From Craspedostauros australis (Eukaryota > Bacillariophyta > Bacillariophyceae > Mastogloiales > Achnanthaceae): 64,000 nucleotides of DNA. The notes below the pieces were generated by a model. It was not told the DNA's origin and did no database searches. It saw only the letters and a program-made list of their open reading frames with translations. Below, piece by piece: positions 1-64,000 of the stretch. The position numbers were made by a program, and so were the translations under genes. Position 1 is the first letter of the stretch. Every line of letters begins with the position of its first letter. The stretch is from positions 1,835,001 through 1,899,000 of the forward strand of contig JAMXDE010000009.1 in assembly GCA_026770025.1 (NCBI GenBank), written 5' to 3'.

Positions 1-71
1 ACTTACGAAAACGCCCACACAAAAAATTCCTTACGGATATGATGCTGATGTTATGTTTCTCGTTCGTCAGG

Positions 72-1496
72 TTACGGCTTCTTGAACGGATCATCACGGA
101 ATGGTTCGAACTCCTCGCGATTGCGGATAAAGATGGCCGCGTCGCGGATGTAGCTCATCATGATGGGCAAAATGATGAAGGAGGAGTACGTCGGGGCAAA
201 CAGACCGTCGCATTGTCCCAGGAGGATCATGTCCGCCATCGCTTCGGCCATCTTGTCGTTTTTCTCGTCCGGCGTGAGGATAGCACTCGTGTTGCTCTTG
301 GAATCTCCGAACCAAACGCCCGATTCTGGCAACCGCTTCGCCGTCTCCGATGTATCCACCTCGGGCATGATGACCTTCCATCCCGTTGGCACGTTGTTCT
401 GGAACCAGCCTTGGATGTTGGGATCGTCACCAGCAACGAAAAGGCTGACGCCGCCCTCCGTCTTCTCGCTGTTCGCCTTGTCCTTTGAGAACTTGATCAT
501 CTCCTCCAACACCATTCCCATCATGGCATCTTTATTGTTGACGTGGCGCCATTTTCTGCCTTCCCAGTGGCCTGTCTCGCCGTTCCCCAGACGAAAGTGC
601 GCGCACATGTGCAGCGGTTGCACCTGCTTCTGCACAGGCACGAGCTTGTCGGTGACGATCGGTTTGAGGTTGTTCATCATGTGCTGCAGCACTGTTCCGG
701 ATTCCAGATTCGTCATGAGGATCCGCTGAGACAACTCAAACGAGCTATACACGCTAGATAGGTCGCCTCTGCCCGCCGGGAAGTTGTGAGTGCGCTCGAC
801 GCCATCGAAGTTCCAGGGGAGACCGTTGACGAAGTTCTCTTGCGGTCTGGGTTTTGTGTTGATGCGCCGTCTCAGTGCTCTCTCGCACTGGACGTACGGG
901 GTCTCCTCAAAGAATGCACTCCATGGCGTGTCGCCCCAGTACACGATTGCTCGACGTTGATGACGCAGAGCGTACGCCAATCCCGGTATCGTCCGGGACA
1001 GGCGATGTCCCAGACCGCAGCAGCCGCCCGTGCCGACTTGCTTCAAGGGTTCAGTGAAGTCCAATGTGCTGTTGTACTGGAATTGGCGCTCGTGGATTGA
1101 AGGAATCTTCGGGTTGCCGGTGAGGAGGACGCCGCCCAGCTTCGCTCTGCGGCTGAATTGGGGTGCCTTTTTCGCCACAGCAGCTGTGGCCTTGGGCGTG
1201 GTCGCGGTTGTGGTTCCATCGACGCAAGGACGAAGGCCAGAGGACTGGGCGATCTCCTTGAGCAAGGCGAGGGTTTCATCGATCTTTGCCATGTCAGCGG
1301 GGTCGATCTTGACGGGCTGCGGCTCCGTGACTGGCAGGTCCTGCGGTGTTGGTAGCAGCTGCGGCGACGCGAAGGAGGTGGTCATCGTAACCAAGAAAGA
1401 TGAGAGCATGCTCAGCAATCCCAGTGTCACCATGACGATCATGAGGATGGATCCTCTGCCATGGTTTCGGATTCGGCGATCAACTTGTGCAAACAT
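72..1496 (-). CDS. Type II membrane glycosyltransferase, fucosyltransferase-like
   Basis: Probably a Golgi or ER glycosyltransferase of 474 residues. I start it at the ATG at 1494-1496. The frame stays open upstream to 1865, but the ATG I chose is followed by a short basic tail (RRIRNHGRG) and then one hydrophobic segment at about residues 16-38, the usual type II signal anchor. A Pro/Thr/Ala-rich stem follows. The lumenal part has a glycine-rich CCGLGHRLSR motif near residue 160, an HFRLGNGE motif in the middle, LFVAGDD later, and a C-terminal C-D-G-x-F-A-P-T-Y-S-S-F stretch. This order resembles NodZ/FUT8/O-fucosyltransferase GT-B folds (GlGnrl, HxRxGD-like, and a final SS-F motif). Donor and acceptor cannot be read from the sequence, and the family assignment is by motif only. 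Confidence 0.6.
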   Translation of the reverse strand: MFAQVDRRIRNHGRGSILMIVMVTLGLLSMLSSFLVTMTTSFASPQLLPTPQDLPVTEPQPVKIDPADMAKIDETLALLKEIAQSSGLRPCVDGTTTATTPKATAAVAKKAPQFSRRAKLGGVLLTGNPKIPSIHERQFQYNSTLDFTEPLKQVGTGGCCGLGHRLSRTIPGLAYALRHQRRAIVYWGDTPWSAFFEETPYVQCERALRRRINTKPRPQENFVNGLPWNFDGVERTHNFPAGRGDLSSVYSSFELSQRILMTNLESGTVLQHMMNNLKPIVTDKLVPVQKQVQPLHMCAHFRLGNGETGHWEGRKWRHVNNKDAMMGMVLEEMIKFSKDKANSEKTEGGVSLFVAGDDPNIQGWFQNNVPTGWKVIMPEVDTSETAKRLPESGVWFGDSKSNTSAILTPDEKNDKMAEAMADMILLGQCDGLFAPTYSSFIILPIMMSYIRDAAIFIRNREEFEPFRDDPFKKP

Positions 1497-2735
1497 CGTC
1501 GGCCGCTTTGCTTTTCTATACTTTATTGCATGTGGATCCTTCGACGACAACGGTGCGATGGGGTGCTCAAATTGGGCACGATGACGTCCTCTGCGTTGCG
1601 GTCGGTTGCGGAGAGTGAAAATGACAAACAGCGATGATGGGTGGAATTGTGTTCCTGTTGGGGAAGACGCCTCTATCCACACTGTCGCCGAAAATGCCAT
1701 GTGTACTACTTTAGTCCCATGTTCCTCACGATGTACCGTGTTGTAGAAAAAACGTGATTTGCCTTCCAAATCCCAAAATAAGTTGCTTTTTTGGACTACT
1801 TCGAGTAACACATCCATTGGTGATTTCCAAAAAAGCTCACGATGCAGCGCGGCGTCATTGGTCATGTCTCAGGGGTTCCTTTCCATGCACCTCACTTGCT
1901 TTCTCGACGTCGTGGGATCTGGGGTAATAGTTGCAATATACCATGATGTCACTGAAAAATTGCTGAAAATTGGTATTTTCCCTTCATGTCCCCATTGACC
2001 GGTGACCGAATTGTCTGTACTACCACCAGTACACACGATTGAACAACAAATGGACAGGCACTCTACCTCCAAAAGAGACTACATATGTGAAGGCATCTGT
2101 CTACAAGAATACAAGTGCATGGCTCATCCTGCATGCACAGTTGATGCTTCTCACTTGCCTCTTTGCCATGTGTTCCAAGATTACATATGTATGAAACTGA
2201 CATCTTCCATGCAGGATGTGCTGGTCTTGGATCAAAAGCAAGACTATCCTGCAAAATTGGAACAAGACTAAGACATGGAACACTCGCACCTTCACTCCAA
2301 CAATTGGAGAATCAGCTCTCAAACCTGCCAAGAGCGATGAAGCATCGTGGTTTCATCGCCTGGGGATTGTGGAGCAATTTTTCAAATGTACAAGACCATG
2401 AACAGCGACAACCAACAGCAGAGCAGTGTGATGACCAGCCCATCTCGTTTTCCTCTCCAACCTTCAATCAAAACAATCTCATAAAAACAACAATCTTACA
2501 AAACTCAAGCTTTACAACCACCAAATCAACTCAAAACACATTCTCAATCGTCTCATCTACGTTCGTGGTCACACTACGTTTAACCGCGCTGACGTTGGCA
2601 GTTTCACTTCCCCTTTTGACCTGCCAAAGTCCGACACTGGAAGGCAAAGCCGGACACAACCGGACTTCTTTTGCCCTCTATTTTTGCTGTAATCATATTT
2701 TACCTTTCTATTTCCATGTCCAGCACCAGCATCCA
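1497..2735. other. Intergenic, no supported gene
   Basis: I see no convincing coding region. Open frames here are short and have no recognisable motif. The part next to the glycosyltransferase probably holds its promoter and 5' UTR. Confidence 0.5.
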
Positions 2736-2929
2736 TGTTAGGAATCGAGGGTACGACTTTGTCAAGATATCCATGATTGCCGCACCACCCGATATTATTC
2801 GTCACACCTTTGGATATTATTCGTCACAGCCATGATTACAGACGAACGTGATTGATCTCTGTCCTACAATGAAGAAAGGGTAGCCTGTCCTCTGACAGTA
2901 TAAGAACCTCGCCAAACGCAGAACAGGAG
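2736..2929 (+). repeat. 5' fragment of an A/C-type copia LTR
   Basis: It starts TGTTAGGAATCGAGGGTACG, nearly the same as the LTR starts at 3927 and 17187. It also carries the shared GATTGCCGCACC block. It breaks off where a B-type LTR fragment begins at 2930. I infer an old LTR cut by a later insertion. Confidence 0.5.
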
Positions 2930-3354
2930 TGTTGGCAAGTTCCGTGATTGGAAGCCTACGATCGTGGAAGATGGTATTGGTTGATAGTCGTTTGTTTGCT
3001 ATTTCATTACTTGGCTACTCCGATCCTCTCGGTGTACGCCAGTTCTCTTGTCCGATGCTCTCGGCGCTTCAATCTGTTTTGTAGATTCAGTCTCCGACTA
3101 TGAGTCGGTGAGCGAGATACTCTCTCGCTGCTCGTCGTGTTCTCTCTCTCTCTCTCTCTCAATATCGTGTGCTCGTGTGTTGGCAAGTTCCGCTCACGGA
3201 AGCCTACGATCGTGGAAGATGGTATTGGTTGATAGTCGTTCGTTTGCTATTTCATTACTTGGCTACTCCGATCCTCTCGGTGTACGCCAGTTCTCTTGCC
3301 CGATGCTCTTGGCGCTTCAATCTGTTTCGTAGATTCAGTCTCCGACTATGAGTC
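2930..3354 (-). repeat. Two tandem partial copies of the B-type LTR end
   Basis: In plus-strand reading TGTTGGCAAGTTCCG starts at 2930 and again at 3178. The first copy covers about the first 250 bp of the B LTR, through a CT-rich microsatellite. The second covers about the first 177 bp and ends in the CTCCGACTATGAGTC block. Both are diverged from the LTRs at 9213 and 16291. In element orientation they are the 3' end of the LTR on the minus strand. Confidence 0.7.
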
Positions 3355-3926
3355 TATCAACATCTAGATTGAAATTAGGTACCCATCTCCCATGACTGAA
3401 ACGTGATTCACTATTTTTTGATTCGACTCGATTTGAGAGTATAGTCGAGTGAGTCTTGATTACACGATTGAGATTCAGTCACTACAGTCATCGAACCTGA
3501 CGTAGGCACTGACATCATTGTATGACGTCAGAGGATCGGTCACTGTGATCCTCGGAATCGAGATTATATTTTAGTCATGGTATGCTGACCTGTCCAGCAA
3601 AGCCGAGTGCATCATTGAGCACGTGGCAACAACATTTAGGATCCAGAACAACATCGTCAGAGGTGATGCATGCACCTCGTCGACGTAGACGGATCAATCC
3701 ATATATGATCAAACAGAGATCAAGATTAGGCAAGACCAGGAGAGATGAAGAAAGACCCAAGGGCAAGAATAACACGGGATATCGTGTAAATCAACATGCC
3801 ATCTTGGGCAATGTTTTAGGAAAGACTGCGAGATAAACCACGAGGTAATCGAGCAGCACATTAGAAACTCGTGCAATAGGCACCATGTTTAGAATGATGA
3901 GATCATGTTCTCATAATCCAAACTCA
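3355..3926. other. Unassigned sequence between LTR fragments
   Basis: About 570 bp with no coding signal. It may be LTR or element remnants too diverged to assign. Confidence 0.4.
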
Positions 3927-4693
3927 TGTCAGGAATCGAGGGTGCGACTATGTCGTATTATCCTAGATTGCCGCACCTCCCATAATACCAAAATTAGACT
4001 CACCGATCTATCAAAGTCGGACACGCTCCCAAGTCTATTGTGGACCTCCTCCTCTGTGTGTCAAGAGTATGACGGACGACGGACAGACTAATCGTGAGAC
4101 ATGGTTTGAGTGGATTTACGAACTGGTATGGCGAACGATGGATGTGAAAAAGGAGACTGGAACACCGAAGTGTTCCAAGCATGAGGGTTGACCGGTTAAC
4201 TTGAAACATCTATGCAAGAACGCAATCACGGATTGAATCGCTCGGAACCCAGAACATGATTACGTGACCGATAGAGAACCAGCGAAGGAGAACAAAGTGT
4301 GGACTGGAACAACATCGAAGGACTGGACTGATCGTGCCAGAACTCCATGTTCTGAGCAAGTGTGATTGTCGGCGAGCATGTGAGAGGAGTGAGTGAACAA
4401 CACAGAAGAGTGTACTGAATGAGTGATGGATGCCTGATGAGAAGAGAGTGAATCAAGCATCAGCATGTATGCACCTCAGGAGTGTAGACCGATATCTCAG
4501 CAGACGAGCAATGAAATGGGTATGACAGAGAGAGATTGCAATGATGATTGTGAGGGGCATCTACAGGAGGCCATCAACATCATCATGGGCAAACGAGTCG
4601 ACGATTTGAGAAATGAGTGTGTTGTTCTCACAGTTCTAAAACAGTACAGTTTAATAAGCATTAGACTATATCTATAACCCCGGATTTCCAACA
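3927..4693 (+). repeat. 5' LTR of element A
   Basis: The proposed LTR runs from TGTCAGGAATCG to GGATTTCCAACA, about 767 bp with TG...CA ends. The right end is firm because gag follows 88 bp later. The left end is inferred from the matching start of LTR C at 17187, which shares only its first 20 or so and last 60 or so bases with this LTR. A primer-binding region with the palindrome CGTTTCGAAACG follows directly at 4694. Confidence 0.55.
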
Positions 4694-7600
4694 CGTTTCG
4701 AAACGTTACGATTGAAATCCTACGTTTCTACTACCATCAGCACAGCAACACTCGCCATCACCCTCACCACCACCATCATCATGAGCTCCCTCTTTGGCAA
4801 GTCCGATCGTTACCCCATCGTGTTCGACGGAAAGAAGTCCTCTTGGAACGCATGGAGCGCTAAGTTCCTCACCCGCGCTGAACGCAAGGGCTACGGGAAC
4901 TTTTACCTCCAAGCTGCGGATGCCGTGGTGGTGAAGGATGAACCTCTCGGACCATCCGGCCTTGCCCCGACGACGGGCGGAGACTCGGGTACGGGGGAAC
5001 CCAAGAAGGTGTCAGCCATGACCTACAAGGAGAAGGCTGAGTACCGTAAGGCGTTGGCGAAGTACGTGTTTGAAGAACTGACCATGGCGATTAACCATGA
5101 AACTCCGGAAGGCAATGTTGCCTTCATGGCTGTGCTGGGATGCAAGAGCGGTACCTACGAGGCAGGTGACCCACGCAAGGCGTGGAAGGCGCTCGAGTGC
5201 ATCTACGAGCAACGTACTGCACCAGTGAAGGCGCAGTTGTTGGCTCAACTCAATGGAATGCGGTTGAAGAAGGGCGAGCGCCCTGATTCGTTTCTCACCG
5301 ACATGGAGGTGCTCCGCAACCGTTTGGAGAGTGCTGGCGTGAAGATGGACGCCGAGCAATACAACATGCTTGTGCTCAACGCTCTTGGGAGAGACTACGA
5401 GATGGACGTGAAGCTCATAGAGCTCAAATTTGCAGGCAAGGAAGACAAGATGACAGTTGAAGACATCCGCGAGGCCGTGTGCCTCACCTACGACCGCCAC
5501 CATACCAAACATGGTTCTAAGCGCGAAGGAGGCAACCATGGCAAGGAAGAGATGGCCTTGGCCGCGATCGGCGGGTTCAAGGGCAACTGTCGCAACTGTG
5601 GCGTCTACGGGCACAAGAAGGCGGACTGTCGCTCCCCAACCAAGAGCGGCAACGGCAAGCAAGGCGGTGGCGCCAAGAAGAACGGCAACCGCGGCAATGG
5701 CAACCGCAACAACGGCAACTCCAGCGCCGGAGGCTTCAACGGCAAGTGCAAGTTCTGTGGCAAGACAGGCCACAAGATCGTGCAATGCTTCAAGTTGAGA
5801 GCAGCGATGAAGGACGCAGACTCAGCCAATGTGGCTACCGACGGGATGAACAGCATGGACGACGTCGCGCTGGTCAGCGTCGATGAAGTGATGTTGTGTC
5901 ACGAAATCGCGGAAGATGGAGAAATCGCGCGCAACACCAAAAATGTGAGCGAAAAACAAATTCTCACCGACCACGAAATCGTGACAACCCGCACCCACGA
6001 CACGGAGAGCAACATCGAAAACCTCATGGAGGACATGGCTCTCGTGGTCGTCGACGGAAACTTGGCCGCAGGGTTCTACAACGGAACCAACAACAACAAC
6101 GACGAGGAGTCGATCGAAGTGGTTGGGATCCGCAGCCCGAACGACTACGGTTACTACGGACCGCAAGTCGACGCGGATCGCATGATGAGCGACAACTTGT
6201 TCTCGTCTGATGAGAGCGAAGCTGACGAAAACGAAAGCAACGAGATCGCGATGCCCGGCATCGACCTCCACGCGACGGCTTCAGCAAGGCGACCAGAGCC
6301 GATCTACAACGTGCGCCCCATCCGCTCCTACTTGGACGGATTGATCGAGACCGCGTCTCGGCGCGACAACGACAACGCGTGGTGCCCACTGTGCCTGACC
6401 AAAGGGCCTTTGTTCTCGTGGTGTGTTGACTGCCCGTTCTGCCCATTCTTGATCCTCATCCCAGGAGGACCAAAGGGAGACGTGCCTGTGACACCAGCCG
6501 AGAAGCTCCAACGCCGCCAAATCCTTGGAAGCGACAACCCTCCCTATGCGGTGAGATGCTCGCTGTCCAACGTGATGCCTGCGAATGATGTTCGTTCCGA
6601 CCTCTCGCTCATCTGCTATGACGCGATGGAGGCATACCAAGGCATCGACGAGAACCGCATGGAAGTGCGGAGTGTGTACTTCATGCTGATGACCATTGGC
6701 GTGATCGGAGCATACGATGTGGCGAGCAAGGCAATCGACATCAACGATTTGCTTGAGGAGAATCGTCTCCCGCCACTCCCGAAGAACCTGATCTCGCGTA
6801 TGAGCGCCATGGCCGCGGATCGCCTGCTCTGGATTCACCATCCATCGGACAACGGCGTGCGCGACGGGCACATGTTCGACGAGTTGCCCATCTACGGGTA
6901 CAACCATGCGCATGAGCTAGCCATGGTGATCGGCGACATGTACGACGCCGGCGAACGCAAGAAGACCATCGCGCCAGATCGCCACGAGGCAAACACCTGG
7001 CTTGGCGACTCGGGGGCATCCTGCCACCTCACTAACTGCGACGAGGGTATGACGAATGTGCGCCTCGCGAGCTTTGCAGTCAAGGTGGGAAGCGGGCGCT
7101 ACCTCAAAGCAACGAAGGTGGGCGACAAACGCATGAAGGTGATGCAGAAGGATGGCTCCGAGGTCATCATCATCCTCAAGGCGGTGAAGTTCGTTCCCAA
7201 GCTTTGGGTCAACCTCCTGAGTATCACGAAGGCACTCGAAAGCGGATTCGATATCAGCAACAAGGGTGTGGTGATGGCTCTCGAGAAGAACGGATTGCGT
7301 ATCCGTTTCGACCGCATCATGGCGACTCACAGTGGATTCGTTTCCGGCGTGAACATGGTGGCGATCCCAGCCGAACATGAGATGGCAAACATTGGTGTGT
7401 CCACCGGCAAGGCGGTCGACATCAATCAAATCCATAAAATGTTAGGCCACGTTGACACTTACACTATCTCGCGCACTGCTGCGCGGTACGGATGGAATGT
7501 CATAGGACGAATGAATCTATGTGAGGACTGTGCCATCGGCAAATCTCGACAAAAATGTTTGTCGAAAATGTCACAGCCGAAGGCGAACAGAGTTGGCGAA

Positions 7601-9212
7601 CGGCTGTTCATGGATACCTCCAGTGTCCAGACGTACAGTTTTGGTCGCGGAAAATTCTGGCTCCTGATCATTGACGACTACAGCGACTACTGCTGGAGCT
7701 ACTTCATCAAAGAGAAGAGCGAAGTGGGATCGAAGATGATGTCGCTCTTGAGATGGCTCAAGGCGAATCAGAACGTGACTGTCGAGAATATCAGATGTGA
7801 CAACGCAGGCGAGAACTACAGCGCAGAGGCGCAGCTACTCAAGGTGGGATTCGGCCCGATATTCGAATACACGGCAGCTTCAACTCCACAGCAGAATGGT
7901 CGCGTGGAACGAAAGTTCGCTGTACTATACGGAAAGGTCAGGGCGATGCTCAACCAAACCCACCTACCAAAGCACCTACGAGGGAAGCTATGGGCTGAAG
8001 CAGCGAGAACAGCAACGCAACTCGAGAACATCATTGGAACGAAGTCGAGAGAACCGGCTTGCGTACTATTCAATGGGCAGACTCCCACATACGTGGACGG
8101 ACTGCGTTTGTTCGGCGAGATTGGCATGGTGTTCATCGGAGGCCGAGTGATCAAGGCGAAACTGGACGATCGGTCCAAGCCTGCCATGTTCGTCGGATAC
8201 GGACAGTCACACGCGAGCGGTGTATACCGAATGATGAACCTCGCAACGGCAAGGATCCTAATCACACGAGACGTGACATGGATGAACCAGTCGTATGGGC
8301 AGTTCAAGGGTGTTGAGAATGCCAACAGATCGATGATACATGATCTGGAAGACGACGACTCTGACACTGGAGATGCATTCCAGAGAAAGAGAGTGACTTG
8401 GGGGCGAAGCTCGAACATCGCAAGAAGTGCGAAGATCGGCGTTGCAGAGAGGAGCGGAAGAGCCGGACACACAACAAGAGACACAGACGACACCGCTCAC
8501 AAGCAAGATGATTTGCTACCTACCCAAGGGGAAGAACCATCGATCAACGATAAGGACGATGAAACCGGAAGGGACAACGACCGTGCGGGGCAGATCGATT
8601 TGGCTACTGAGCAATCGATTGCACGCACTCCCATGAGACCATTGGCGCGCGTACCGAGAATGGTGAGTAGCCTGGCTGGCTATAACAACTCACCGATTCC
8701 CCAAGAGGAGAGGGAACGAGAATCAGAATCGGGTTCGGAATCGGAGGCAGGCAAAGCATCAGCATCAGGGGATGAGGATGGCTACGACACTGCGCAGGAG
8801 ACGATGATAGTCCCCGCGGCTACTGGAGGGCCCAGCTTCCACACAGATGGGTCGATGTTCAACAGGGACGTCGCTAGCATGATGATCGATACTACCCAAG
8901 GGAGGATGAGACTTATCGACTTCATCGCTGTGAGTCAGGATGTTGAGAACGAACGGAATGGTGAATGGTCCGAACAAGCCAACACAGCTGTGATGTTGGA
9001 TCCAACGACGTTCGAGGAGTGCTGGGATCATGCTGATCCCGAGAAGAGAGACAAGTGGCGTGGGGCTATCAATAAGGAGTTCACCGACATGGCCAGAAGA
9101 GGAGTATGGCAGAAGATCAAGAAGAGCGAGATGCCAGACGATCGACGATGCGTGAAGACCAAGTGGGTGTTCAAGGAGAAGAGGAACGGCGTGTTCCGCG
9201 CCCGACTGGTTG
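3927..9212 (+). mobile_element. Ty1/copia element A, 3' part missing
   Basis: It has a 5' LTR, gag, protease and integrase, and the first residues of reverse transcriptase. It is cut off at 9212, where the LTR of element B begins. The rest of RT, RNase H and the 3' LTR are not found in the window, including on the far side of element B. Orientation is plus. The order gag-PR-IN-RT identifies copia rather than gypsy. Confidence 0.8.
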
Positions 9213-9367
9213 TGTTGGCAAGTTCCGCGCACGGTAACCTACGATCGTGGAAGATGGTGTTGGTTGATAGTCGTTCGTTTGCTATTTCATTACTTGGCTA
9301 CTCCGATGCTCTCGGTGTACGCCCGTTCTCTTGCCCGATGCTCTCGGCGCTTCAATCTGTTTCGTAG
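4781..9367 (+). CDS. Copia gag-pol polyprotein of element A, truncated in RT
   Basis: I start it at the ATG at 4781 (MSSLFGKSDRYPIVFDGKK). An upstream in-frame TTG at 4712 is an unlikely start. Domains in order are: a gag region with the conserved F-D-G-x(5)-W-x-x-W pattern; two CCHC zinc knuckles (CRNCGVYGHKKADC near 5590 and CKFCGKTGHKIVQC near 5750); an acidic spacer; aspartic protease at WLGDSGASCH (about 7000); and integrase with MLGH...C..C, D at FMDTSS, D at RCDNAGEN and E at GRVERKF (7430-7930). RT then begins at KWVFKEKRNGVFRARLVV. The frame crosses the insertion point at 9213 and ends on about 52 residues encoded by the B LTR. Without RT and RNase H it cannot transpose on its own. 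Confidence 0.9.
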   Translation: MSSLFGKSDRYPIVFDGKKSSWNAWSAKFLTRAERKGYGNFYLQAADAVVVKDEPLGPSGLAPTTGGDSGTGEPKKVSAMTYKEKAEYRKALAKYVFEELTMAINHETPEGNVAFMAVLGCKSGTYEAGDPRKAWKALECIYEQRTAPVKAQLLAQLNGMRLKKGERPDSFLTDMEVLRNRLESAGVKMDAEQYNMLVLNALGRDYEMDVKLIELKFAGKEDKMTVEDIREAVCLTYDRHHTKHGSKREGGNHGKEEMALAAIGGFKGNCRNCGVYGHKKADCRSPTKSGNGKQGGGAKKNGNRGNGNRNNGNSSAGGFNGKCKFCGKTGHKIVQCFKLRAAMKDADSANVATDGMNSMDDVALVSVDEVMLCHEIAEDGEIARNTKNVSEKQILTDHEIVTTRTHDTESNIENLMEDMALVVVDGNLAAGFYNGTNNNNDEESIEVVGIRSPNDYGYYGPQVDADRMMSDNLFSSDESEADENESNEIAMPGIDLHATASARRPEPIYNVRPIRSYLDGLIETASRRDNDNAWCPLCLTKGPLFSWCVDCPFCPFLILIPGGPKGDVPVTPAEKLQRRQILGSDNPPYAVRCSLSNVMPANDVRSDLSLICYDAMEAYQGIDENRMEVRSVYFMLMTIGVIGAYDVASKAIDINDLLEENRLPPLPKNLISRMSAMAADRLLWIHHPSDNGVRDGHMFDELPIYGYNHAHELAMVIGDMYDAGERKKTIAPDRHEANTWLGDSGASCHLTNCDEGMTNVRLASFAVKVGSGRYLKATKVGDKRMKVMQKDGSEVIIILKAVKFVPKLWVNLLSITKALESGFDISNKGVVMALEKNGLRIRFDRIMATHSGFVSGVNMVAIPAEHEMANIGVSTGKAVDINQIHKMLGHVDTYTISRTAARYGWNVIGRMNLCEDCAIGKSRQKCLSKMSQPKANRVGERLFMDTSSVQTYSFGRGKFWLLIIDDYSDYCWSYFIKEKSEVGSKMMSLLRWLKANQNVTVENIRCDNAGENYSAEAQLLKVGFGPIFEYTAASTPQQNGRVERKFAVLYGKVRAMLNQTHLPKHLRGKLWAEAARTATQLENIIGTKSREPACVLFNGQTPTYVDGLRLFGEIGMVFIGGRVIKAKLDDRSKPAMFVGYGQSHASGVYRMMNLATARILITRDVTWMNQSYGQFKGVENANRSMIHDLEDDDSDTGDAFQRKRVTWGRSSNIARSAKIGVAERSGRAGHTTRDTDDTAHKQDDLLPTQGEEPSINDKDDETGRDNDRAGQIDLATEQSIARTPMRPLARVPRMVSSLAGYNNSPIPQEERERESESGSESEAGKASASGDEDGYDTAQETMIVPAATGGPSFHTDGSMFNRDVASMMIDTTQGRMRLIDFIAVSQDVENERNGEWSEQANTAVMLDPTTFEECWDHADPEKRDKWRGAINKEFTDMARRGVWQKIKKSEMPDDRRCVKTKWVFKEKRNGVFRARLVVLASSAHGNLRSWKMVLVDSRSFAISLLGYSDALGVRPFSCPMLSALQSVS

Positions 9368-10017
9368 ATTCAGTCTCCGACTATGAGTCGGTACGCGAGA
9401 TACTCTCTCGCTTCTCTCTCTCTCTGTATTCTCTCTCTCTCTCTTTCAACATCGTGTACTCGTCGTGCACGATACTCCGTGTTCGATACGTACTCCGTAT
9501 TCAACACTCCGTTTATTCAGTACTGGCTCCTACTCCATGAGTACTCGCCATTTGAAGTTCACCTTCTGTATCCATGATGCTGATGCCCTTCGGTCATCGG
9601 ATCTTCGCCTCCTGCTCTGACTTGGAGACAGATGTCGACGTGGTGACACGATGACATCCTGTCGACGTCAGTAGGTGTCCTTCTGCTCTCCAGATGTCAC
9701 GTTCCATTGGTGATGAAGTGGTCTGTCAGATGATATCGTCATCTGAGGTTTAGTTGGGAAGTACCTCGAGATTCTCTTGGTACCATTGATGGATGGACGG
9801 ACGATCTTCCAATTCTCTCAGAAATCGTCATTTGCAAATTTCCTCCAGAAATCTTGCCCCGTTTCGTGTGTTCCATTTCCCCTGTAATTCTGACGAATCA
9901 CAGTATACTATCGACACGAATGTAGTTATACCGTCCAAGTGCGTATGAGAGAATAACGGGTGAACGATGCACATATACTCGTACATCTCGACATATACTC
10001 ACATATACATCTCGACA
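9213..10017 (-). repeat. 3' LTR of element B
   Basis: Read on the plus strand it runs TGTTGGCAAG...ATCTCGACA. It matches 16291-17095 over its whole length. Only about three mismatches fall in the first 670 bp, but about a dozen fall in the last 140 bp. Every copy in the window has a G just before TGTTGG, so the true border may lie one base further out. Confidence 0.9.
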
Positions 10018-10031
10018 CCCTTCCTATGTGC
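10018..10031 (-). promoter_or_regulatory. Polypurine tract of element B
   Basis: On the minus strand ATAGGAAGGG lies directly before the 3' LTR start TGTCGAGATG. This is the usual place for plus-strand DNA priming in LTR elements. Confidence 0.6.
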
Positions 10032-10037
10032 ATTCGG

Positions 10038-13000
10038 TCATTCGAATGTTCTCGATGTGTCAAGGTACGACTTCTCGTGTTCGCGTTGTAAGTCGGCCTT
10101 GATGTTCTTGGTGAATCCGTCGCTTGTGTTTTGCTCGGATTTGACAAAAATGATCTCGATGGTTTTGTTGATTACCATGTTCCTCACGTAGTGATGGCGC
10201 ACGTCGATGTGCCGCGATCGTTGGGATGTTGATGGGTTCTTGGCGATGAAGATCGCTCCGATATTGTCCACACGGACCTTAATCGGTGTCTTCACTGGGA
10301 CGCCCACACTTTCGAGTAGCTGCACGACGAAGAAGATTTCCTTTGCCGCTTCGGAGAGGGCAACGTATTCTGCTTCGGATGAGCTGAGTGTGACGGCCTT
10401 CTGTGCCTTGGATCGCCAAAGGATTGGTACCTTGCACAGGTATAGGATGAATCCCCCTACGCTGATTCTCGTGTTCTTGTCTCCTGCATATTCGCTATCG
10501 CAGAAGAGCTCCATGTCCCAGCCGTCGTCGTCTGGACGCGCTGGATGGATCTTCAATCCATAGTCCTTTGTATCGATCACATACTTGATGATCTGATACA
10601 TCTCCTTCATTGCGGCCTTGGTGGGCCCGATCAATACCTTGGAGAGTTCCCTCACAGGGTTCGCGATATCTGGTCGCGAGTGCTTGATGAGGAAGAGTAG
10701 CACACCGACGCCTCGGCGGTACTCGGCATGTTCTTCCGCTCCGACCTTCTGCAGTCCGTTATCTTCGGATGGTCGTACGATGATTTGGCCCGGGGTTCCC
10801 GGTGTCCCATAGCGCTGCATCTTCTCAACCTTGGTTCCGAACTCTTCGATGAGATGTCGGATGAGGTGTGGTTGACGCAATGTCGCTCTGGTCTTGTCAT
10901 GGTTCAGTTCAATGTTGCAGCTGAGGTAGTCTCCGAGTCCGCGCTCGATTGTCACCTTGAACTTGCTGCCTTGGATGTCCTTCAGGAATGTCTCCAGTGC
11001 CTTGGAGTCTCCGCAACAGAAGCAATCGTCCACGTAGATGGCCACGATCATGCTTCCTTTGTTCGTCTTCCTGTAGAACAGGCACGGGTCTGCTGCGCTC
11101 TGTTCGAAGTTGATATTCTTGAGGGTCGATACCAACATCTTGAACCATTGCCTGGCGCTCTGCACAAGTCCGTAGATTGGCTTGTGTAGGGTCAGGGCTT
11201 CGTCTGGTTGATGATTCATCCCGTTGGGACAGTTCATGTAGATCTCCTCGTCGAGGTCTCCGTGTAGGAATGCCGTTACGACATCGACGAGTGCGCAGTC
11301 CATCTTCTTGATCAACATGATCACCATCATGACCCGATAGGTCACGTCATGAATGACGGGTGAGTAGTGCTCTTGGAAGTCCACTCCTGCGACTTGTGAA
11401 TAGCCACATGCAACGAGCCGCGCTCGATGTGTGCCGTCACGCTTCAGCTTGAAGACCCATTTGCATTTACAGCATCTGCGGCCGCGTGGAATGGCGTCTC
11501 GTTTGATCTTACTGTACACTTTGCGTGTGTCCATGGAGTCGAACTCTTTCTTGATGGCTGCTCGATATCCCTTTCGATGGATAGGGTCTGGATGATTGAA
11601 GGCTCCATCGAATGTTGTAGGTTCGATGTGCTTCTCTGCTTCCTTGTTCTCGTCCTGCATCGATAATCCGATATCGATCGCTGGTGATTCGGTAATGATT
11701 GCATTCATTCCGTACAGTCCTGTTGTGCTATAATGAGTGACCTCAATCTCTCCTTCATCTGCAATTTCTTCGTCATCTGTAGTTTCGTTGTTGGAATCGT
11801 CGGTCTCCTCGTCGCTGAGTTCATCGCTGTCTTCGTTGGATGATGGATCGCTTTCATATCCTTCTTCCTTTCGACCTCGTTCGTTGTAGTCTGCGAGCTC
11901 ACGCAGAGCTCTGGGAATGCTCTTCCCTGTAGTCGGTTTGGGATTAGCTTCTCCCTTCCTGCCTCGTGCTTTGTGACGTCGGATCCTCTCCTTTCTAGCT
12001 ATGTCACGTTTGCTTGGCTTACTCGGTGGAGGTCTGGATGGTGTACCTTGTGTAGACCTCGCTGGTGTGTTCGGAGGAGTGACGTCTGTGTCATCGTCGG
12101 CTTCGTCGCCGGATGGTGTGATCTCGTCATCCTCATGATTGGATTCGCTCCGATCTTCCTCGTCGTTATGGATTAGTTGAGTTACTATTTCGTCGTCCTC
12201 ATTATCCTCATCGTCACTGTCCGATAGGATATAGTATCTGTTGCTGTCAGCAAAAGATACTCTCTTCGCTTCCAATGTTTGACGCGTTGCCGTCCTTGGC
12301 ATTGCTCCCTTCCGTCCGATGGTTGTGAAGCCGTCTGCGTCCGTCGTTCCTGTTTCGTTGGATATGTTCGGTGCTGGTGCCCAGCCACGGAACTGTCCGT
12401 ATGATTGGTTGAGCCACTTGATGTCGCGTGAGCAGACGAGTGACTTGGTCGATGGTCTGTACATGTTGTAGACCCCTGATGCATGTTGGTGTGCATATCC
12501 GATGAACACCATTTCTTCTCCTCTATTCTTGAGTTTAGCGGTGATCCCGCCGTAGGTAGTCTTCACAACACCCACCTCTCCGAAAGTGCGGAGTGCATCC
12601 GCGTATGGTGGATCATTGCCGAAGAATTGTCGATGTGGTGACTCCTTTTGATTCTTCGCTACAGTGATGTTGACGATGGCGGTGGCAGTGCTAGCAGCTG
12701 CTGCCCACAGGCCATGCCTGTACTCTTCGTCGAGCTGTGCTCCGTTGAGCATGGAGCGGATCTTGGTGTAGAGGTACGCGAACTTGCGTTCTACTCTACC
12801 GTTCTGTTGCGGCGTGTTCGATGCAGTGAATTCGAATTTCACGTTGAGTCCTGCATCGATGAGAATATCCTGCGTGGATTTGTTCTCTCCGCTGTTGTCA
12901 CCTCGGAAGATGATCTGTTGGTCACCTGTCTGTGACTTGATCGTCTGGACGAATCGTTTGATGTACCCTGGTTGATCACTTTTGTTTTTGAGAAAGAAAC

Positions 13001-16000
13001 TCCAGCAGTGATCCGTGCAGTCGTCCACGATCAGGGTCCAGTAGCGTTTATCTCCGAAGCTTATGTGTTTAGTGTAACTAATGTCAATGAAGAGCCGTTC
13101 GCCGCGGCGAGTCGCTCTCGGAATGGTTGCCTTCGGAATGTTCTTCACTCTTGCGTTCGCGACCGCGCAGTCGCGACATACCGGCATCTCGCCGATAATC
13201 TTCCATCCGTATTGAGCGGCCGTTCGCTTCATGGTCTCAAGTGGCGCGTGGCCGAGCATTCGGTGCAGGTTCACCGCGCTGATCTCCTTGGATGGGTTCT
13301 TGACGAGGGCTGTGCAAGCCTTGTCGTCGTTCGTTGGCATGATGGGGTGCATCTGCACTCCCGTGATGAATCCGTTGGCCGTGGGGAAGACTCGGTCGAA
13401 TACGATCTTCGTTCCGAATCCGTTGATGATGTCCATCAGAATGCCGTTGCTACCAAGCTGGTAACCGTTGTACAGAGCCTTGTTCGTGGAGAAAAGGTTC
13501 ACCGCCATTTTCGGTGTGTACTTCACATCATCAAGCCGGATGACGTGGCCAGTGTTGTCTCGCTGCTTGACCTTCAAGCGAATGGATCCCATTTTGGGAG
13601 AGTCCAGCTTCGTGCTGTCTCCCACTTGGACGAATGACTTGATGTGCCGCACGTTGAAGAGAGCGGCGTCTGAATTGACGATGTGACACGAAGCTCCACT
13701 GTCGGCGAGCCAGGTGTCCTTGTTGACCTTGTCCTTGTGTTTGGTGCTCAGCTTGTGGAGCTGCTCCACGGCTGCTGCAGCTGTATCGGTCATGACGTTA
13801 TCTTCGTCCTCTTCGTCGATGTGGACTCCATATTCGTTCCATGGATTCTCGTGATGTTCGTCGTCGGTCTCATCGGATAGCTGCGCGTAGTCCGATGGAG
13901 TCGTGTTGCTTCGGTGTGATCTTGTGACTGGATCGTATGGGTGGACGCGTGATCGCTCTCGCAAGAGTACACGCATACATCCTCCAAGGATGTAGTGCAG
14001 ATCCGTTTCTGGGATCGTTTCCGAGTCGTTGGCTTCCAGTATGTGGTTGATGACGATCGCGTTGGCAAGGATCTCTTCGATTGATTCGAAGTGCTTGGAT
14101 AGGATGGATCCCATCATGTTCACCCATATCGGCATGAGTGCCCCTCGCGTGGTTTCTGGGAACAGTCGCATCCCCGCTTCCATTACAGTGTCAAAGATGA
14201 GCTGCTTTTGGATTGTTAATGCCGTTGCTGTTGCGTCTGGTGTGATAGTGTGACGGAGTAGATAGTCGACACTGTTGGGATCCTCGATATCCGGGAAGTC
14301 GATGTTCGCTGGATAGACGACACGCTCGTTTGGATTGAAGCTGTCGTTTGGATGATTGCCGTCCTCGGATTCGTCGCTGTCATCCTCGTCGAAGATGCCC
14401 GATCTGTTGTTCCCCGCTGCTGGAGGAGGCGGCGCCGCGCCGCGGTTTGTTTCGTTGTCGTCATCTACGCCGTCCTCGTCGGCGTCGTCGTCGTCGTCGT
14501 CATCGCTCATGGCCTCTTCGATGTCGCTATCGTTGGCCTCGTCGTCCATCTCAGCTTCGTCGCCGTATGAACCGATCAGGTCGTGCGCGTTGAAGCAGCA
14601 TTCGTAGCTCACCTCGCGTCTTGGATCCACCTCGTGGATGATGGGCTCCTCGCTGAGCCACTCCGGGACGATCTCATCGTCCTGTACTTCGTCGTCACTT
14701 CCGACGCACTCGAAGTTATCGAAGAAGGAGTCTTCGATGTAGTCGTCGGACACCAACATGCAGAGCGGCATGTCCTTCGCAGAGAGTACCATCTCGTGCC
14801 CGCTCTTGTCGTGTCCTTCCGTAGCCGTGTTGGCTTGTTCGTTGTTCTTTTTGCTTTCGTTGAACTTCTTCTTTCGGCACTCCGCCTCGCGATGTCCGAA
14901 GATGCCGCAGTAGTTGCACTTGCCCTTGAAGCCGCTTCCCTTGTTACGCTTTCCGTTCATGTTGTTGTTGTTGTTTTTCTTGTTGTTCGATTTCTTGCGT
15001 TCTGGACAATCGGCGGATCTATGGCCATACACACCACAGTTGTGACAAGTACCCTTGAAGTTACCGGTGCTAGTGAAGCCGGTGTCGTTGCTCTTCGTGT
15101 TACTGTCTTGGAAGTCGTCGACGTATGCCTTGCCTCCTCTGTGAGTGGCGTATGCAGTGCGGAGTACTCCTCTGATCGTGTTGATGGTAACCAGTTCCGG
15201 ATTGAACGTGAGTTGATGTTGGAAGTTCACGATGTGGGTTCTGTACTCGTTGCTCACTGTGCTGAGGATTTGCATGATCATTTCCTCGTCCGTGATTTCG
15301 TACTTGACATCGTGGAGACGCGATCGTAGACTCTCGAGTTGCGTGATGTAGATGTCGGGGTCCGAGTCTCTCTTCATCTTTTCGTTGTTGAATTGGCGCT
15401 TGAGTTTGATCTTCGTCACCGCGTCGGATGGTCGGAACTTCTCCGCGAGAACGTTCCACGCTGCGTGTGCGTCTCCTTCGGGGTAGTCGTCGGAGATGCA
15501 CTGGTTGATGCACTGGATGGCTTGCTTGCCTTTTCCTTTCTCTGCATCCATCATAAGGATCAGATCGCTGAAGCAGTCGCATCCCAGCTCGTAGATCTCT
15601 TCCATCGCTTCCTTGGCTTCACCGGTGGCTGCCGCGATCTCGCTCACTGTTGGCACCTTGGTCTTGCCCAACATCACATCTCTCGTCTTCTGTGCACGAG
15701 CGTATGCCTTCGCTTGGGACTCTCATGCGCTGTAGTCTTCCTGTTCACCGCTGAACATCGGCGCCTTGATGCGTCGCTTGTTCACGTTGGCTGATGTCGC
15801 CATGTTGATTCGTTGTTTCGTTGTTGGTGCGCTCGCGCCCTTGATTTCCGTTTGTTTCTGTGTTGTCGATTCTTCGATTTTCGCTTGTTGTTTCGCGAGG
15901 GTTGATTTGCTCACAAATTCTCCTCCTGGTGGTGTCTCACTTTTACCACTTCGTTTGGCTGTGCGGATGTTCTCCGTCACACCAGTCTCCTCTTGCTTGT

Positions 16001-16208
16001 ACGCCTTGAGGATACTCTCCTTCTCGCGGTGTAGCCTTGCAGACCGTTCTTCTTTGGTCTCGTCGATCGCGCTTGCGTCTGCGTCTGATAGGACAGTAGC
16101 CGCGGCTGCTTCCTTCTCTTCTCGTGGTGGAGTCTCACTCGCACCTTCTTCTTGTTTGACAGTCGGGTTGGACAGAGGGATGTCTCTCAATTCCTCTTCC
16201 TCGCTCAT
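10038..16208 (-). pseudogene. Copia gag-pol polyprotein of element B with one in-frame TGA
   Basis: The frame is continuous from ATG 16208 (MSEEEELRDIPLSNPTVK) to 10038, about 2056 codons, apart from one TGA at 15723-15725. The context is EDYSA-stop-ESQAKAY. Element A has a Trp (WNAW) at the matching place, so TGG to TGA is the simplest explanation. Downstream are two CCHC knuckles (CHNCGVYGHRSADC, CNYCGIFGHREAEC; 14.9-15.05 kb), an acidic spacer, protease (WLADSGASCH, about 13.7 kb), integrase (MLGH..., D in FIDIS, D in RGDNSGEN, E in GRVERKF; 13.3-12.8 kb), RT with YVDD (about 11.03 kb), and RNase H (CDSEYAG and the SSSEAEY block, 10.5-10.3 kb). All catalytic motifs are intact. Host genes in this window (desaturase, PRP4, carbonic-anhydrase-like) end on TGA, so it reads as a true nonsense codon unless suppressed. 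Confidence 0.9.
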
Positions 16209-16261
16209 TCAGCCTACTGCTCTTGAATGATGTTCGTCTTCCTTGCACGATACGATTCGCG

Positions 16262-16290
16262 GGCTCGCCCTGATCTATCGTTTATAAACG
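16262..16290 (-). promoter_or_regulatory. Primer-binding region of element B
   Basis: The bases next to the 5' LTR read CGTTTATAAACGATAG on the minus strand. Element A has CGTTTCGAAACGTTA in the same position. I infer a primer-binding site from its position and the shared pattern. I cannot name the tRNA. Confidence 0.4.
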
Positions 16291-17095
16291 TGTTGGCAAG
16301 TTCCGCGCACGGTAACCTACGATCGTGGAAGATGGTGTTGGTTGATAGTCGTTCGTTTGCTATTTCATTACTTGGCTACTCCGATGCTCTCGGTGTACGC
16401 CCGTTCTCTTGCCCGATGCTCTCGGTGCTTCAATCTGTTTCGTAGATTCAGTCTCCGACTATGAGTCGGTACGCGAGATACTCTCTCGCTTCTCTCTCTC
16501 TCTGTATTCTCTCTCTCTCTCTTTCAACATCGTGTACTCGTCGTGCACGATACTCCGTGTTCGATACGTACTCCGTATTCAACACTCCGTTTATTCAGTA
16601 CTGGCTCCTACTCCATGAGTACTCGCCATTTGAAGTTCACCTTCTGTATCCATGATGCTGATGCCCTTCGGTCATCGGATCTTCGCCTCCTGCTCTGACT
16701 TGGAGACAGATGTCGACGTGGTGACACGATGACATCCTGTCGACGTCAGTAGGCGTCCTTCTGCTCTCCAGATGTCACGTTCCATTGGTGATGAAGTGGT
16801 CTGTCAGATGATATCGTCATCTGAGGTTTAGTTGGGAAGTACCTCGAGATTCTCTTGGTACCATTGATGGATGGACGGACGATCTTCTAATTCTCTCAGA
16901 AATCGTCGATTGCAAATTTCCTCCAGAAATCTTGCTCATTTTCGTGTGTTCCATTTCTACTGTAATTCTGACGAATCACAGCATACTATCGACACGAATG
17001 TAGTTGTACCGTCCAGGTGCGTATGAGAGAATAACGGGTGAACGATGCACATATACACGTACATCTCGACATATACTCACATGTACATCTCGACA
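16291..17095 (-). repeat. 5' LTR of element B
   Basis: 805 bp, pairing with 9213-10017. The gag ATG lies 83 bp inside it. Its last 140 bp (plus-strand reading) differ from the other LTR far more than the rest does. Confidence 0.9.
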
Positions 17096-17186
17096 CAACG
17101 AGGTCCTCAGCATCGCCATAGCCGACGGACAATGCTTTTACCCCAGCGAAGATGGTGCATGGGCAGAACCGCTCGACCTACACCGA
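17096..17186. other. Unassigned 91 bp between element B and LTR C
   Basis: It does not encode the missing RT of element A in any frame I can recognise. Its origin is unknown. Confidence 0.4.
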
Positions 17187-18777
17187 TGTCAGGAATCGGG
17201 GGTATGACTTTGCAAAGATACCTTGTTCCACCGCAGCTCCCATGAGGACTGACTGGAACCGAAATGGTATTATGCAAAGATATCCAAGATTGCCGCAACC
17301 CCCACTAGCATCTTCCAGACAAACCGCAACCTAGCAAACGATCAGTTGCACTCGGACAGCCCAATGGCCTTACCTGTCTTATGCGACATACAAGCACCCT
17401 CATCCAGTGGCCTACTCGGACATGTCCCGATAACGGTCGGGAACCGAGAGATCTATGACAATAGCAACATACCAGCCCATGAGTGAATCGAATGAGCGCG
17501 ACAACCAATATATCTGAACAAGTCGACGCGTCCCTGAGAACCTAATATGTGTTGGCAAGTTCCGCTCACGGTAACCTACGATCGTGGAAGATGGTGTTGG
17601 TTGATAGTCGTCTGTTTGCTATTTCATTAGTTGGCTACTCCAATCCTCTTGGTGTACGCCCGTTCTCTTGCCCGATGCTCTCGGCGCTTCAATCTGTTTC
17701 GTAGATTCAGTCTCCGACTATGAGTCGGTACGCGAGATGCTCTCTCGCTCCTCTCTGTATTCTCTCTCTTTCTTTCTCTCTCAACATCGTGTGCTCGTGC
17801 CACACGATACTCCGTGCTCGATGCGTACTCCGCATTCGACACTCCGTTCGTTCAGTACTGGTTCCTACTCCATGAGTACTTACCATTTGAAGTTCACCTT
17901 CAGTATCCATGATCTTCATGGGTCATCGGATCTTTGCCTCCTGCTCTGACTTGGAGACAGATGTCGACGTGGTGACATGATGACATCCTGTCGACGTCAG
18001 TAGGCGTCCTTCTGCTCTCCAGATGTCACGTTCCATTGGTGATGCAGTAGTCTGTCAGATGATATCGTCATCTGAGGTTTAGTTGGGAAGTACCTCGAGA
18101 TTCTCTTGGTACCATTGATGGATGGACGGACGATCTTCCAATTCTCTCAGAAATCGTTATTTGCAAATTTCCTCCAGAAATCTTGCCCCTTTTCGTGTGT
18201 TCCATTTCCCCTGTAATTCTGACGAATCACAGTATACTATCGACACGAATGTAGTTATACCGTCCAAGTGCGTATGAGAGAATAACGGGTGAACGATGCA
18301 CATATATACGTACATCTCGACATATACTCACATGTACATCTCGACAAATGTGAGAAAGCGAAACAGAGGCGATCCCTATTCACCCAAGACCACGATCCAG
18401 ATGACAATAAGTTCCAAAGATCCAAAGGCAACCATCGAGATGACCGAAGGAAGGAATTGAAATGACATGAACCGAAGTGGGACCAGTGAGGTGACATGAG
18501 ACCCAAGGAGAGGTACCCGCAGGTCTACGAGTATGAACTCAACGAATGTAGGTGCTCTCCAATATGCAGTTGAAGCGGGCGATGAACCACCATGAACGCA
18601 AGATGCAAATGCAGATGAAAGGAGCCGTGTCGGAGGGTGTAACCATGGACGGCTATTGCAGATCATGCGTGTTATGGAATTGGAATCGAAAGGAGATGAG
18701 CATGTTATGCTCACAGTTCTAAAACGGTACAGACTGATAACAGATTAGTCTATTACTATAACCCCGGATTTCCAACA
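17187..18777 (+). repeat. LTR C, interrupted by a B-type solo LTR
   Basis: It starts TGTCAGGAATCGGGGG and ends CCCCGGATTTCCAACA, the same ends as LTR A. Removing the B-type LTR at 17550-18346 leaves about 794 bp, close to the 767 bp of LTR A. The interior differs from LTR A, so C is a related but distinct family. Inside 17187-17310 the unit with GCAAAGATA and a CCGCA-CCCC end occurs twice. Confidence 0.6.
17550..18346 (-). repeat. Solo LTR of the B family
   Basis: 797 bp, aligned end to end with the element B LTRs but more diverged in its first 670 bp. No coding region of B is attached, so it is a solo LTR left by LTR-LTR recombination. The flanks are AATAT(G) on the left and AATGT(G) on the right, a possible 5 bp duplication with one change. 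Confidence 0.8.
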
Positions 18778-20168
18778 CACCGAGCAATCAATCGGAAACC
18801 ATCCGTTTGTCATTTCTTCAAGGTGAGAAGGAATCGTATTCCAACCATCCTGGCACGAGCAGAAAAGGCACGAGGGGTCCGAAGACAGAGTAACACGCTC
18901 CCCACCAACCTTGCACGAGAAAGGGAGGTACTTAAAGGTGAACCCTTTCCCTCCACCTCGGAAGACGAGTTCATCTCCGGAATCCCCGCCCTCGAAAATG
19001 ACAGACCCCAACTCGAGGTAGGAGAAACTCCGGAAAGCAGATTCCTTGATGAGATCCCAGATGGTTTCTTCGACCAAAAACCCGCCGCCACAGGCACCCG
19101 TCATCAAGGAACCGTCCCGGGTATAGGCCACGGCGAAGAGGAGTACAGACAGGGACCAACCGAAGTAATTGACGTGGAAGAGTTGGCCGCCGGCGAATCC
19201 ATGGCCAATTCCCCTGCACAACCCAGAACTCCAATTAGAAGATCCTCACGACCATCGCTATTATCCAAGATCATGACTCCCACGCGAGATGAACGAGGAT
19301 ATACCGACAAGGTACAGCCACAGCCCCTTCCCCCCTAATCCCATCCTGGAGACGATCCGGCAGCCATGGGAACGGAGGACAGTGACGATTCAGGATCCAT
19401 ATTCCGCCTGGAGGAGAACTCCATTGGGCACGCTCCGACCCGACACGACCGCGGAACCAATACCGGCGCCAAACGCAACAACCACCTGATGAAACGGGGA
19501 ATCTTCGATGAATCAGATGATTCAACTACCATCTCGAAAACCCTGGATTTCGAAGAACGCAAGACACGCCTCCTTGCCCGGAAGTCCGCTGGAGGTGTGA
19601 CCAGAGGCACTGCACCAGCAACCCCAACCACCCAGATCGTACAAGAGAACCTCCCAACTGCACCAGAGGACCCAACGAATATGACTGACACGTCCGCTAC
19701 CACAGGACCAGAAGGAGAGGAGGAAGGTAGCACACCTCCAACCATCGATCCCTCCGAACCCAAGGAGGCGCCACCCCCTGAATCATCAACCCCGAGTACG
19801 GAAAGAGTCGCTAACCCACGAAAGAAGCCTCGAGTGGACCAGCAACCATTGGCATTGTATCCATCCCCCAGACGGCTCAGATCCGGACATATCATGGGAC
19901 CCACCCGGGACCACTGCCTGAACAAATGGTGGCGTACCCACCGCCAATCGACCATACAGTCCAGATCATGGCCGCACTTCGTACCGACCCCAGATCACCG
20001 ATTGCCCTCAGCAATCTCGCCGCGATCCTCTTCCGTGGAGGCCTGACCCACATCAACGCGATCCACCAAGTCAGCATCACATCCATCCTGAACGAATACC
20101 TGGAGAGGATGGCGAATGATCTCCACCATGATCATGCGTTCAACAACGCCAGTGGGCACGATGAATGA
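18778..20168 (+). pseudogene. Decayed coding region of element C, unrecognised
   Basis: Directly after LTR C one frame runs 18823-19338 without an ATG start. It is stopped by TAA at 19336-19338 and continues in the same frame from 19366 to 20046. A different frame carries coding-like sequence from 19926 to 20168 (including SPIALSNLAAILFRGG). I read this as one old protein gene with a stop and a frameshift. It is rich in Pro, Thr, Glu and Arg, with acidic and basic patches. It has no CCHC knuckle, protease, integrase or RT motif. It may be a gag or an accessory protein of a non-autonomous LTR element. Confidence 0.45.
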
Positions 20169-22582
20169 AACCCACTTGCCGCCATCTTGGGAGGCCGCAC
20201 AGACCATACTACAACTAGCTTTCTTGCTTTCAGTCAACTCACGTTCCGACGTGAGATGAAGGGGAGTAATAGAGCTAAACTAGAATCTACCTTAGTGGAG
20301 GACACTACGAACCACTCGATTCGACAACAGTCCATTCGATCGATTGGCCAGCTCATCAGAACAGTTAGGATTCGGACGTAGACGGCGCGAATCGGTGGAG
20401 GAAGCCTCTTGGATCTGCCGGCTTCGGGATAGCCGTGTGATGCAGTTCAAGAGAGGTGTACTGATTGAAGAGTTAACTGTAACGATGAGTAGAAGAGTGC
20501 TTTGTAGCTAATCCTTGTCTGTTATTATGAGTTAGCTTGTAGTGTTAGTAGGGTGAAGAAACGATGCCACACAACTTGGCGAGACCCTGCACTGATGTAC
20601 TTGGTTCAGTGCTCAAGGGTAGATGATCATAACAGTGCCTTGCTCTCCACACATGTAGATACACTGCAGTGTAGGCCATGACGCATGTTGGCGACAGTCA
20701 TGAAGCAGTGGCTGTGGCTGGAGCTGACCCTCGGATTCCATTGCTCAAGTTGAAGCAAGTTGGATACACACGTTAAGACTGCGGCAGTGGTGCAGTAGTC
20801 GTCAGCATGAAGGGAATCGAGGAATGTTGTAGTAAGAGGATCTGAGGAGCATATAGTTCCCAAGGTGGGGTGTGAGTCAGATCGGTCATGCTTGAGTCAT
20901 GATGGATTCGTGAATGGAGGAGAGAAAGGAGGAGAAAAGATTTGGTGGTCGATCAAGTCGGAAGATTTCGCGCCAAAACAAGAATTTCTCCAATTGGGTT
21001 GATACCGTGTCCGGTAATAGTCTGTCCCTTATTGAATCTCAACTAGAACCCACATTTGGGAACTGATCCAGATTGTTGAAGTAGATCTTTGGCGACCTGT
21101 GTCAGACATGTTGAAGGGTTCCGATAACCAAGACACCGATCCCATCACATCGCCAAAACGCCAGCGCACGAATACAAGCAAACACGGTGAGGATGACAAC
21201 CCACAGAACGCACACCAGCGTCCATCACCTTGCAACCAACTCAGTGAACGGACCCCCATCCGCAGTACTCAAGCTACACGACCTGTACAGCAAATCCTTT
21301 AGGGCAACATTGGAGATCCACCCCATGGAGAAGACCAATAGCAATAACACTCATAATCCGCATGTTTCTTCACCCATCATTAGTATTCTCAATTGACTAC
21401 TTGTGATCTAGAAGACTCATGTTTGGACTGCTTGTCAATCAAGCCTCTGCCCTACAGCTAACAACAGCCAACAAGACAACAGCCATTACATTTGGGTTCT
21501 TTTATTTGCTTCAAGGCTCCTTTGCACTTGTGGCTGGATCGGTACTTTTGGTTGTGTTGATGTTGTCCCTTGCGCCTTGGCGTTCTTGCAGGAGGATTGT
21601 GCTGCATGGTTGCCCAGGATGCATACCATGCCATGTTGATCATGTGCACACTGCATGTTGTCGGAGAAGAAAAATGGAAACAGCAACAGTGGCAAGAATG
21701 TGGCTTGGCTGAGCTGTGCATGCATCATTCACAGGATTGGCAGCCGAGGTGAAGACGATGTCGTGGTGATTGGCAAAGCACTGTCGTCTGCGTCGTACAG
21801 ATCGCCAATGCCCTTCGTCGAATTCTGAGACGATTGGATTTTGTTGGTTTCCATTGTGAGATTGGTTGACGCGGACTCATGTTGGCTGTCCTGGCGTGGC
21901 ACATTCTGTTGTTGCTTCGCACAGTCATCACGTTGTCTTTTGGAGGAAGAGTCACACGATGTCTCTTCCTCTGTTGCGACTCGTTTTTCATGACGTGGAA
22001 TTTGTTCCCTGTGACGTAGAAGACGGATCAGCGAGAGCAAACACGAAATAGCTCTAAATATCCAATCGCCGTTTCTCCCAAAAGCAAGCAAACCAGTGGC
22101 AACAAGGGGCCAAAACTCTACAACTAGTGCTATCGCGACACCGTTTTACATTGAGTGCAGGTAGTAGTTGGATCATGGCCAATACGCAAGTGCATGCTGT
22201 GAGTAGAGCAGAAAAGAGCACGCTCCGTGGGCGGCCTTGTGAGACCGTTCCTGTTGCAGTCTGCCATTCATGTGGATGGTCATATTTTACACATGCCTGT
22301 ATCCGCAGGTTACTGTTAATTGCATCTGCCGGTTTAATAAGTCTAATGTGGTCCGTGGACGTTGCTCAGTTTGAAAGACTCTGGAGAGAGTGATAGAGAG
22401 AGTGCGACTTGGTGCCATCAGTCGCACCCCCCGCCATTGACGCGACGTTATACGTGGTCTATCATCCATTTCACTCATCCATCTCTCCTTCATGTGTCCA
22501 TTTCATCATCCCATCCATATGGTTGTCCATTCATGCCCACATGGTATCCTTGCTACTTGCACCTCCCGACTGGAAGCCAATG
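20169..22582. other. Mainly repeat-derived sequence, no supported gene
   Basis: No intact gene is seen. About 21310-21470 is related to 60550-60720, and a shorter match (AGCTAAACTAG) near 20270 pairs with about 60210. This suggests both stretches come from one old element. The rest up to the TTL-like gene has only short frames. Confidence 0.45.
21310..21470 (+). repeat. Dispersed repeat, copy 1
   Basis: It shares CATCATTAGTA, CTCAAT, ACTACTTGTGA, AGAAGACTCA and AAGCCTCTG in the same order with 60550-60720. Identity looks to be roughly 70-75 percent by eye. It lies downstream of the decayed C element, so it may be that element's 3' portion. Confidence 0.6.
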
Positions 22583-24250
22583 CTATCCGTCAACCTTCAA
22601 GAGGTCTCTGACGGGAAGGAAGTTTGGAGCACCTTCGCCAAGTGTCAGGTGGATCAGATCCTTGAAGAATCCACGCAGATGATCTTGGAAGGACTCTTTG
22701 ATGGTTTCTTTGGGCGGCGCTGCTGGATTGACGTTGACCTCCAGCAGGTAGAGTCTGGACTCCTCCGTCACCATGATGTCCAAACCAGCGATGGCAAACT
22801 TGCGAACGTAGTCCATGCTCGCGTCATCTTGGCTAGCGCTGTAGCTGACACGCCGGGTCATGTCCTCGACGAAGTGCACTCCAAAAATCTTGGCCACGAA
22901 GGCCTCGACTTTGTTCTTCATGTCGCGTTCTACGAGCTCTGTCACTTCATCCAACAGCACGCGTTCCGTCGACGCGGAGCCTGCCCCATTGGTGATGTGC
23001 GATCGACGGTTCCTGGATCCATCTTCCCGTTCTGACACGGGTTCGCTGGCTATCCGGATTTCATGCCGGTTGTACAAATAGAGATCCAGTATCTCCCCGT
23101 CGCCGTCGAGATTTTCCACAGCTGCGATGTACGTGCGGATGTGGAACTTGCGTCGATCTCGGATGAGCAAGCACGGGTATACTTCTGCTTGTAGCACTGT
23201 GATGCCAAAGTCGTCACGGTTGACGAGGCGATAATTGGATTGAGGTGAGATGGTTGTCGCCATTTTGGTTTTTGCGATTATCCGTTGTGCGTTGGTTTGT
23301 TCGTCGAAGTGGAGAGGAGGAAGAGAGTGAGTAATGGCGTACAATGAATGGAAGGAACAGGGAAACTCTGCGTGCGACCAGTCATTCGCAACGCCCATTG
23401 CAGTGTGCCACTTATAACACTGCGCGTGGTTGCGCGTATGTTTATGGTACACATGCATACACTCACCCCAACTTGGAATCCGACCCTTCTGCGCGATCAA
23501 ATTGTCCAACAAATCCGACTCTTCGACGGCCCGTTTCCTGTGCTCTTCCAAAATGCCGTGGATTTCATCTGCCGTTTGGACGAAGTAAATTCCGGTGCCT
23601 TGCGATCCCATCGGCTCCTTGAGGACGGCCACCTGCTTGGCGTTGTTGTTAGATGCCAGCATGGGCATGGCATTGCCCACCAAGTTTTTGCATTCCTCGC
23701 GCGTCACATCCCAATTCAAGAGCTGAGACGGCGGCGATAACTCGAGCTCCGAACACCGGCATCTTTGGATGGTGCGGACCAGCTCATCCTTGTCCTCCAG
23801 GCCATCCAAAGCCTCCGAGATGCCGTGCACGGCCTCCAACAATTCCGGCACATCGCCCTCCGCGTGTCGCTCGATTTCCAAACGCAACGTGCATGGACGG
23901 TTGGGCTTGCGATTTCGCCGGCGATTGCGCGCGCTGGGCTGTGACGACGAGGCTGCTGCATCGCCATTCTCGACGCCCAGTTTGCGGCTCAACAATTCGG
24001 CAGTGCTCCCAACCTCTTGTAATTTTGGAACTTCGGAAAGGGTTTCGGTCAGCACCCAAGCCCACGGACTTCGCACGATGTAGTTGACTGCGTGGGTTGG
24101 ATTGTGGAGCAAAGAGTCTTTCGTTTTGTCTTGGTCGATTTGCTGCGGAGGTGCAGAAGCCTTGGCCGCAGCTTCCGATTTGCGAGATGGAGACTTTCCA
24201 TTCCGTTTCCTCGTCGGGCTTCGATTCTTTTTCTTTCCAAACAGCGGCAT
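22583..24250 (-). CDS. TTL-like (tubulin tyrosine ligase/polyglutamylase) ATP-grasp protein
   Basis: 555 residues if read straight through from ATG 24248-24250. The N-terminus is basic and Ser-rich (MPLFGKKKNRSPTRKRNGK). The ATP-grasp signature follows in order: VLKEPMGSQGTGIY (nucleotide-binding lysine and glycine loop), LLIRDRRKFHIRTYI (the KFDxR box of TTLs), and GLDIMVTEESRLYLLEVNVN (metal-binding E-x-N). TTL enzymes add amino acids to tubulin or other C-termini. The substrate here is not knowable from sequence. A strong donor (GTGAGT at 23461-23466, minus strand) and an AG at 23368 define a possible 99 bp intron that keeps frame. It would remove the odd His/Cys-rich stretch after GRIPSWG. 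I list the unspliced frame and leave the splice open. Confidence 0.75.
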   Translation of the reverse strand: MPLFGKKKNRSPTRKRNGKSPSRKSEAAAKASAPPQQIDQDKTKDSLLHNPTHAVNYIVRSPWAWVLTETLSEVPKLQEVGSTAELLSRKLGVENGDAAASSSQPSARNRRRNRKPNRPCTLRLEIERHAEGDVPELLEAVHGISEALDGLEDKDELVRTIQRCRCSELELSPPSQLLNWDVTREECKNLVGNAMPMLASNNNAKQVAVLKEPMGSQGTGIYFVQTADEIHGILEEHRKRAVEESDLLDNLIAQKGRIPSWGECMHVYHKHTRNHAQCYKWHTAMGVANDWSHAEFPCSFHSLYAITHSLPPLHFDEQTNAQRIIAKTKMATTISPQSNYRLVNRDDFGITVLQAEVYPCLLIRDRRKFHIRTYIAAVENLDGDGEILDLYLYNRHEIRIASEPVSEREDGSRNRRSHITNGAGSASTERVLLDEVTELVERDMKNKVEAFVAKIFGVHFVEDMTRRVSYSASQDDASMDYVRKFAIAGLDIMVTEESRLYLLEVNVNPAAPPKETIKESFQDHLRGFFKDLIHLTLGEGAPNFLPVRDLLKVDG

Positions 24251-25238
24251 GGTGCTGCTCTCTCCGTCCTAGTATAGTAATGAGTATCGAAGCCTGCGGC
24301 TGCGGTTGCTGTGATCGTTGGTATAGAATATGTATCGTAGACGCAATGGAAAGCGCCGGATAGTCAGGTTGGGATGGGTGATTGATTGAATGATTGATTG
24401 ATCGCGTGAAAAGGAGACGGACAATGTGATGACGTACTTCCAGTGACAGAATTCGACAACGACTTTCAGCGCCTCGATCTTCAACCTGGGGTCTGCCGAC
24501 ACTGTGCTTCGCTCTTGCGATGATCACCTTCGGATGAAGGCGGCGCTGGTGGTATCGCAGCTGCTGCAGTTGTTGTCGATGGGGCGTGGCTTACAGTTCA
24601 CTCTGGCAAGGCCTGTGTCTGCTTCTGTGGATGTTGCTATGGATGGATGGATGGATGGATGGATGTTGCTTTGGATGGTTGTGGAGGAGGAGTGCGTGCA
24701 ATGGGACATGTCAGGATGATGTGAATGCCTTCACCGCTCTTGTTGCTGTTTGCATTCGTCATTTGACACGCTTTTTTGGTTGGTTGGCGAGAAAAGTCAA
24801 ACATACTCGTGACTGCAGGCCTGTCACTCGATACCAGTCACGACCAACAAGGCAAGACATGGCTCGGACGATCCGCGAAACCCAATGTGGCGGTTGAACA
24901 AGATGATGCCAGTGAACGCCATCACATCTTCCCGGAGGCAACTGGATTATTCGTGCGTACCAAAGTATGTAAGATTCAATACGCTAAGCTTTCCTATCCG
25001 TTGCTGCCATCTTGAATTCGCTTGGCAACGCCGCAAGATGCTCCATTCATTTTACTTTGCGAGTACTCGGGAGGAATACCTGCAAAAGAGCTTGCGGATA
25101 ATGATAGCTGCCTTGTGACGTTGCTGGTACCGCTCCACGCGACGTCGCTGCCGCATGGGAGATGTCGGGTATGCTCCATCGCGCTTTCAGTCCATGTCGC
25201 GTTCCACTGTGTATGTTGCGTGCATTGACCGTGTGCCA
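24251..25238. other. Intergenic with a short ATGG tandem repeat
   Basis: No coding support. An (ATGG)n run lies at about 24640-24664. The stretch holds the upstream region of the TTL-like gene and the 3' end of the desaturase gene. Confidence 0.5.
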
Positions 25239-27002
25239 TCAGCATGCTCGGTTGTGAATCCAGCTGAACGTCTTGGGCACGACCTCCTCGTTGACCTGCT
25301 TCTTTCGGTTCATCGATCGTTCCGCCAATTTGCGGTACCGATCCGGCAGTTTGCAAAGGTATTCGCGTTCCTTCTCCGCCTCCGACGAGAGTCCTTCCAG
25401 GTTTTCCAAATCCCACGTGTCGACCAGATGCCGTATGATTTCCGCGTAATCCACCGCCGTGTAGACACCGAGCCGCTGCGCGACGTCCGCGAAGTCGCCG
25501 TAAAGATTCGGATTGACGCCGTCCGTCATGAGCTCGGCCGGCATGACGATCTGACCACGCATCATTTCTCCGAAGACATGCAGCAGACCGTCCGGATCGC
25601 GCTTGAGGATTTCGGTGACGAAGGTTTGGTAGGCTTTCTCGTGACGACCTTCGTCGCCGGCGATTTTCGCGCAAATGCGGCTGAGGTTCTTATCTCCGGC
25701 GCTGCGTGCCATTCGGCCGACGTTGCCGTGGGAGATCTTGGTGGCGCGTTCCTGAAAGGACGTGTAGACGAAGCCTCGGTACGGATCCTTCTGCGCGTTG
25801 GGGTTGAAGCCCGACGTGATGAGGTGCTGCACGGTGACTTCGATGGCGCGCATGTCGCATCGACCACCCAGGTAGAGGTACTTATTGAGGAGATCTCCAT
25901 GCCGATTCTCCTCGGAAGTCCAGCCTCTGCTCCAGCGCGCCCATGGCGAGTCGGTGCTGCCAGTTGGGTCGTCGCATCCTTCGAATGTGTTGAGCAGGGT
26001 CTGGTAGGTCGGCAACGCCTCCTCGGTGACCATGTCGCCCACCAGGACGACCAGCAGATCGTCGTCAATTGTGGCGGCCTGCGCTCTCATGTCCTTCACC
26101 TCATCCTCCCAGCCTTCTTGGGAGAGATCCGGGAGGTAATCCTGAGGCTGCCATGCCTTGTCGCCTGTCTCCAGCAGCTGCATACAGCATGACATTCGTT
26201 GTAGCATTGCAGGTGTTGTTTATGAGTGCGATTGCCATCGTGAGCATATGTGAATGTGCATGTATGGATGTACATGTATGGATGTACATGTATGGATGTG
26301 CATGGGGGATGAGATGAATGAGATGAATGAGATGAATGAGGTGAGTGAACAGGTGAGACAAGAACTGACCGAATCGTGTGATCACGTTGCATAAATCCCA
26401 AGCCCGAACTTTGATGGGGAACAGCGCATCGTAAACGCGCGGGGCGCAGATTTTCCGGAGGTGATTGATAAGATGCCAATCAATCAGCAAACAACCTCCA
26501 CCAGGTTGGCTGCTTCCATTCGTTTTGAGGGTCATCATGATGGGTGCATGGATAGATAAATGGAAGAACGCATGCACGTATTAACATGAAACAGAACGCC
26601 ATCTCTCACATGGCATACCCAGCACAATGCGAGGCTGCCTTGATTTGCGTCAGTTGAACTCACAATGTCGTCGACCATCTTGCCAGCAATTGGCGCCAAA
26701 TCCTCAATGACTTCGACATGCTTGGGATACAAGTAGCTCGTCGCTTGCAGCCGCTGGTGCAGAGAATGCTGATCGAAATCCACGCCGCAGATGTCCTGGT
26801 ACTCCTTTCTAGTGACGACATCGGGATTGACGGCGACTCGCAGCGCCGTTGTGGGGCAGACCCTCGATGCTGTGGCCGCCTTGGTTGCCGCTTTGGACTG
26901 TGGTATCGACGCGGCTCTGCTGGTGACACCAGGCTTCGCTTGGAATGCGCAGCTGACGGCCGCCATTGACGCCGCGAGGCTGATCTTCAGGAGTGTCACC
27001 AT
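25239..27002 (-). CDS. Plastid stearoyl-ACP delta-9 desaturase, two exons
   Basis: Exon 1 is 26664-27002 and exon 2 is 25239-26177. The 486 bp intron has GTGAGT...GCAG borders in phase 0, giving 425 residues. The enzyme puts a cis double bond at C9 of stearoyl-ACP in the plastid stroma, using ferredoxin electrons. Residues 1-19 are a signal peptide (MVTLLKISLAASMAAVSCA), followed by F-Q-A-K-P and a Ser/Ala/Lys-rich transit part, the secondary-plastid pattern with Phe at the cleavage site. Di-iron ligands are in place: TEE at 164-166, EENRH at 202-206 and DEGRHE at 288-293. The joint reads MVDDI-LLETGDKAWQPQDYLPD, which matches the family's WQPQDFLP block and confirms the splice. A (GATT)n run sits in the 5' UTR at about 27048-27072, and ATGTA/GATGA-type tandem repeats fill part of the intron (26260-26345). 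Confidence 0.93.
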
Positions 27003-29083
27003 GTTGGATGCTTGCTGCTTCCGATTGCTTCCTTGGTCGGTGACTGTTGATTGATTGATTGATTGATTGACTGCTTGATTGACTCCTTGATTGCTCGTTC
27101 TTTGCTCAAGTCGAGGACCAGTCTCCTCTGTGCTTTTCAATGGACTTGTCGTCGATGTCGGAGGCGAGGACTGTCGCTGAGGGTGCACAAGTGCAAACGG
27201 AGCACAAGGACGCGCAAACGCAGCGTGACTTCTTGGTTGCTTCGTTCGTTGTCTTCTTGCTTCGTCTCTTCTTGCTCTCTCTCTCTCTCTCGGCGTGGTT
27301 GTCTCCCTCTTTGGTCGTCGAGGCGCGCTCTCGGCGAAACAGCCGTCAGGATTTTTCTCCTCCCTTTGACACGTCCACACGTTCGTCTTTTTCATTTTCT
27401 GTCAAAGTTGATGATGTTCGTCGACTGGCCGATCTTCGCTGATGTTCCTGAGTTTTGTTTGGTCAACACCGTGTCGCAATCGATTCGAAAATGTGAAGCG
27501 TCAGTCATACCCGAATTCCAAATGGTCGATGTCAGCGGATCCAATTGGTCCATTCGATTCGTGTTTATGGTCGAGTCACACGTCAGACATTGGCGTCATC
27601 TACATGCATCAATACAATCCATGGCGACGTGGTAACGAACACGAACCATTCGATGGCAGGATGACCGACTCGGCGCTTTGTTGCGAAACAGGAGTGAATT
27701 TGGCGTTGACAGCTCGTGAAAACACGCAGGTGCCTGTTACGGAGATGACAAGAGACGGTGGCATCATTGACGTCATGCTCGCACGCACGACCGCCAAAAA
27801 GCAACACAACCGTGATGATGTTCGAGCTGGTGGGGTGGAGGGTGTCACGCCTGGGTTGATTGATGGCTATGGCGACTAATTGCGCGCGTGTGGTAGGTCG
27901 CATACGACAAATATGTATTGGTAGGTATGGTGGATGTCGGTGGATGTCTGACGTCTATTGTATTGTGTTATAAGAGGAATGAAGATGGCGATCTGGAGAA
28001 TCGTAGTCCTCTAGGACTCCACCAATACAGTGGGATAACATCCTCTGCTCATTTCCACGCATCATGGCCTTCTGATGATCATGTTCGTGCTCTATCTACT
28101 CCCACTTCAAGTTTATCTATTTCTAGGCTACCAGCGGGATATCTTGTGCCCAAAAGCGTTGCACAATGCGGCATCGTGCTGTGATGTGATTTCCTTCGAT
28201 TCGATGAAATTCAATTCAACAAAGTTCACAGATATCCTGCAGTGGGCAGGGCATTGTCTTCGCCATCGTCGGTTCCATGAACATTGTGGCATGGACGTCG
28301 GGCGGAGGAAGAGCAAACGCCCAGGCGCGAATGGGCGTGTCGCGTTGTGCTTCCGCGTATTCGCAGTCTTGCGTGTGTGTACAAGAGTATTGGAAACGCC
28401 ATACCATCGTTCCCACAAGCGCATGCAGTCCTCAACGTGGCTGTGTATCATGCTGCAATCGATGCGTGAAAAGTAAATGAGCAATGGCAAGAGAAAAGAC
28501 CAGTTGACGTACTCCAACATACGCAATGATTGGTGATGCAACATAATGTGAGTGAGCCTGAATGCAAGAACATCGTCAAATGCACGAAGGAATGCGGACT
28601 TGGACAGCAACAACCAACACTAGGCACATCCACATTCAGTCACCTGCTTTGCCTCTGTACGAAATGTTCTCCTGCATTGTCGTGGAGTAATTCTAGAGCT
28701 TTTTCAATAATCTTCATTGGCAAAAGCGAGGTGACGATGGTCGTCACATTGTATTATAAATATAATGCATGATTCAAACAAGACACGCGGATCAGTGCAA
28801 TACGCTGTTGTGCAGTGTACCGTACTGGTTATATACGCTGCACCATATCGTCCATTGGCACGCACCTTCTTATTGCCTGTGCCTCTTGTGTCCGTTCTGT
28901 TCACAAGGGTCGTTGAACCAACCATACCGGTTTGGCTGGAGTGGAGTGACGGGGATTCCCTCCATTCCGCACCAACGACGATCTGCTTTGTTTCGGGCAC
29001 AACGGAGGCCAAGAGCCGCAACCCTCCGTGTAGGCACCTCCGCTGGAATCATGTCGTCTCCACTCCTCCGCGTCACATCGCAA
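27003..29083. other. Intergenic, no supported gene
   Basis: About 2 kb. It starts with the desaturase 5' UTR/promoter (GATT repeats, then a CT-rich run near 27283). Several short open frames lack motifs or clean starts and I do not support them. Confidence 0.5.
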
Positions 29084-29467
29084 TCAATCTGTGATGCCAC
29101 GGATGTGAACCGTGTATGTTGGCGGGAATGGCTGACCGATCTTCCAATGAAAGAGGATGCGACATAGACACAGAATGACAGCCATTATCACGATGAAGGC
29201 GAGCAGGTGATTCTCCGCCATTGTCAGCAACTGACGCGACAGCTCACCATCGCTGTTGTCATTGCCTCGCACTATCATCGCATCCGCATCAGTGTCATGG
29301 TGGATGTGGTTGTCATGAGGTGCTTCTCGATGATCGTTATGGAAGCGCGGCAGCAATGATGAGACCTGAAACGCTGCTGCCATATCCTCTTCATCTTCGT
29401 CATGATTGCCGTGGTCCCGTGTGCTACTTCTTCGGCGGCCTCGATATCGCGCCAACAGCGACGACAT
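29084..29467 (-). CDS. Small single-pass membrane protein, hypothetical
   Basis: 127 residues from ATG 29465-29467. Residues 1-85 are hydrophilic with Arg-, His- and Asp-rich runs. One clear hydrophobic segment follows near residues 87-107 (LLAFIVIMAVILCLC), then a short tail. The topology fits a C-terminally anchored protein. I recognise no family. It could also be the last exon of a larger gene, or chance, since the window has many open frames of this size. Confidence 0.35.
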   Translation of the reverse strand: MSSLLARYRGRRRSSTRDHGNHDEDEEDMAAAFQVSSLLPRFHNDHREAPHDNHIHHDTDADAMIVRGNDNSDGELSRQLLTMAENHLLAFIVIMAVILCLCRILFHWKIGQPFPPTYTVHIRGITD

Positions 29468-30122
29468 CTATGGACATCAGTTGATTGTGATCATGGAATG
29501 TAGTGCCATGGATGCTGATCGTACTACAATACTTCTTCTGCCACGATACATGGAAGGAATTCCTTGTTTGTGGACTACTCGCGAATGTGCCGCGCTCGTG
29601 CGAGTGGCGATGAGCACCAACTGTTTCACACCGTCGACGGTGCTGGTCTCTGTTCGTTGAGAATGTCTGTGGATCTTGAGGCTGAGAGAGAGGCAGAGGA
29701 GAGGATGTGAGTGATGGATACGGATACTGGTGGTGTTGTTTTGAGAGGAGCCGGCATCTGGTCCGTGGTTGGCTGTGGTTGGTTGTGACGATGAATGACT
29801 GAAACGACTACAATGACCACTTCTCATTTGAAATCCGAGGAAATTCGCCAACCAGACGGACACATCAACTGTTGCGTCGTTGAGCATCCAATGACATCAC
29901 ATCATCCCTCTCTCTCTCTCTGTTCTGTTCTGTTCCGAGACGATGACGATCAACGATTTGAGCACCAACAAACATCGTCGTCGCGATGGCCATCATGGAA
30001 GACAGTCGTATGCGCTGGAGTAGTCGTAGTTGGCAGGGCAAGAGCATCGATTGGAACATCGATCGGCACCAACATCAGCATCAACATCAGCATCAACACC
30101 AGGGCACATTGACGTGGCGACC

Positions 30123-31730
30123 ATGGAGCATCATCCAAGCCATGATCCAAGCCCAGTACAGGTGCAGGCAGGTGGAGAGCACACGCTCGTGCTTGATAGA
30201 CGTCATGGATCCATCTTTTCGGCCGGTGCCTGCGGATTGGGTTGGTGTCGACTTCATCCAGTGACCGAGGCGTTGTTCCACTTTCGGAAGGTGCATCACA
30301 TGCGCCACGTAGATGGGGTCAAATCGTCACCATCAAGACCATCCAATGCAACAGCTACAGCAGCTACGACAACGACGACACCGACGACGAAGACGACACC
30401 GACGACAACGAGCACGGAGCCGTTCAAAATGATGCACGCATCCTACTATCACAACCTTGCAGTGGGTGCTCAAAGTGGAATGCTATATTCGTGGGGTTGC
30501 GGGACATTCACGGAAGATTCCGGTGTCATGGATGGCGTCATTCCGGCACTGGGCCAAGTCCCAAGCAAAGACGGTCCACCCATCACCGATCGCGGCCAAG
30601 GTCCCACCACAGTTCCTCTTGCCCACGACGGTCACAATCCAGCTGACACGAATGCTGCGGACAGCATCGTCGCCATCTCGGGTGGTGCGTACCACTCCAT
30701 TGTTCTCCAGGCATCCGGCCGGGTGCTGACATTTGGGGCAGGCCAGCTTGGGCAGCTCGGGCGCAAGATTGTTCGCGATTGTACGATGGATGGCACAGGC
30801 GATGCATCAGGTCTTCCTGTGGATCCCGCACCAACCTCCGTCGAAGGACTGCCATCGCCTCATGAAGATCCCGTCACTGGCGTCGGTGCTGGATTTTACA
30901 ACACGTTCGCAGTGTGCCGATCGGGGGCCCTGTACTGCGCTGGCGAGAATCAGAATCAGCAATGCGGAGCCATGCGAAATGGAGCTCGGAACCTCATGAA
31001 GATGACGCGTGTCGAAGAATTTGGCGCTGAGGTTCTGCATGGCGGCGACGATAAGGGAATGGCGCAAGGTGGCGGAGATCGAATTGATCAAGTGGAGGGT
31101 GGGTATTGTCATACCTTGATCAAGACCCTGCGTGGCAAGCTCTTTTCGTTGGGTTGTGGTGATGATGGGCAGAGAGGTGATGGCATGCTCTCGTTGGATG
31201 CGGACGACGACGACGATGGCAATAATGAGGAGGGCACTGTCGTCCATGAATCTTCGCACCCTCCGAACCCTGCTCATGATACCACAGTGGCCAGGCCGGT
31301 GGTCTCGCGGATCAAGCTGCCCAACGATGAATTGGTCGCTAAAATCGCTGCAGGTGCAAACCACAGTGTCGTGCTCACAACCAATGGCAACGTCTTCGCC
31401 TTTGGTGCAAATGATGTGGGGCAATGTGGCGTCACAGCAAGGCCTCATGTCAGCACCACCCAAACCAATAGCGATGGTGACGACGGCGATGATGATGAAG
31501 ATGGTTCTGACCAGATGGACAACATCAGTGTCCCGACCAGAGTTCCTTTGCCGACTCAGGACATCGTTGATGTTTCTGCAGGATACGCTCACAGCGTGGT
31601 GACTGTTGGGACTGGAGATGTGTATGTCTTTGGTCAGAACGACAATGGTCAACTTGGCATTGGGCGAAGTGATGTGGAGAGTATGGCTGAGCCTACAAAA
31701 CTTAATGGATTACATCGCTGTTCAGAGTGA
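30123..31730 (+). CDS. RCC1-repeat protein, seven-bladed propeller
   Basis: 535 residues from ATG 30123. The frame is open further 5' but only from a TTG. Seven RCC1 repeats can be picked out by their G-x-x-H-S/T-h-h-L...G-x-h-h-x-F/W-G pattern: GGEHTLVLD, SYYHNLAVG, GGAYHSIVL, GAGFYNTFAV, EGGYCHTLIK, AAGANHSVVL and SAGYAHSVVT. That is a complete propeller. Long acidic or Thr-rich inserts sit between blades 1 and 2 (a TTTTTPTTKTTPTTT run) and in later blades (DADDDDDGNNEEG, DGDDGDDDEDGSD). The family includes Ran exchange factors and many other regulators. Nothing here specifies Ran. The inserts make a plain RCC1 orthologue less likely. A further 5' exon cannot be excluded. Confidence 0.85.
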   Translation: MEHHPSHDPSPVQVQAGGEHTLVLDRRHGSIFSAGACGLGWCRLHPVTEALFHFRKVHHMRHVDGVKSSPSRPSNATATAATTTTTPTTKTTPTTTSTEPFKMMHASYYHNLAVGAQSGMLYSWGCGTFTEDSGVMDGVIPALGQVPSKDGPPITDRGQGPTTVPLAHDGHNPADTNAADSIVAISGGAYHSIVLQASGRVLTFGAGQLGQLGRKIVRDCTMDGTGDASGLPVDPAPTSVEGLPSPHEDPVTGVGAGFYNTFAVCRSGALYCAGENQNQQCGAMRNGARNLMKMTRVEEFGAEVLHGGDDKGMAQGGGDRIDQVEGGYCHTLIKTLRGKLFSLGCGDDGQRGDGMLSLDADDDDDGNNEEGTVVHESSHPPNPAHDTTVARPVVSRIKLPNDELVAKIAAGANHSVVLTTNGNVFAFGANDVGQCGVTARPHVSTTQTNSDGDDGDDDEDGSDQMDNISVPTRVPLPTQDIVDVSAGYAHSVVTVGTGDVYVFGQNDNGQLGIGRSDVESMAEPTKLNGLHRCSE

Positions 31731-32284
31731 ACGTGCTGTTCGGTTCGATGATCATTCCCGGTCACCCCCTCTCAAGAGAGTGGAGGAGCGTCCAACAATT
31801 ATTTCCAGTCAAGTAATGAAACGCAACGTTACATCGTGGGGGGCGCCCTCACGCAATAGGACTTGCTCTCTGGTCGACACTGTTGCACGTCGCATCCAAC
31901 TGGTAGGGCAACTCCCACACTCCGTGCACGCGTTCATGACGTGGCAAATGTATGTGCCATCCAAAGATAACCATAAGCAGTGACCGCATGTCATGGATTC
32001 AGTATTCCAGGCATTGGTACAGGATGAGGCAAAGCTCCATTGCGTGGGATTCATCTGCTACCATAGTAGTAACGATCTCATCATTCCTCGAACTGAGTAT
32101 TGTACTTGGTGACAGGTCTGGCGATTGTTCTTCGTCGTAAATTCGATTCGACACTCCAACTTCACCATTCGCACATCTTCACATATAAAATAGTATTATA
32201 CTCATGACGACATGGACGCACTCAAACAAAACAAGGCAGATTTTGTATTATCGCGCCCATCCTCTTCGTGCTACCCTGGCGACA
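31731..32284. other. Short region between convergent genes
   Basis: It holds the 3' ends of the RCC1 protein gene and SNW1. No other feature is seen. Confidence 0.5.
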
Positions 32285-34087
32285 TTACTTCTTCGACTTT
32301 TCGAATTGGACCGGTGCCTGTCGCGGACCTGCGCTCATGTCACCGTTGCCTTCGGCACCCGCAAAACCCTTCGTTGCCTGGAACTTCGATGTGCCCTGCT
32401 TCAGCTTGTCGTACGACTCGTCGGCGTTGTAGGCGGTCTCGCCTCTGGTCGGACGATAGATGGAAGACGACGTGACGCCGGAGCGATCGAACAGCGGCTT
32501 GCTGTAGGTGTTGTAATCGTCATCGGCTCCGAATCCGGAGTCCAATCCTGCGGATTGGTTGTACAGCCTCGAATCGACCTCACCACCCCCAGCGGCACCT
32601 GCGCCAGTGTGCTGGCCAAGCGCGACCTTCTCCGAGACATCGCGTTCGCCCTCCAGCTTTTGCTTCTTGAGCTTCATGTTCTTCTCCATGCGCATATCGC
32701 GCTCGCGCTCCTTGCGACGTTCCTGGCGCAGCCTCTCTCGCTGTCGGGCCGCAACCTCGTCGTCTGTTTCAGGAACACGACGAGTGTCGTCGTCGTCGTC
32801 GCTGCCATCATCCTTCTTGGAGGCGCTGGCGGGACGCTTTTCATCATCATCGTCGTCGGCGTCATCATCATGCTGCTGCGCATCGACCAATCCGCTGCGC
32901 TCCAAACGAGCCTGGTTGGCCAACTCCCGCAGCTCCTCCTCGCGCTTCTCCTTCTCCTGCGTGGCGAGCTTCTTCTGCACCTGCGCACGCAGCTTGACCT
33001 CCTGCCTTGCCTGGCGTTCCGCGACGTAGAGACTCTCCGACAGCGTGGCGAAGTTGGGATTGATGGTGTGCTCGCGCAGACCGCGCCCATCGGCCGCCAG
33101 ACGCTTGTCGAGCGGGATCGTGTATCCGCGCGAGTTCTTCCAGTTACTGATGCAGGCCGGGACGTTCCACTTGTCACGCTCCTCCTTGCTGATCTTTTTG
33201 GGTGGCGCATGCAGGACAGGGACGGCGTCCTCCGCGGGACCGCGCGGCGCCTTGACGTGCTTGTGCTTGGGCGGCATCATGGGGTCGACCTGCTTCGGCA
33301 CCATCTGGATGACGCGCTGGGCGGCGGCCGGGTTGTAGCCTGGCGCGTCGGGACGCGGGGTGTACTTGATGAACTGCGTGTTGTCCTCGACGTTCTTGGA
33401 GGTGTTGGCATTGACGATGGCCGACCCCGAGGGCTTGTTCAACGCCGTCTTGGCGCTGATGAGCTTCTGCAGGGCCGCCTGGGTCTTCGCGGCCGCGGAT
33501 TGCTGCTCGAAGTCGCTGGGCACCGTGATGTCCTCCTCCTTGGCCTGGCGCGCCACCATGTCTGAATGCTTGGAGTAGACGGTCTTTCCAGTGTTGGTGC
33601 CGCCCTTGACGATGGCATCGTACGACACCTCCCCGTCCTTGTCGACCTCGATGTTGACGAGCGCGTTGGACGTGGGCTGCGCGCCTGCCACGGCATTGCC
33701 GGCTGCGGACGTGGCGCTCCTCTTCTTCATGTGCGGATTGCCCATGTGGCGTGGGTACTGCGCGACGTGGATCTCCGGGAAGGCTCCGCCGTCATCGAAA
33801 TCCTGGATGGATCGCGGCACGAAGAGCTTGGTGGGGTGCTTCTTGCGTTGGTCCGCGCTCATCTTTCTCAGTCTGGCAGCCGCAGCGCATCGTTCCTTGT
33901 AGGCTGGCGCGCGGCTGGGCTTCTTCGCAGCGGCGGCAGCAACTGCAGATGAACTCGTCGTCTCCGGGGCGATCACCACGGCAGAGTCCTCCTCCGCCTC
34001 GAAGATGTCCTCCACCTTGGCCTTCTGCGTGGGCTTCGACAGCATCTTGCGCGGTGGAGGGAGGGACAGGGAGATGGAAGACGCCAT
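32285..34087 (-). CDS. SNW1: SNW1/SKIP/Prp45 spliceosome and transcription co-regulator
   Basis: 600 residues from ATG 34085-34087 (MASSISLSLPPPRKML). The SKIP/SNW domain is unmistakable: the core CISNWKNSRGYTIPLDKRL lies near residue 310 and is followed by AADGRGL. The S-N-W triplet that names the family is present. After it come the charged helical R/K/E-rich stretch (ERQARQEVKLRAQVQKKL) and acidic Asp runs interrupting RRERERDMRMEKNMKLKK. The protein joins the Prp19-related complex and the activated spliceosome, and it also acts as a transcription cofactor in other eukaryotes. It is intronless here. The long antisense frame over this gene (32204-33565) is a codon-bias shadow. Confidence 0.95.
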   Translation of the reverse strand: MASSISLSLPPPRKMLSKPTQKAKVEDIFEAEEDSAVVIAPETTSSSAVAAAAAKKPSRAPAYKERCAAAARLRKMSADQRKKHPTKLFVPRSIQDFDDGGAFPEIHVAQYPRHMGNPHMKKRSATSAAGNAVAGAQPTSNALVNIEVDKDGEVSYDAIVKGGTNTGKTVYSKHSDMVARQAKEEDITVPSDFEQQSAAAKTQAALQKLISAKTALNKPSGSAIVNANTSKNVEDNTQFIKYTPRPDAPGYNPAAAQRVIQMVPKQVDPMMPPKHKHVKAPRGPAEDAVPVLHAPPKKISKEERDKWNVPACISNWKNSRGYTIPLDKRLAADGRGLREHTINPNFATLSESLYVAERQARQEVKLRAQVQKKLATQEKEKREEELRELANQARLERSGLVDAQQHDDDADDDDDEKRPASASKKDDGSDDDDDTRRVPETDDEVAARQRERLRQERRKERERDMRMEKNMKLKKQKLEGERDVSEKVALGQHTGAGAAGGGEVDSRLYNQSAGLDSGFGADDDYNTYSKPLFDRSGVTSSSIYRPTRGETAYNADESYDKLKQGTSKFQATKGFAGAEGNGDMSAGPRQAPVQFEKSKK

Positions 34088-34837
34088 GATGGTTGTTATT
34101 GGTGTGCACTGGCTGAGTTGGATGGGTTGAATTGGTTGAATGAGTTGAATTGGTTGAATGAGGTAGACGGGTCGAGTCGAGCGTCTTTCTGTGTGTTGAT
34201 GCCAATGTGCTTTGTGATTGGCTTTGGATTCGTCCCAATGCATCAATCTATTTGCGACAGTGGTGGAATGTGTGTCGCAGAGTTGGTGTTGTGGGTGCAG
34301 TCGTGTGGCTCTCTCTCTTCCCTTTCGTCATCTTCAATTGGTGGCAGACACACAAGGGAGACCTCCTCGTTGTTGTTGTTGTTCTTCCGTTCGTGTTTTC
34401 GGTTGTGGTCGTGACGCGTTTTGCTTCTTCGTGTGGAATGGTTGGCCTTCCGCCCGTCCGTCTCCGTGCACAACAGGTCGATTTAGTCATTGAATCGACC
34501 AAACGGAGCGATTCTTCTCCTCCTACACAATAACTGTAACCGTTAAACATGATAGTTTTGTGTCACAAACTTGCCACAAATCGCAACCTCCAAACGCGTG
34601 GGCGGAGGGTGCAATCATCTGCGTCTGTGGGTTGGATGGGCAGGAGGGAGGTGGTGGCGTGGTGTCATGAGTCCATGCTGAATTCGATCTGCTTGCGGCC
34701 CTCTCCAGAGAGTTCCTGAATGGTATGTTTAGCAGGGTGCTACGACTAGTCCATTTGTTTATCGTATTGGGGCGATGTATCAAGGCTTCGAGACGACCAC
34801 AACACCGACCGCGAACCACCGTCTTGGGCTTGCGCTC
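34088..34837. promoter_or_regulatory. SNW1 upstream region
   Basis: 750 bp between the SNW1 start and the TOP2 stop codon. The first 80 bp contain repeats of GGTTGAAT/GAGTTGAAT. Promoter function is inferred from position only. Confidence 0.35.
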
Positions 34838-37800
34838 CTACAAGTGAGCTGCAAGCTTGTCCAAATCGGCCATCCAAGCTTCTTCGGGCGTTTGCGATCT
34901 GGTCGCTTCCAATTCTCGTTCGGTCTTGCCCATGTCCGCCGTCAGCGCATCGATTCGTTCCACGTTCAGGCTTGCCAACGGCATGCGCAGCAGGTACTCA
35001 AAGTCCTCGTCCTCGTGCGGCGTACCAGATTCGTCCTGCAGCGTCGCGCGGCGTTGGCTCAGACTGTTGTTGTTGCGAATGCGATCCAATTCCTGCATGC
35101 TGGTGAAGGATAGACTTCGCAACGCCGCCACCGTCTCGGCTTTGGTGGAACCGCCGCGCAGAAGGTCGATGGTTCCGTCTGTCACGGCTTCGATGAAACG
35201 CGATTTGTTCTTGGAGAGGGCCGCAGAGAATTCCATCTCCGAAACGATCACGCTCTTGCGATCGTGATACAGCGACAGTCGGATGGGGAAGTATGCATCG
35301 GCGATATCCTGAGCGCTGGAAAACAACTGGATGGTGCTGGTCGGATCGAACGCGTGCATGTTGCTGGTCGAGAAGGCGGACTTCAGCTTGAAGACTTTCT
35401 CGAGCGTGTTCTTGCTTTCCAGCCTGTCCAATTTGGAGCCTTTCATCGAGACCTTGAAGGAAACCTTGGTGGTTGTGTGATCCTCAACGAAGCCTTCGAT
35501 CAACCCGTCCTCTTTCATCTTTATCAGCCTCTCTTTGTAACGATTCGTCCACACCCCGATCGGCAATTCGTCGATGAGCACGGTCTTCTTCGTGGTACGG
35601 CGTATCCTTCCGGTGCTCACGTATCCTGTACCGTCACCCTTTTTTTCGATGGCACCTTCGAATCCTCGAGCGAACGGTTCTATGATTGGGAGTTCGGATC
35701 TATCTTCCAGCTTGGCCCTCACATAATCCAGCACCTGCATCGGGTTGTGCGGAGGTATGTAGGTGCTCCAGCCAGTTCCAATTCCCTGAGATCCATTCAC
35801 GAGGAGCATCGGGATTATGGGACAATAGTACCGCGGTTCGATGATCTGCCCATCCTCCTCCAAATACTCCAGCAGGACATCATCCGCCTCTGGGTAGATG
35901 TGTCTCGTGATGGGATTCAACCGCGTGAAGATGTAACGCGGCGACGCCGCATCGTCTCCACCCATCAAACGGGTTCCGAACTGGCCGTTCGGTTCCAGGA
36001 GGTTGATATTGTTGGACCCAACAAAGTCTTGAGCCATCCCGATGATGGTGGATTGCAAGCTGGCCTCGCCATGGTGGTAGGCAGTGTGCTCCGCAACGTA
36101 GCCCGTTAGCTGCGCCACCTTGATTTCAGACTTCAGCTTGCGCTTGAAGCAAGCGTGCAGCACCTTGCGTTGCGAAGGCTTCAAGCCATCGATGACGTTG
36201 GGAAGGCTTCGGACGTTGTCTGCGTGGGAGAAATGGATCATCTCCTTGTTGACAAAGTCTTCGTACGTGATGGCGTTCGAGTTGTCGACATCCGCGACCA
36301 CGGTGGCCATGCTGTCGTACTCGTTGATCAGCCAATCTCGGCGATCCGCCGATCGGAACTTCTCAAACACCTTGTCGAGCATCTCGCCATCCATCTCCGA
36401 ATGCCAGACGAATGGCCGATAATGCCGTTCAAACTCGGCAAAGTACGCCTTCGCTTCCGTGGCGGTGGAGGTTCCGAGACCTTTGTAGTACTTGATCTTC
36501 CACCGCTTGATATCGCCACCTGACGACACCAGCGAATCCCGCCATTCGGTGTACTCTGCCGCCGAGTAAAATGACTTGATTTTCCCTCCCTTCTTGCCCT
36601 TGGGCGCAACCTTCAACAACGGCGTGATGAACGATGCGAGGAAAGGACGCTGCTCAGGTTCATCGTCGGGCGGCTTCAATAGATTTGGCCAAAAGTGCCG
36701 AAAGAAGTTGATGACCAGCCCCTTGATGTGAGACCCGTCGTTGTCCTGATCCGTCATAAGCATGACGTGCCCATACCGCAGCTTCTGGCGTTCTGCTGCC
36801 GTTGCGTAGCCGAGCTTGAAATTCAATCCAAGGATCGCGACCAACGCCTTGACTTCTTCGTTCTTTACCAGTTTCTGGACGCTCACGTCACGGACGTTCA
36901 GGAACTTGCCGCGCAATGGAAACACCCCGTACAGATCCCGGCCGACCTTCTCAAGTCCAGACACTGCCAGCGCCTTGGCGGAGTCTCCTTCCGTCAGTAT
37001 CAGCGTGCATTCGTGCCCGTCCTTGCCGCCAGCCTCGTGGGCATCCTCCAACTTCGGCATGTTCATCAGTTTGCTTTTGGACTTTTTGCCGCCCACCTGC
37101 TGTATGAGGCTCTCCTGCTGCTTGTCACGGGCGGCGCGTATCACGGCCTCCACGATCCCCGATCCGCCCTCATCTTGCGGCTGCACGAGTCTCTCCAGAA
37201 ACTCTGGTGACAGTTTGCACTGGCTGCCGAAGCTCTTCGGTGTTGATGTCAGGCATTCCTTCATTTGCGAATCGAAGGTGGCATTTTCAATCAAGGCATT
37301 GCAAGCCACGAAGAGATTGCGTTTGATGGTGTTGGGCTGGAGGCTCCCGGCCAAGATGGGCTCCATCTTGGCGACATGGCCCTTGATCACCTGGACGAGC
37401 TGCTGCACCAGCATATCGACATGCGTCCCACCACGCGGTGTCGCCATGCCGTTCACGAAGGAGATTGTCTGCAGAGACTTGCTTTCCGACAACCCCACGC
37501 CGATCGTCCAACGATCGTTGATGTCCGCAAAGCAGAACGGCAGATCATCGCTGCGCCGATACAGCTGGATGTAGGACGCGAAAGAATCTTGCGTGACATC
37601 GACGCCGTTGAGAGTGACCTTCAACTGACCAGCCGCGCAACCGGCAGCATCCAACACGCGCTTGCACATGATGGCATACTCATTTGGATGGATGTTGTTG
37701 CTGCTACTGTCTCCGGCTGCTGTATCTGCATCGGGAATGTTGCCATCGAACCGCTCCATGTCTGGCACGTACGTGAGGCAGGTGTAGTCGACCGTGTTGC

Positions 37801-38908
37801 CCGCTTCGTCATTCTGCAGCGAATCAATTTGTGCCGACGATGCCTGCGTCATGTTGTCCTTCCAGGTCTGCTGATACCGCAGTTGCCGTTGCGTGTCGAC
37901 GGTCTCGACCGTGAATTGCTTCGAGAAGATGTTGGTCAATTTGGCACCGTATCCATGCCGACCACCCGTGATGCGCCGTTCGTCGTCGTCAAAGTTGGAA
38001 CCGGTGAGCAGATGTCCGAACAGCATCTCTGGGACGTACATCTGCTCTTCCTTGTGGATCTCGACTGGGATGCCCTTGCCGTCGTTGCGAACAATGATGA
38101 ATGGGTGTTGTTCGTCGGTTGCGCTGCTGGATCCTGGATGGATGACGACATCGATTCGCGTGCAGGAGTCCGGATGCCGCAATCGATTGTCCGAAGCGTT
38201 GACGAGGATCTCATCGAATATCTTGACGAGGCCAGGCACCAGCGCGTATTCCTGCTGCTTCATTCGGAAGGTTGGCACAATACTGTCCGCGTTGACGTTC
38301 TCGTTGTCATGAATGCTGTCGTCGGACTGCTGCTGTCGCATGAATGCCTCCATCGCATGACGGGCTTGTTCCATCGTCGCGGACCCATCGGATGGCGGCG
38401 GTATCGGTGGGTCCAGAACCCAGCATGGCGTTGGTGGCAACCGCTCCACTGGACCGATGTACATGCCGGGACGCAATAGCACGTGTTCCAAGGGCGACTT
38501 TTTGCTGTACTGCTCTTCGATGGACTTCTCGTGGAAGCCTTGTGGTTGATCCAACTCCTCTGCAATTGGCACGGCTTTCGCTGTCGTCGTTTTCTTCCTC
38601 GTTGCTTTCTTCTTTGCCACTTTCTTTTTGGTTGTGGTGGTGCTCGTCGACAAGGTTCGACTTTGGGTGGTTGTACCGACATGTGAGACACGCAATGAGG
38701 CTGAACTACCAGTGCATGTGGAATGAAGGCAGATACATGAAGAAGTAGTAGGCGAGGAATGGCAGGATGCTGAGGATTGCCAACGTTGACGATGGCGCTC
38801 ATTGAAAAGGGTCGATGATCGATGATTCATGTGAGCGAACCGCAACGAACTTCGATGCCGTAGCAACGCTTGTCTTCGACATCCTCCTCGGATCTGGGAT
38901 GACAGCAT
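34838..38908 (-). CDS. TOP2: DNA topoisomerase II, possible mitochondrial form
   Basis: 1356 residues from ATG 38906-38908. The frame is open upstream to 39040 without a better start. It passes one DNA duplex through another using ATP. Motifs in order are: ATPase N-box EILVNASDNR; NDGKGIPVEI; GGRHGYGAKLTNIFS near residue 312; SFVNGMATPRGGTHVD; TOPRIM EGDSAKALAVSG near 640 and LMTDQDNDGSHIKGL near 715; and the winged-helix active tyrosine in ASPRYIFTRL near 990, then PMLLVNGSQGIGTGWS. The first 80-odd residues are Arg/Ser-rich and nearly free of acidic residues (MLSSQIRGGCRRQALLRHRS), like a mitochondrial presequence. A Lys-rich run (KKKVAKKKATRKK) follows that could also be nuclear. The protein ends shortly after the coiled-coil gate and lacks the long acidic C-terminal domain of nuclear TOP2. 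Intronless. Confidence 0.93.
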   Translation of the reverse strand: MLSSQIRGGCRRQALLRHRSSLRFAHMNHRSSTLFNERHRQRWQSSASCHSSPTTSSCICLHSTCTGSSASLRVSHVGTTTQSRTLSTSTTTTKKKVAKKKATRKKTTTAKAVPIAEELDQPQGFHEKSIEEQYSKKSPLEHVLLRPGMYIGPVERLPPTPCWVLDPPIPPPSDGSATMEQARHAMEAFMRQQQSDDSIHDNENVNADSIVPTFRMKQQEYALVPGLVKIFDEILVNASDNRLRHPDSCTRIDVVIHPGSSSATDEQHPFIIVRNDGKGIPVEIHKEEQMYVPEMLFGHLLTGSNFDDDERRITGGRHGYGAKLTNIFSKQFTVETVDTQRQLRYQQTWKDNMTQASSAQIDSLQNDEAGNTVDYTCLTYVPDMERFDGNIPDADTAAGDSSSNNIHPNEYAIMCKRVLDAAGCAAGQLKVTLNGVDVTQDSFASYIQLYRRSDDLPFCFADINDRWTIGVGLSESKSLQTISFVNGMATPRGGTHVDMLVQQLVQVIKGHVAKMEPILAGSLQPNTIKRNLFVACNALIENATFDSQMKECLTSTPKSFGSQCKLSPEFLERLVQPQDEGGSGIVEAVIRAARDKQQESLIQQVGGKKSKSKLMNMPKLEDAHEAGGKDGHECTLILTEGDSAKALAVSGLEKVGRDLYGVFPLRGKFLNVRDVSVQKLVKNEEVKALVAILGLNFKLGYATAAERQKLRYGHVMLMTDQDNDGSHIKGLVINFFRHFWPNLLKPPDDEPEQRPFLASFITPLLKVAPKGKKGGKIKSFYSAAEYTEWRDSLVSSGGDIKRWKIKYYKGLGTSTATEAKAYFAEFERHYRPFVWHSEMDGEMLDKVFEKFRSADRRDWLINEYDSMATVVADVDNSNAITYEDFVNKEMIHFSHADNVRSLPNVIDGLKPSQRKVLHACFKRKLKSEIKVAQLTGYVAEHTAYHHGEASLQSTIIGMAQDFVGSNNINLLEPNGQFGTRLMGGDDAASPRYIFTRLNPITRHIYPEADDVLLEYLEEDGQIIEPRYYCPIIPMLLVNGSQGIGTGWSTYIPPHNPMQVLDYVRAKLEDRSELPIIEPFARGFEGAIEKKGDGTGYVSTGRIRRTTKKTVLIDELPIGVWTNRYKERLIKMKEDGLIEGFVEDHTTTKVSFKVSMKGSKLDRLESKNTLEKVFKLKSAFSTSNMHAFDPTSTIQLFSSAQDIADAYFPIRLSLYHDRKSVIVSEMEFSAALSKNKSRFIEAVTDGTIDLLRGGSTKAETVAALRSLSFTSMQELDRIRNNNSLSQRRATLQDESGTPHEDEDFEYLLRMPLASLNVERIDALTADMGKTERELEATRSQTPEEAWMADLDKLAAHL

Positions 38909-40201
38909 CCTCCGACGGGTCGTTGTGTGATAGAGTCGGCACTGTAGCAAAATGTGTTGCTTCGGACATGGATGGGTGTATGAATGGGTGCATGTATGAA
39001 TGGATGCATGGATGGGTTGCACATCCACGACTACTCTCACTTATCGTTTGCACTGCATCGTGCTTTCACCGCAACCCAACGAGAAGAAGGCGCGTCCTTG
39101 TGAGTTGTGGTTTGGAACCTGAATTTGGCGCATCCATCCATGGCCGATTGTGATGGATTGGATTCGGCATTTTGGTTGGTTTTGGGTGGATCGATGATCG
39201 GCACGTTTGCGGTTTTCATTGATACCTCCGAGATCGTGACTCAAAGTGCAACACGAATCCCGCCTTTGGAGCTGCAACAGTGGAAGAAAGCGCCATAATT
39301 GTCCGATATTTGATATGTGTCTCATAAGACATATATACGACATATCATACTGCATGCCGAAACTCGGCGTTTCATGCACGAAGAGAACGACCATGACACA
39401 CAACGGAACACAGAAGAAGAAACAGAATGGAATGCGACGGCAACAGCAAAAAGGCCTCCTCTGTCACACAAACAGCACAGAGAGCGGCACAAAGGCGACG
39501 CGACACGGTGCGAGCAAAGCGAACGAAAACAGAACAGCCTCCACAGAGAGAGGAAACATCCTGTCTGCAAACCGTGTCCACACCAACATCAACGAAGACA
39601 AACGCACAGAACGGAGAGCCAAGGAGCAGAAAAGACTGTTGTTTCAAGAGGCCACCTCCGAACACTCCCAGAGAGTACTATTCTACTACACACCACATCC
39701 GAGCTACGACCTTCCTCTTCTCATCTGCAATCATCTGCAATCATCTTCCTCCACTTCCAGAACATTGCAGTGTTGCATCAATTGAGTCCGTTCTCGTCCA
39801 TTCCGTGGCATCGCCAAAGAGATAGATAGAGAGAGGCTCCAGTTGCGAGTGCAGTTGGCATACTCCTCCAGTATCACCAGCAGCGTACGCTTGTCCTCAC
39901 ACTCCGCTCGTTATTGCTCAGGCACCACATCATTCCCTTCGAACCAGGAGAAGGCATCCAGCATTCGAGCGACACAGCTCCAGAAGGGCATCCATCCGCA
40001 CCTCTATACGAGGACTCTCGCACTGGACGGCAGCTGGTTCCAAGTTTGGCGGAGAGCACCAGAACAAAGACGCGACTGAGTACGAGTGCACAGCGAAGGA
40101 GGATACTCCACACCACTCTGAGGGACCGTCAGACCTGTCACAGAAGCAGAGCAGAGGCAGAGGCAGAGGCAGACGCAGAGGAACAACCAAAGGTGGAGGC
40201 G
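38909..40201. promoter_or_regulatory. Divergent upstream region of TOP2 and the DUF6824 protein
   Basis: 1.3 kb between two divergent starts. It has ATGGATGG/TGAATGGG-type repeats at 38970-39020 and AC-rich stretches. No supported gene is seen. Confidence 0.35.
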
Positions 40202-42502
40202 ATGAGCAGCACCCAGAATGACACGGGCAACGACCCCGTGATCGCCACCAACTACGACGTGCTGTCGGATGAATCCAACGGCAACTTCGTCCTCTCCAGC
40301 TACAAGAATCACATCGGCAACAGCCGCTTTGAGGTGCTGGTGGTGATGCACCGCGAGTCCTACGATCTGGGCCTTGGGAAGAACGATCATGAGGAATGCC
40401 GAAAGACCATCGATCGATTGATCGACGTGGTTTGCCATCGCGATGTGCCCACCTCAGTTCGCAATCGGGGTCGGTTCCTCGTCAAGATGCCGCCCACGTC
40501 GACCGATGGCACCACGCGGTGGAGGATTCTGTCGGACGGTGAGGCGGGTGCCCTTGTGCAGCATGCGCTCCTCACGCCGGAACCGGAAGATGATTTGGAG
40601 CCGTTGGCGGCATTTTCGGCGGCATTTCCAGGACCCACCATCGTCAACAACGGCGGCAACGCGGCAGACTTCGTGGACGGTCGTCGCAAGCGCGATCGCA
40701 GACGGTCTCTGCTGCGTCGGTCGGCTTCGGAAACCACGATGCTCGATGACAAGAAGAAGACCTACCGCACCGACTTCTTCGAGCAGATGGGTCTGCAGAA
40801 TGACGAACCGATCGGCGAAGGCCTTGGATACGACGCGGCCATCAACAACAGAAGCAACGCGAATGGAAACGGCGACGGAGGTGGCAGCAATCAAGATGGC
40901 GGCAGAGGTGCGGATGGATTCAGCACAAACCGCAGAGGTGCACTGAGGACCAGGCGGTTCCAACGCAGAACCAACATGGCACCTTCCTTCAGCGAGCGCA
41001 ATTTGACCACCAGCGATTTCGGTCCCGCCTCCATCAATTCGTTCACGTCTTCTGGCGTCCGGAAATTGGCGATAGGTATGACAGCTCCACCATTGTCATC
41101 ATCGCCATTGTCATCATCGCCACCAACATCCTACGCAGGCGACTCCATGGTTCCACCGATGACCACCCTCGCATCGCATCAATCACAGCCCATGCCACAA
41201 CGACGACGGTCTCCTCACACCTTTTCCGCCACGGCACCTCCGAAGACCATGTCAATGACCACGCCGTCCATTCACAACAATATCAATGCCAACCTTGCCA
41301 ATATTACCAACAACAGTATCGCCAATAACAGCACGAGCAGCACAAACAACCTCGACGCAACGCGGATACAGCAACAGCGACAGCAATCACCCATCCCGAC
41401 CACCTTCGATTCGATCACGCCGGAAGCAAGCGGCAACTTCGTATCATCGTACAAATCAATGGACATCGTTCTCACCAAGAGCACAACGCAACTCGCCAAA
41501 AAGCCGGACGTCATAGGGAACAACCGACTCGAAGTCATGCTCTCGTTGCAACGCAACCGGTATCCCACCTTGTCACAAGCAGAACAGACGAAGGTGGCGG
41601 ATGATCTGGTCAAGGCGGTCACTTCGTACTGGGGCGGACGGTTCCTGGTGGATTCGGGGTTTTCGTACATGGAGCTATCGCGCGACAGGGCCGTCACCGC
41701 CATCAAGTTCCTGCTCGACCCCACCATGAAGGCAACGCCGCAGCGGACCCACTCCTCCGATGGTGACACCATGACGCAAATGATCGCGCCGTTGCCAACA
41801 ACGCAAATGCAACGCCATCAGTCAGCACCGATTCACAATCTACCGCAGATGAACATGAATGCAAATCTCAACATGAATTTGAACATGAATGCGCATGCAA
41901 TGGCCGCACTTTCGAACAACAACGGTGGTGGTAATAGTGGGGCGTACATGAACAACAGCAGCACGTTTATGAACAACAACAGCAACAACGGCGGCGGTGG
42001 TGGAAGCAACATGAACAATAATTTCGCATCCATGATGATGACCAATGGGGGAAACCTCAACAATGGCATGGCCAACAACGCCTTCCTCGGACAGCAGCAA
42101 CAGCAACAGCAACAACAGCAGCAATTCTCACAAATGGCACCCATACCGACGACCTTGCCCAATTTTGGAGCAGCGCCAACAACGTCGCTGTCTCGCGCCA
42201 TTTCCATGCCAATGCCAAGGGCGAACACGGGATCCACCTCTCCAACACCTGGATTCCCATCCGCGCCGCCCACCGGATTCAACCGACATAAATCGATTGA
42301 CATGCTGCGAAGCGGATTGAATCCCGAGGCTCAGAACATGCAGTCGGCCGCCATCAAGAGTCTGCAACAACGCAAGGCGAAACGCGGGCTTGCCAAACGG
42401 CTGGGACAAGGCAAGACGACGAATCCCACCATGCTGCAAGGCTCCGTGCCGCCCTCCACTTTCATGCGATTGAACAATTTGGATCAACCGAAAGGGCCAT
42501 GA
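40202..42502 (+). CDS. Protein with two DUF6824-like modules and Asn/Gln-rich linkers
   Basis: 766 residues from ATG 40202 (MSSTQNDTGNDPVIATNYDV). The frame is open upstream to 39914, but that part has AE/AD repeat-like sequence and no better start. Module 1 (about residues 17-123) has GNSRFEVLVVMH, RESYDL and RGRFLVKMPP, then W-R-I-L and A-x-x-L-V-Q-H-A. Module 2 (about 400-508) repeats the pattern with GNNRLEVMLSLQRNRY and GGRFLVDSG. This G-N-x-x-[FL]-x(n)-Y-x(n)-GGRFL pattern matches DUF6824, known mostly from diatoms and of unknown function. Between and after the modules are Ser/Pro, Asn and Met-rich tracts and a glutamine run near 42092. The C-terminus is basic (LQQRKAKRGLAKRLGQGK). Function is unknown, and a regulatory nuclear role is only a guess. 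Confidence 0.8.
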   Translation: MSSTQNDTGNDPVIATNYDVLSDESNGNFVLSSYKNHIGNSRFEVLVVMHRESYDLGLGKNDHEECRKTIDRLIDVVCHRDVPTSVRNRGRFLVKMPPTSTDGTTRWRILSDGEAGALVQHALLTPEPEDDLEPLAAFSAAFPGPTIVNNGGNAADFVDGRRKRDRRRSLLRRSASETTMLDDKKKTYRTDFFEQMGLQNDEPIGEGLGYDAAINNRSNANGNGDGGGSNQDGGRGADGFSTNRRGALRTRRFQRRTNMAPSFSERNLTTSDFGPASINSFTSSGVRKLAIGMTAPPLSSSPLSSSPPTSYAGDSMVPPMTTLASHQSQPMPQRRRSPHTFSATAPPKTMSMTTPSIHNNINANLANITNNSIANNSTSSTNNLDATRIQQQRQQSPIPTTFDSITPEASGNFVSSYKSMDIVLTKSTTQLAKKPDVIGNNRLEVMLSLQRNRYPTLSQAEQTKVADDLVKAVTSYWGGRFLVDSGFSYMELSRDRAVTAIKFLLDPTMKATPQRTHSSDGDTMTQMIAPLPTTQMQRHQSAPIHNLPQMNMNANLNMNLNMNAHAMAALSNNNGGGNSGAYMNNSSTFMNNNSNNGGGGGSNMNNNFASMMMTNGGNLNNGMANNAFLGQQQQQQQQQQQFSQMAPIPTTLPNFGAAPTTSLSRAISMPMPRANTGSTSPTPGFPSAPPTGFNRHKSIDMLRSGLNPEAQNMQSAAIKSLQQRKAKRGLAKRLGQGKTTNPTMLQGSVPPSTFMRLNNLDQPKGP

Positions 42503-44057
42503 AGCGACGGTGCTGTACTGAACCAACGGTGAGGGCAGACATAAAATAGAAAGACGGAGAACGAAGACAGTGGGGTCAGCCGCACGCGATGCCTGGCACC
42601 GGATCGCGCAAGGCAAAGATCTCTCTCAAGTGCAAATGGTTGTTGGCGAGATTGGCAAGATCTTGGTGTCTCCTTTGCCCATTCCTTCAACAATTTGTTT
42701 GCTCGCTTGTTGTCCAAAGGTATGGCCTATCACAGAGCGCAACTTCAGTGCGATCGTATCTGCTCCACCACAAAGTGACTGCCAAAGACATCGAGAGGAG
42801 GATCTAAACTCGTCTTCCCTACTATACTGATAACATGAAATGTGCACAAGAATCCGAAAGAATGGAAATGAAGCAACGGATGGCTAATAGTCGAACTGGT
42901 CGAAGATACCTCCTCTTTCAGATTTTGATGCAACCAAGAACACCGAAAACGGGAGATGGGCACACAACCACAATGTTGCAATCGACAACACCTCGTTGCC
43001 TCCACGCGCACTTTCCGTGAGACCAATCGCTGGGATGCAGATGGAACACAACACCAACGACCGCGATGGGAACAGAGACGCGTACCATTTAGTAATACAT
43101 AGACGATGACAGCCATCGTGGATTTGGATCACGATGACTCGAGGATTCATAGAAAAATGATGAATGCGGAAGCATACCATACGACCGAGACTGAGCGGAA
43201 TGACAGTGAAACGGGGTTTGGACGCGACACCTTGCATTGGTACTCGAATACCCAACAAAACCTCAGAATAGTTGCTCTGCTCGCAAACAGAACAGCCACT
43301 TCGCCTGCCTCCGCTTTCATTTGCGTTGAACGAGACTTCACATCACAAAACACACAACACTCCCGAAAGAGGAACCCAAACATCACCCAGTCGCGACGAG
43401 GTCACAGGTCACCAGATTGCACGATCATCAAGGCGGACCAAGACGGAACAAGCTCGCAGAGTGAACGATCGTAATCTCCGAGTCACCTGCAGCACGAGTC
43501 TCGTAGCGCCCATCCCAGCGACCACACGTCGTTACCATTCACGGTGTTCAGTCTTTCTCGGTGCTGCCGCGTCCATCAAAGGAGCTTCGCACGAGCGCTT
43601 TGGCCGCATCTGTTCCGAACCTCAGTTCGCACATACACTGCCTACAAGACTCTCCGTCGCACTCGCAATCTCAAGCAGCGTGCCAAACGCTAACACCGTC
43701 ATCACACAAGCTCTCGCCAAGGGTTCATCGCGATTCAACGGTCCGTTGACTCGCCCACTCAAGCAACAATGACCACGGTCAATCTACGATTAGACCTGTA
43801 CGTTGGCTGTGCTCGTGCTTGCCGTGGATTTGATGCACGCACCACTCGAGTGCGCGAATTGCAATGATGTGCTGTGCGGAACAATGCTACAGGTGCTTGT
43901 CTTGCGTCTCGGTCTTCTGGGTATTGTCAAGGCTGAATGTTGCAACGTGCCTGGTTATCAATTCATAAGCACAGCTTGCCACGGCAAGGCAGAACACGAA
44001 CCTGCACTTTGGGACTCTTCGCAGCGCTGTTCTCATATGCGCCTCTGACTCACGCGG
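42503..44057. other. Intergenic, no supported gene
   Basis: 1.55 kb with only short open frames that lack motifs. It includes the upstream region of the ankyrin protein gene. Confidence 0.5.
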
Positions 44058-45998
44058 ATGTTTTTCTGGTCTCGTCTTTTCAATTCTGTTTGTATCTGTT
44101 TCGTCATCCTCCCTGGTGGAATCAAACTGAAACTGAACGAAAATGAAAACGGAATATGGGATGAAAGGGGTGGCTTTTCGACCCCAGTGTGGATGCGACA
44201 GCTGAACAAAGCATGGGACAAGGGCGATCTCAACACTGTGAAGGGCATCCTCGAATCACAAGGATGGGCCATTCCTGCCATGACATTGAGCAGGTCTGAT
44301 GTTGCACTGTTCGGTTCCCCCCATCAAAACCAAGATCGGCCCAGAGATACCATCGATTCCTTGACACCCTTGCGTCAACTCCGTATTTGTTACAAGGTCC
44401 AAAACTGTTACGGTGAAACCTTGCTTCACATAGCTTGCAAATACGGCACCCGTGGCTTCATTAGGTACTTGCTGGGCCGCGATAGAATCAATACCAGCAT
44501 GCTGGACAGGAGAGGCAACACCTTGGTCCATTGCGCATGCTACAACAGAAATTGCGGTGCGCTTAGGATCTTAATAGAATCGCGCCGAATGGATGTCGCC
44601 GCTGTCATCAACAGCCAGAATCTGGACGGTGACACGCCACTCCATGTTGCGTGCCGCTACGACAACCGTAACAATGCTGAATACTTGATTCAAACAAATG
44701 AAATAGGGGTGGAAGTCAACGCCAACATTCGAAACAGCGCAGGTGACACACCTCTCCACTGCTCCTACCGCCATCAGAGAAGGGAAATAAATGAGGTTCT
44801 ATTGGGATGCGATCGGATCGATGTCAGCCCGGAAGCCATCGGCCCCAACCAAGATGGCGACTCGGTGCTCCACCTTATCTGCAAATGGTGGTATCCCTCC
44901 ACTGATGCGATTGTACATCTGAAGGATTCAGGTCGCTTCGACGTCAACACCATGCTTCGTGACAACGGCGCTAAGCAAAACAGCGATGGTGACACCCCAT
45001 TTCACGTCCTTCTTCGGCGTTGGCTTGGCAAAGCTGATGATGAGAACTTTTCAGCAATAGGTCATCCCCAGGAGTGTTTCTGCACCTCAAACCACTCGCA
45101 TGACGGAACCAGGCAGCAGCGCCCCGGCCCCTTTAGCCCTTGCACTTGCGGCTCGCCAAGGCAGGTGTTTAGTACGATGGTGGAGTTGTATCAAATCGCG
45201 ACCACCAATAGCGCCGAAGCCACTGACGTTGGCAGCAGTTGCAAGCTCGACGACATCTTCAAGATCCAAAACAACGACGGAAACACGCTCCTTCATCTTG
45301 TTTGTCTGCGGGGCGAACAACGCATGATGCAAGACTTGATCCGATCACGAATAGCGGATGTCAGCTTCTATTTGAAAAACAAGGAAGGTGATACGCCCTT
45401 TCACATTGCCTTCAGCAAGAGCGTCTTCCTCAAGATCGATCATGCCGTGAGGCTCGCTCAAAGTACCAATGTGATTCAGCACGAAGTCGTATCCACAACC
45501 AATCTCAGCGACCTCTCCCAGCCAAGCAGTGATGCTGAGAGCATGAAAATCATCCAACGCTTGATGGACCAGGCCAAACCGATTGCACACATCCAGAACC
45601 GCCACGGCGACACACTTCTCCATCTTGCCTGCAAGAATGGCGACGTTGGGGATCTCAGGCATCTGATTGCATGTGACTCGTTGGATGCTACGCTTCGAAA
45701 TGACAATGGTGATACGCCATTGCATTGCATTTGTAACAATGTAGAGAGAGGCAATGATTACGACAACTTGAAAAAATTCGAGGTGTTGATCGAAGCTCGC
45801 AACGTGAAGGCGGATGTGAACGCGACAAACAGTCAAGGGAACACGGTGCTGCACTGTGTGGTCCAGAATGGGTGGTGGAGAATGGAGCAATATCTGAGGA
45901 GGTTGGGCAGTCTTGATCCACATGTACGCAACGATGTTGGTGCAATTGCATCTTGTCTGGCACCTGAGAAGAAGCGAAGGAAGAGAGTCCTGATATAG
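44058..45998 (+). CDS. Ankyrin-repeat protein
   Basis: 646 residues from ATG 44058. The true start may lie inside: the first 20 residues (MFFWSRLFNSVCICFVILPG) are hydrophobic, either a signal sequence or upstream translated noise, and Met46 (MRQLNKAWDKGDLNTV) is a good second choice. At least ten ankyrin units are visible by their G-[DN]-T-x-[LF]-H motif: GETLLHIAC, GNTLVHCAC, GDTPLHVAC, GDTPLHCSY, GDSVLHLIC, GDTPFHVLL, GNTLLHLVC, GDTPFHIAF, GDTLLHLAC, GDTPLHCIC and GNTVLHCVV. A Cys/His-rich insert (HPQECFCTSNHSHDG, CTCGS) interrupts the array near residue 340. The C-terminus is basic (KKRRKRV) and could act in nuclear import. Partners are unknown. Confidence 0.85.
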   Translation: MFFWSRLFNSVCICFVILPGGIKLKLNENENGIWDERGGFSTPVWMRQLNKAWDKGDLNTVKGILESQGWAIPAMTLSRSDVALFGSPHQNQDRPRDTIDSLTPLRQLRICYKVQNCYGETLLHIACKYGTRGFIRYLLGRDRINTSMLDRRGNTLVHCACYNRNCGALRILIESRRMDVAAVINSQNLDGDTPLHVACRYDNRNNAEYLIQTNEIGVEVNANIRNSAGDTPLHCSYRHQRREINEVLLGCDRIDVSPEAIGPNQDGDSVLHLICKWWYPSTDAIVHLKDSGRFDVNTMLRDNGAKQNSDGDTPFHVLLRRWLGKADDENFSAIGHPQECFCTSNHSHDGTRQQRPGPFSPCTCGSPRQVFSTMVELYQIATTNSAEATDVGSSCKLDDIFKIQNNDGNTLLHLVCLRGEQRMMQDLIRSRIADVSFYLKNKEGDTPFHIAFSKSVFLKIDHAVRLAQSTNVIQHEVVSTTNLSDLSQPSSDAESMKIIQRLMDQAKPIAHIQNRHGDTLLHLACKNGDVGDLRHLIACDSLDATLRNDNGDTPLHCICNNVERGNDYDNLKKFEVLIEARNVKADVNATNSQGNTVLHCVVQNGWWRMEQYLRRLGSLDPHVRNDVGAIASCLAPEKKRRKRVLI

Positions 45999-46577
45999 GC
46001 GCTGACAGACACGAGACAAGGGAAACGCTGGTCCGGAGTGTGCGATGCTTTCTCTGGATCCTGTGGTGAGACCGAGACAACGGTAAATGAAAACTGGCAC
46101 GAAGGAAAAGTGTCTGTTGGATCTTCCGCCGAAAGGAGCAACGTCATCATTCCGTTCACTGATCGTCTCTATGCCAACAAAATAAACTACTAAAAAGCTC
46201 CAGATCGGACGAAATTCAATGTATTGGTGTTCCTGTTGCGGACAGTTGCAGCCACCTCGCGACACCGATGTGCTCGTACACCAACGCCTCATCATGGCAC
46301 AGCGATACCTTTCAGAACGGGGATCCGTTCCTACGATCCGTTGTGAGGATGGTTTGCAAGCTCCACACGCTTGTATTGACATTGACTCCGTCATTCTACT
46401 TCTTTCAGGCATATAGTTTTCGTCGGAGAGTGTCTATGTACCATATGGGACGAGTCACGGTAGAATAGATCAACTGGGAGTCTACCTGCAGTCAGGAACA
46501 GTTCCATTGCTGGGTCCATCGTCCTTGTTCCCCCTCTGCCTTCATCCTGTTTCTACAAACCAGCACGGGTAAGATCA
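45999..46577. other. Short region between convergent genes
   Basis: It holds the 3' ends of the ankyrin protein gene and PRP4. Nothing else is recognised. Confidence 0.5.
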
Positions 46578-48173
46578 TCACTTCCACATCTTCAAGGTCT
46601 TGTCAAAACCGCAGGAGACCAAGCAATCGTCGTGCGAAAAGTCGATGCCCATCACCTTGCCTTCGTGACCTCGCATGGTCGACAGCGTCTTCCAATCTCT
46701 TGTCGACCAGAGCTTCACCGTCCCGTCGAAGGAACTCGATCCCACTACCTCGCCGCGTCCGTGTTCCGACCTTCCGAATCTGAGCTGCGTGACGACGTTG
46801 GAATGCGCGGGGATCGAGACGAACTGCTTCTTCTTGCGAAGATCCCACACCTTGATCGTTCCGTCATCTCCGCACGTTGCCAGCTGGAATCCGTTGGGGC
46901 TGAATTCGGCGCACGTGACGCGCTTGGCATGTCCCATGAAGTGCATGATGGACTTGCCTATCCTCATGTCCCAGCATTGGATGATGCCGCCGAAGTCGGT
47001 CGTGCTGCACAAGGATCCGTCGGGGTGAAATCCGATGCCGTACACCTCCTTCCAGTGCCCATCCTGTAGCAGGATCTCCGAGCCGGTCTCGACATCCCAC
47101 AGTCGCCACGAGTGATCGAAGCTGGTGGTGGCCACGTGATCGCCCATGGGATGGAACGCCACGCTGGACAATCGAGCAGCGTGGCCCTTCAGGTGAGCCG
47201 CTTCCTTGATGGTCCACTGCGACGCATCTTCGTTGTCGTTGCCATCGCTGTCGTCCATGGCGACATCGCTCGGCGCAACCTTCCACAGCTTGGCCGTCAG
47301 GTCGATGGAGGCGGTTGCGAGCATCGCCGTGTCATCCGCCATCTTCTGCACTGCAATGTTCATGATTCTGTCCTCGTGGCAGACGTTCTTCTGTCCCAGC
47401 ATGGACATCTCGGGCGACGAGCCATCCCAAAGCTTGATGGTCCCGCTCCAACTTCCTGTCGCGATCAACGGGACGCCTTGAACCGTTTCCGAGCTGGCGC
47501 AGATGGAAGACATGACTCTGGCATCGCCGTACTGCGATCCCTGCAGTCCCATCGCCTTGCACTTCTTGTAGTACTCGAAGCAGCTGTCATCAATTCGATC
47601 CACATGTTTGGTTTTGCTCTTGCTCTTGCGCTTGCTCTTGGCATCGCCTTCGTCGTCGTCGTCATCATCTTCCTTCTTCGATGCCCGCGCACGCTTGGCC
47701 TGCCATTGCCGCCGATGCTTGCGTTCCTTCTCCAGACGCTTCTGCGCGCGTTCGAAGGAAAACTTGGAGATCTTCTCACGCGCTTGCAGCAGCTCGGGCG
47801 ACGCCGTCGTGTATTCCGTCTCCTTGCGTGGTTCGTCGTGCACGTCGTCGACCGCTTGCATCGCGCCTTGCATCATCTGACCGCTGCCGTCAACGGTGAA
47901 TCCCTTCTCTTGCGCAACATCACGACGCGCCAACTCAAATCGCAGACGATCGCGCACGTTGGCCAAGTTCTCACCGAACAGACGCACGGGCAGGCCCATC
48001 TCTCGCAGGGCCTCGCGCACATCCTTCGGCAAGGTGGGCACATCGACGCTGGCGGCGCGCTTCTTGGCCTCCAGGTCCATGAGCATGCGCTGATGCTCCA
48101 ATCGCTCCTTCTGGGATGACTCGTTCAGAGCGATGATCTCCGTGGCCACCGCCACATTCTGGATTCCTGCCAT
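46578..48173 (-). CDS. PRPF4: U4/U6 snRNP protein PRP4 (WD40)
   Basis: 531 residues from ATG 48171-48173. Residues 47-80 hold the splicing-factor motif (SFM/PRP4 domain), with VREALREMGLPVRLFGE and the following RDRLR. A Lys/Arg-rich helical middle part (EKERKHRRQWQAKRARASKK, plus a KSKRKSKSKTK run) leads to a C-terminal WD40 propeller of about seven repeats: GSWSGTIKLWDG, ATASIDLTAKLW, TTSFDHSWRLWD, TTDFGGIIQCWD, TCGDDGTIKVWD, SSSFDGTVKLWS and SCGFDKTLKMWK. SFM plus WD40 in this order is diagnostic for PRP4, which binds PRP3 and cyclophilin in U4/U6 di-snRNP and the tri-snRNP. Intronless. It ends on TGA. Confidence 0.95.
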   Translation of the reverse strand: MAGIQNVAVATEIIALNESSQKERLEHQRMLMDLEAKKRAASVDVPTLPKDVREALREMGLPVRLFGENLANVRDRLRFELARRDVAQEKGFTVDGSGQMMQGAMQAVDDVHDEPRKETEYTTASPELLQAREKISKFSFERAQKRLEKERKHRRQWQAKRARASKKEDDDDDDEGDAKSKRKSKSKTKHVDRIDDSCFEYYKKCKAMGLQGSQYGDARVMSSICASSETVQGVPLIATGSWSGTIKLWDGSSPEMSMLGQKNVCHEDRIMNIAVQKMADDTAMLATASIDLTAKLWKVAPSDVAMDDSDGNDNEDASQWTIKEAAHLKGHAARLSSVAFHPMGDHVATTSFDHSWRLWDVETGSEILLQDGHWKEVYGIGFHPDGSLCSTTDFGGIIQCWDMRIGKSIMHFMGHAKRVTCAEFSPNGFQLATCGDDGTIKVWDLRKKKQFVSIPAHSNVVTQLRFGRSEHGRGEVVGSSSFDGTVKLWSTRDWKTLSTMRGHEGKVMGIDFSHDDCLVSCGFDKTLKMWK

Positions 48174-48901
48174 GGTTGTGCGTGTGGGATGCTCGATTGC
48201 GTGAGTAATGCGATTCTGTAGCTAGATATCGATATCGTTGTCGTCGCCTGTGCTCTGGAGGATGTTGCTGTTTTGCTCTCGCTCGTCCTTGTTCTCGATG
48301 AGTGTGATGGGTGGCGTCGGTGGAGGATGAGGAGTTGTGCAACGCTTCTGTTCCCGCCATCGTCGCCACCAGCCATCAACACGATGAAAGGAACAAAACC
48401 GAAATTGACACAAGATCTCAGTTTTTGGTGGGCATCCTTTATTCGATCGAGTCGATCAGTTGGAAGCACTCCGTTGAATCATACCATGCAAAAATTGAAG
48501 CCGACGGTTTCGGAAACGTTTCGACGTGTCTTGCAAACCAAAATTGTTGGACAAAAAGATTCGTCATTTTCTGCTTCACGACCGAGTTGTTTTGTGTCGG
48601 TATCGGCGATTGAACGGCACAAGTACGCAATGATGTGTCGTTTGACATGATCCACAAGAACGGAATGCGATGTTGCGAGGATACAATGAGGTGTCGCACG
48701 AATGCAACTTCGTTGCGGATAAGATGTGATACGATACGATGTGGAGCGGAGCGGAGTGGAGCGGAGTAAGATGTGACGACAGCAACAATGGCGCTACTCT
48801 GTGCGAATGCTCGCCATGCACTGCATTCTTTCGGCACAGACACACCGTGGAACAAACCACAGAACAAACCACAGAACAAACCGCAGACCACAGAATAAAG
48901 A
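48174..48901. promoter_or_regulatory. Divergent upstream region of PRP4 and the carbonic-anhydrase-like gene
   Basis: 728 bp between divergent starts. It has a GGAGC/GGAGT repeat at about 48743-48766 and ACAGAACAAACC direct repeats at about 48851-48890. Promoter role is inferred from position. Confidence 0.35.
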
Positions 48902-50397
48902 ATGGGACGAAAGAACAAAAGCTCTGTTGGAGGTGCGATGACAATGATGACAATGGTGACACCATCCACGATAGTCGCAACATGCGCGGCATGGATGATA
49001 ATGATGCTGCTGCACGGCGACAAAGCGTCGGCGGTGGAATGGTCGGACTTTGACAAACTGGACTATTCGTACGACATCAATGCACCCAACGGCCCCGATT
49101 CATGGGACCGCGTACAGGGCTACGGCGAATGGGAGACCAAGTACGACAACCGCTTCGTGCAGCAGCTCAAGAACCGCTGTGCCGAGACTCTGCGCCCCAG
49201 CCCCTTGAACCTCGTGGCCAGCGCGCCATGTCCCGACATGCACGAACCTCTGAGTCCGCAAATCGATACGGACATGTACTGTGGTCCATTGGATGCGTCG
49301 TTCGCCATCACGCCGGGATCGCTGCGCGTCTACTATCCGCTGGACGATGCCGAATGCCGGCGTCCACGCTTGACCATGTCCAACATCTTCGACGACAACG
49401 TGCTGCTGTACATGGAGCTGCATGCGCGATCCGAGCATTGGTTGGAGGGCAAGCAGTACGACGCGGAATTGCAGATGGTGCACGTGAGCGAGGCCGATCG
49501 CGGTGTGTACCGCGACCAATTGACGACCGTCAGTCTCATGTTGCAGGCCGATGCCGACAAGGATGACGTGGAGTTCCAATGGATGCTGAACCAGTGGCAG
49601 GCGGTTGCCGACAGCGAGGCACAGGCATGCGCATCATCTCAACGCCTGCTGCGGCGTCGTATGGGCGAGACTCTACCGAAGATGGCAACACGCAACGCAA
49701 ATATGAATGCAGATACAGATGCAGATGCGATCATCAACAATGACAGCAATATGAACGAGGATCGAAAAGCGAGGGAGGTGATGGAAACTGCCCGCCAGCA
49801 ATCGACAAAGCAAAGGGATTTGCAATTCACCGCCAGTCCCTGTCGAAGCGACGAGAATGGACGAGGTTGCGAACCGTTGGGACCCAGGCGGCGCATGTTC
49901 CCTTACAGCCTGTGGACATCGATTTGGTACTATTTCTACTACGGTTCCATGACCTCGCCGCCCTGCAGCGACAACGTCACGTACTACATCATGGATAAGC
50001 CAAGGTAAGTTGCTGTGACGTTCGAATCGATGTACGAATTGACCAGCGCTGTAACAGTGCTCTCCTTGCATTGAAACATGAGTTCGTCGTGATTTTTGCA
50101 TCGGCCACTCTTACCATCCACTCAACTTTCGCACCAACTCACATCTTCAACGAACACACATACTGCATTGCACACAACACGACCGACCCACACAGACGCA
50201 TTTCACGAAGGCAGTACCGTCAGCTGACGCACCTGCTGAAGCAGTCCAGGAACGATGACTGCGAACAAGACACGATCGTTTCCCCGACAGGTGACAACTT
50301 CCGTCCCGTTCGCGACGTCAATTCGCAAATCCAATCCATGATGAAATGCTCACCCAGTGATTTCGGTCATTTCATGTATCCGCAAGACGAGCAATGA
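48902..50397 (+). CDS. Alpha-carbonic-anhydrase-like protein, two zinc ligands missing
   Basis: Exon 1 is 48902-50004 and exon 2 is 50196-50397. The 191 bp intron has GTAAGT...CACAG borders in phase 2, giving 434 residues. The N-terminus has a hydrophobic signal anchor or signal peptide (about residues 17-40, ending KASA-VEW). The alpha-CA fold is shown by NGPDSWDRV, SEHWLEGKQYDAELQMVH and GSMTSPPCSDNVTYYIMDKP. Across the splice come RISRRQYRQL and DNFRPVRDVNSQ, which match the family's closing NFRPxQ block and confirm the intron. Canonical enzymes have H-x-H-x-x-S-E-H...E-L-H. This one has E-L-H-A-R-S-E-H...E-L-Q, so two of three zinc histidines (equivalents of His94 and His119) are Glu and Gln. 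I therefore expect no normal CO2 hydration. A long Asn/Asp-rich insert (about residues 255-315) lies before the C-terminal block. Confidence 0.85.
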
Positions 50398-50942
50398 TGC
50401 AAACGGGAAGCAAACATGTCAACGATACTTCAGGAGAGGCAATGTCGATAGTGATGTTGTTGTTCCACTCTTGTGTGAGTGATGAGGATGTACATTTTGA
50501 TTACATTATGGTAGGTTTGAGGAGGAGGCACAATACGAGTTTGTGCAAGTACGTGGCGACGACCATTCAACAAAGAATCCTCATAGTTGTACTCTACAGA
50601 TTCTCCTCCCCACATGGATCGAACGCTTTTTACTGGTCGCATCCAAACAGAGAAGGCAGCCAAAGGGAAGTCATGTGCATCGAGGAATGATACATAGGAG
50701 ACATTATTTCGCCCGCGAGAGCAGAGACACACTTCCCCCTGTCTCGCCAAGAAATGTCCGAGACCGAAGTAACCGGTGGTTCATTGTCACGATGCTTCAA
50801 GTATGAACATGCCTCGAGTATTCCCACATTTGCGTACGAGTGTGGTGACGACGATTGGCTGTGTTTCTTCGTTGTCGTTCGTGAAGAGAGCATGATGAAT
50901 AGTCGTGATCACCCCAATCGAATCAAGAAGAATAAGAGCCCC
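50398..50942. other. Flank between carbonic-anhydrase-like gene and TIR element
   Basis: 545 bp with no coding support. It holds the 3' end of the preceding gene. Confidence 0.5.
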
Positions 50943-51104
50943 TCGAGCGAGTCGATCAAGACTTTGAAATAGACCTCGCAACTTTATTCCTGCGATTTCA
51001 AAACTAAGTACATATTCCCAATCCTCGTAGATCTAAAACATATACCAATCCATTCCAGATCTGAGGTTGGCCGTATTTTAAGTTTTATGGACCGATGGAT
51101 GTGC
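50943..51104 (+). repeat. Left terminal inverted repeat
   Basis: About 160 bp. The outer 25 bp and the block at 51076-51103 match the right end in inverse orientation, with degenerate but alignable sequence between. Confidence 0.8.
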
Positions 51105-52785
51105 GCATTTTTCGATCTCTTTCGGGTTTCAGCTGTTTGGCTACGACTACATCGATCCAACTTAACCCTTTGCTGTTCTTTGTTTCAGCAAGGTTGTTCC
51201 CATTTTGAATTGTTTAGTCTCTTTTTCAGGCGTTCCGATCAGAGCATCCAACACCCTGTCCACGATAGCGCTAGTTGTAGAGTTCTGGGAGAAGCGGCGG
51301 GTGCGCGTTTACGTCCAATCTACTCTGTGCGTGTCCAATCCGTCGTCGACGTCAGCAAACTGGCTTCTGCGTCATGAACCACCAATCACAGCACGATGTG
51401 CTAGGTTCTCACCAATGCCTTGTTGTGGTGGAATGGTTGAGTGAGGTTGGTACTCTCGAAGTGTTTTGTGTCATGCATTTTCGTATGTTCGTTGCAATGT
51501 TTGACATTTACCTCAGCCCCCAGGATGCCCGACTGGCCGAGAGCGCCAAACTCGACACAAGAAGATGACAATGGCGGAACACCAAAACAACATCACAATG
51601 GACACCCAACGGCATCGTCAGCGCCGCACCAACCAGCGGCCCAATGACAAATACAAGCACATCTCCGTCACCGCCATGCAACCCTTGGTGGGTGGACGAG
51701 CGGAGGCTGCGAGAGCGGTTGGTTTGGGGCAGCCGCAGGCCTCCGCGCAAACGTCTCAAAATTGCGGCAGATTTGCTCGTTGGATGTGGCCTGTGTATTC
51801 CATGCACAGGCCACACCAACACCTGCGAATGGGCAAGACGCATCCAAGAGGTCACCATCAAGGTCCCCACGAAGTTTGAGGCTCGGGAAGGACCGGGAAG
51901 GTGTCCGCGCGGAGGAATCAGTGGAGGGCAAGAGTTTTGTTGGGCGGATCGTGGCGAACCTGCCATGTGACTTTGGCAGTGAGGGGGCAGCATCATCAAG
52001 CTGCCCAATCTCCAAGTCACCCATACAAGACCCGTGCGCCATCGCCTGAAGATGCACGTCGCGAAGTTCGAGCTGCTGCAACGGTCTGGAAGAGGCTGCG
52101 GCATGGAATGAGTGCATACCTGTCATTTTTGGTGGGGCACCCAAAACCAACAGGGCCATCACCAAATGGAGGTGTGCCATCGGGACCATCCACACCCATC
52201 CCAGTCTGGATGCATCAGCATGTTGCCAGGTAGTGTGGGAATGCACGAGGGTCACGTGGAGGGGCTGAAAGGGTCCTGTGGATGAGATATGGATCCGTAT
52301 CCATACCGCATCCGGCTTGCACTTCGTTTTTTGAAATCGTTCTTTTTCAGTGTATCGACACTTTGGGGTGTGCAATGTGGCAGAAATGTTCTGTCCTTCA
52401 TGGAGTGGATAGCTGGGGAGCATACAGAGCCATTGTGGTGCGCAGTTTGAAGAAATACAACAATGATGATGATGATCATGGGTGCTGAGGGGAGGGCAAC
52501 ATTGTGCCATCCAGAATTTTTCGAATTCACCACACAACTGTGTGGTGGTCAAACATGACAATAAAAACAATTTCTATGTCAATTTAACTTCGATATTCTG
52601 TATAACCTATAGTCAGGCGTCTGAATGCAATGTTTAGATTTAATTGCAAACGATGTGTTGTTGAGATATAGCATGACAAGCAGATATTGGATGTGTTTTT
52701 TGGATGGCCTCTAGACTCGTTGTAGTAGCATGGTCTGCCACCCACAAAACTCCACAACTCGTGTTATCGCGGCGATGCACATCCA
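51105..52785. other. Element interior downstream of the transposase-like gene
   Basis: 1.7 kb between the left TIR and the stop of the large frame. Around 51560-52100 the GC content is higher and several overlapping frames are open, for example a plus-strand one containing RKRLKIAADLLVGCGLC. None has a recognisable motif or a firm start. It may be a decayed second gene or captured host sequence. AAAACTCCACAACTC...TATCGCG at 52746 resembles a stretch at about 22113 in the window. Confidence 0.3.
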
Positions 52786-55700
52786 TCACAAAATTTCCGT
52801 CCCATCATCCAACACAGCCTCACTTTCTGTGTTGGCCTTCAGTGTGTCAGCATCACACCACATCTGATGATCCAGCTCCTCCTCCTCTCTCTGCAACTCC
52901 TTCTCTGTTCGTTCCTCCTGTGTTTCAGCTGGCGCATAGTGGGTCGCCACGATTACAGATGCTGTTGCTTTGCTTGTTGGGTTGGTGTTGGTGTTGGTGT
53001 TGGTGTTGGCTTCTGCCTTGATGAGAGCGGCCTCCTTCTTGTCCTTGCGTTGTTTGGCGTTGTACGCTGCAGACAGCGATGCTTTCACCCGCATGGGATT
53101 TGCGTGCAGTTGTACGTACCAGTCAGTTTTCGTTTTTTCGTGGTTCATCAATTGTTCGTGAGCTTCATGTTCGGACGGTCTGTTTTTCGAGTCCTTCGCG
53201 GACGCTTCACTGATGCCCTTCAATTTGTCCGCGATGTAGTCTGGTAGTTCTGCTGGTTTGCGCGTTGTTTTGCTCGCCCAGCCTGGCACTGCGAGTGGAG
53301 GGTGTTCGGTTTCGGCGGTCTGGTCTTGTAGCGCTGTGGTGTGATCGGAAGGTAGATGTTGTTGTCCGTCTGCGATGGCTTTGCCGAACGCCAGCCCCTT
53401 GCTCTCTGCCGCTGTGCGCCCGAGTTTTCGCGTCTTGTCCGTCTTCCTGAACGATTCGGACGTTATCGGCAGCTTGTCGGACTTGTGTGTGTGAACATCG
53501 GCAACGCCCAGCTGGTTGATGATCCAGCCGCCCCATTCAGCGCTCTTCACAACAACGTCTTCCGTGATGCCAGATGCAGCCACCAACCGCGCCTGGTCAT
53601 CATCATACTTCACCTCGTGAGTCTGACGTACCTGTTGCCCGTTCGCACGGAATCGTCGTTTTGGTGCGCCAGGAAGCGCGGTGATGTTGCCTTGGAGGGA
53701 CGACGCGTTGACCAGCACCATGGTGGTACCCGCGATGTCACCAGCTTTCAGTGCAAGGAAGAGTTGGAACGGGGTCTTGATGTCCTTGCCACTTTGCACA
53801 TATTTTTGCAGTACACGTGTGATGTACGCGAAGTGGGTGTCCAGCATGCTCTTACCAGTTTGGGCCTCTGTGTAGATCCACGCAATGATTTTGGCTGCTT
53901 TTCGTGTCACAAGGTTCTTGTTGAGTACCGATGTGATCAGTGGGATGTGCTCGTGACTGGCGAAGCAACACGCATTATCGCTCTGTAGGATGATCTCAGT
54001 CACGGATGGGTGAATGTCTTTGACCTTTTTTTGCACAATGTCAAGTAGCCCACCAACTTGAAGTGTGTCTTGAGTCGGTCTTCCACCGACCACAATGTCG
54101 ATGAACCGATAAGTAAAAATGTCGTTGCGACATGTGATGACCATCGCCCCAAGCAGTGACATTCCCTTTTTCCCCCAATATTCTTGTTGGGCTTCGCTTT
54201 GGCCTGTCGGTAGAATTTTTTGCTTATGGTCGAGTACCACATAGGCTCTTTCAGGCTTTTCGTTGAGCTGGGATTGATAAAAGGCAATTTGTCCGAATTG
54301 CACTTTGGCACGCACTTTGTGAGCCATGTAGTTCACAATTTCGTTGGCGAATCCCGGGGCCGCCGCAAGCATTGATTGCAATTCGTCCTTGTGTTCTGCG
54401 AGTTCGTTGTCCTTAAGCATTTCGACAAAAGGGACAAAACGATCGTTCACAAATCGCATTGCTGATCCACAATGGTTGCATACTTTACACGCGGTGTTCT
54501 TCTTGCTCTTGTGCTTGTTGGTGCGTGGTTTGCGTTGATTGGAGGATGTGGTTGTTGCCTTCTTCTTCTCCTTTTTGGTGGTGAGAGCGAACGCGGCCGA
54601 ATGCATGGGGTCGTCGCACTGAAGCTGCATGTGGGAGGCGGTGAATTCCCATTTGAGGAACACAACAAGCAGTTCGAGTGCATGCAAGAGGGAATCGGCT
54701 TTGCGTACATGATGTGCGATGACGTCATCTGGCTCATCGGTATCGTTGTGGCTCCTGTCATTGGCATCGTTTTTCTCCTCTCCACCAGCTTCATACTTAG
54801 CCTTCAGGAGGTCTACTAGGCGCGAAATTGCCTGTTTGAGTTGCTCCATCGCCATCCAGAAGTAGCTCTCGAAGGAAGAAAGACCCGTCTTGATCTTGCT
54901 TTTACGTGTGAGCAGGTTAGTCATGGTGGTGAACGTGGGCATTCCAACTGGAGTATTGGTGGTAGGCGCGTACATGTCGAATAATTCTTGAATGGTGGTG
55001 CTTCCACGATCGAACACCGGGACATTTTCAAATACAACTCCACCATACTGTACCGTGTGACTCAACCCTGCCTTATATGTAGTAGTTGTCATGAGGAAGG
55101 ACACCACGCCAGACAGGTTGCAAGCACACACACGGTACTGGAGAACTCGCTGTGGAATGCTGTCGCCATGGCTTAACATGTCGTAGTAACGACGCAAGGT
55201 GTATGTCTGGCTGGGTGTGATGATGTCGCGTTTGGCAAGCATGCGAGCCTTCTGTTCCTCCGACAGTCCATGTGTGTGCCTACCCAGAATAGCAGTACAC
55301 AGTGCAGACGGTGCAGACATGGCCAAAGCAACTCTTGCCGTGCGGGAAGAAGAAGATTCTCCGAGCAAGCAGAGGGTGTAGAGGTTAGATGCCAACATCG
55401 TGGGAGGAAGCTCCACGTTCCCTCGCACGTATGCAATCACCTGTTCCATCTGACGAGTTGGCACGTTCTCTTCTGGAAGCAGGACAGTCCAAAGTGCAGA
55501 TGATGTGACACTCCACATCAGTTTGATGTAGCTCCAGATGGTCCGATCGTGTCGGCCCGCGAGGACGAATCCTTTTTTTGGCATGAGCTGCAACAGTTTT
55601 GGATCTAGGTTAGATCTAAGCGCTGCCATCACACGAACAATGGCATGGCGCCTCCAGTTTCCCCCCTCCTCTTCCTGATCATGCCCGAACTCGCCTTCTC

Positions 55701-56364
55701 TCCTGTCCCAGCCAGCGCGCGCCTGTTTTTCGTCCTCGTCAACGTACGTACTGTCGCTGTCAATAGACGGATCTGCGTACCCCCCGGCAACAACAGTGTT
55801 GCAACGCCGGGGAACCCTCCCTGGCGGGGTAGGCTCGACAGGTGGTGCAACGTCGGCTGCAGTAGGCGAGGGTGGCGCGTTCACGATAACGCTCACCAAA
55901 GTCCCATCGCCGACACCTCGTCCCTCCGAACGCACCTCGACATGGGAGTCGTCGAAGACGCCTCCGTTGTCGTTGAGGATGTGGACGAACATATGCAGCT
56001 CGCGAGCGTGCGCATGCGTGCCGTTCGGGACGAGGTTGCCATCCGCTGCATGCATCGGTTTCACATCGATCACTCGCGTGATGGTGCTCTGCCTCCCCAA
56101 TACAGCGAATGGCTTGTCAGGCAACAGTTGCTCAGAGGCTGGCAGCAGGGCCCCCTTGGAGTCGAATGGGTGAGCAGGCATGGGGTGAGCAGAACACAGC
56201 TTCTTACGAGGAGAGGGGTTGCCATCCTTGGGGAGGGCCTTGTCAGCAGCAGAGGTAGGCATGGTGGAGTTGTTGCTGGAGAGTAGTGCTGTTTGCTTGT
56301 TGGATGTGATGAACTGGTCTGAGAGGAAGTGAGGTAAGGAGAGCACGGGATGAAGGCCGATCAT
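52786..56364 (-). CDS. Transposase-like protein, RNase H/DDE type, unnamed family
   Basis: 1192 residues from ATG 56362-56364. A second ATG at 56262 (MPTSAADKALPKDGN) is an equally good start. The N-terminal third is low-complexity and acidic. A zinc-binding candidate, C-K-V-C-N-H-C, lies just before the core. The core has three regularly spaced acidic motifs: VVLDHKQKILP followed by YWGKKGMSLLGAMVI; then EIILQSDNACCF; then WIYTEAQTGKSMLDTHFAYI. The pattern D-x-K-x-K...GK-x-G...LQ-[ST]-D-N...TE-x-Q-x-GK-x-x-LD-x-HFA is one I associate with large unnamed proteins in other eukaryotic genomes, often labelled C2H2 or hypothetical. It fits an RNase H-fold transposase. The C-terminal part is Lys/Glu-rich with a (TN)n run encoded by GTTGGT repeats near 52980. 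The position between long TIRs supports a transposase role. Confidence 0.75.
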   Translation of the reverse strand: MIGLHPVLSLPHFLSDQFITSNKQTALLSSNNSTMPTSAADKALPKDGNPSPRKKLCSAHPMPAHPFDSKGALLPASEQLLPDKPFAVLGRQSTITRVIDVKPMHAADGNLVPNGTHAHARELHMFVHILNDNGGVFDDSHVEVRSEGRGVGDGTLVSVIVNAPPSPTAADVAPPVEPTPPGRVPRRCNTVVAGGYADPSIDSDSTYVDEDEKQARAGWDRREGEFGHDQEEEGGNWRRHAIVRVMAALRSNLDPKLLQLMPKKGFVLAGRHDRTIWSYIKLMWSVTSSALWTVLLPEENVPTRQMEQVIAYVRGNVELPPTMLASNLYTLCLLGESSSSRTARVALAMSAPSALCTAILGRHTHGLSEEQKARMLAKRDIITPSQTYTLRRYYDMLSHGDSIPQRVLQYRVCACNLSGVVSFLMTTTTYKAGLSHTVQYGGVVFENVPVFDRGSTTIQELFDMYAPTTNTPVGMPTFTTMTNLLTRKSKIKTGLSSFESYFWMAMEQLKQAISRLVDLLKAKYEAGGEEKNDANDRSHNDTDEPDDVIAHHVRKADSLLHALELLVVFLKWEFTASHMQLQCDDPMHSAAFALTTKKEKKKATTTSSNQRKPRTNKHKSKKNTACKVCNHCGSAMRFVNDRFVPFVEMLKDNELAEHKDELQSMLAAAPGFANEIVNYMAHKVRAKVQFGQIAFYQSQLNEKPERAYVVLDHKQKILPTGQSEAQQEYWGKKGMSLLGAMVITCRNDIFTYRFIDIVVGGRPTQDTLQVGGLLDIVQKKVKDIHPSVTEIILQSDNACCFASHEHIPLITSVLNKNLVTRKAAKIIAWIYTEAQTGKSMLDTHFAYITRVLQKYVQSGKDIKTPFQLFLALKAGDIAGTTMVLVNASSLQGNITALPGAPKRRFRANGQQVRQTHEVKYDDDQARLVAASGITEDVVVKSAEWGGWIINQLGVADVHTHKSDKLPITSESFRKTDKTRKLGRTAAESKGLAFGKAIADGQQHLPSDHTTALQDQTAETEHPPLAVPGWASKTTRKPAELPDYIADKLKGISEASAKDSKNRPSEHEAHEQLMNHEKTKTDWYVQLHANPMRVKASLSAAYNAKQRKDKKEAALIKAEANTNTNTNTNPTSKATASVIVATHYAPAETQEERTEKELQREEEELDHQMWCDADTLKANTESEAVLDDGTEIL

Positions 56365-56367
56365 TCA

Positions 56368-56441
56368 GCAACAACAACAACTACTACTACTACTACTACT
56401 GCTACTACTACTGCTACTACTACTACTACTACTACTACTCT
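56368..56441. repeat. CTA/CTG triplet microsatellite
   Basis: CAA repeats turn into (CTA)n with two CTG interruptions, just 5' of the transposase-like start. It may lie in the 5' UTR of that gene. Confidence 0.9.
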
Positions 56442-56544
56442 GACAAGAACGGGCATTGAGCGAAAGAGCGAGTGTGCATGCCATTGGCGAGGCAAGTTGT
56501 GAAACGGAGCGAAAGTGTGGCGCGATTTTGCAAAATGATGGGGA

Positions 56545-56600
56545 TGATGTGTTTTGTGTGATGTGTTTTGTGTGATGTGTTTTGTGTCACGTGTTTTGTG
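56545..56600. repeat. 14 bp tandem repeat inside the TIR element
   Basis: GATGTGTTTTGTGT occurs about three times in a row, followed by a decayed fourth unit. Confidence 0.8.
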
Positions 56601-56781
56601 ACGAGCAGAATGTGGAATCATGCGCCACATGCTAACGTGTAATTAACGTGTACCAAACGACTGAGACCTTCGGAAGCAAGTTCGTGACTGATCACCAGAC
56701 GATAAATATTTGAGAACATCATCGAACCTTCGGCCGAAACTAACGAATTTTGTGCTGTTGGATTCACGCGACTAGACTAAA

Positions 56782-56942
56782 CACATTGATTGATCCATAA
56801 AACTTAAAATGAAACTAACTACAATCTGAAAGGTTCAATTGTACATAAAGAGATGACGAATATTGTTAATATGTGATTTGTTTGTAAATCCCAGAAATCC
56901 GATTAGACTTTTCATTTCAAGGTCTTGATCGACTCGCTCAAG
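56782..56942 (-). repeat. Right terminal inverted repeat
   Basis: Reverse complement of 50943-51104, strongest at the outer 25 bp and at 56782-56810. A perfect 22 bp palindrome (56940-56961) starts at its outer edge. Confidence 0.8.
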
Positions 56943-58381
56943 ACTCCTTATAAGGAGTCTTCGAGTGTCTACTACACGAGTACGAGACAAGCATCCCATG
57001 TTGATGGAACAGTCATACTCCTTTCACAAGGAAACACCTGGCACTGCCTTCCACTCTTAGCCTCTCGTACGACTATTATTCTTGCTCTTGTCCTTGCTCT
57101 TGCTCATGAGATACGAACAAAGGCATTGCGGAAGAGAGTGAAAGTTGTCATGGTCCACCATTCGTGGTTGTATACCTTGACCAAGAGAATGAGTGTGATA
57201 CGCCACGATTTGCAGAAGTGTTTCGTGGGAGAGATCCTTTTCGTTCTATTATACTTCGGACTCTGTGGTGACATCGAGCCGCATAAGTCTCCGCTCCTCC
57301 TTGTGCGTTATGTGCAGCATCGGCGGCCGAACTGTGTTTGGAGTGGGACGCCAAGAACGTCTTCTGTTGGGTTGCCCCGAAGATCGCATGCATTTTTCCG
57401 TGTTTCTCATTTGGAAGAAACAGTCAGAATTATCAAGAGCGCGCTTTCTCCTTCTTGGCTGTTGTGCGCCAAACAATTGGACACACTTCCACCTTGCAGA
57501 ACCCTCAAGGGACCACTGAAGATTGCTACCTCTCAGCAACCAACATAGACGGGAGGCATGTCACCTATCAAGGACGTGTTGTGCAGAGCCATCGTCCTCT
57601 TCCTATGCACCATACCATACTTCTCCGCATGAAGTACCCATACTCACTTTGAACGATCTTGCATCCCTTTTCACATCTCATAACATCTCATAAAAAACAA
57701 CTATTATACCTCACAACACCAACAGCGACAACAACGATAACTTATAGAAGTCGTACAACACCTAACTGCAAGAAAAACACAACCACAGCCATCTCGAAAC
57801 ACACCACCAACTGATCGAAAACCGAAACAGAACAAAGTCAACGGTACGTTCATTTGTGTTCATCATGGCCGTGGCCATTGTCAACACCATGGCACAAGGC
57901 AGCAGGTGCTCATACGCCATTGTGACTGGCGTGAAGAGTCGTTTCCGGGTCCAGCTTGCCAACCACCTACACACTCTCGGAATCGTCCTCTGCTCTACCT
58001 GCGAGCTGTTCTCATGGTGGTCCACCGGTGTCACAATGTGGCAAAGGCATGCCATGCCATTCCACTTTACCACCACGTTCGACAACAGCAGACTTCGTTC
58101 TCGTTCTCCCTCATTCTCACATACTCGCTCATCACACGCTCATCGCATTGTCCACTTGTTCGTCCATCCAAAACCACGACGCTTCTCTCAACAAACAAAT
58201 CGCTGGACGGATTGCATCTTGACTCCTATCTGATCTGGCTGCGGCCAATGATGTGGCTCGTGTCCACCTATTCTTTGCATGGTACAACATGTCTGCGACC
58301 CATCTGCATCTGCATCTGCATGCGTACTGTTTCGTTTCATGCAGATAACGACGCACACTGACAAACCAGCCGATAGCAACC
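56943..58381. other. Intergenic, no supported gene
   Basis: Apart from the palindrome at its left edge I see nothing I can assign. Open frames of 80-200 codons here have no motif and overlap each other. Confidence 0.45.
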
Positions 58382-59563
58382 ATGTTCAAGATCAAGGCAT
58401 CTATTATCGGCGTTCTTGTCTTTGCCAACATGGCAATGACGCTGGCTTTGAATTCAACTGAAGATTCAGTGTTCGCTCCGCCAACGTCGATGCCGTCGTC
58501 GATGCCATCAGAGGAGCCGACTGAGACTCCTGTTCCGCCTTCCATGGTCGTCGGCTGCCTCCGAATTCCAGGCGATGTCAACAGCAACTTCAACAGGAGA
58601 AGCCCTGCGTCCAAAGTGTTTTGCGATGAGGTCGATGGTACATGTGCCGACTTTGTGAAGGCCATCAAGGGACTCCCAGACAGAAAGGACAGGCTCGTCA
58701 AGAGCATCTTTGCATGCAACGCAATTAACCGGGCAAACACGCAAGCCACCTCGCAAACACTCTTTGACCGTGTGAAGAATGATAAGGACGCGATCGAGAC
58801 CATCTTGAAGGCTGTCCGAGGCAACGGGATCATGACCGGAGGAGGCAGGGCACTCACCAGAGCGTGCAGTGCCGAAAGATACCCTTGCTGTCCATCCGGA
58901 GGTTGCTCATCCAACGGTTGGTCATTCACCATCACCCCAGATTCCTGCTCATCATATGGCTCTTGCCTCAACGTTGCTCCCAAAGCCATGATCTTCGATA
59001 GCTGCACTGGGCAGAACTCCTGCAGAAACTTTGGAGAGGTCCGCCGATCTCGTTCGGACGGCAGCGATGTCATTGGTAACAAGATCATTGGACCAAATGC
59101 ATGCACCGCTCCTGCCAGCTGCCAGAATCTCGGAAAGAACATCTACGGTTCTATCCGAGTTCACGACGGAGCATGCAGTGGGGCGGAGAGCTGCATGGAT
59201 CTCGGACGTCGTGGCATCCAGGGACGGGGCGTGCGCTCGCCCGTTATCGCCGACATCATCATCGGAGACAACGCATGCCAAGGACAAAATGCGTGCACAA
59301 ATGCCCACAGAGGTGATTCCAAGAGGCGTGGAAGCCTGTTTATTGAGGACGGTGCGTGCGCGTCGACAAACAGCTGCAATGGTGTCGCCTACAGTAACGC
59401 TGCCGTTGATGACCTTGTCATTGCTTCAGGTACCTGCGCTCGGAGGGGCAGCTGCCGAAACTGTGTCAGGACGGATATGTGTTCCCGACGCGCCAGGTCT
59501 ACCTATACCATAAAAAATCCAAGCAAGGACTGCCAACGGCCAAACCCATATGCCTGCTCTTGA
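58382..59563 (+). CDS. Secreted protein with seven C-x5-C repeats
   Basis: 393 residues from ATG 58382. There is a signal peptide (residues 1 to about 23, MFKIKASIIGVLVFANMAM). Then comes a Ser/Met/Pro/Glu/Thr-rich linker (SMPSSMPSEEPTETPVPPSM) of a kind common in diatom extracellular proteins. A helical region (about 75-150) contains paired cysteines. The C-terminal half is a repeat array of seven C-x5-C pairs (CSSYGSC, CTGQNSC, CTAPASC, CSGAESC, CQGQNAC, CASTNSC, CARRGSC) spaced about 25-35 residues. Each is preceded by a short beta-type segment such as ADIIIGDNA or GSLFIEDGA. The pattern suggests a disulfide-braced beta-solenoid. Location is probably the cell wall or outside the cell. No catalytic motif is seen and the function is unknown. 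Confidence 0.85.
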   Translation: MFKIKASIIGVLVFANMAMTLALNSTEDSVFAPPTSMPSSMPSEEPTETPVPPSMVVGCLRIPGDVNSNFNRRSPASKVFCDEVDGTCADFVKAIKGLPDRKDRLVKSIFACNAINRANTQATSQTLFDRVKNDKDAIETILKAVRGNGIMTGGGRALTRACSAERYPCCPSGGCSSNGWSFTITPDSCSSYGSCLNVAPKAMIFDSCTGQNSCRNFGEVRRSRSDGSDVIGNKIIGPNACTAPASCQNLGKNIYGSIRVHDGACSGAESCMDLGRRGIQGRGVRSPVIADIIIGDNACQGQNACTNAHRGDSKRRGSLFIEDGACASTNSCNGVAYSNAAVDDLVIASGTCARRGSCRNCVRTDMCSRRARSTYTIKNPSKDCQRPNPYACS

Positions 59564-60549
59564 AATGTTGACAGTTAAGGCGTGTGCAGGAAGAGACGCC
59601 TAGCAATGGCGATGAATGGATTGATAACCGAAACGAGTGGATGGTACGGATGGTACATGGAGGTGCTACTTGCGCGTCTATCTCCATCACCACCACCTGC
59701 CTCGGAAGGTCTCTATTCTTCGACCAGAACATAGCAAGCACCTCGCAGCGTACAGCACATACATAAACAACATTACAACACTAATTACTTGACCATACCA
59801 GAGTATGCGACACCAGTTTTACGTGTACCCTTTCATTGTTGACCTTCACCCAATTGTGCGATAGAGTGTGTTTGTGTCTGCCTATTGGGATGCGAAGTAG
59901 AGGGCGAAGCATGAAGACTCATGGATACGTACGAGCTACTCTTGAAGTGGATCCTTCCGTCCCAACTTATTCCGAAAACGAGAGAATCATGCCAAGAGAG
60001 AAGGAAGGAAAGGTAGCAACGAATGTGAGTGAGCGAGGGCCAGAGAATGAGAATCACCATGTGGAGTGTGCGGAGTTTGCCTGAAGCACCGATCCCGAGC
60101 TCGATTGGTTGACGTCTTGATGTGAGTGGACCACTCCATTTGTGCCACCGCCATGTTCGTACTCTAGTATCACCTCGTACTAGTATTCTCATTGGTCGTG
60201 TTTGAATGGAGCTAAACTAGCATCGGTAGTAGAATGGGGGAGACTTTCCTGGCACTCATGACCCAATTTCCCACGAATTGGTCCGAACCACGTCCCAGAC
60301 GTATCCACGTTTGGAGCCGGCATGAACCATTGAAGAGATCTTTGGGACCCAGGATCGATAGGATTCTAGTGACTGGCTCATTGGAACCCTTTCTACGGGA
60401 AACTCGATGCCCATACACAGCAAATGGCCACAAGGAACAGCAAGATACAGGAGCCTGCACCGCAGACCTCCTTCGAATTTCCACCCCCGATGAATGGAAC
60501 CACCTGTGGTACTGGCGCTACATGACTCTGCAGTCCTTCTTGGAGGGAA

Positions 60550-60720
60550 ACTCACACAGAGTACCACACCAGCAAGAACCATGGCAGCAACACTCACAAT
60601 CTGCACATTTCTTCACCATCATTAGTACTCTCAATCAACTACTTGTGACCAGAAGAACTCAGGTTCAGACAGCTTGAAATGAAGCCTCTGTTATCAGCAA
60701 CAACTACCACAAAGACCACA
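60550..60720 (+). repeat. Dispersed repeat, copy 2
   Basis: Related to 21310-21470 in the same order of blocks (CAACACTCA, TTTCTTCACC, ATCATTAGTA, ACTACTTGTGA, AAGCCTCTG). An open frame from 60234 to 60677 runs through it but has no known motif. I read it as a relic of the same element. Confidence 0.6.
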
Positions 60721-61148
60721 TCCATCATGTTTGGGCTCTATCAGAATTTGGTAAAGCGATTTGAAGTGGCAACAAGTCATGTCTGCGACCACAAGAGAAC
60801 ATCACTCTTTACCAATCTGCTGTGCTCTGATCAACTAATACGTTACATAAAATATTATTATTAGTACTCTGTATAATTTGACAGTGTGCAACAATCAAAG
60901 AAGAAGCAGACAGCTGGGCGAAACTCTGACAAAACCAAAATCGACGACAGCGAGAATCACAACAGCAACAGTGCTGGATGCAGCTCAACAGGTAAGAAGT
61001 TGTGGAATCCTCCACCACCTCCTCCACCAAGTTGATAATTGCAGATGCAAGTAAGGAAATGGAATAGAATAGAATGAAATGAAATGGAGTTTCAGCAGTG
61101 TACGAACGGAACAGTTCAGCTCTTGCGCACGTCGGAGCTGCGCAACAT

Positions 61149-61198
61149 CGCACTACACCGCACTACACCGCACTACACCGCACTACACCGCACTACAC
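61149..61198. repeat. Five copies of a 10 bp repeat
   Basis: CGCACTACAC repeats five times without error. Confidence 0.95.
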
Positions 61199-61570
61199 CA
61201 CAGAAATTGCATGTCTGCACACGCAGATCAGCACCTTTGCGAGTCGCTGTTGGCTGCTCCAGTCGGAAATGGGAACCATCAATGAGATGAGGTTGGGGGC
61301 AATGGGCAGATACGTCAAGTAGAATATATGGATGTGCTATGTGCATGTGTGGATGGAGTGGGGTTTGTTGGCGTTGCATCATCATCGCTGTGGGAAAAAT
61401 AAGTTCCTCTGTCTCTGTCTCTCTGCCTCTCTCTGGGTCGTAGAGAGTTACAGGTGTGCTAGACTGCTCTACTTCGTACCGAAACGACTGATTCACGAGT
61501 TGAGTCATTAAGACTCAAGTCACGAAAGATCCGGAAGCGAAAGGATGAACATCAACACAACACCACAAAA

Positions 61571-61610
61571 ACACACAAATACACACAAATACACACAAAT
61601 ACACACAAAT
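61571..61610. repeat. Four copies of a 10 bp repeat
   Basis: ACACACAAAT repeats four times, upstream of the CCCH gene start. Confidence 0.95.
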
Positions 61611-61724
61611 ACACCACAATCACCACGCCAAACAACAACGATCCAGGAAGCAACACCCTTGATCGCACACAATTACAAAAGGCAGCACACCAGAAACCCC
61701 ACATCATACCAATACTCAGAGACG

Positions 61725-63319
61725 ATGGCGATCCTCAACTCCTCCGGACGCAAAGGGTCTGCTGGTTCAGGGCATCAATCCTTCCATGGCCGTGGTGGCT
61801 ACGGTAGGCACGGACGAGGACGCGGAAGACATCAAAGCAACCGCTCCCACTCGCAGCCATATCCGCAGTCGCACCGGCAACCGCAACCTCATTCGTACTC
61901 GTATTCGCACGTGAGGACGTGAGGAAGGGAGATCCAAACGAACCGAAAGAGCAAGGTGAAGATCAACAGCAAGGCCAAGCTCCCATTCAACCAGGAGCAC
62001 CAACTGAATCAAACGTACGAGTAGTCGTATCGAGCAGCCACCAATCCAACTCGACCAACCACCGCCAATGGGTCCGACCGAGGGATAACTCATCCGCGAC
62101 GTAGGTTGTTGAAACAGAAACGAACTTGCAGCAAGCTTCGCTACATGCTAGCAGAAGCAACAACAATAACAGCAACAACAGCGCGACGGAGAAATCAGCA
62201 GCGTCATTCGTATCAGCAACATGCGCGAGACAGGATGCCAATGACCAGCACAACCTTGCGAAAACAGAGAAGAAGCCTCTACCATCTCTGCAGCGCGTTG
62301 GTCACAGCAAGCTGGTCCTCAACAAAGCGCGCCAAAAGGATCAAGCGAAACGCACCGACGGCCACAGCAGTGGTCACAACAATCACCTCCACAAAGTCCA
62401 TGATCATCAGATTGCAGCAAGCGCACCCGTTAAAGCAAAGCACCGTTGTAAAATCTCATCACACCAGCACGCATATGAAGGCCGGAAACGACCTCGCCCC
62501 TCACATGCTCAACCGTTCAGACACCAAGGCGCCAAACGCATTGCGATCATCGCTCAGGAACCATCACATGCAAAGCAGGACACAATCAAGACGTCAGCAC
62601 AAGGTAACCAAAACACAACATCGGAGGACCACACTGACAACGACAGCAACAGCAACAACAGCAGCAGCGACGATAATGGGAAGCAAACATCAACAAGTCA
62701 ATGTACTGAAGACTCAAGCAAGGCCGTCACGAAACTGACCAAATTTGCATACAAAGCAACGCACCATGTGACTCAGACGGCATGGCATCAGGTCTGGACG
62801 TCCAAATCCAAGAATGAACCACGGTCCAACATCCAGACCGACCGTCCCCGTTCGATGGGGCTGTCACGCGTCCGTCCCAACGACTCCAAAACGCCCATCT
62901 GCACGCTCTTTCTCAAGAGCATGGAATGCACAAACCCGCACTGCCGCAAGCGACACGATATACCGAAGGAGCATGTCATGCCGGTGTGCTCATTCTTCCA
63001 ATCCAGAGGCCAATGCCTCAAGGGACCTGACTGTCTATTCCGCCACGTCAAGATCAGCCAAGATGCGCCCGTTTGGCCTACATTCGCTTCTCTCGGATAT
63101 TGCCAGGATATGGAATGCCCCATGAAGCACATCCGATCAGCTCCAGGCAAGCAACACACAAAGGTACGTACCAATGCGCCAGTCACCAAATACAACCACG
63201 GCAGACCCGTGAGCTTGACATTTCGAAAGGGAGGCAAACGTGGCTCGAACGGTGCGTTTCACATTGGCGATAACAAGGGGGGCGCGAATCGGACATATCG
63301 CAGACCTTCCACCAAATGA
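61725..63319 (+). CDS. CCCH zinc-finger protein, ZC3H3-like
   Basis: Proposed exon 1 is 61725-61910 and exon 2 is 62105-63319. The 194 bp intron (GTGAGG...CGTAG) is in phase 0, giving 466 residues. Exon 1 encodes MAILNSSGRKGS and a Gly/Arg/His-rich RG-type segment (GRHGRGRGRHQSN), suited to RNA binding. The middle is Ser/Asn/Lys/His-rich. The C-terminus has three CCCH units in a row: C-x8-C-x4-C-x3-H (CTLFLKSMEC...), C-x8-C-x5-C-x3-H (CSFFQSRGQC...), and a third where the first Cys is Trp (WPTFASLGYC...). The spacing and joining sequence (MPVCSFF, then FRHVKIS) resemble ZC3H3, a nuclear mRNA 3'-end and export factor. The finger part is firm. The first exon and splice are inferred from frame and motif only. 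Confidence 0.7.
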
Positions 63320-64000
63320 TGTGGCATGCTCCGAGATGAGATGATACAAGAGGAGATGAATGGTGAGTGGAAATTTGGCGCATTTCATGCAGATGGAGTG
63401 GTGACGAGGCTTGATCCCAGATCAAGGAGGATAGGTCGGCGACAGAACAAGCATGGTAAGAGATTGCTGCCGTTGCTGGAACTATTGCTGATGTTTCATG
63501 CTCATGTTCGTGTGCAATTGGAATTGGAAATCGGTGGTGACATGCTGATCATGCGTCGCATTTGGTGCTTACCCGAACTTTCGAGCATTGTACCTGCCAG
63601 GTCATTCTATAGCTTGTACCATGATGACAGGTCCGCTCTCATCGTGGCTCTCCTTTCCGCAACTCTACTGTGTGCCAGTTGCTTGCTTGATGGAGGATGA
63701 TATGAGCAAGATGTCGAGTGACGAGTGATCACATTATACTTCACTATGCTCTTGCCCTCCAGAGCGAGAGAGAGAGAGAGAGAGGGCGTGTGTGTGTGTG
63801 TGTCCGCGAACTGCGTTTGGAGGATGAAGAAACCAGACATATGATAGCTTCGACATGATCCACGATGCCACATGCAAGGTAAACAAGACCAGCCTAATAG
63901 CCCAACAAGCATCAAAGAACAAGCACTTCCCAATACTCACAAGACGCGAGATAGAGGGACAGGTCGACGACCCAACATCCATCCCACCGTATGGAACCTA
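63320..64000. other. 3' flank with GA and GT microsatellites
   Basis: (AG)n at about 63766-63784 and (GT)n at about 63787-63803. No supported gene. The end of the window may cut a neighbouring gene that I cannot see. Confidence 0.5.

What the first reader, a model, noticed from the sequence alone, without database searches (positions are those of the whole stretch)
50943..56942. Complete TIR DNA transposon carrying an unnamed DDE-like transposase family
Seen: long inverted repeats with an outer block (CGAGCGAGTCGATCAAGACT) and an inner block (TTTTAAGTTTTATGGA), each about 132 bp from its end, enclosing one 1192-codon frame. Its core has D, D and E/D motifs (VVLDHKQK; LQSDNACCF; TEAQTGKSMLDTHFA). 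Known: such motif sets mark RNase H-fold transposases, and I recall similar unnamed proteins in other eukaryotic genomes. Inference: proteins of this type are transposases, and this copy shows the element ends that link the protein family to a transposon.
Basis: partly seen in the sequence, partly recalled or inferred. Interest (0 to 1): 0.82.

Follow-up and report, generated by a model that had tools for sequence, protein, structure and literature searches.

The report
Algal-type DNA transposon with hairpin scars
This is a real, recently mobile cut-and-paste DNA transposon in a eukaryotic genome, and the damaged ends of eight copies, this one included, look like fossils of the cutting reaction, so that the enzyme's likely chemistry can be read from DNA sequence alone.

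Summary
The window carries a 6.0-kb TIR transposon with one 1192-codon frame. The genome has 152 ends of the form GAGCCCNNYSAGYGAGTCGAYCA (control 0), 151 of them preceded by TAN. Of 28 fetched copies with two intact ends, 27 have matching 4-bp NTAN duplications; the 28th fits an inversion between two copies. Copies up to 99.95% identical in different flanks and dN/dS near 0.2 indicate recent movement and a selected protein.

New: in 8 of 18 non-canonical ends, the window's right end among them, the outer 5-9 bp are replaced by an inverted copy of the flank. One geometry fits all eight: flank cut NT^AN on one strand, joined to the other strand exactly at the element end. That is the scar expected from a hairpin on the flanking DNA (hAT/Transib-like), with a 2-nt offset. 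The chemistry is inferred.

No Pfam, NCBIfam, PHROGs or PDB-sequence match. Size and 4-bp TSD fit the Sola superfamily, but no Sola protein was available, so membership is untested. The RNase H fold is not confirmed (pLDDT 35 and 43). This copy is not complete: about 9 bp of its right end are lost.

The parts
50936..56939 (.). DNA transposon, remaining element sequence (6004 bp)
   Evidence: ends defined from genome copies; right terminus eroded
50932..50935 (.). left copy of the 4-bp target duplication, ATAA
   Evidence: same word implied by the scar at the right end
50936..50970 (+). left outer TIR block (starts GAGCCCCTCGAGCGAGTCGATCAAGAC)
56914..56939 (-). right outer TIR block, about 9 terminal bp lost
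51075..51103 (+). left inner inverted block
56782..56810 (-). right inner inverted block
52786..56364 (-). transposase-like frame, 1192 codons; probable start Met35 at 56262
   Evidence: dN/dS near 0.2
53770..54300 (-). candidate catalytic core: D712 (54229-54231), D796 (53977-53979), E833 (53866-53868), D842 (53839-53841)
   Evidence: invariant in 13 copies; fold not confirmed
56940..56951 (.). scar: 12-nt inverted copy of the right flank in place of the TIR tip
56952..56961 (.). flank arm that the scar copies (palindrome partner)
56639..56642 (.). GTAA, undisturbed counterpart of the site of a nested insertion (C15:1147328-1162540 in a related copy)
   Evidence: compared by eye
51100..52785 (.). 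left interior, no clear codon periodicity against the C8 copy (a mild skew in the first 600 bp)

Best explanation
A cut-and-paste TIR transposon that encodes its own DDE-like transposase. The transposase is inferred to (1) nick the non-transferred strand 2 nt outside the element, in the middle of the target word (NT^AN); (2) use the freed flank 3'-OH to attack the opposite strand exactly at the element's 3' end, which caps the flank with a hairpin and frees the element 3'-OH; (3) join both 3' ends to a new NTAN site with a 4-nt stagger, which gives the 4-bp duplication. When one end only is cut, the host opens the hairpin off-centre and joins it back to the trimmed element end, which leaves a palindromic scar. 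Shown by sequence: element, ends, TSD, recent copies, scars and their common geometry. Inferred: the chemistry, the hairpin, the catalytic residues, and that one end alone was cut.
For: 152 ends, 151 with TAN in front, control 0. TSD equal in 27 of 28 fetched pairs; the mismatch (C6) matches crosswise with its inverted neighbour copy. Copies up to 99.95% identical over 5.6 kb in different flanks. dN/dS 0.19-0.25 in 10 of 11 comparisons with the window copy, the eleventh having failed. Scars: 8 of 18 non-canonical ends fit the rule with arms of 4 nt or more, against 0.0002 of shuffled ends and 0 of 74 intact ends. Of 25 cut-position pairs only (top strand 2 nt outside, bottom strand at the element end) fits all 8; the next best fit 3. 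The TSD implied by the scar equals that of the other end in 8 of 8; for C10, C16 and C41 the other end was fetched after the scar had been read. The 2-nt overhang of such a cut is self-complementary in 3 of 8 only, which speaks against joining of two sister flanks. Flank hairpins are known for hAT and Transib; hAT excises blunt or with a 1-nt 5' overhang (PMC8151067, passages); Kat1 cuts mostly 1 nt from the TIR (PMC4763223, passages).
Against: No biochemistry and no usable fold. The rule was framed on five scars that I had already seen; three are later cases. The reading is unique in 3 of 8 (C25, C10, C16); in C7, C19 and C2 (TTAT) and in C30 and C41 (palindromic words) the same string also allows other cut positions. 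Inverted tracts of 8-17 nt seem long for opened hairpins, and the net length change is small (-3 to +4, worked out with TIR tips assumed from related copies), which a replication template switch would also give. My patterns need the TIR from base 10 inward, so deeper losses were missed. Three of the 18 places may be chance matches (control 3, 0).
Confidence: 0.7

Rival explanations
1. The palindromic ends are replication errors: the polymerase switched to the opposite template near the element end, copied 8-17 nt of flank backwards and switched back. The scars then say nothing about hairpins.
For: Inverted tract and lost bases have similar lengths, and 5 of 8 junctions share 2-6 nt.
Against: The first switch would have to fall at the same place relative to the element end in 8 of 8 different flanks, in left and right ends and in several TIR subfamilies. 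None of 74 intact ends shows such a fold-back.
Confidence: 0.15
2. The transposase makes a staggered double-strand cut without a hairpin, and the palindrome arises when two flank ends (sister chromatids) are joined to each other and later broken.
For: In C7, C19 and C2 the 2-nt overhang (AT) would be self-complementary.
Against: In C30, C25, C10, C16 and C41 the overhang (TT, CT, CT, GT, CT) is not; a broken dimer must also be rejoined to the same element end.
Confidence: 0.07
3. The element is an ordinary member of the named Sola superfamily (probably Sola1), so that only the scars are new.
For: 4-bp TSD, DDD-type triad, 2-9 kb and some over 15 kb, very variable TIRs (PMC10741241, passages); Sola1 elements average 5445 bp in bivalves (PMC10294476, passages) and occur in a brown alga (PMC12477816, passages).
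Against: No protein comparison was possible; Sola2 TSDs are AWWT in one report (PMC3627910, passages), unlike the NTAN here. This is a question of membership and does not exclude the mechanism above.
Confidence: 0.5

Closest known systems
Sola superfamily (Sola1 in particular)
   Same: TSD of 4 bp, three acidic motif residues, element length, variable TIR length, presence in algae (papers)
   Different: TSD here is strictly N-TA-N; protein similarity untested; whether NTAN targets and GAGCCC ends are Sola features could not be read in any passage I saw
hAT and Transib/RAG transposons
   Same: inferred hairpin on the donor flank (PMC8151067; PMC4763223)
   Different: offset 2 nt here against blunt or 1 nt; TSD 4 bp here against 8 bp (hAT; Tol2 in PMC8151067) and 5 bp (Transib, recalled); no Pfam match to these families
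piggyBac
   Same: 4-bp target word with central TA
   Different: piggyBac inserts at TTAA and caps the element end with the hairpin (PMC7351741, passages); here 11 different NTAN words and scars that copy the flank
Ds insertion with an adjacent inverted repeat in Arabidopsis
   Same: flank-derived inverted repeat next to a transposon end, explained by a flank hairpin (PMC1978519, passages)
   Different: there one 598-bp repeat; here eight short scars with one common geometry

Membership tests
TIR DNA transposon, cut-and-paste type | many copies with shared inverted ends and a target duplication of fixed length | tested here: met
TIR DNA transposon, cut-and-paste type | DDE/D transposase with RNase H fold | tested here: inconclusive
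   D712, D796, E833, D842 invariant; models too poor, no significant fold match
Sola superfamily | 4-bp TSD | tested here: met
   27 of 28 pairs
Sola superfamily | transposase converges with Sola1-3 transposases by sequence | not testable with these tools
   no Sola sequence in the libraries used; Bao et al. 2009 and Yuan & Wessler 2011 not held
Sola superfamily | terminal bases and target preference of a Sola group | not testable with these tools
   not given in the passages seen
hAT | hAT domains in Pfam; 8-bp TSD | tested here: not met
   no such Pfam match; TSD 4 bp
piggyBac | TTAA target; piggyBac domain in Pfam | tested here: not met
   2 of 28 pairs are TTAA, 11 words in all; no such Pfam match
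KDZ (Kyakuja/Dileera/Zisupton) | KDZ domains in Pfam (recalled); 8-bp TSD (recalled) | tested here: not met
   no such Pfam match; TSD 4 bp
Tc1/mariner | 2-bp TA duplication, no hairpin | tested here: not met
   the outer bases of NTAN also match in 27 of 28 pairs; feature from PMC8151067

The most novel reading that the evidence does not exclude
A DNA transposon superfamily that is not yet named, or a named one (Sola) of unknown chemistry, which excises by capping the host DNA with a hairpin from a nick 2 nt outside the element, in the middle of a strict NTAN target: a third spacing beside the 0 and 1 nt of the flank-hairpin transposases known to me.
Probability: 0.3. Interest if true: 0.8.

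Novelty: new variant of a known kind. Interest (0 to 1): 0.6.

Why it matters
The cutting chemistry is known for few eukaryotic transposase superfamilies (from general knowledge). If natural scars fix the cut positions to the base, the same reading can be tried on other transposons that have never been assayed, and the prediction here (flank hairpin, nick at NT^AN, 2-nt 5' extension on the excised end) can be tested with one protein and a short oligonucleotide. It would also tie a large protein without any Pfam entry to a mobile element, which helps to annotate such uncharacterised eukaryotic proteins.

Tried and rejected
Relatives elsewhere: none confirmed in viral contigs, phages or genome contigs (the second scan that was allowed was not used). 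The query patterns come from one genome and these collections hold few eukaryotes, so only close relatives would show. Profile against PDB sequences (best E 0.54), single protein against PDB sequences (best E 0.96), Pfam on the whole protein and on 13 core members, NCBIfam, PHROGs: nothing near a cut-off. Structure: two single-sequence runs, too poor to use; fold search in 'pdb' only; 'viral' and 'pdb_via' were not run. Copies from the genome search were not handed to structure prediction because its stated rule names other sources.

Considered and rejected: a second gene in the left 1.7 kb (no clear codon periodicity); cargo in the long copies (I read one, C8, 12.4 kb: its length comes from a nested copia-like retroelement, judged by eye; the other long copies were not read); a 2-bp or 3-bp TSD. 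L091 (C29) has two TIR fragments facing each other and does not fit the rule. Four single ends (L075-L078) were fetched and never paired.

Literature: searches (no paper). In these listings and the passages read I saw no account of Sola excision chemistry and, apart from PMC1978519, none of flank-hairpin scars left beside an element; subscription journals are mostly missing, so this does not prove novelty.

The draft also quoted 99.97% identity for copies in different flanks; that value belongs to the two rearranged C6 copies, and 99.95% (L010 and L012) is the value for independent flanks.
Full report
WHAT IS THERE. The window lies in an unnamed 74.8-Mb genome of 90 contigs. Its other genes look eukaryotic and perhaps stramenopile (diatom-like); this is an impression from recalled protein features, not a test. 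Between 50936 and 56939 lies a 6.0-kb element. Its inverted repeats are in two blocks and it has one long frame on the minus strand. In 12 of the 30 copies listed the frame opens at residue 24 and the first ATG is that of Met35, so the protein is probably about 1158 aa. In the left 1.7 kb substitutions against the C8 copy show no clear codon periodicity (a mild skew in the first 600 bp), whereas a stretch of the transposase frame shows a strong one (20/63/13 by codon position).

COPIES. DNA searches with the left and the right end each returned 40 matches, the number scored, out of 242 and 138 candidates. The protein search returned 45 matches, 33 of them nearly full length, of which 12 have no stop; in several of the other 21 the stop is the one just upstream of Met35. 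The pattern GAGCCCNNYSAGYGAGTCGAYCA occurs 152 times and its reversed control 0 times; 151 of the 152 have TAN directly outside. The exception is C13:349538, with flank ATTG. Other ends that keep the inner TIR: 10 (control 3), 8 (control 0) and 56 (control 0). Of the 56 I read eight; these are other TIR subfamilies. Two copies with such ends (L093, L094) carry the same protein at 68 and 71% core identity.

TARGET DUPLICATION. For 28 fetched copies with two intact ends, the 4 bp outside both ends are the same NTAN word in 27 (11 different words over the 28, flanks). In the 28th (C6:1182200-1188190) they differ, but its left word ATAG matches the right end of the neighbouring inverted copy (C6:1190514-1196504), and its right word ATAT matches that copy's left end. 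An inversion between the two copies explains this. One empty-site counterpart was seen: the C15 element (1147328-1162540) sits at GTAA inside a related copy, and the undisturbed sequence is window 56639-56642 (by eye).

AGE AND SELECTION. Copies in different flanks are up to 99.95% identical over 5.6 kb (L010 and L012). The window frame against ten other copies gives dN/dS of 0.19-0.25, including L094 at 58% protein identity, where dS is saturated (an eleventh comparison failed).

SCARS. While pairing ends I saw that some lack GAGCCC and carry a palindrome. I then searched for ends whose 4th or 5th base is not C: 18 places, all read. Eight of them (C2:1702604, C7:1891945 = window right end, C19:777004, C30:321656, C25:597591, C10:1281445, C16:217993, C41:313720) have the same build: flank up to N1-T2 of the NTAN word; then the reverse complement of the whole word and of 4-13 further flank bases; then the element from its 6th to 10th base on (TIR tips assumed from related copies). 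The word implied by each scar equals the word at the other end in 8 of 8. Five scars were known with their partner ends when I framed the rule; for C10, C16 and C41 I worked out the word from the scar and fetched the other end afterwards (the words were not noted down before the fetch). Of 25 combinations of cut positions only 'top strand 2 nt outside, bottom strand at the element end' fits all eight. The reading is unique in C25, C10 and C16; in C7, C19 and C2 the word TTAT makes three further readings possible, in C30 and C41 the palindromic word makes one. Shuffled flanks give a fit in 0.0002 of 36,000 trials, and 0 of 74 intact ends do. Of the other ten places some look like point-mutated or shifted ends, and some I could not assign.

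MECHANISM. T2 and N4' are the two strand ends that a staggered cut (top NT^AN, bottom at the element end) would leave on the flank, and in the scars they are joined to each other: a hairpin cap on the flank. In hAT and Transib the 3'-OH of a nick attacks the opposite strand and caps the donor flank; hAT excises blunt or with a 1-nt 5' overhang (PMC8151067, passages). Kat1, a domesticated hAT transposase, cuts mostly 1 nt from its TIR and makes flank hairpins (PMC4763223, passages). Here the offset would be 2 nt. Off-centre opening of the hairpin and joining to the trimmed element end, with 0-6 shared nt at the junction, completes the scar. A flank hairpin was proposed for one inverted repeat beside a Ds element (PMC1978519, passages). 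Replication template switching is the main rival: it would also give a small net length change, but it does not explain why the fold-back point has the same place relative to the element end in all eight. Joining of two sister flanks would need a self-complementary overhang, which 5 of 8 lack.

WHAT THE PROTEIN IS. D712, D796, E833 and D842 are invariant in 13 copies of this genome. Which of E833 and D842 is catalytic is open. Pfam, NCBIfam, PHROGs and PDB sequences give nothing near a cut-off. Folding without relatives failed (mean pLDDT 35 and 43). The PDB fold search has no match at E <= 0.001; eight of the 50 rows shown are RNase H entries, besides some Piwi/Argonaute and NurA entries, all with E above 0.05 and TM-scores of about 0.3 or less. 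I note this and do not count it as proof.

FAMILY. Sola is the best named candidate: DDD transposase, 4-bp TSD, mostly 2-9 kb and sometimes over 15 kb, TIRs of 11-1124 bp (PMC10741241, passages). Sola1 elements average 5445 bp in bivalves (PMC10294476, passages) and one family exists in the brown alga Ectocarpus (PMC12477816, passages). Sola2 TSDs are AWWT in one report (PMC3627910, passages). Without a Sola protein to compare I do not file the element there. It seems to work like a flank-hairpin transposon; whether it is a Sola is open.

OTHER PAPERS SEEN. PMC4455052, PMC5199201, PMC9033089, PMC6331000, PMC7351741 and PMC5225508 as passages; PMC10045372 the first of five parts; the rest in search listings only.

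Noticed in passing
window 4781-9367 (+) and 10038-15674 (-): Two frames of 1528 and 1878 codons that look like Ty1/copia gag-pol, judged by eye from recalled motifs; no domain search was run.
   Followed up: no
G000 C6:1182200-1196504 (L019, L020, L074, L107): Two inverted copies, 99.97% identical over 5.6 kb, with crosswise matching TSDs: the segment between them was probably inverted by recombination between the copies.
   Followed up: yes
L105 and L106 (C8:2189258-2201708): A 12.4-kb copy of the transposon holds a nested copia-like retroelement, so that long copies need not carry cargo genes.
   Followed up: partly
L091 (C29:40550-40700): Two TIR fragments face each other around a short palindrome (CTGTTT / AAACAG, loop TACG); it does not fit the scar rule and is unexplained.
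   Followed up: partly
ends listed, e.g. C17, C34, C58: Several TIR subfamilies (CCATGT, CCAGGT, CCGGGT, CCTGAT before SAGYGAG) share GAGTCGACCA; the family in this genome is wider than the window's subfamily.
   Followed up: partly
C13:349538 (L038, L085): The only one of 152 intact ends without TAN in front: flank ATTG.
   Followed up: no
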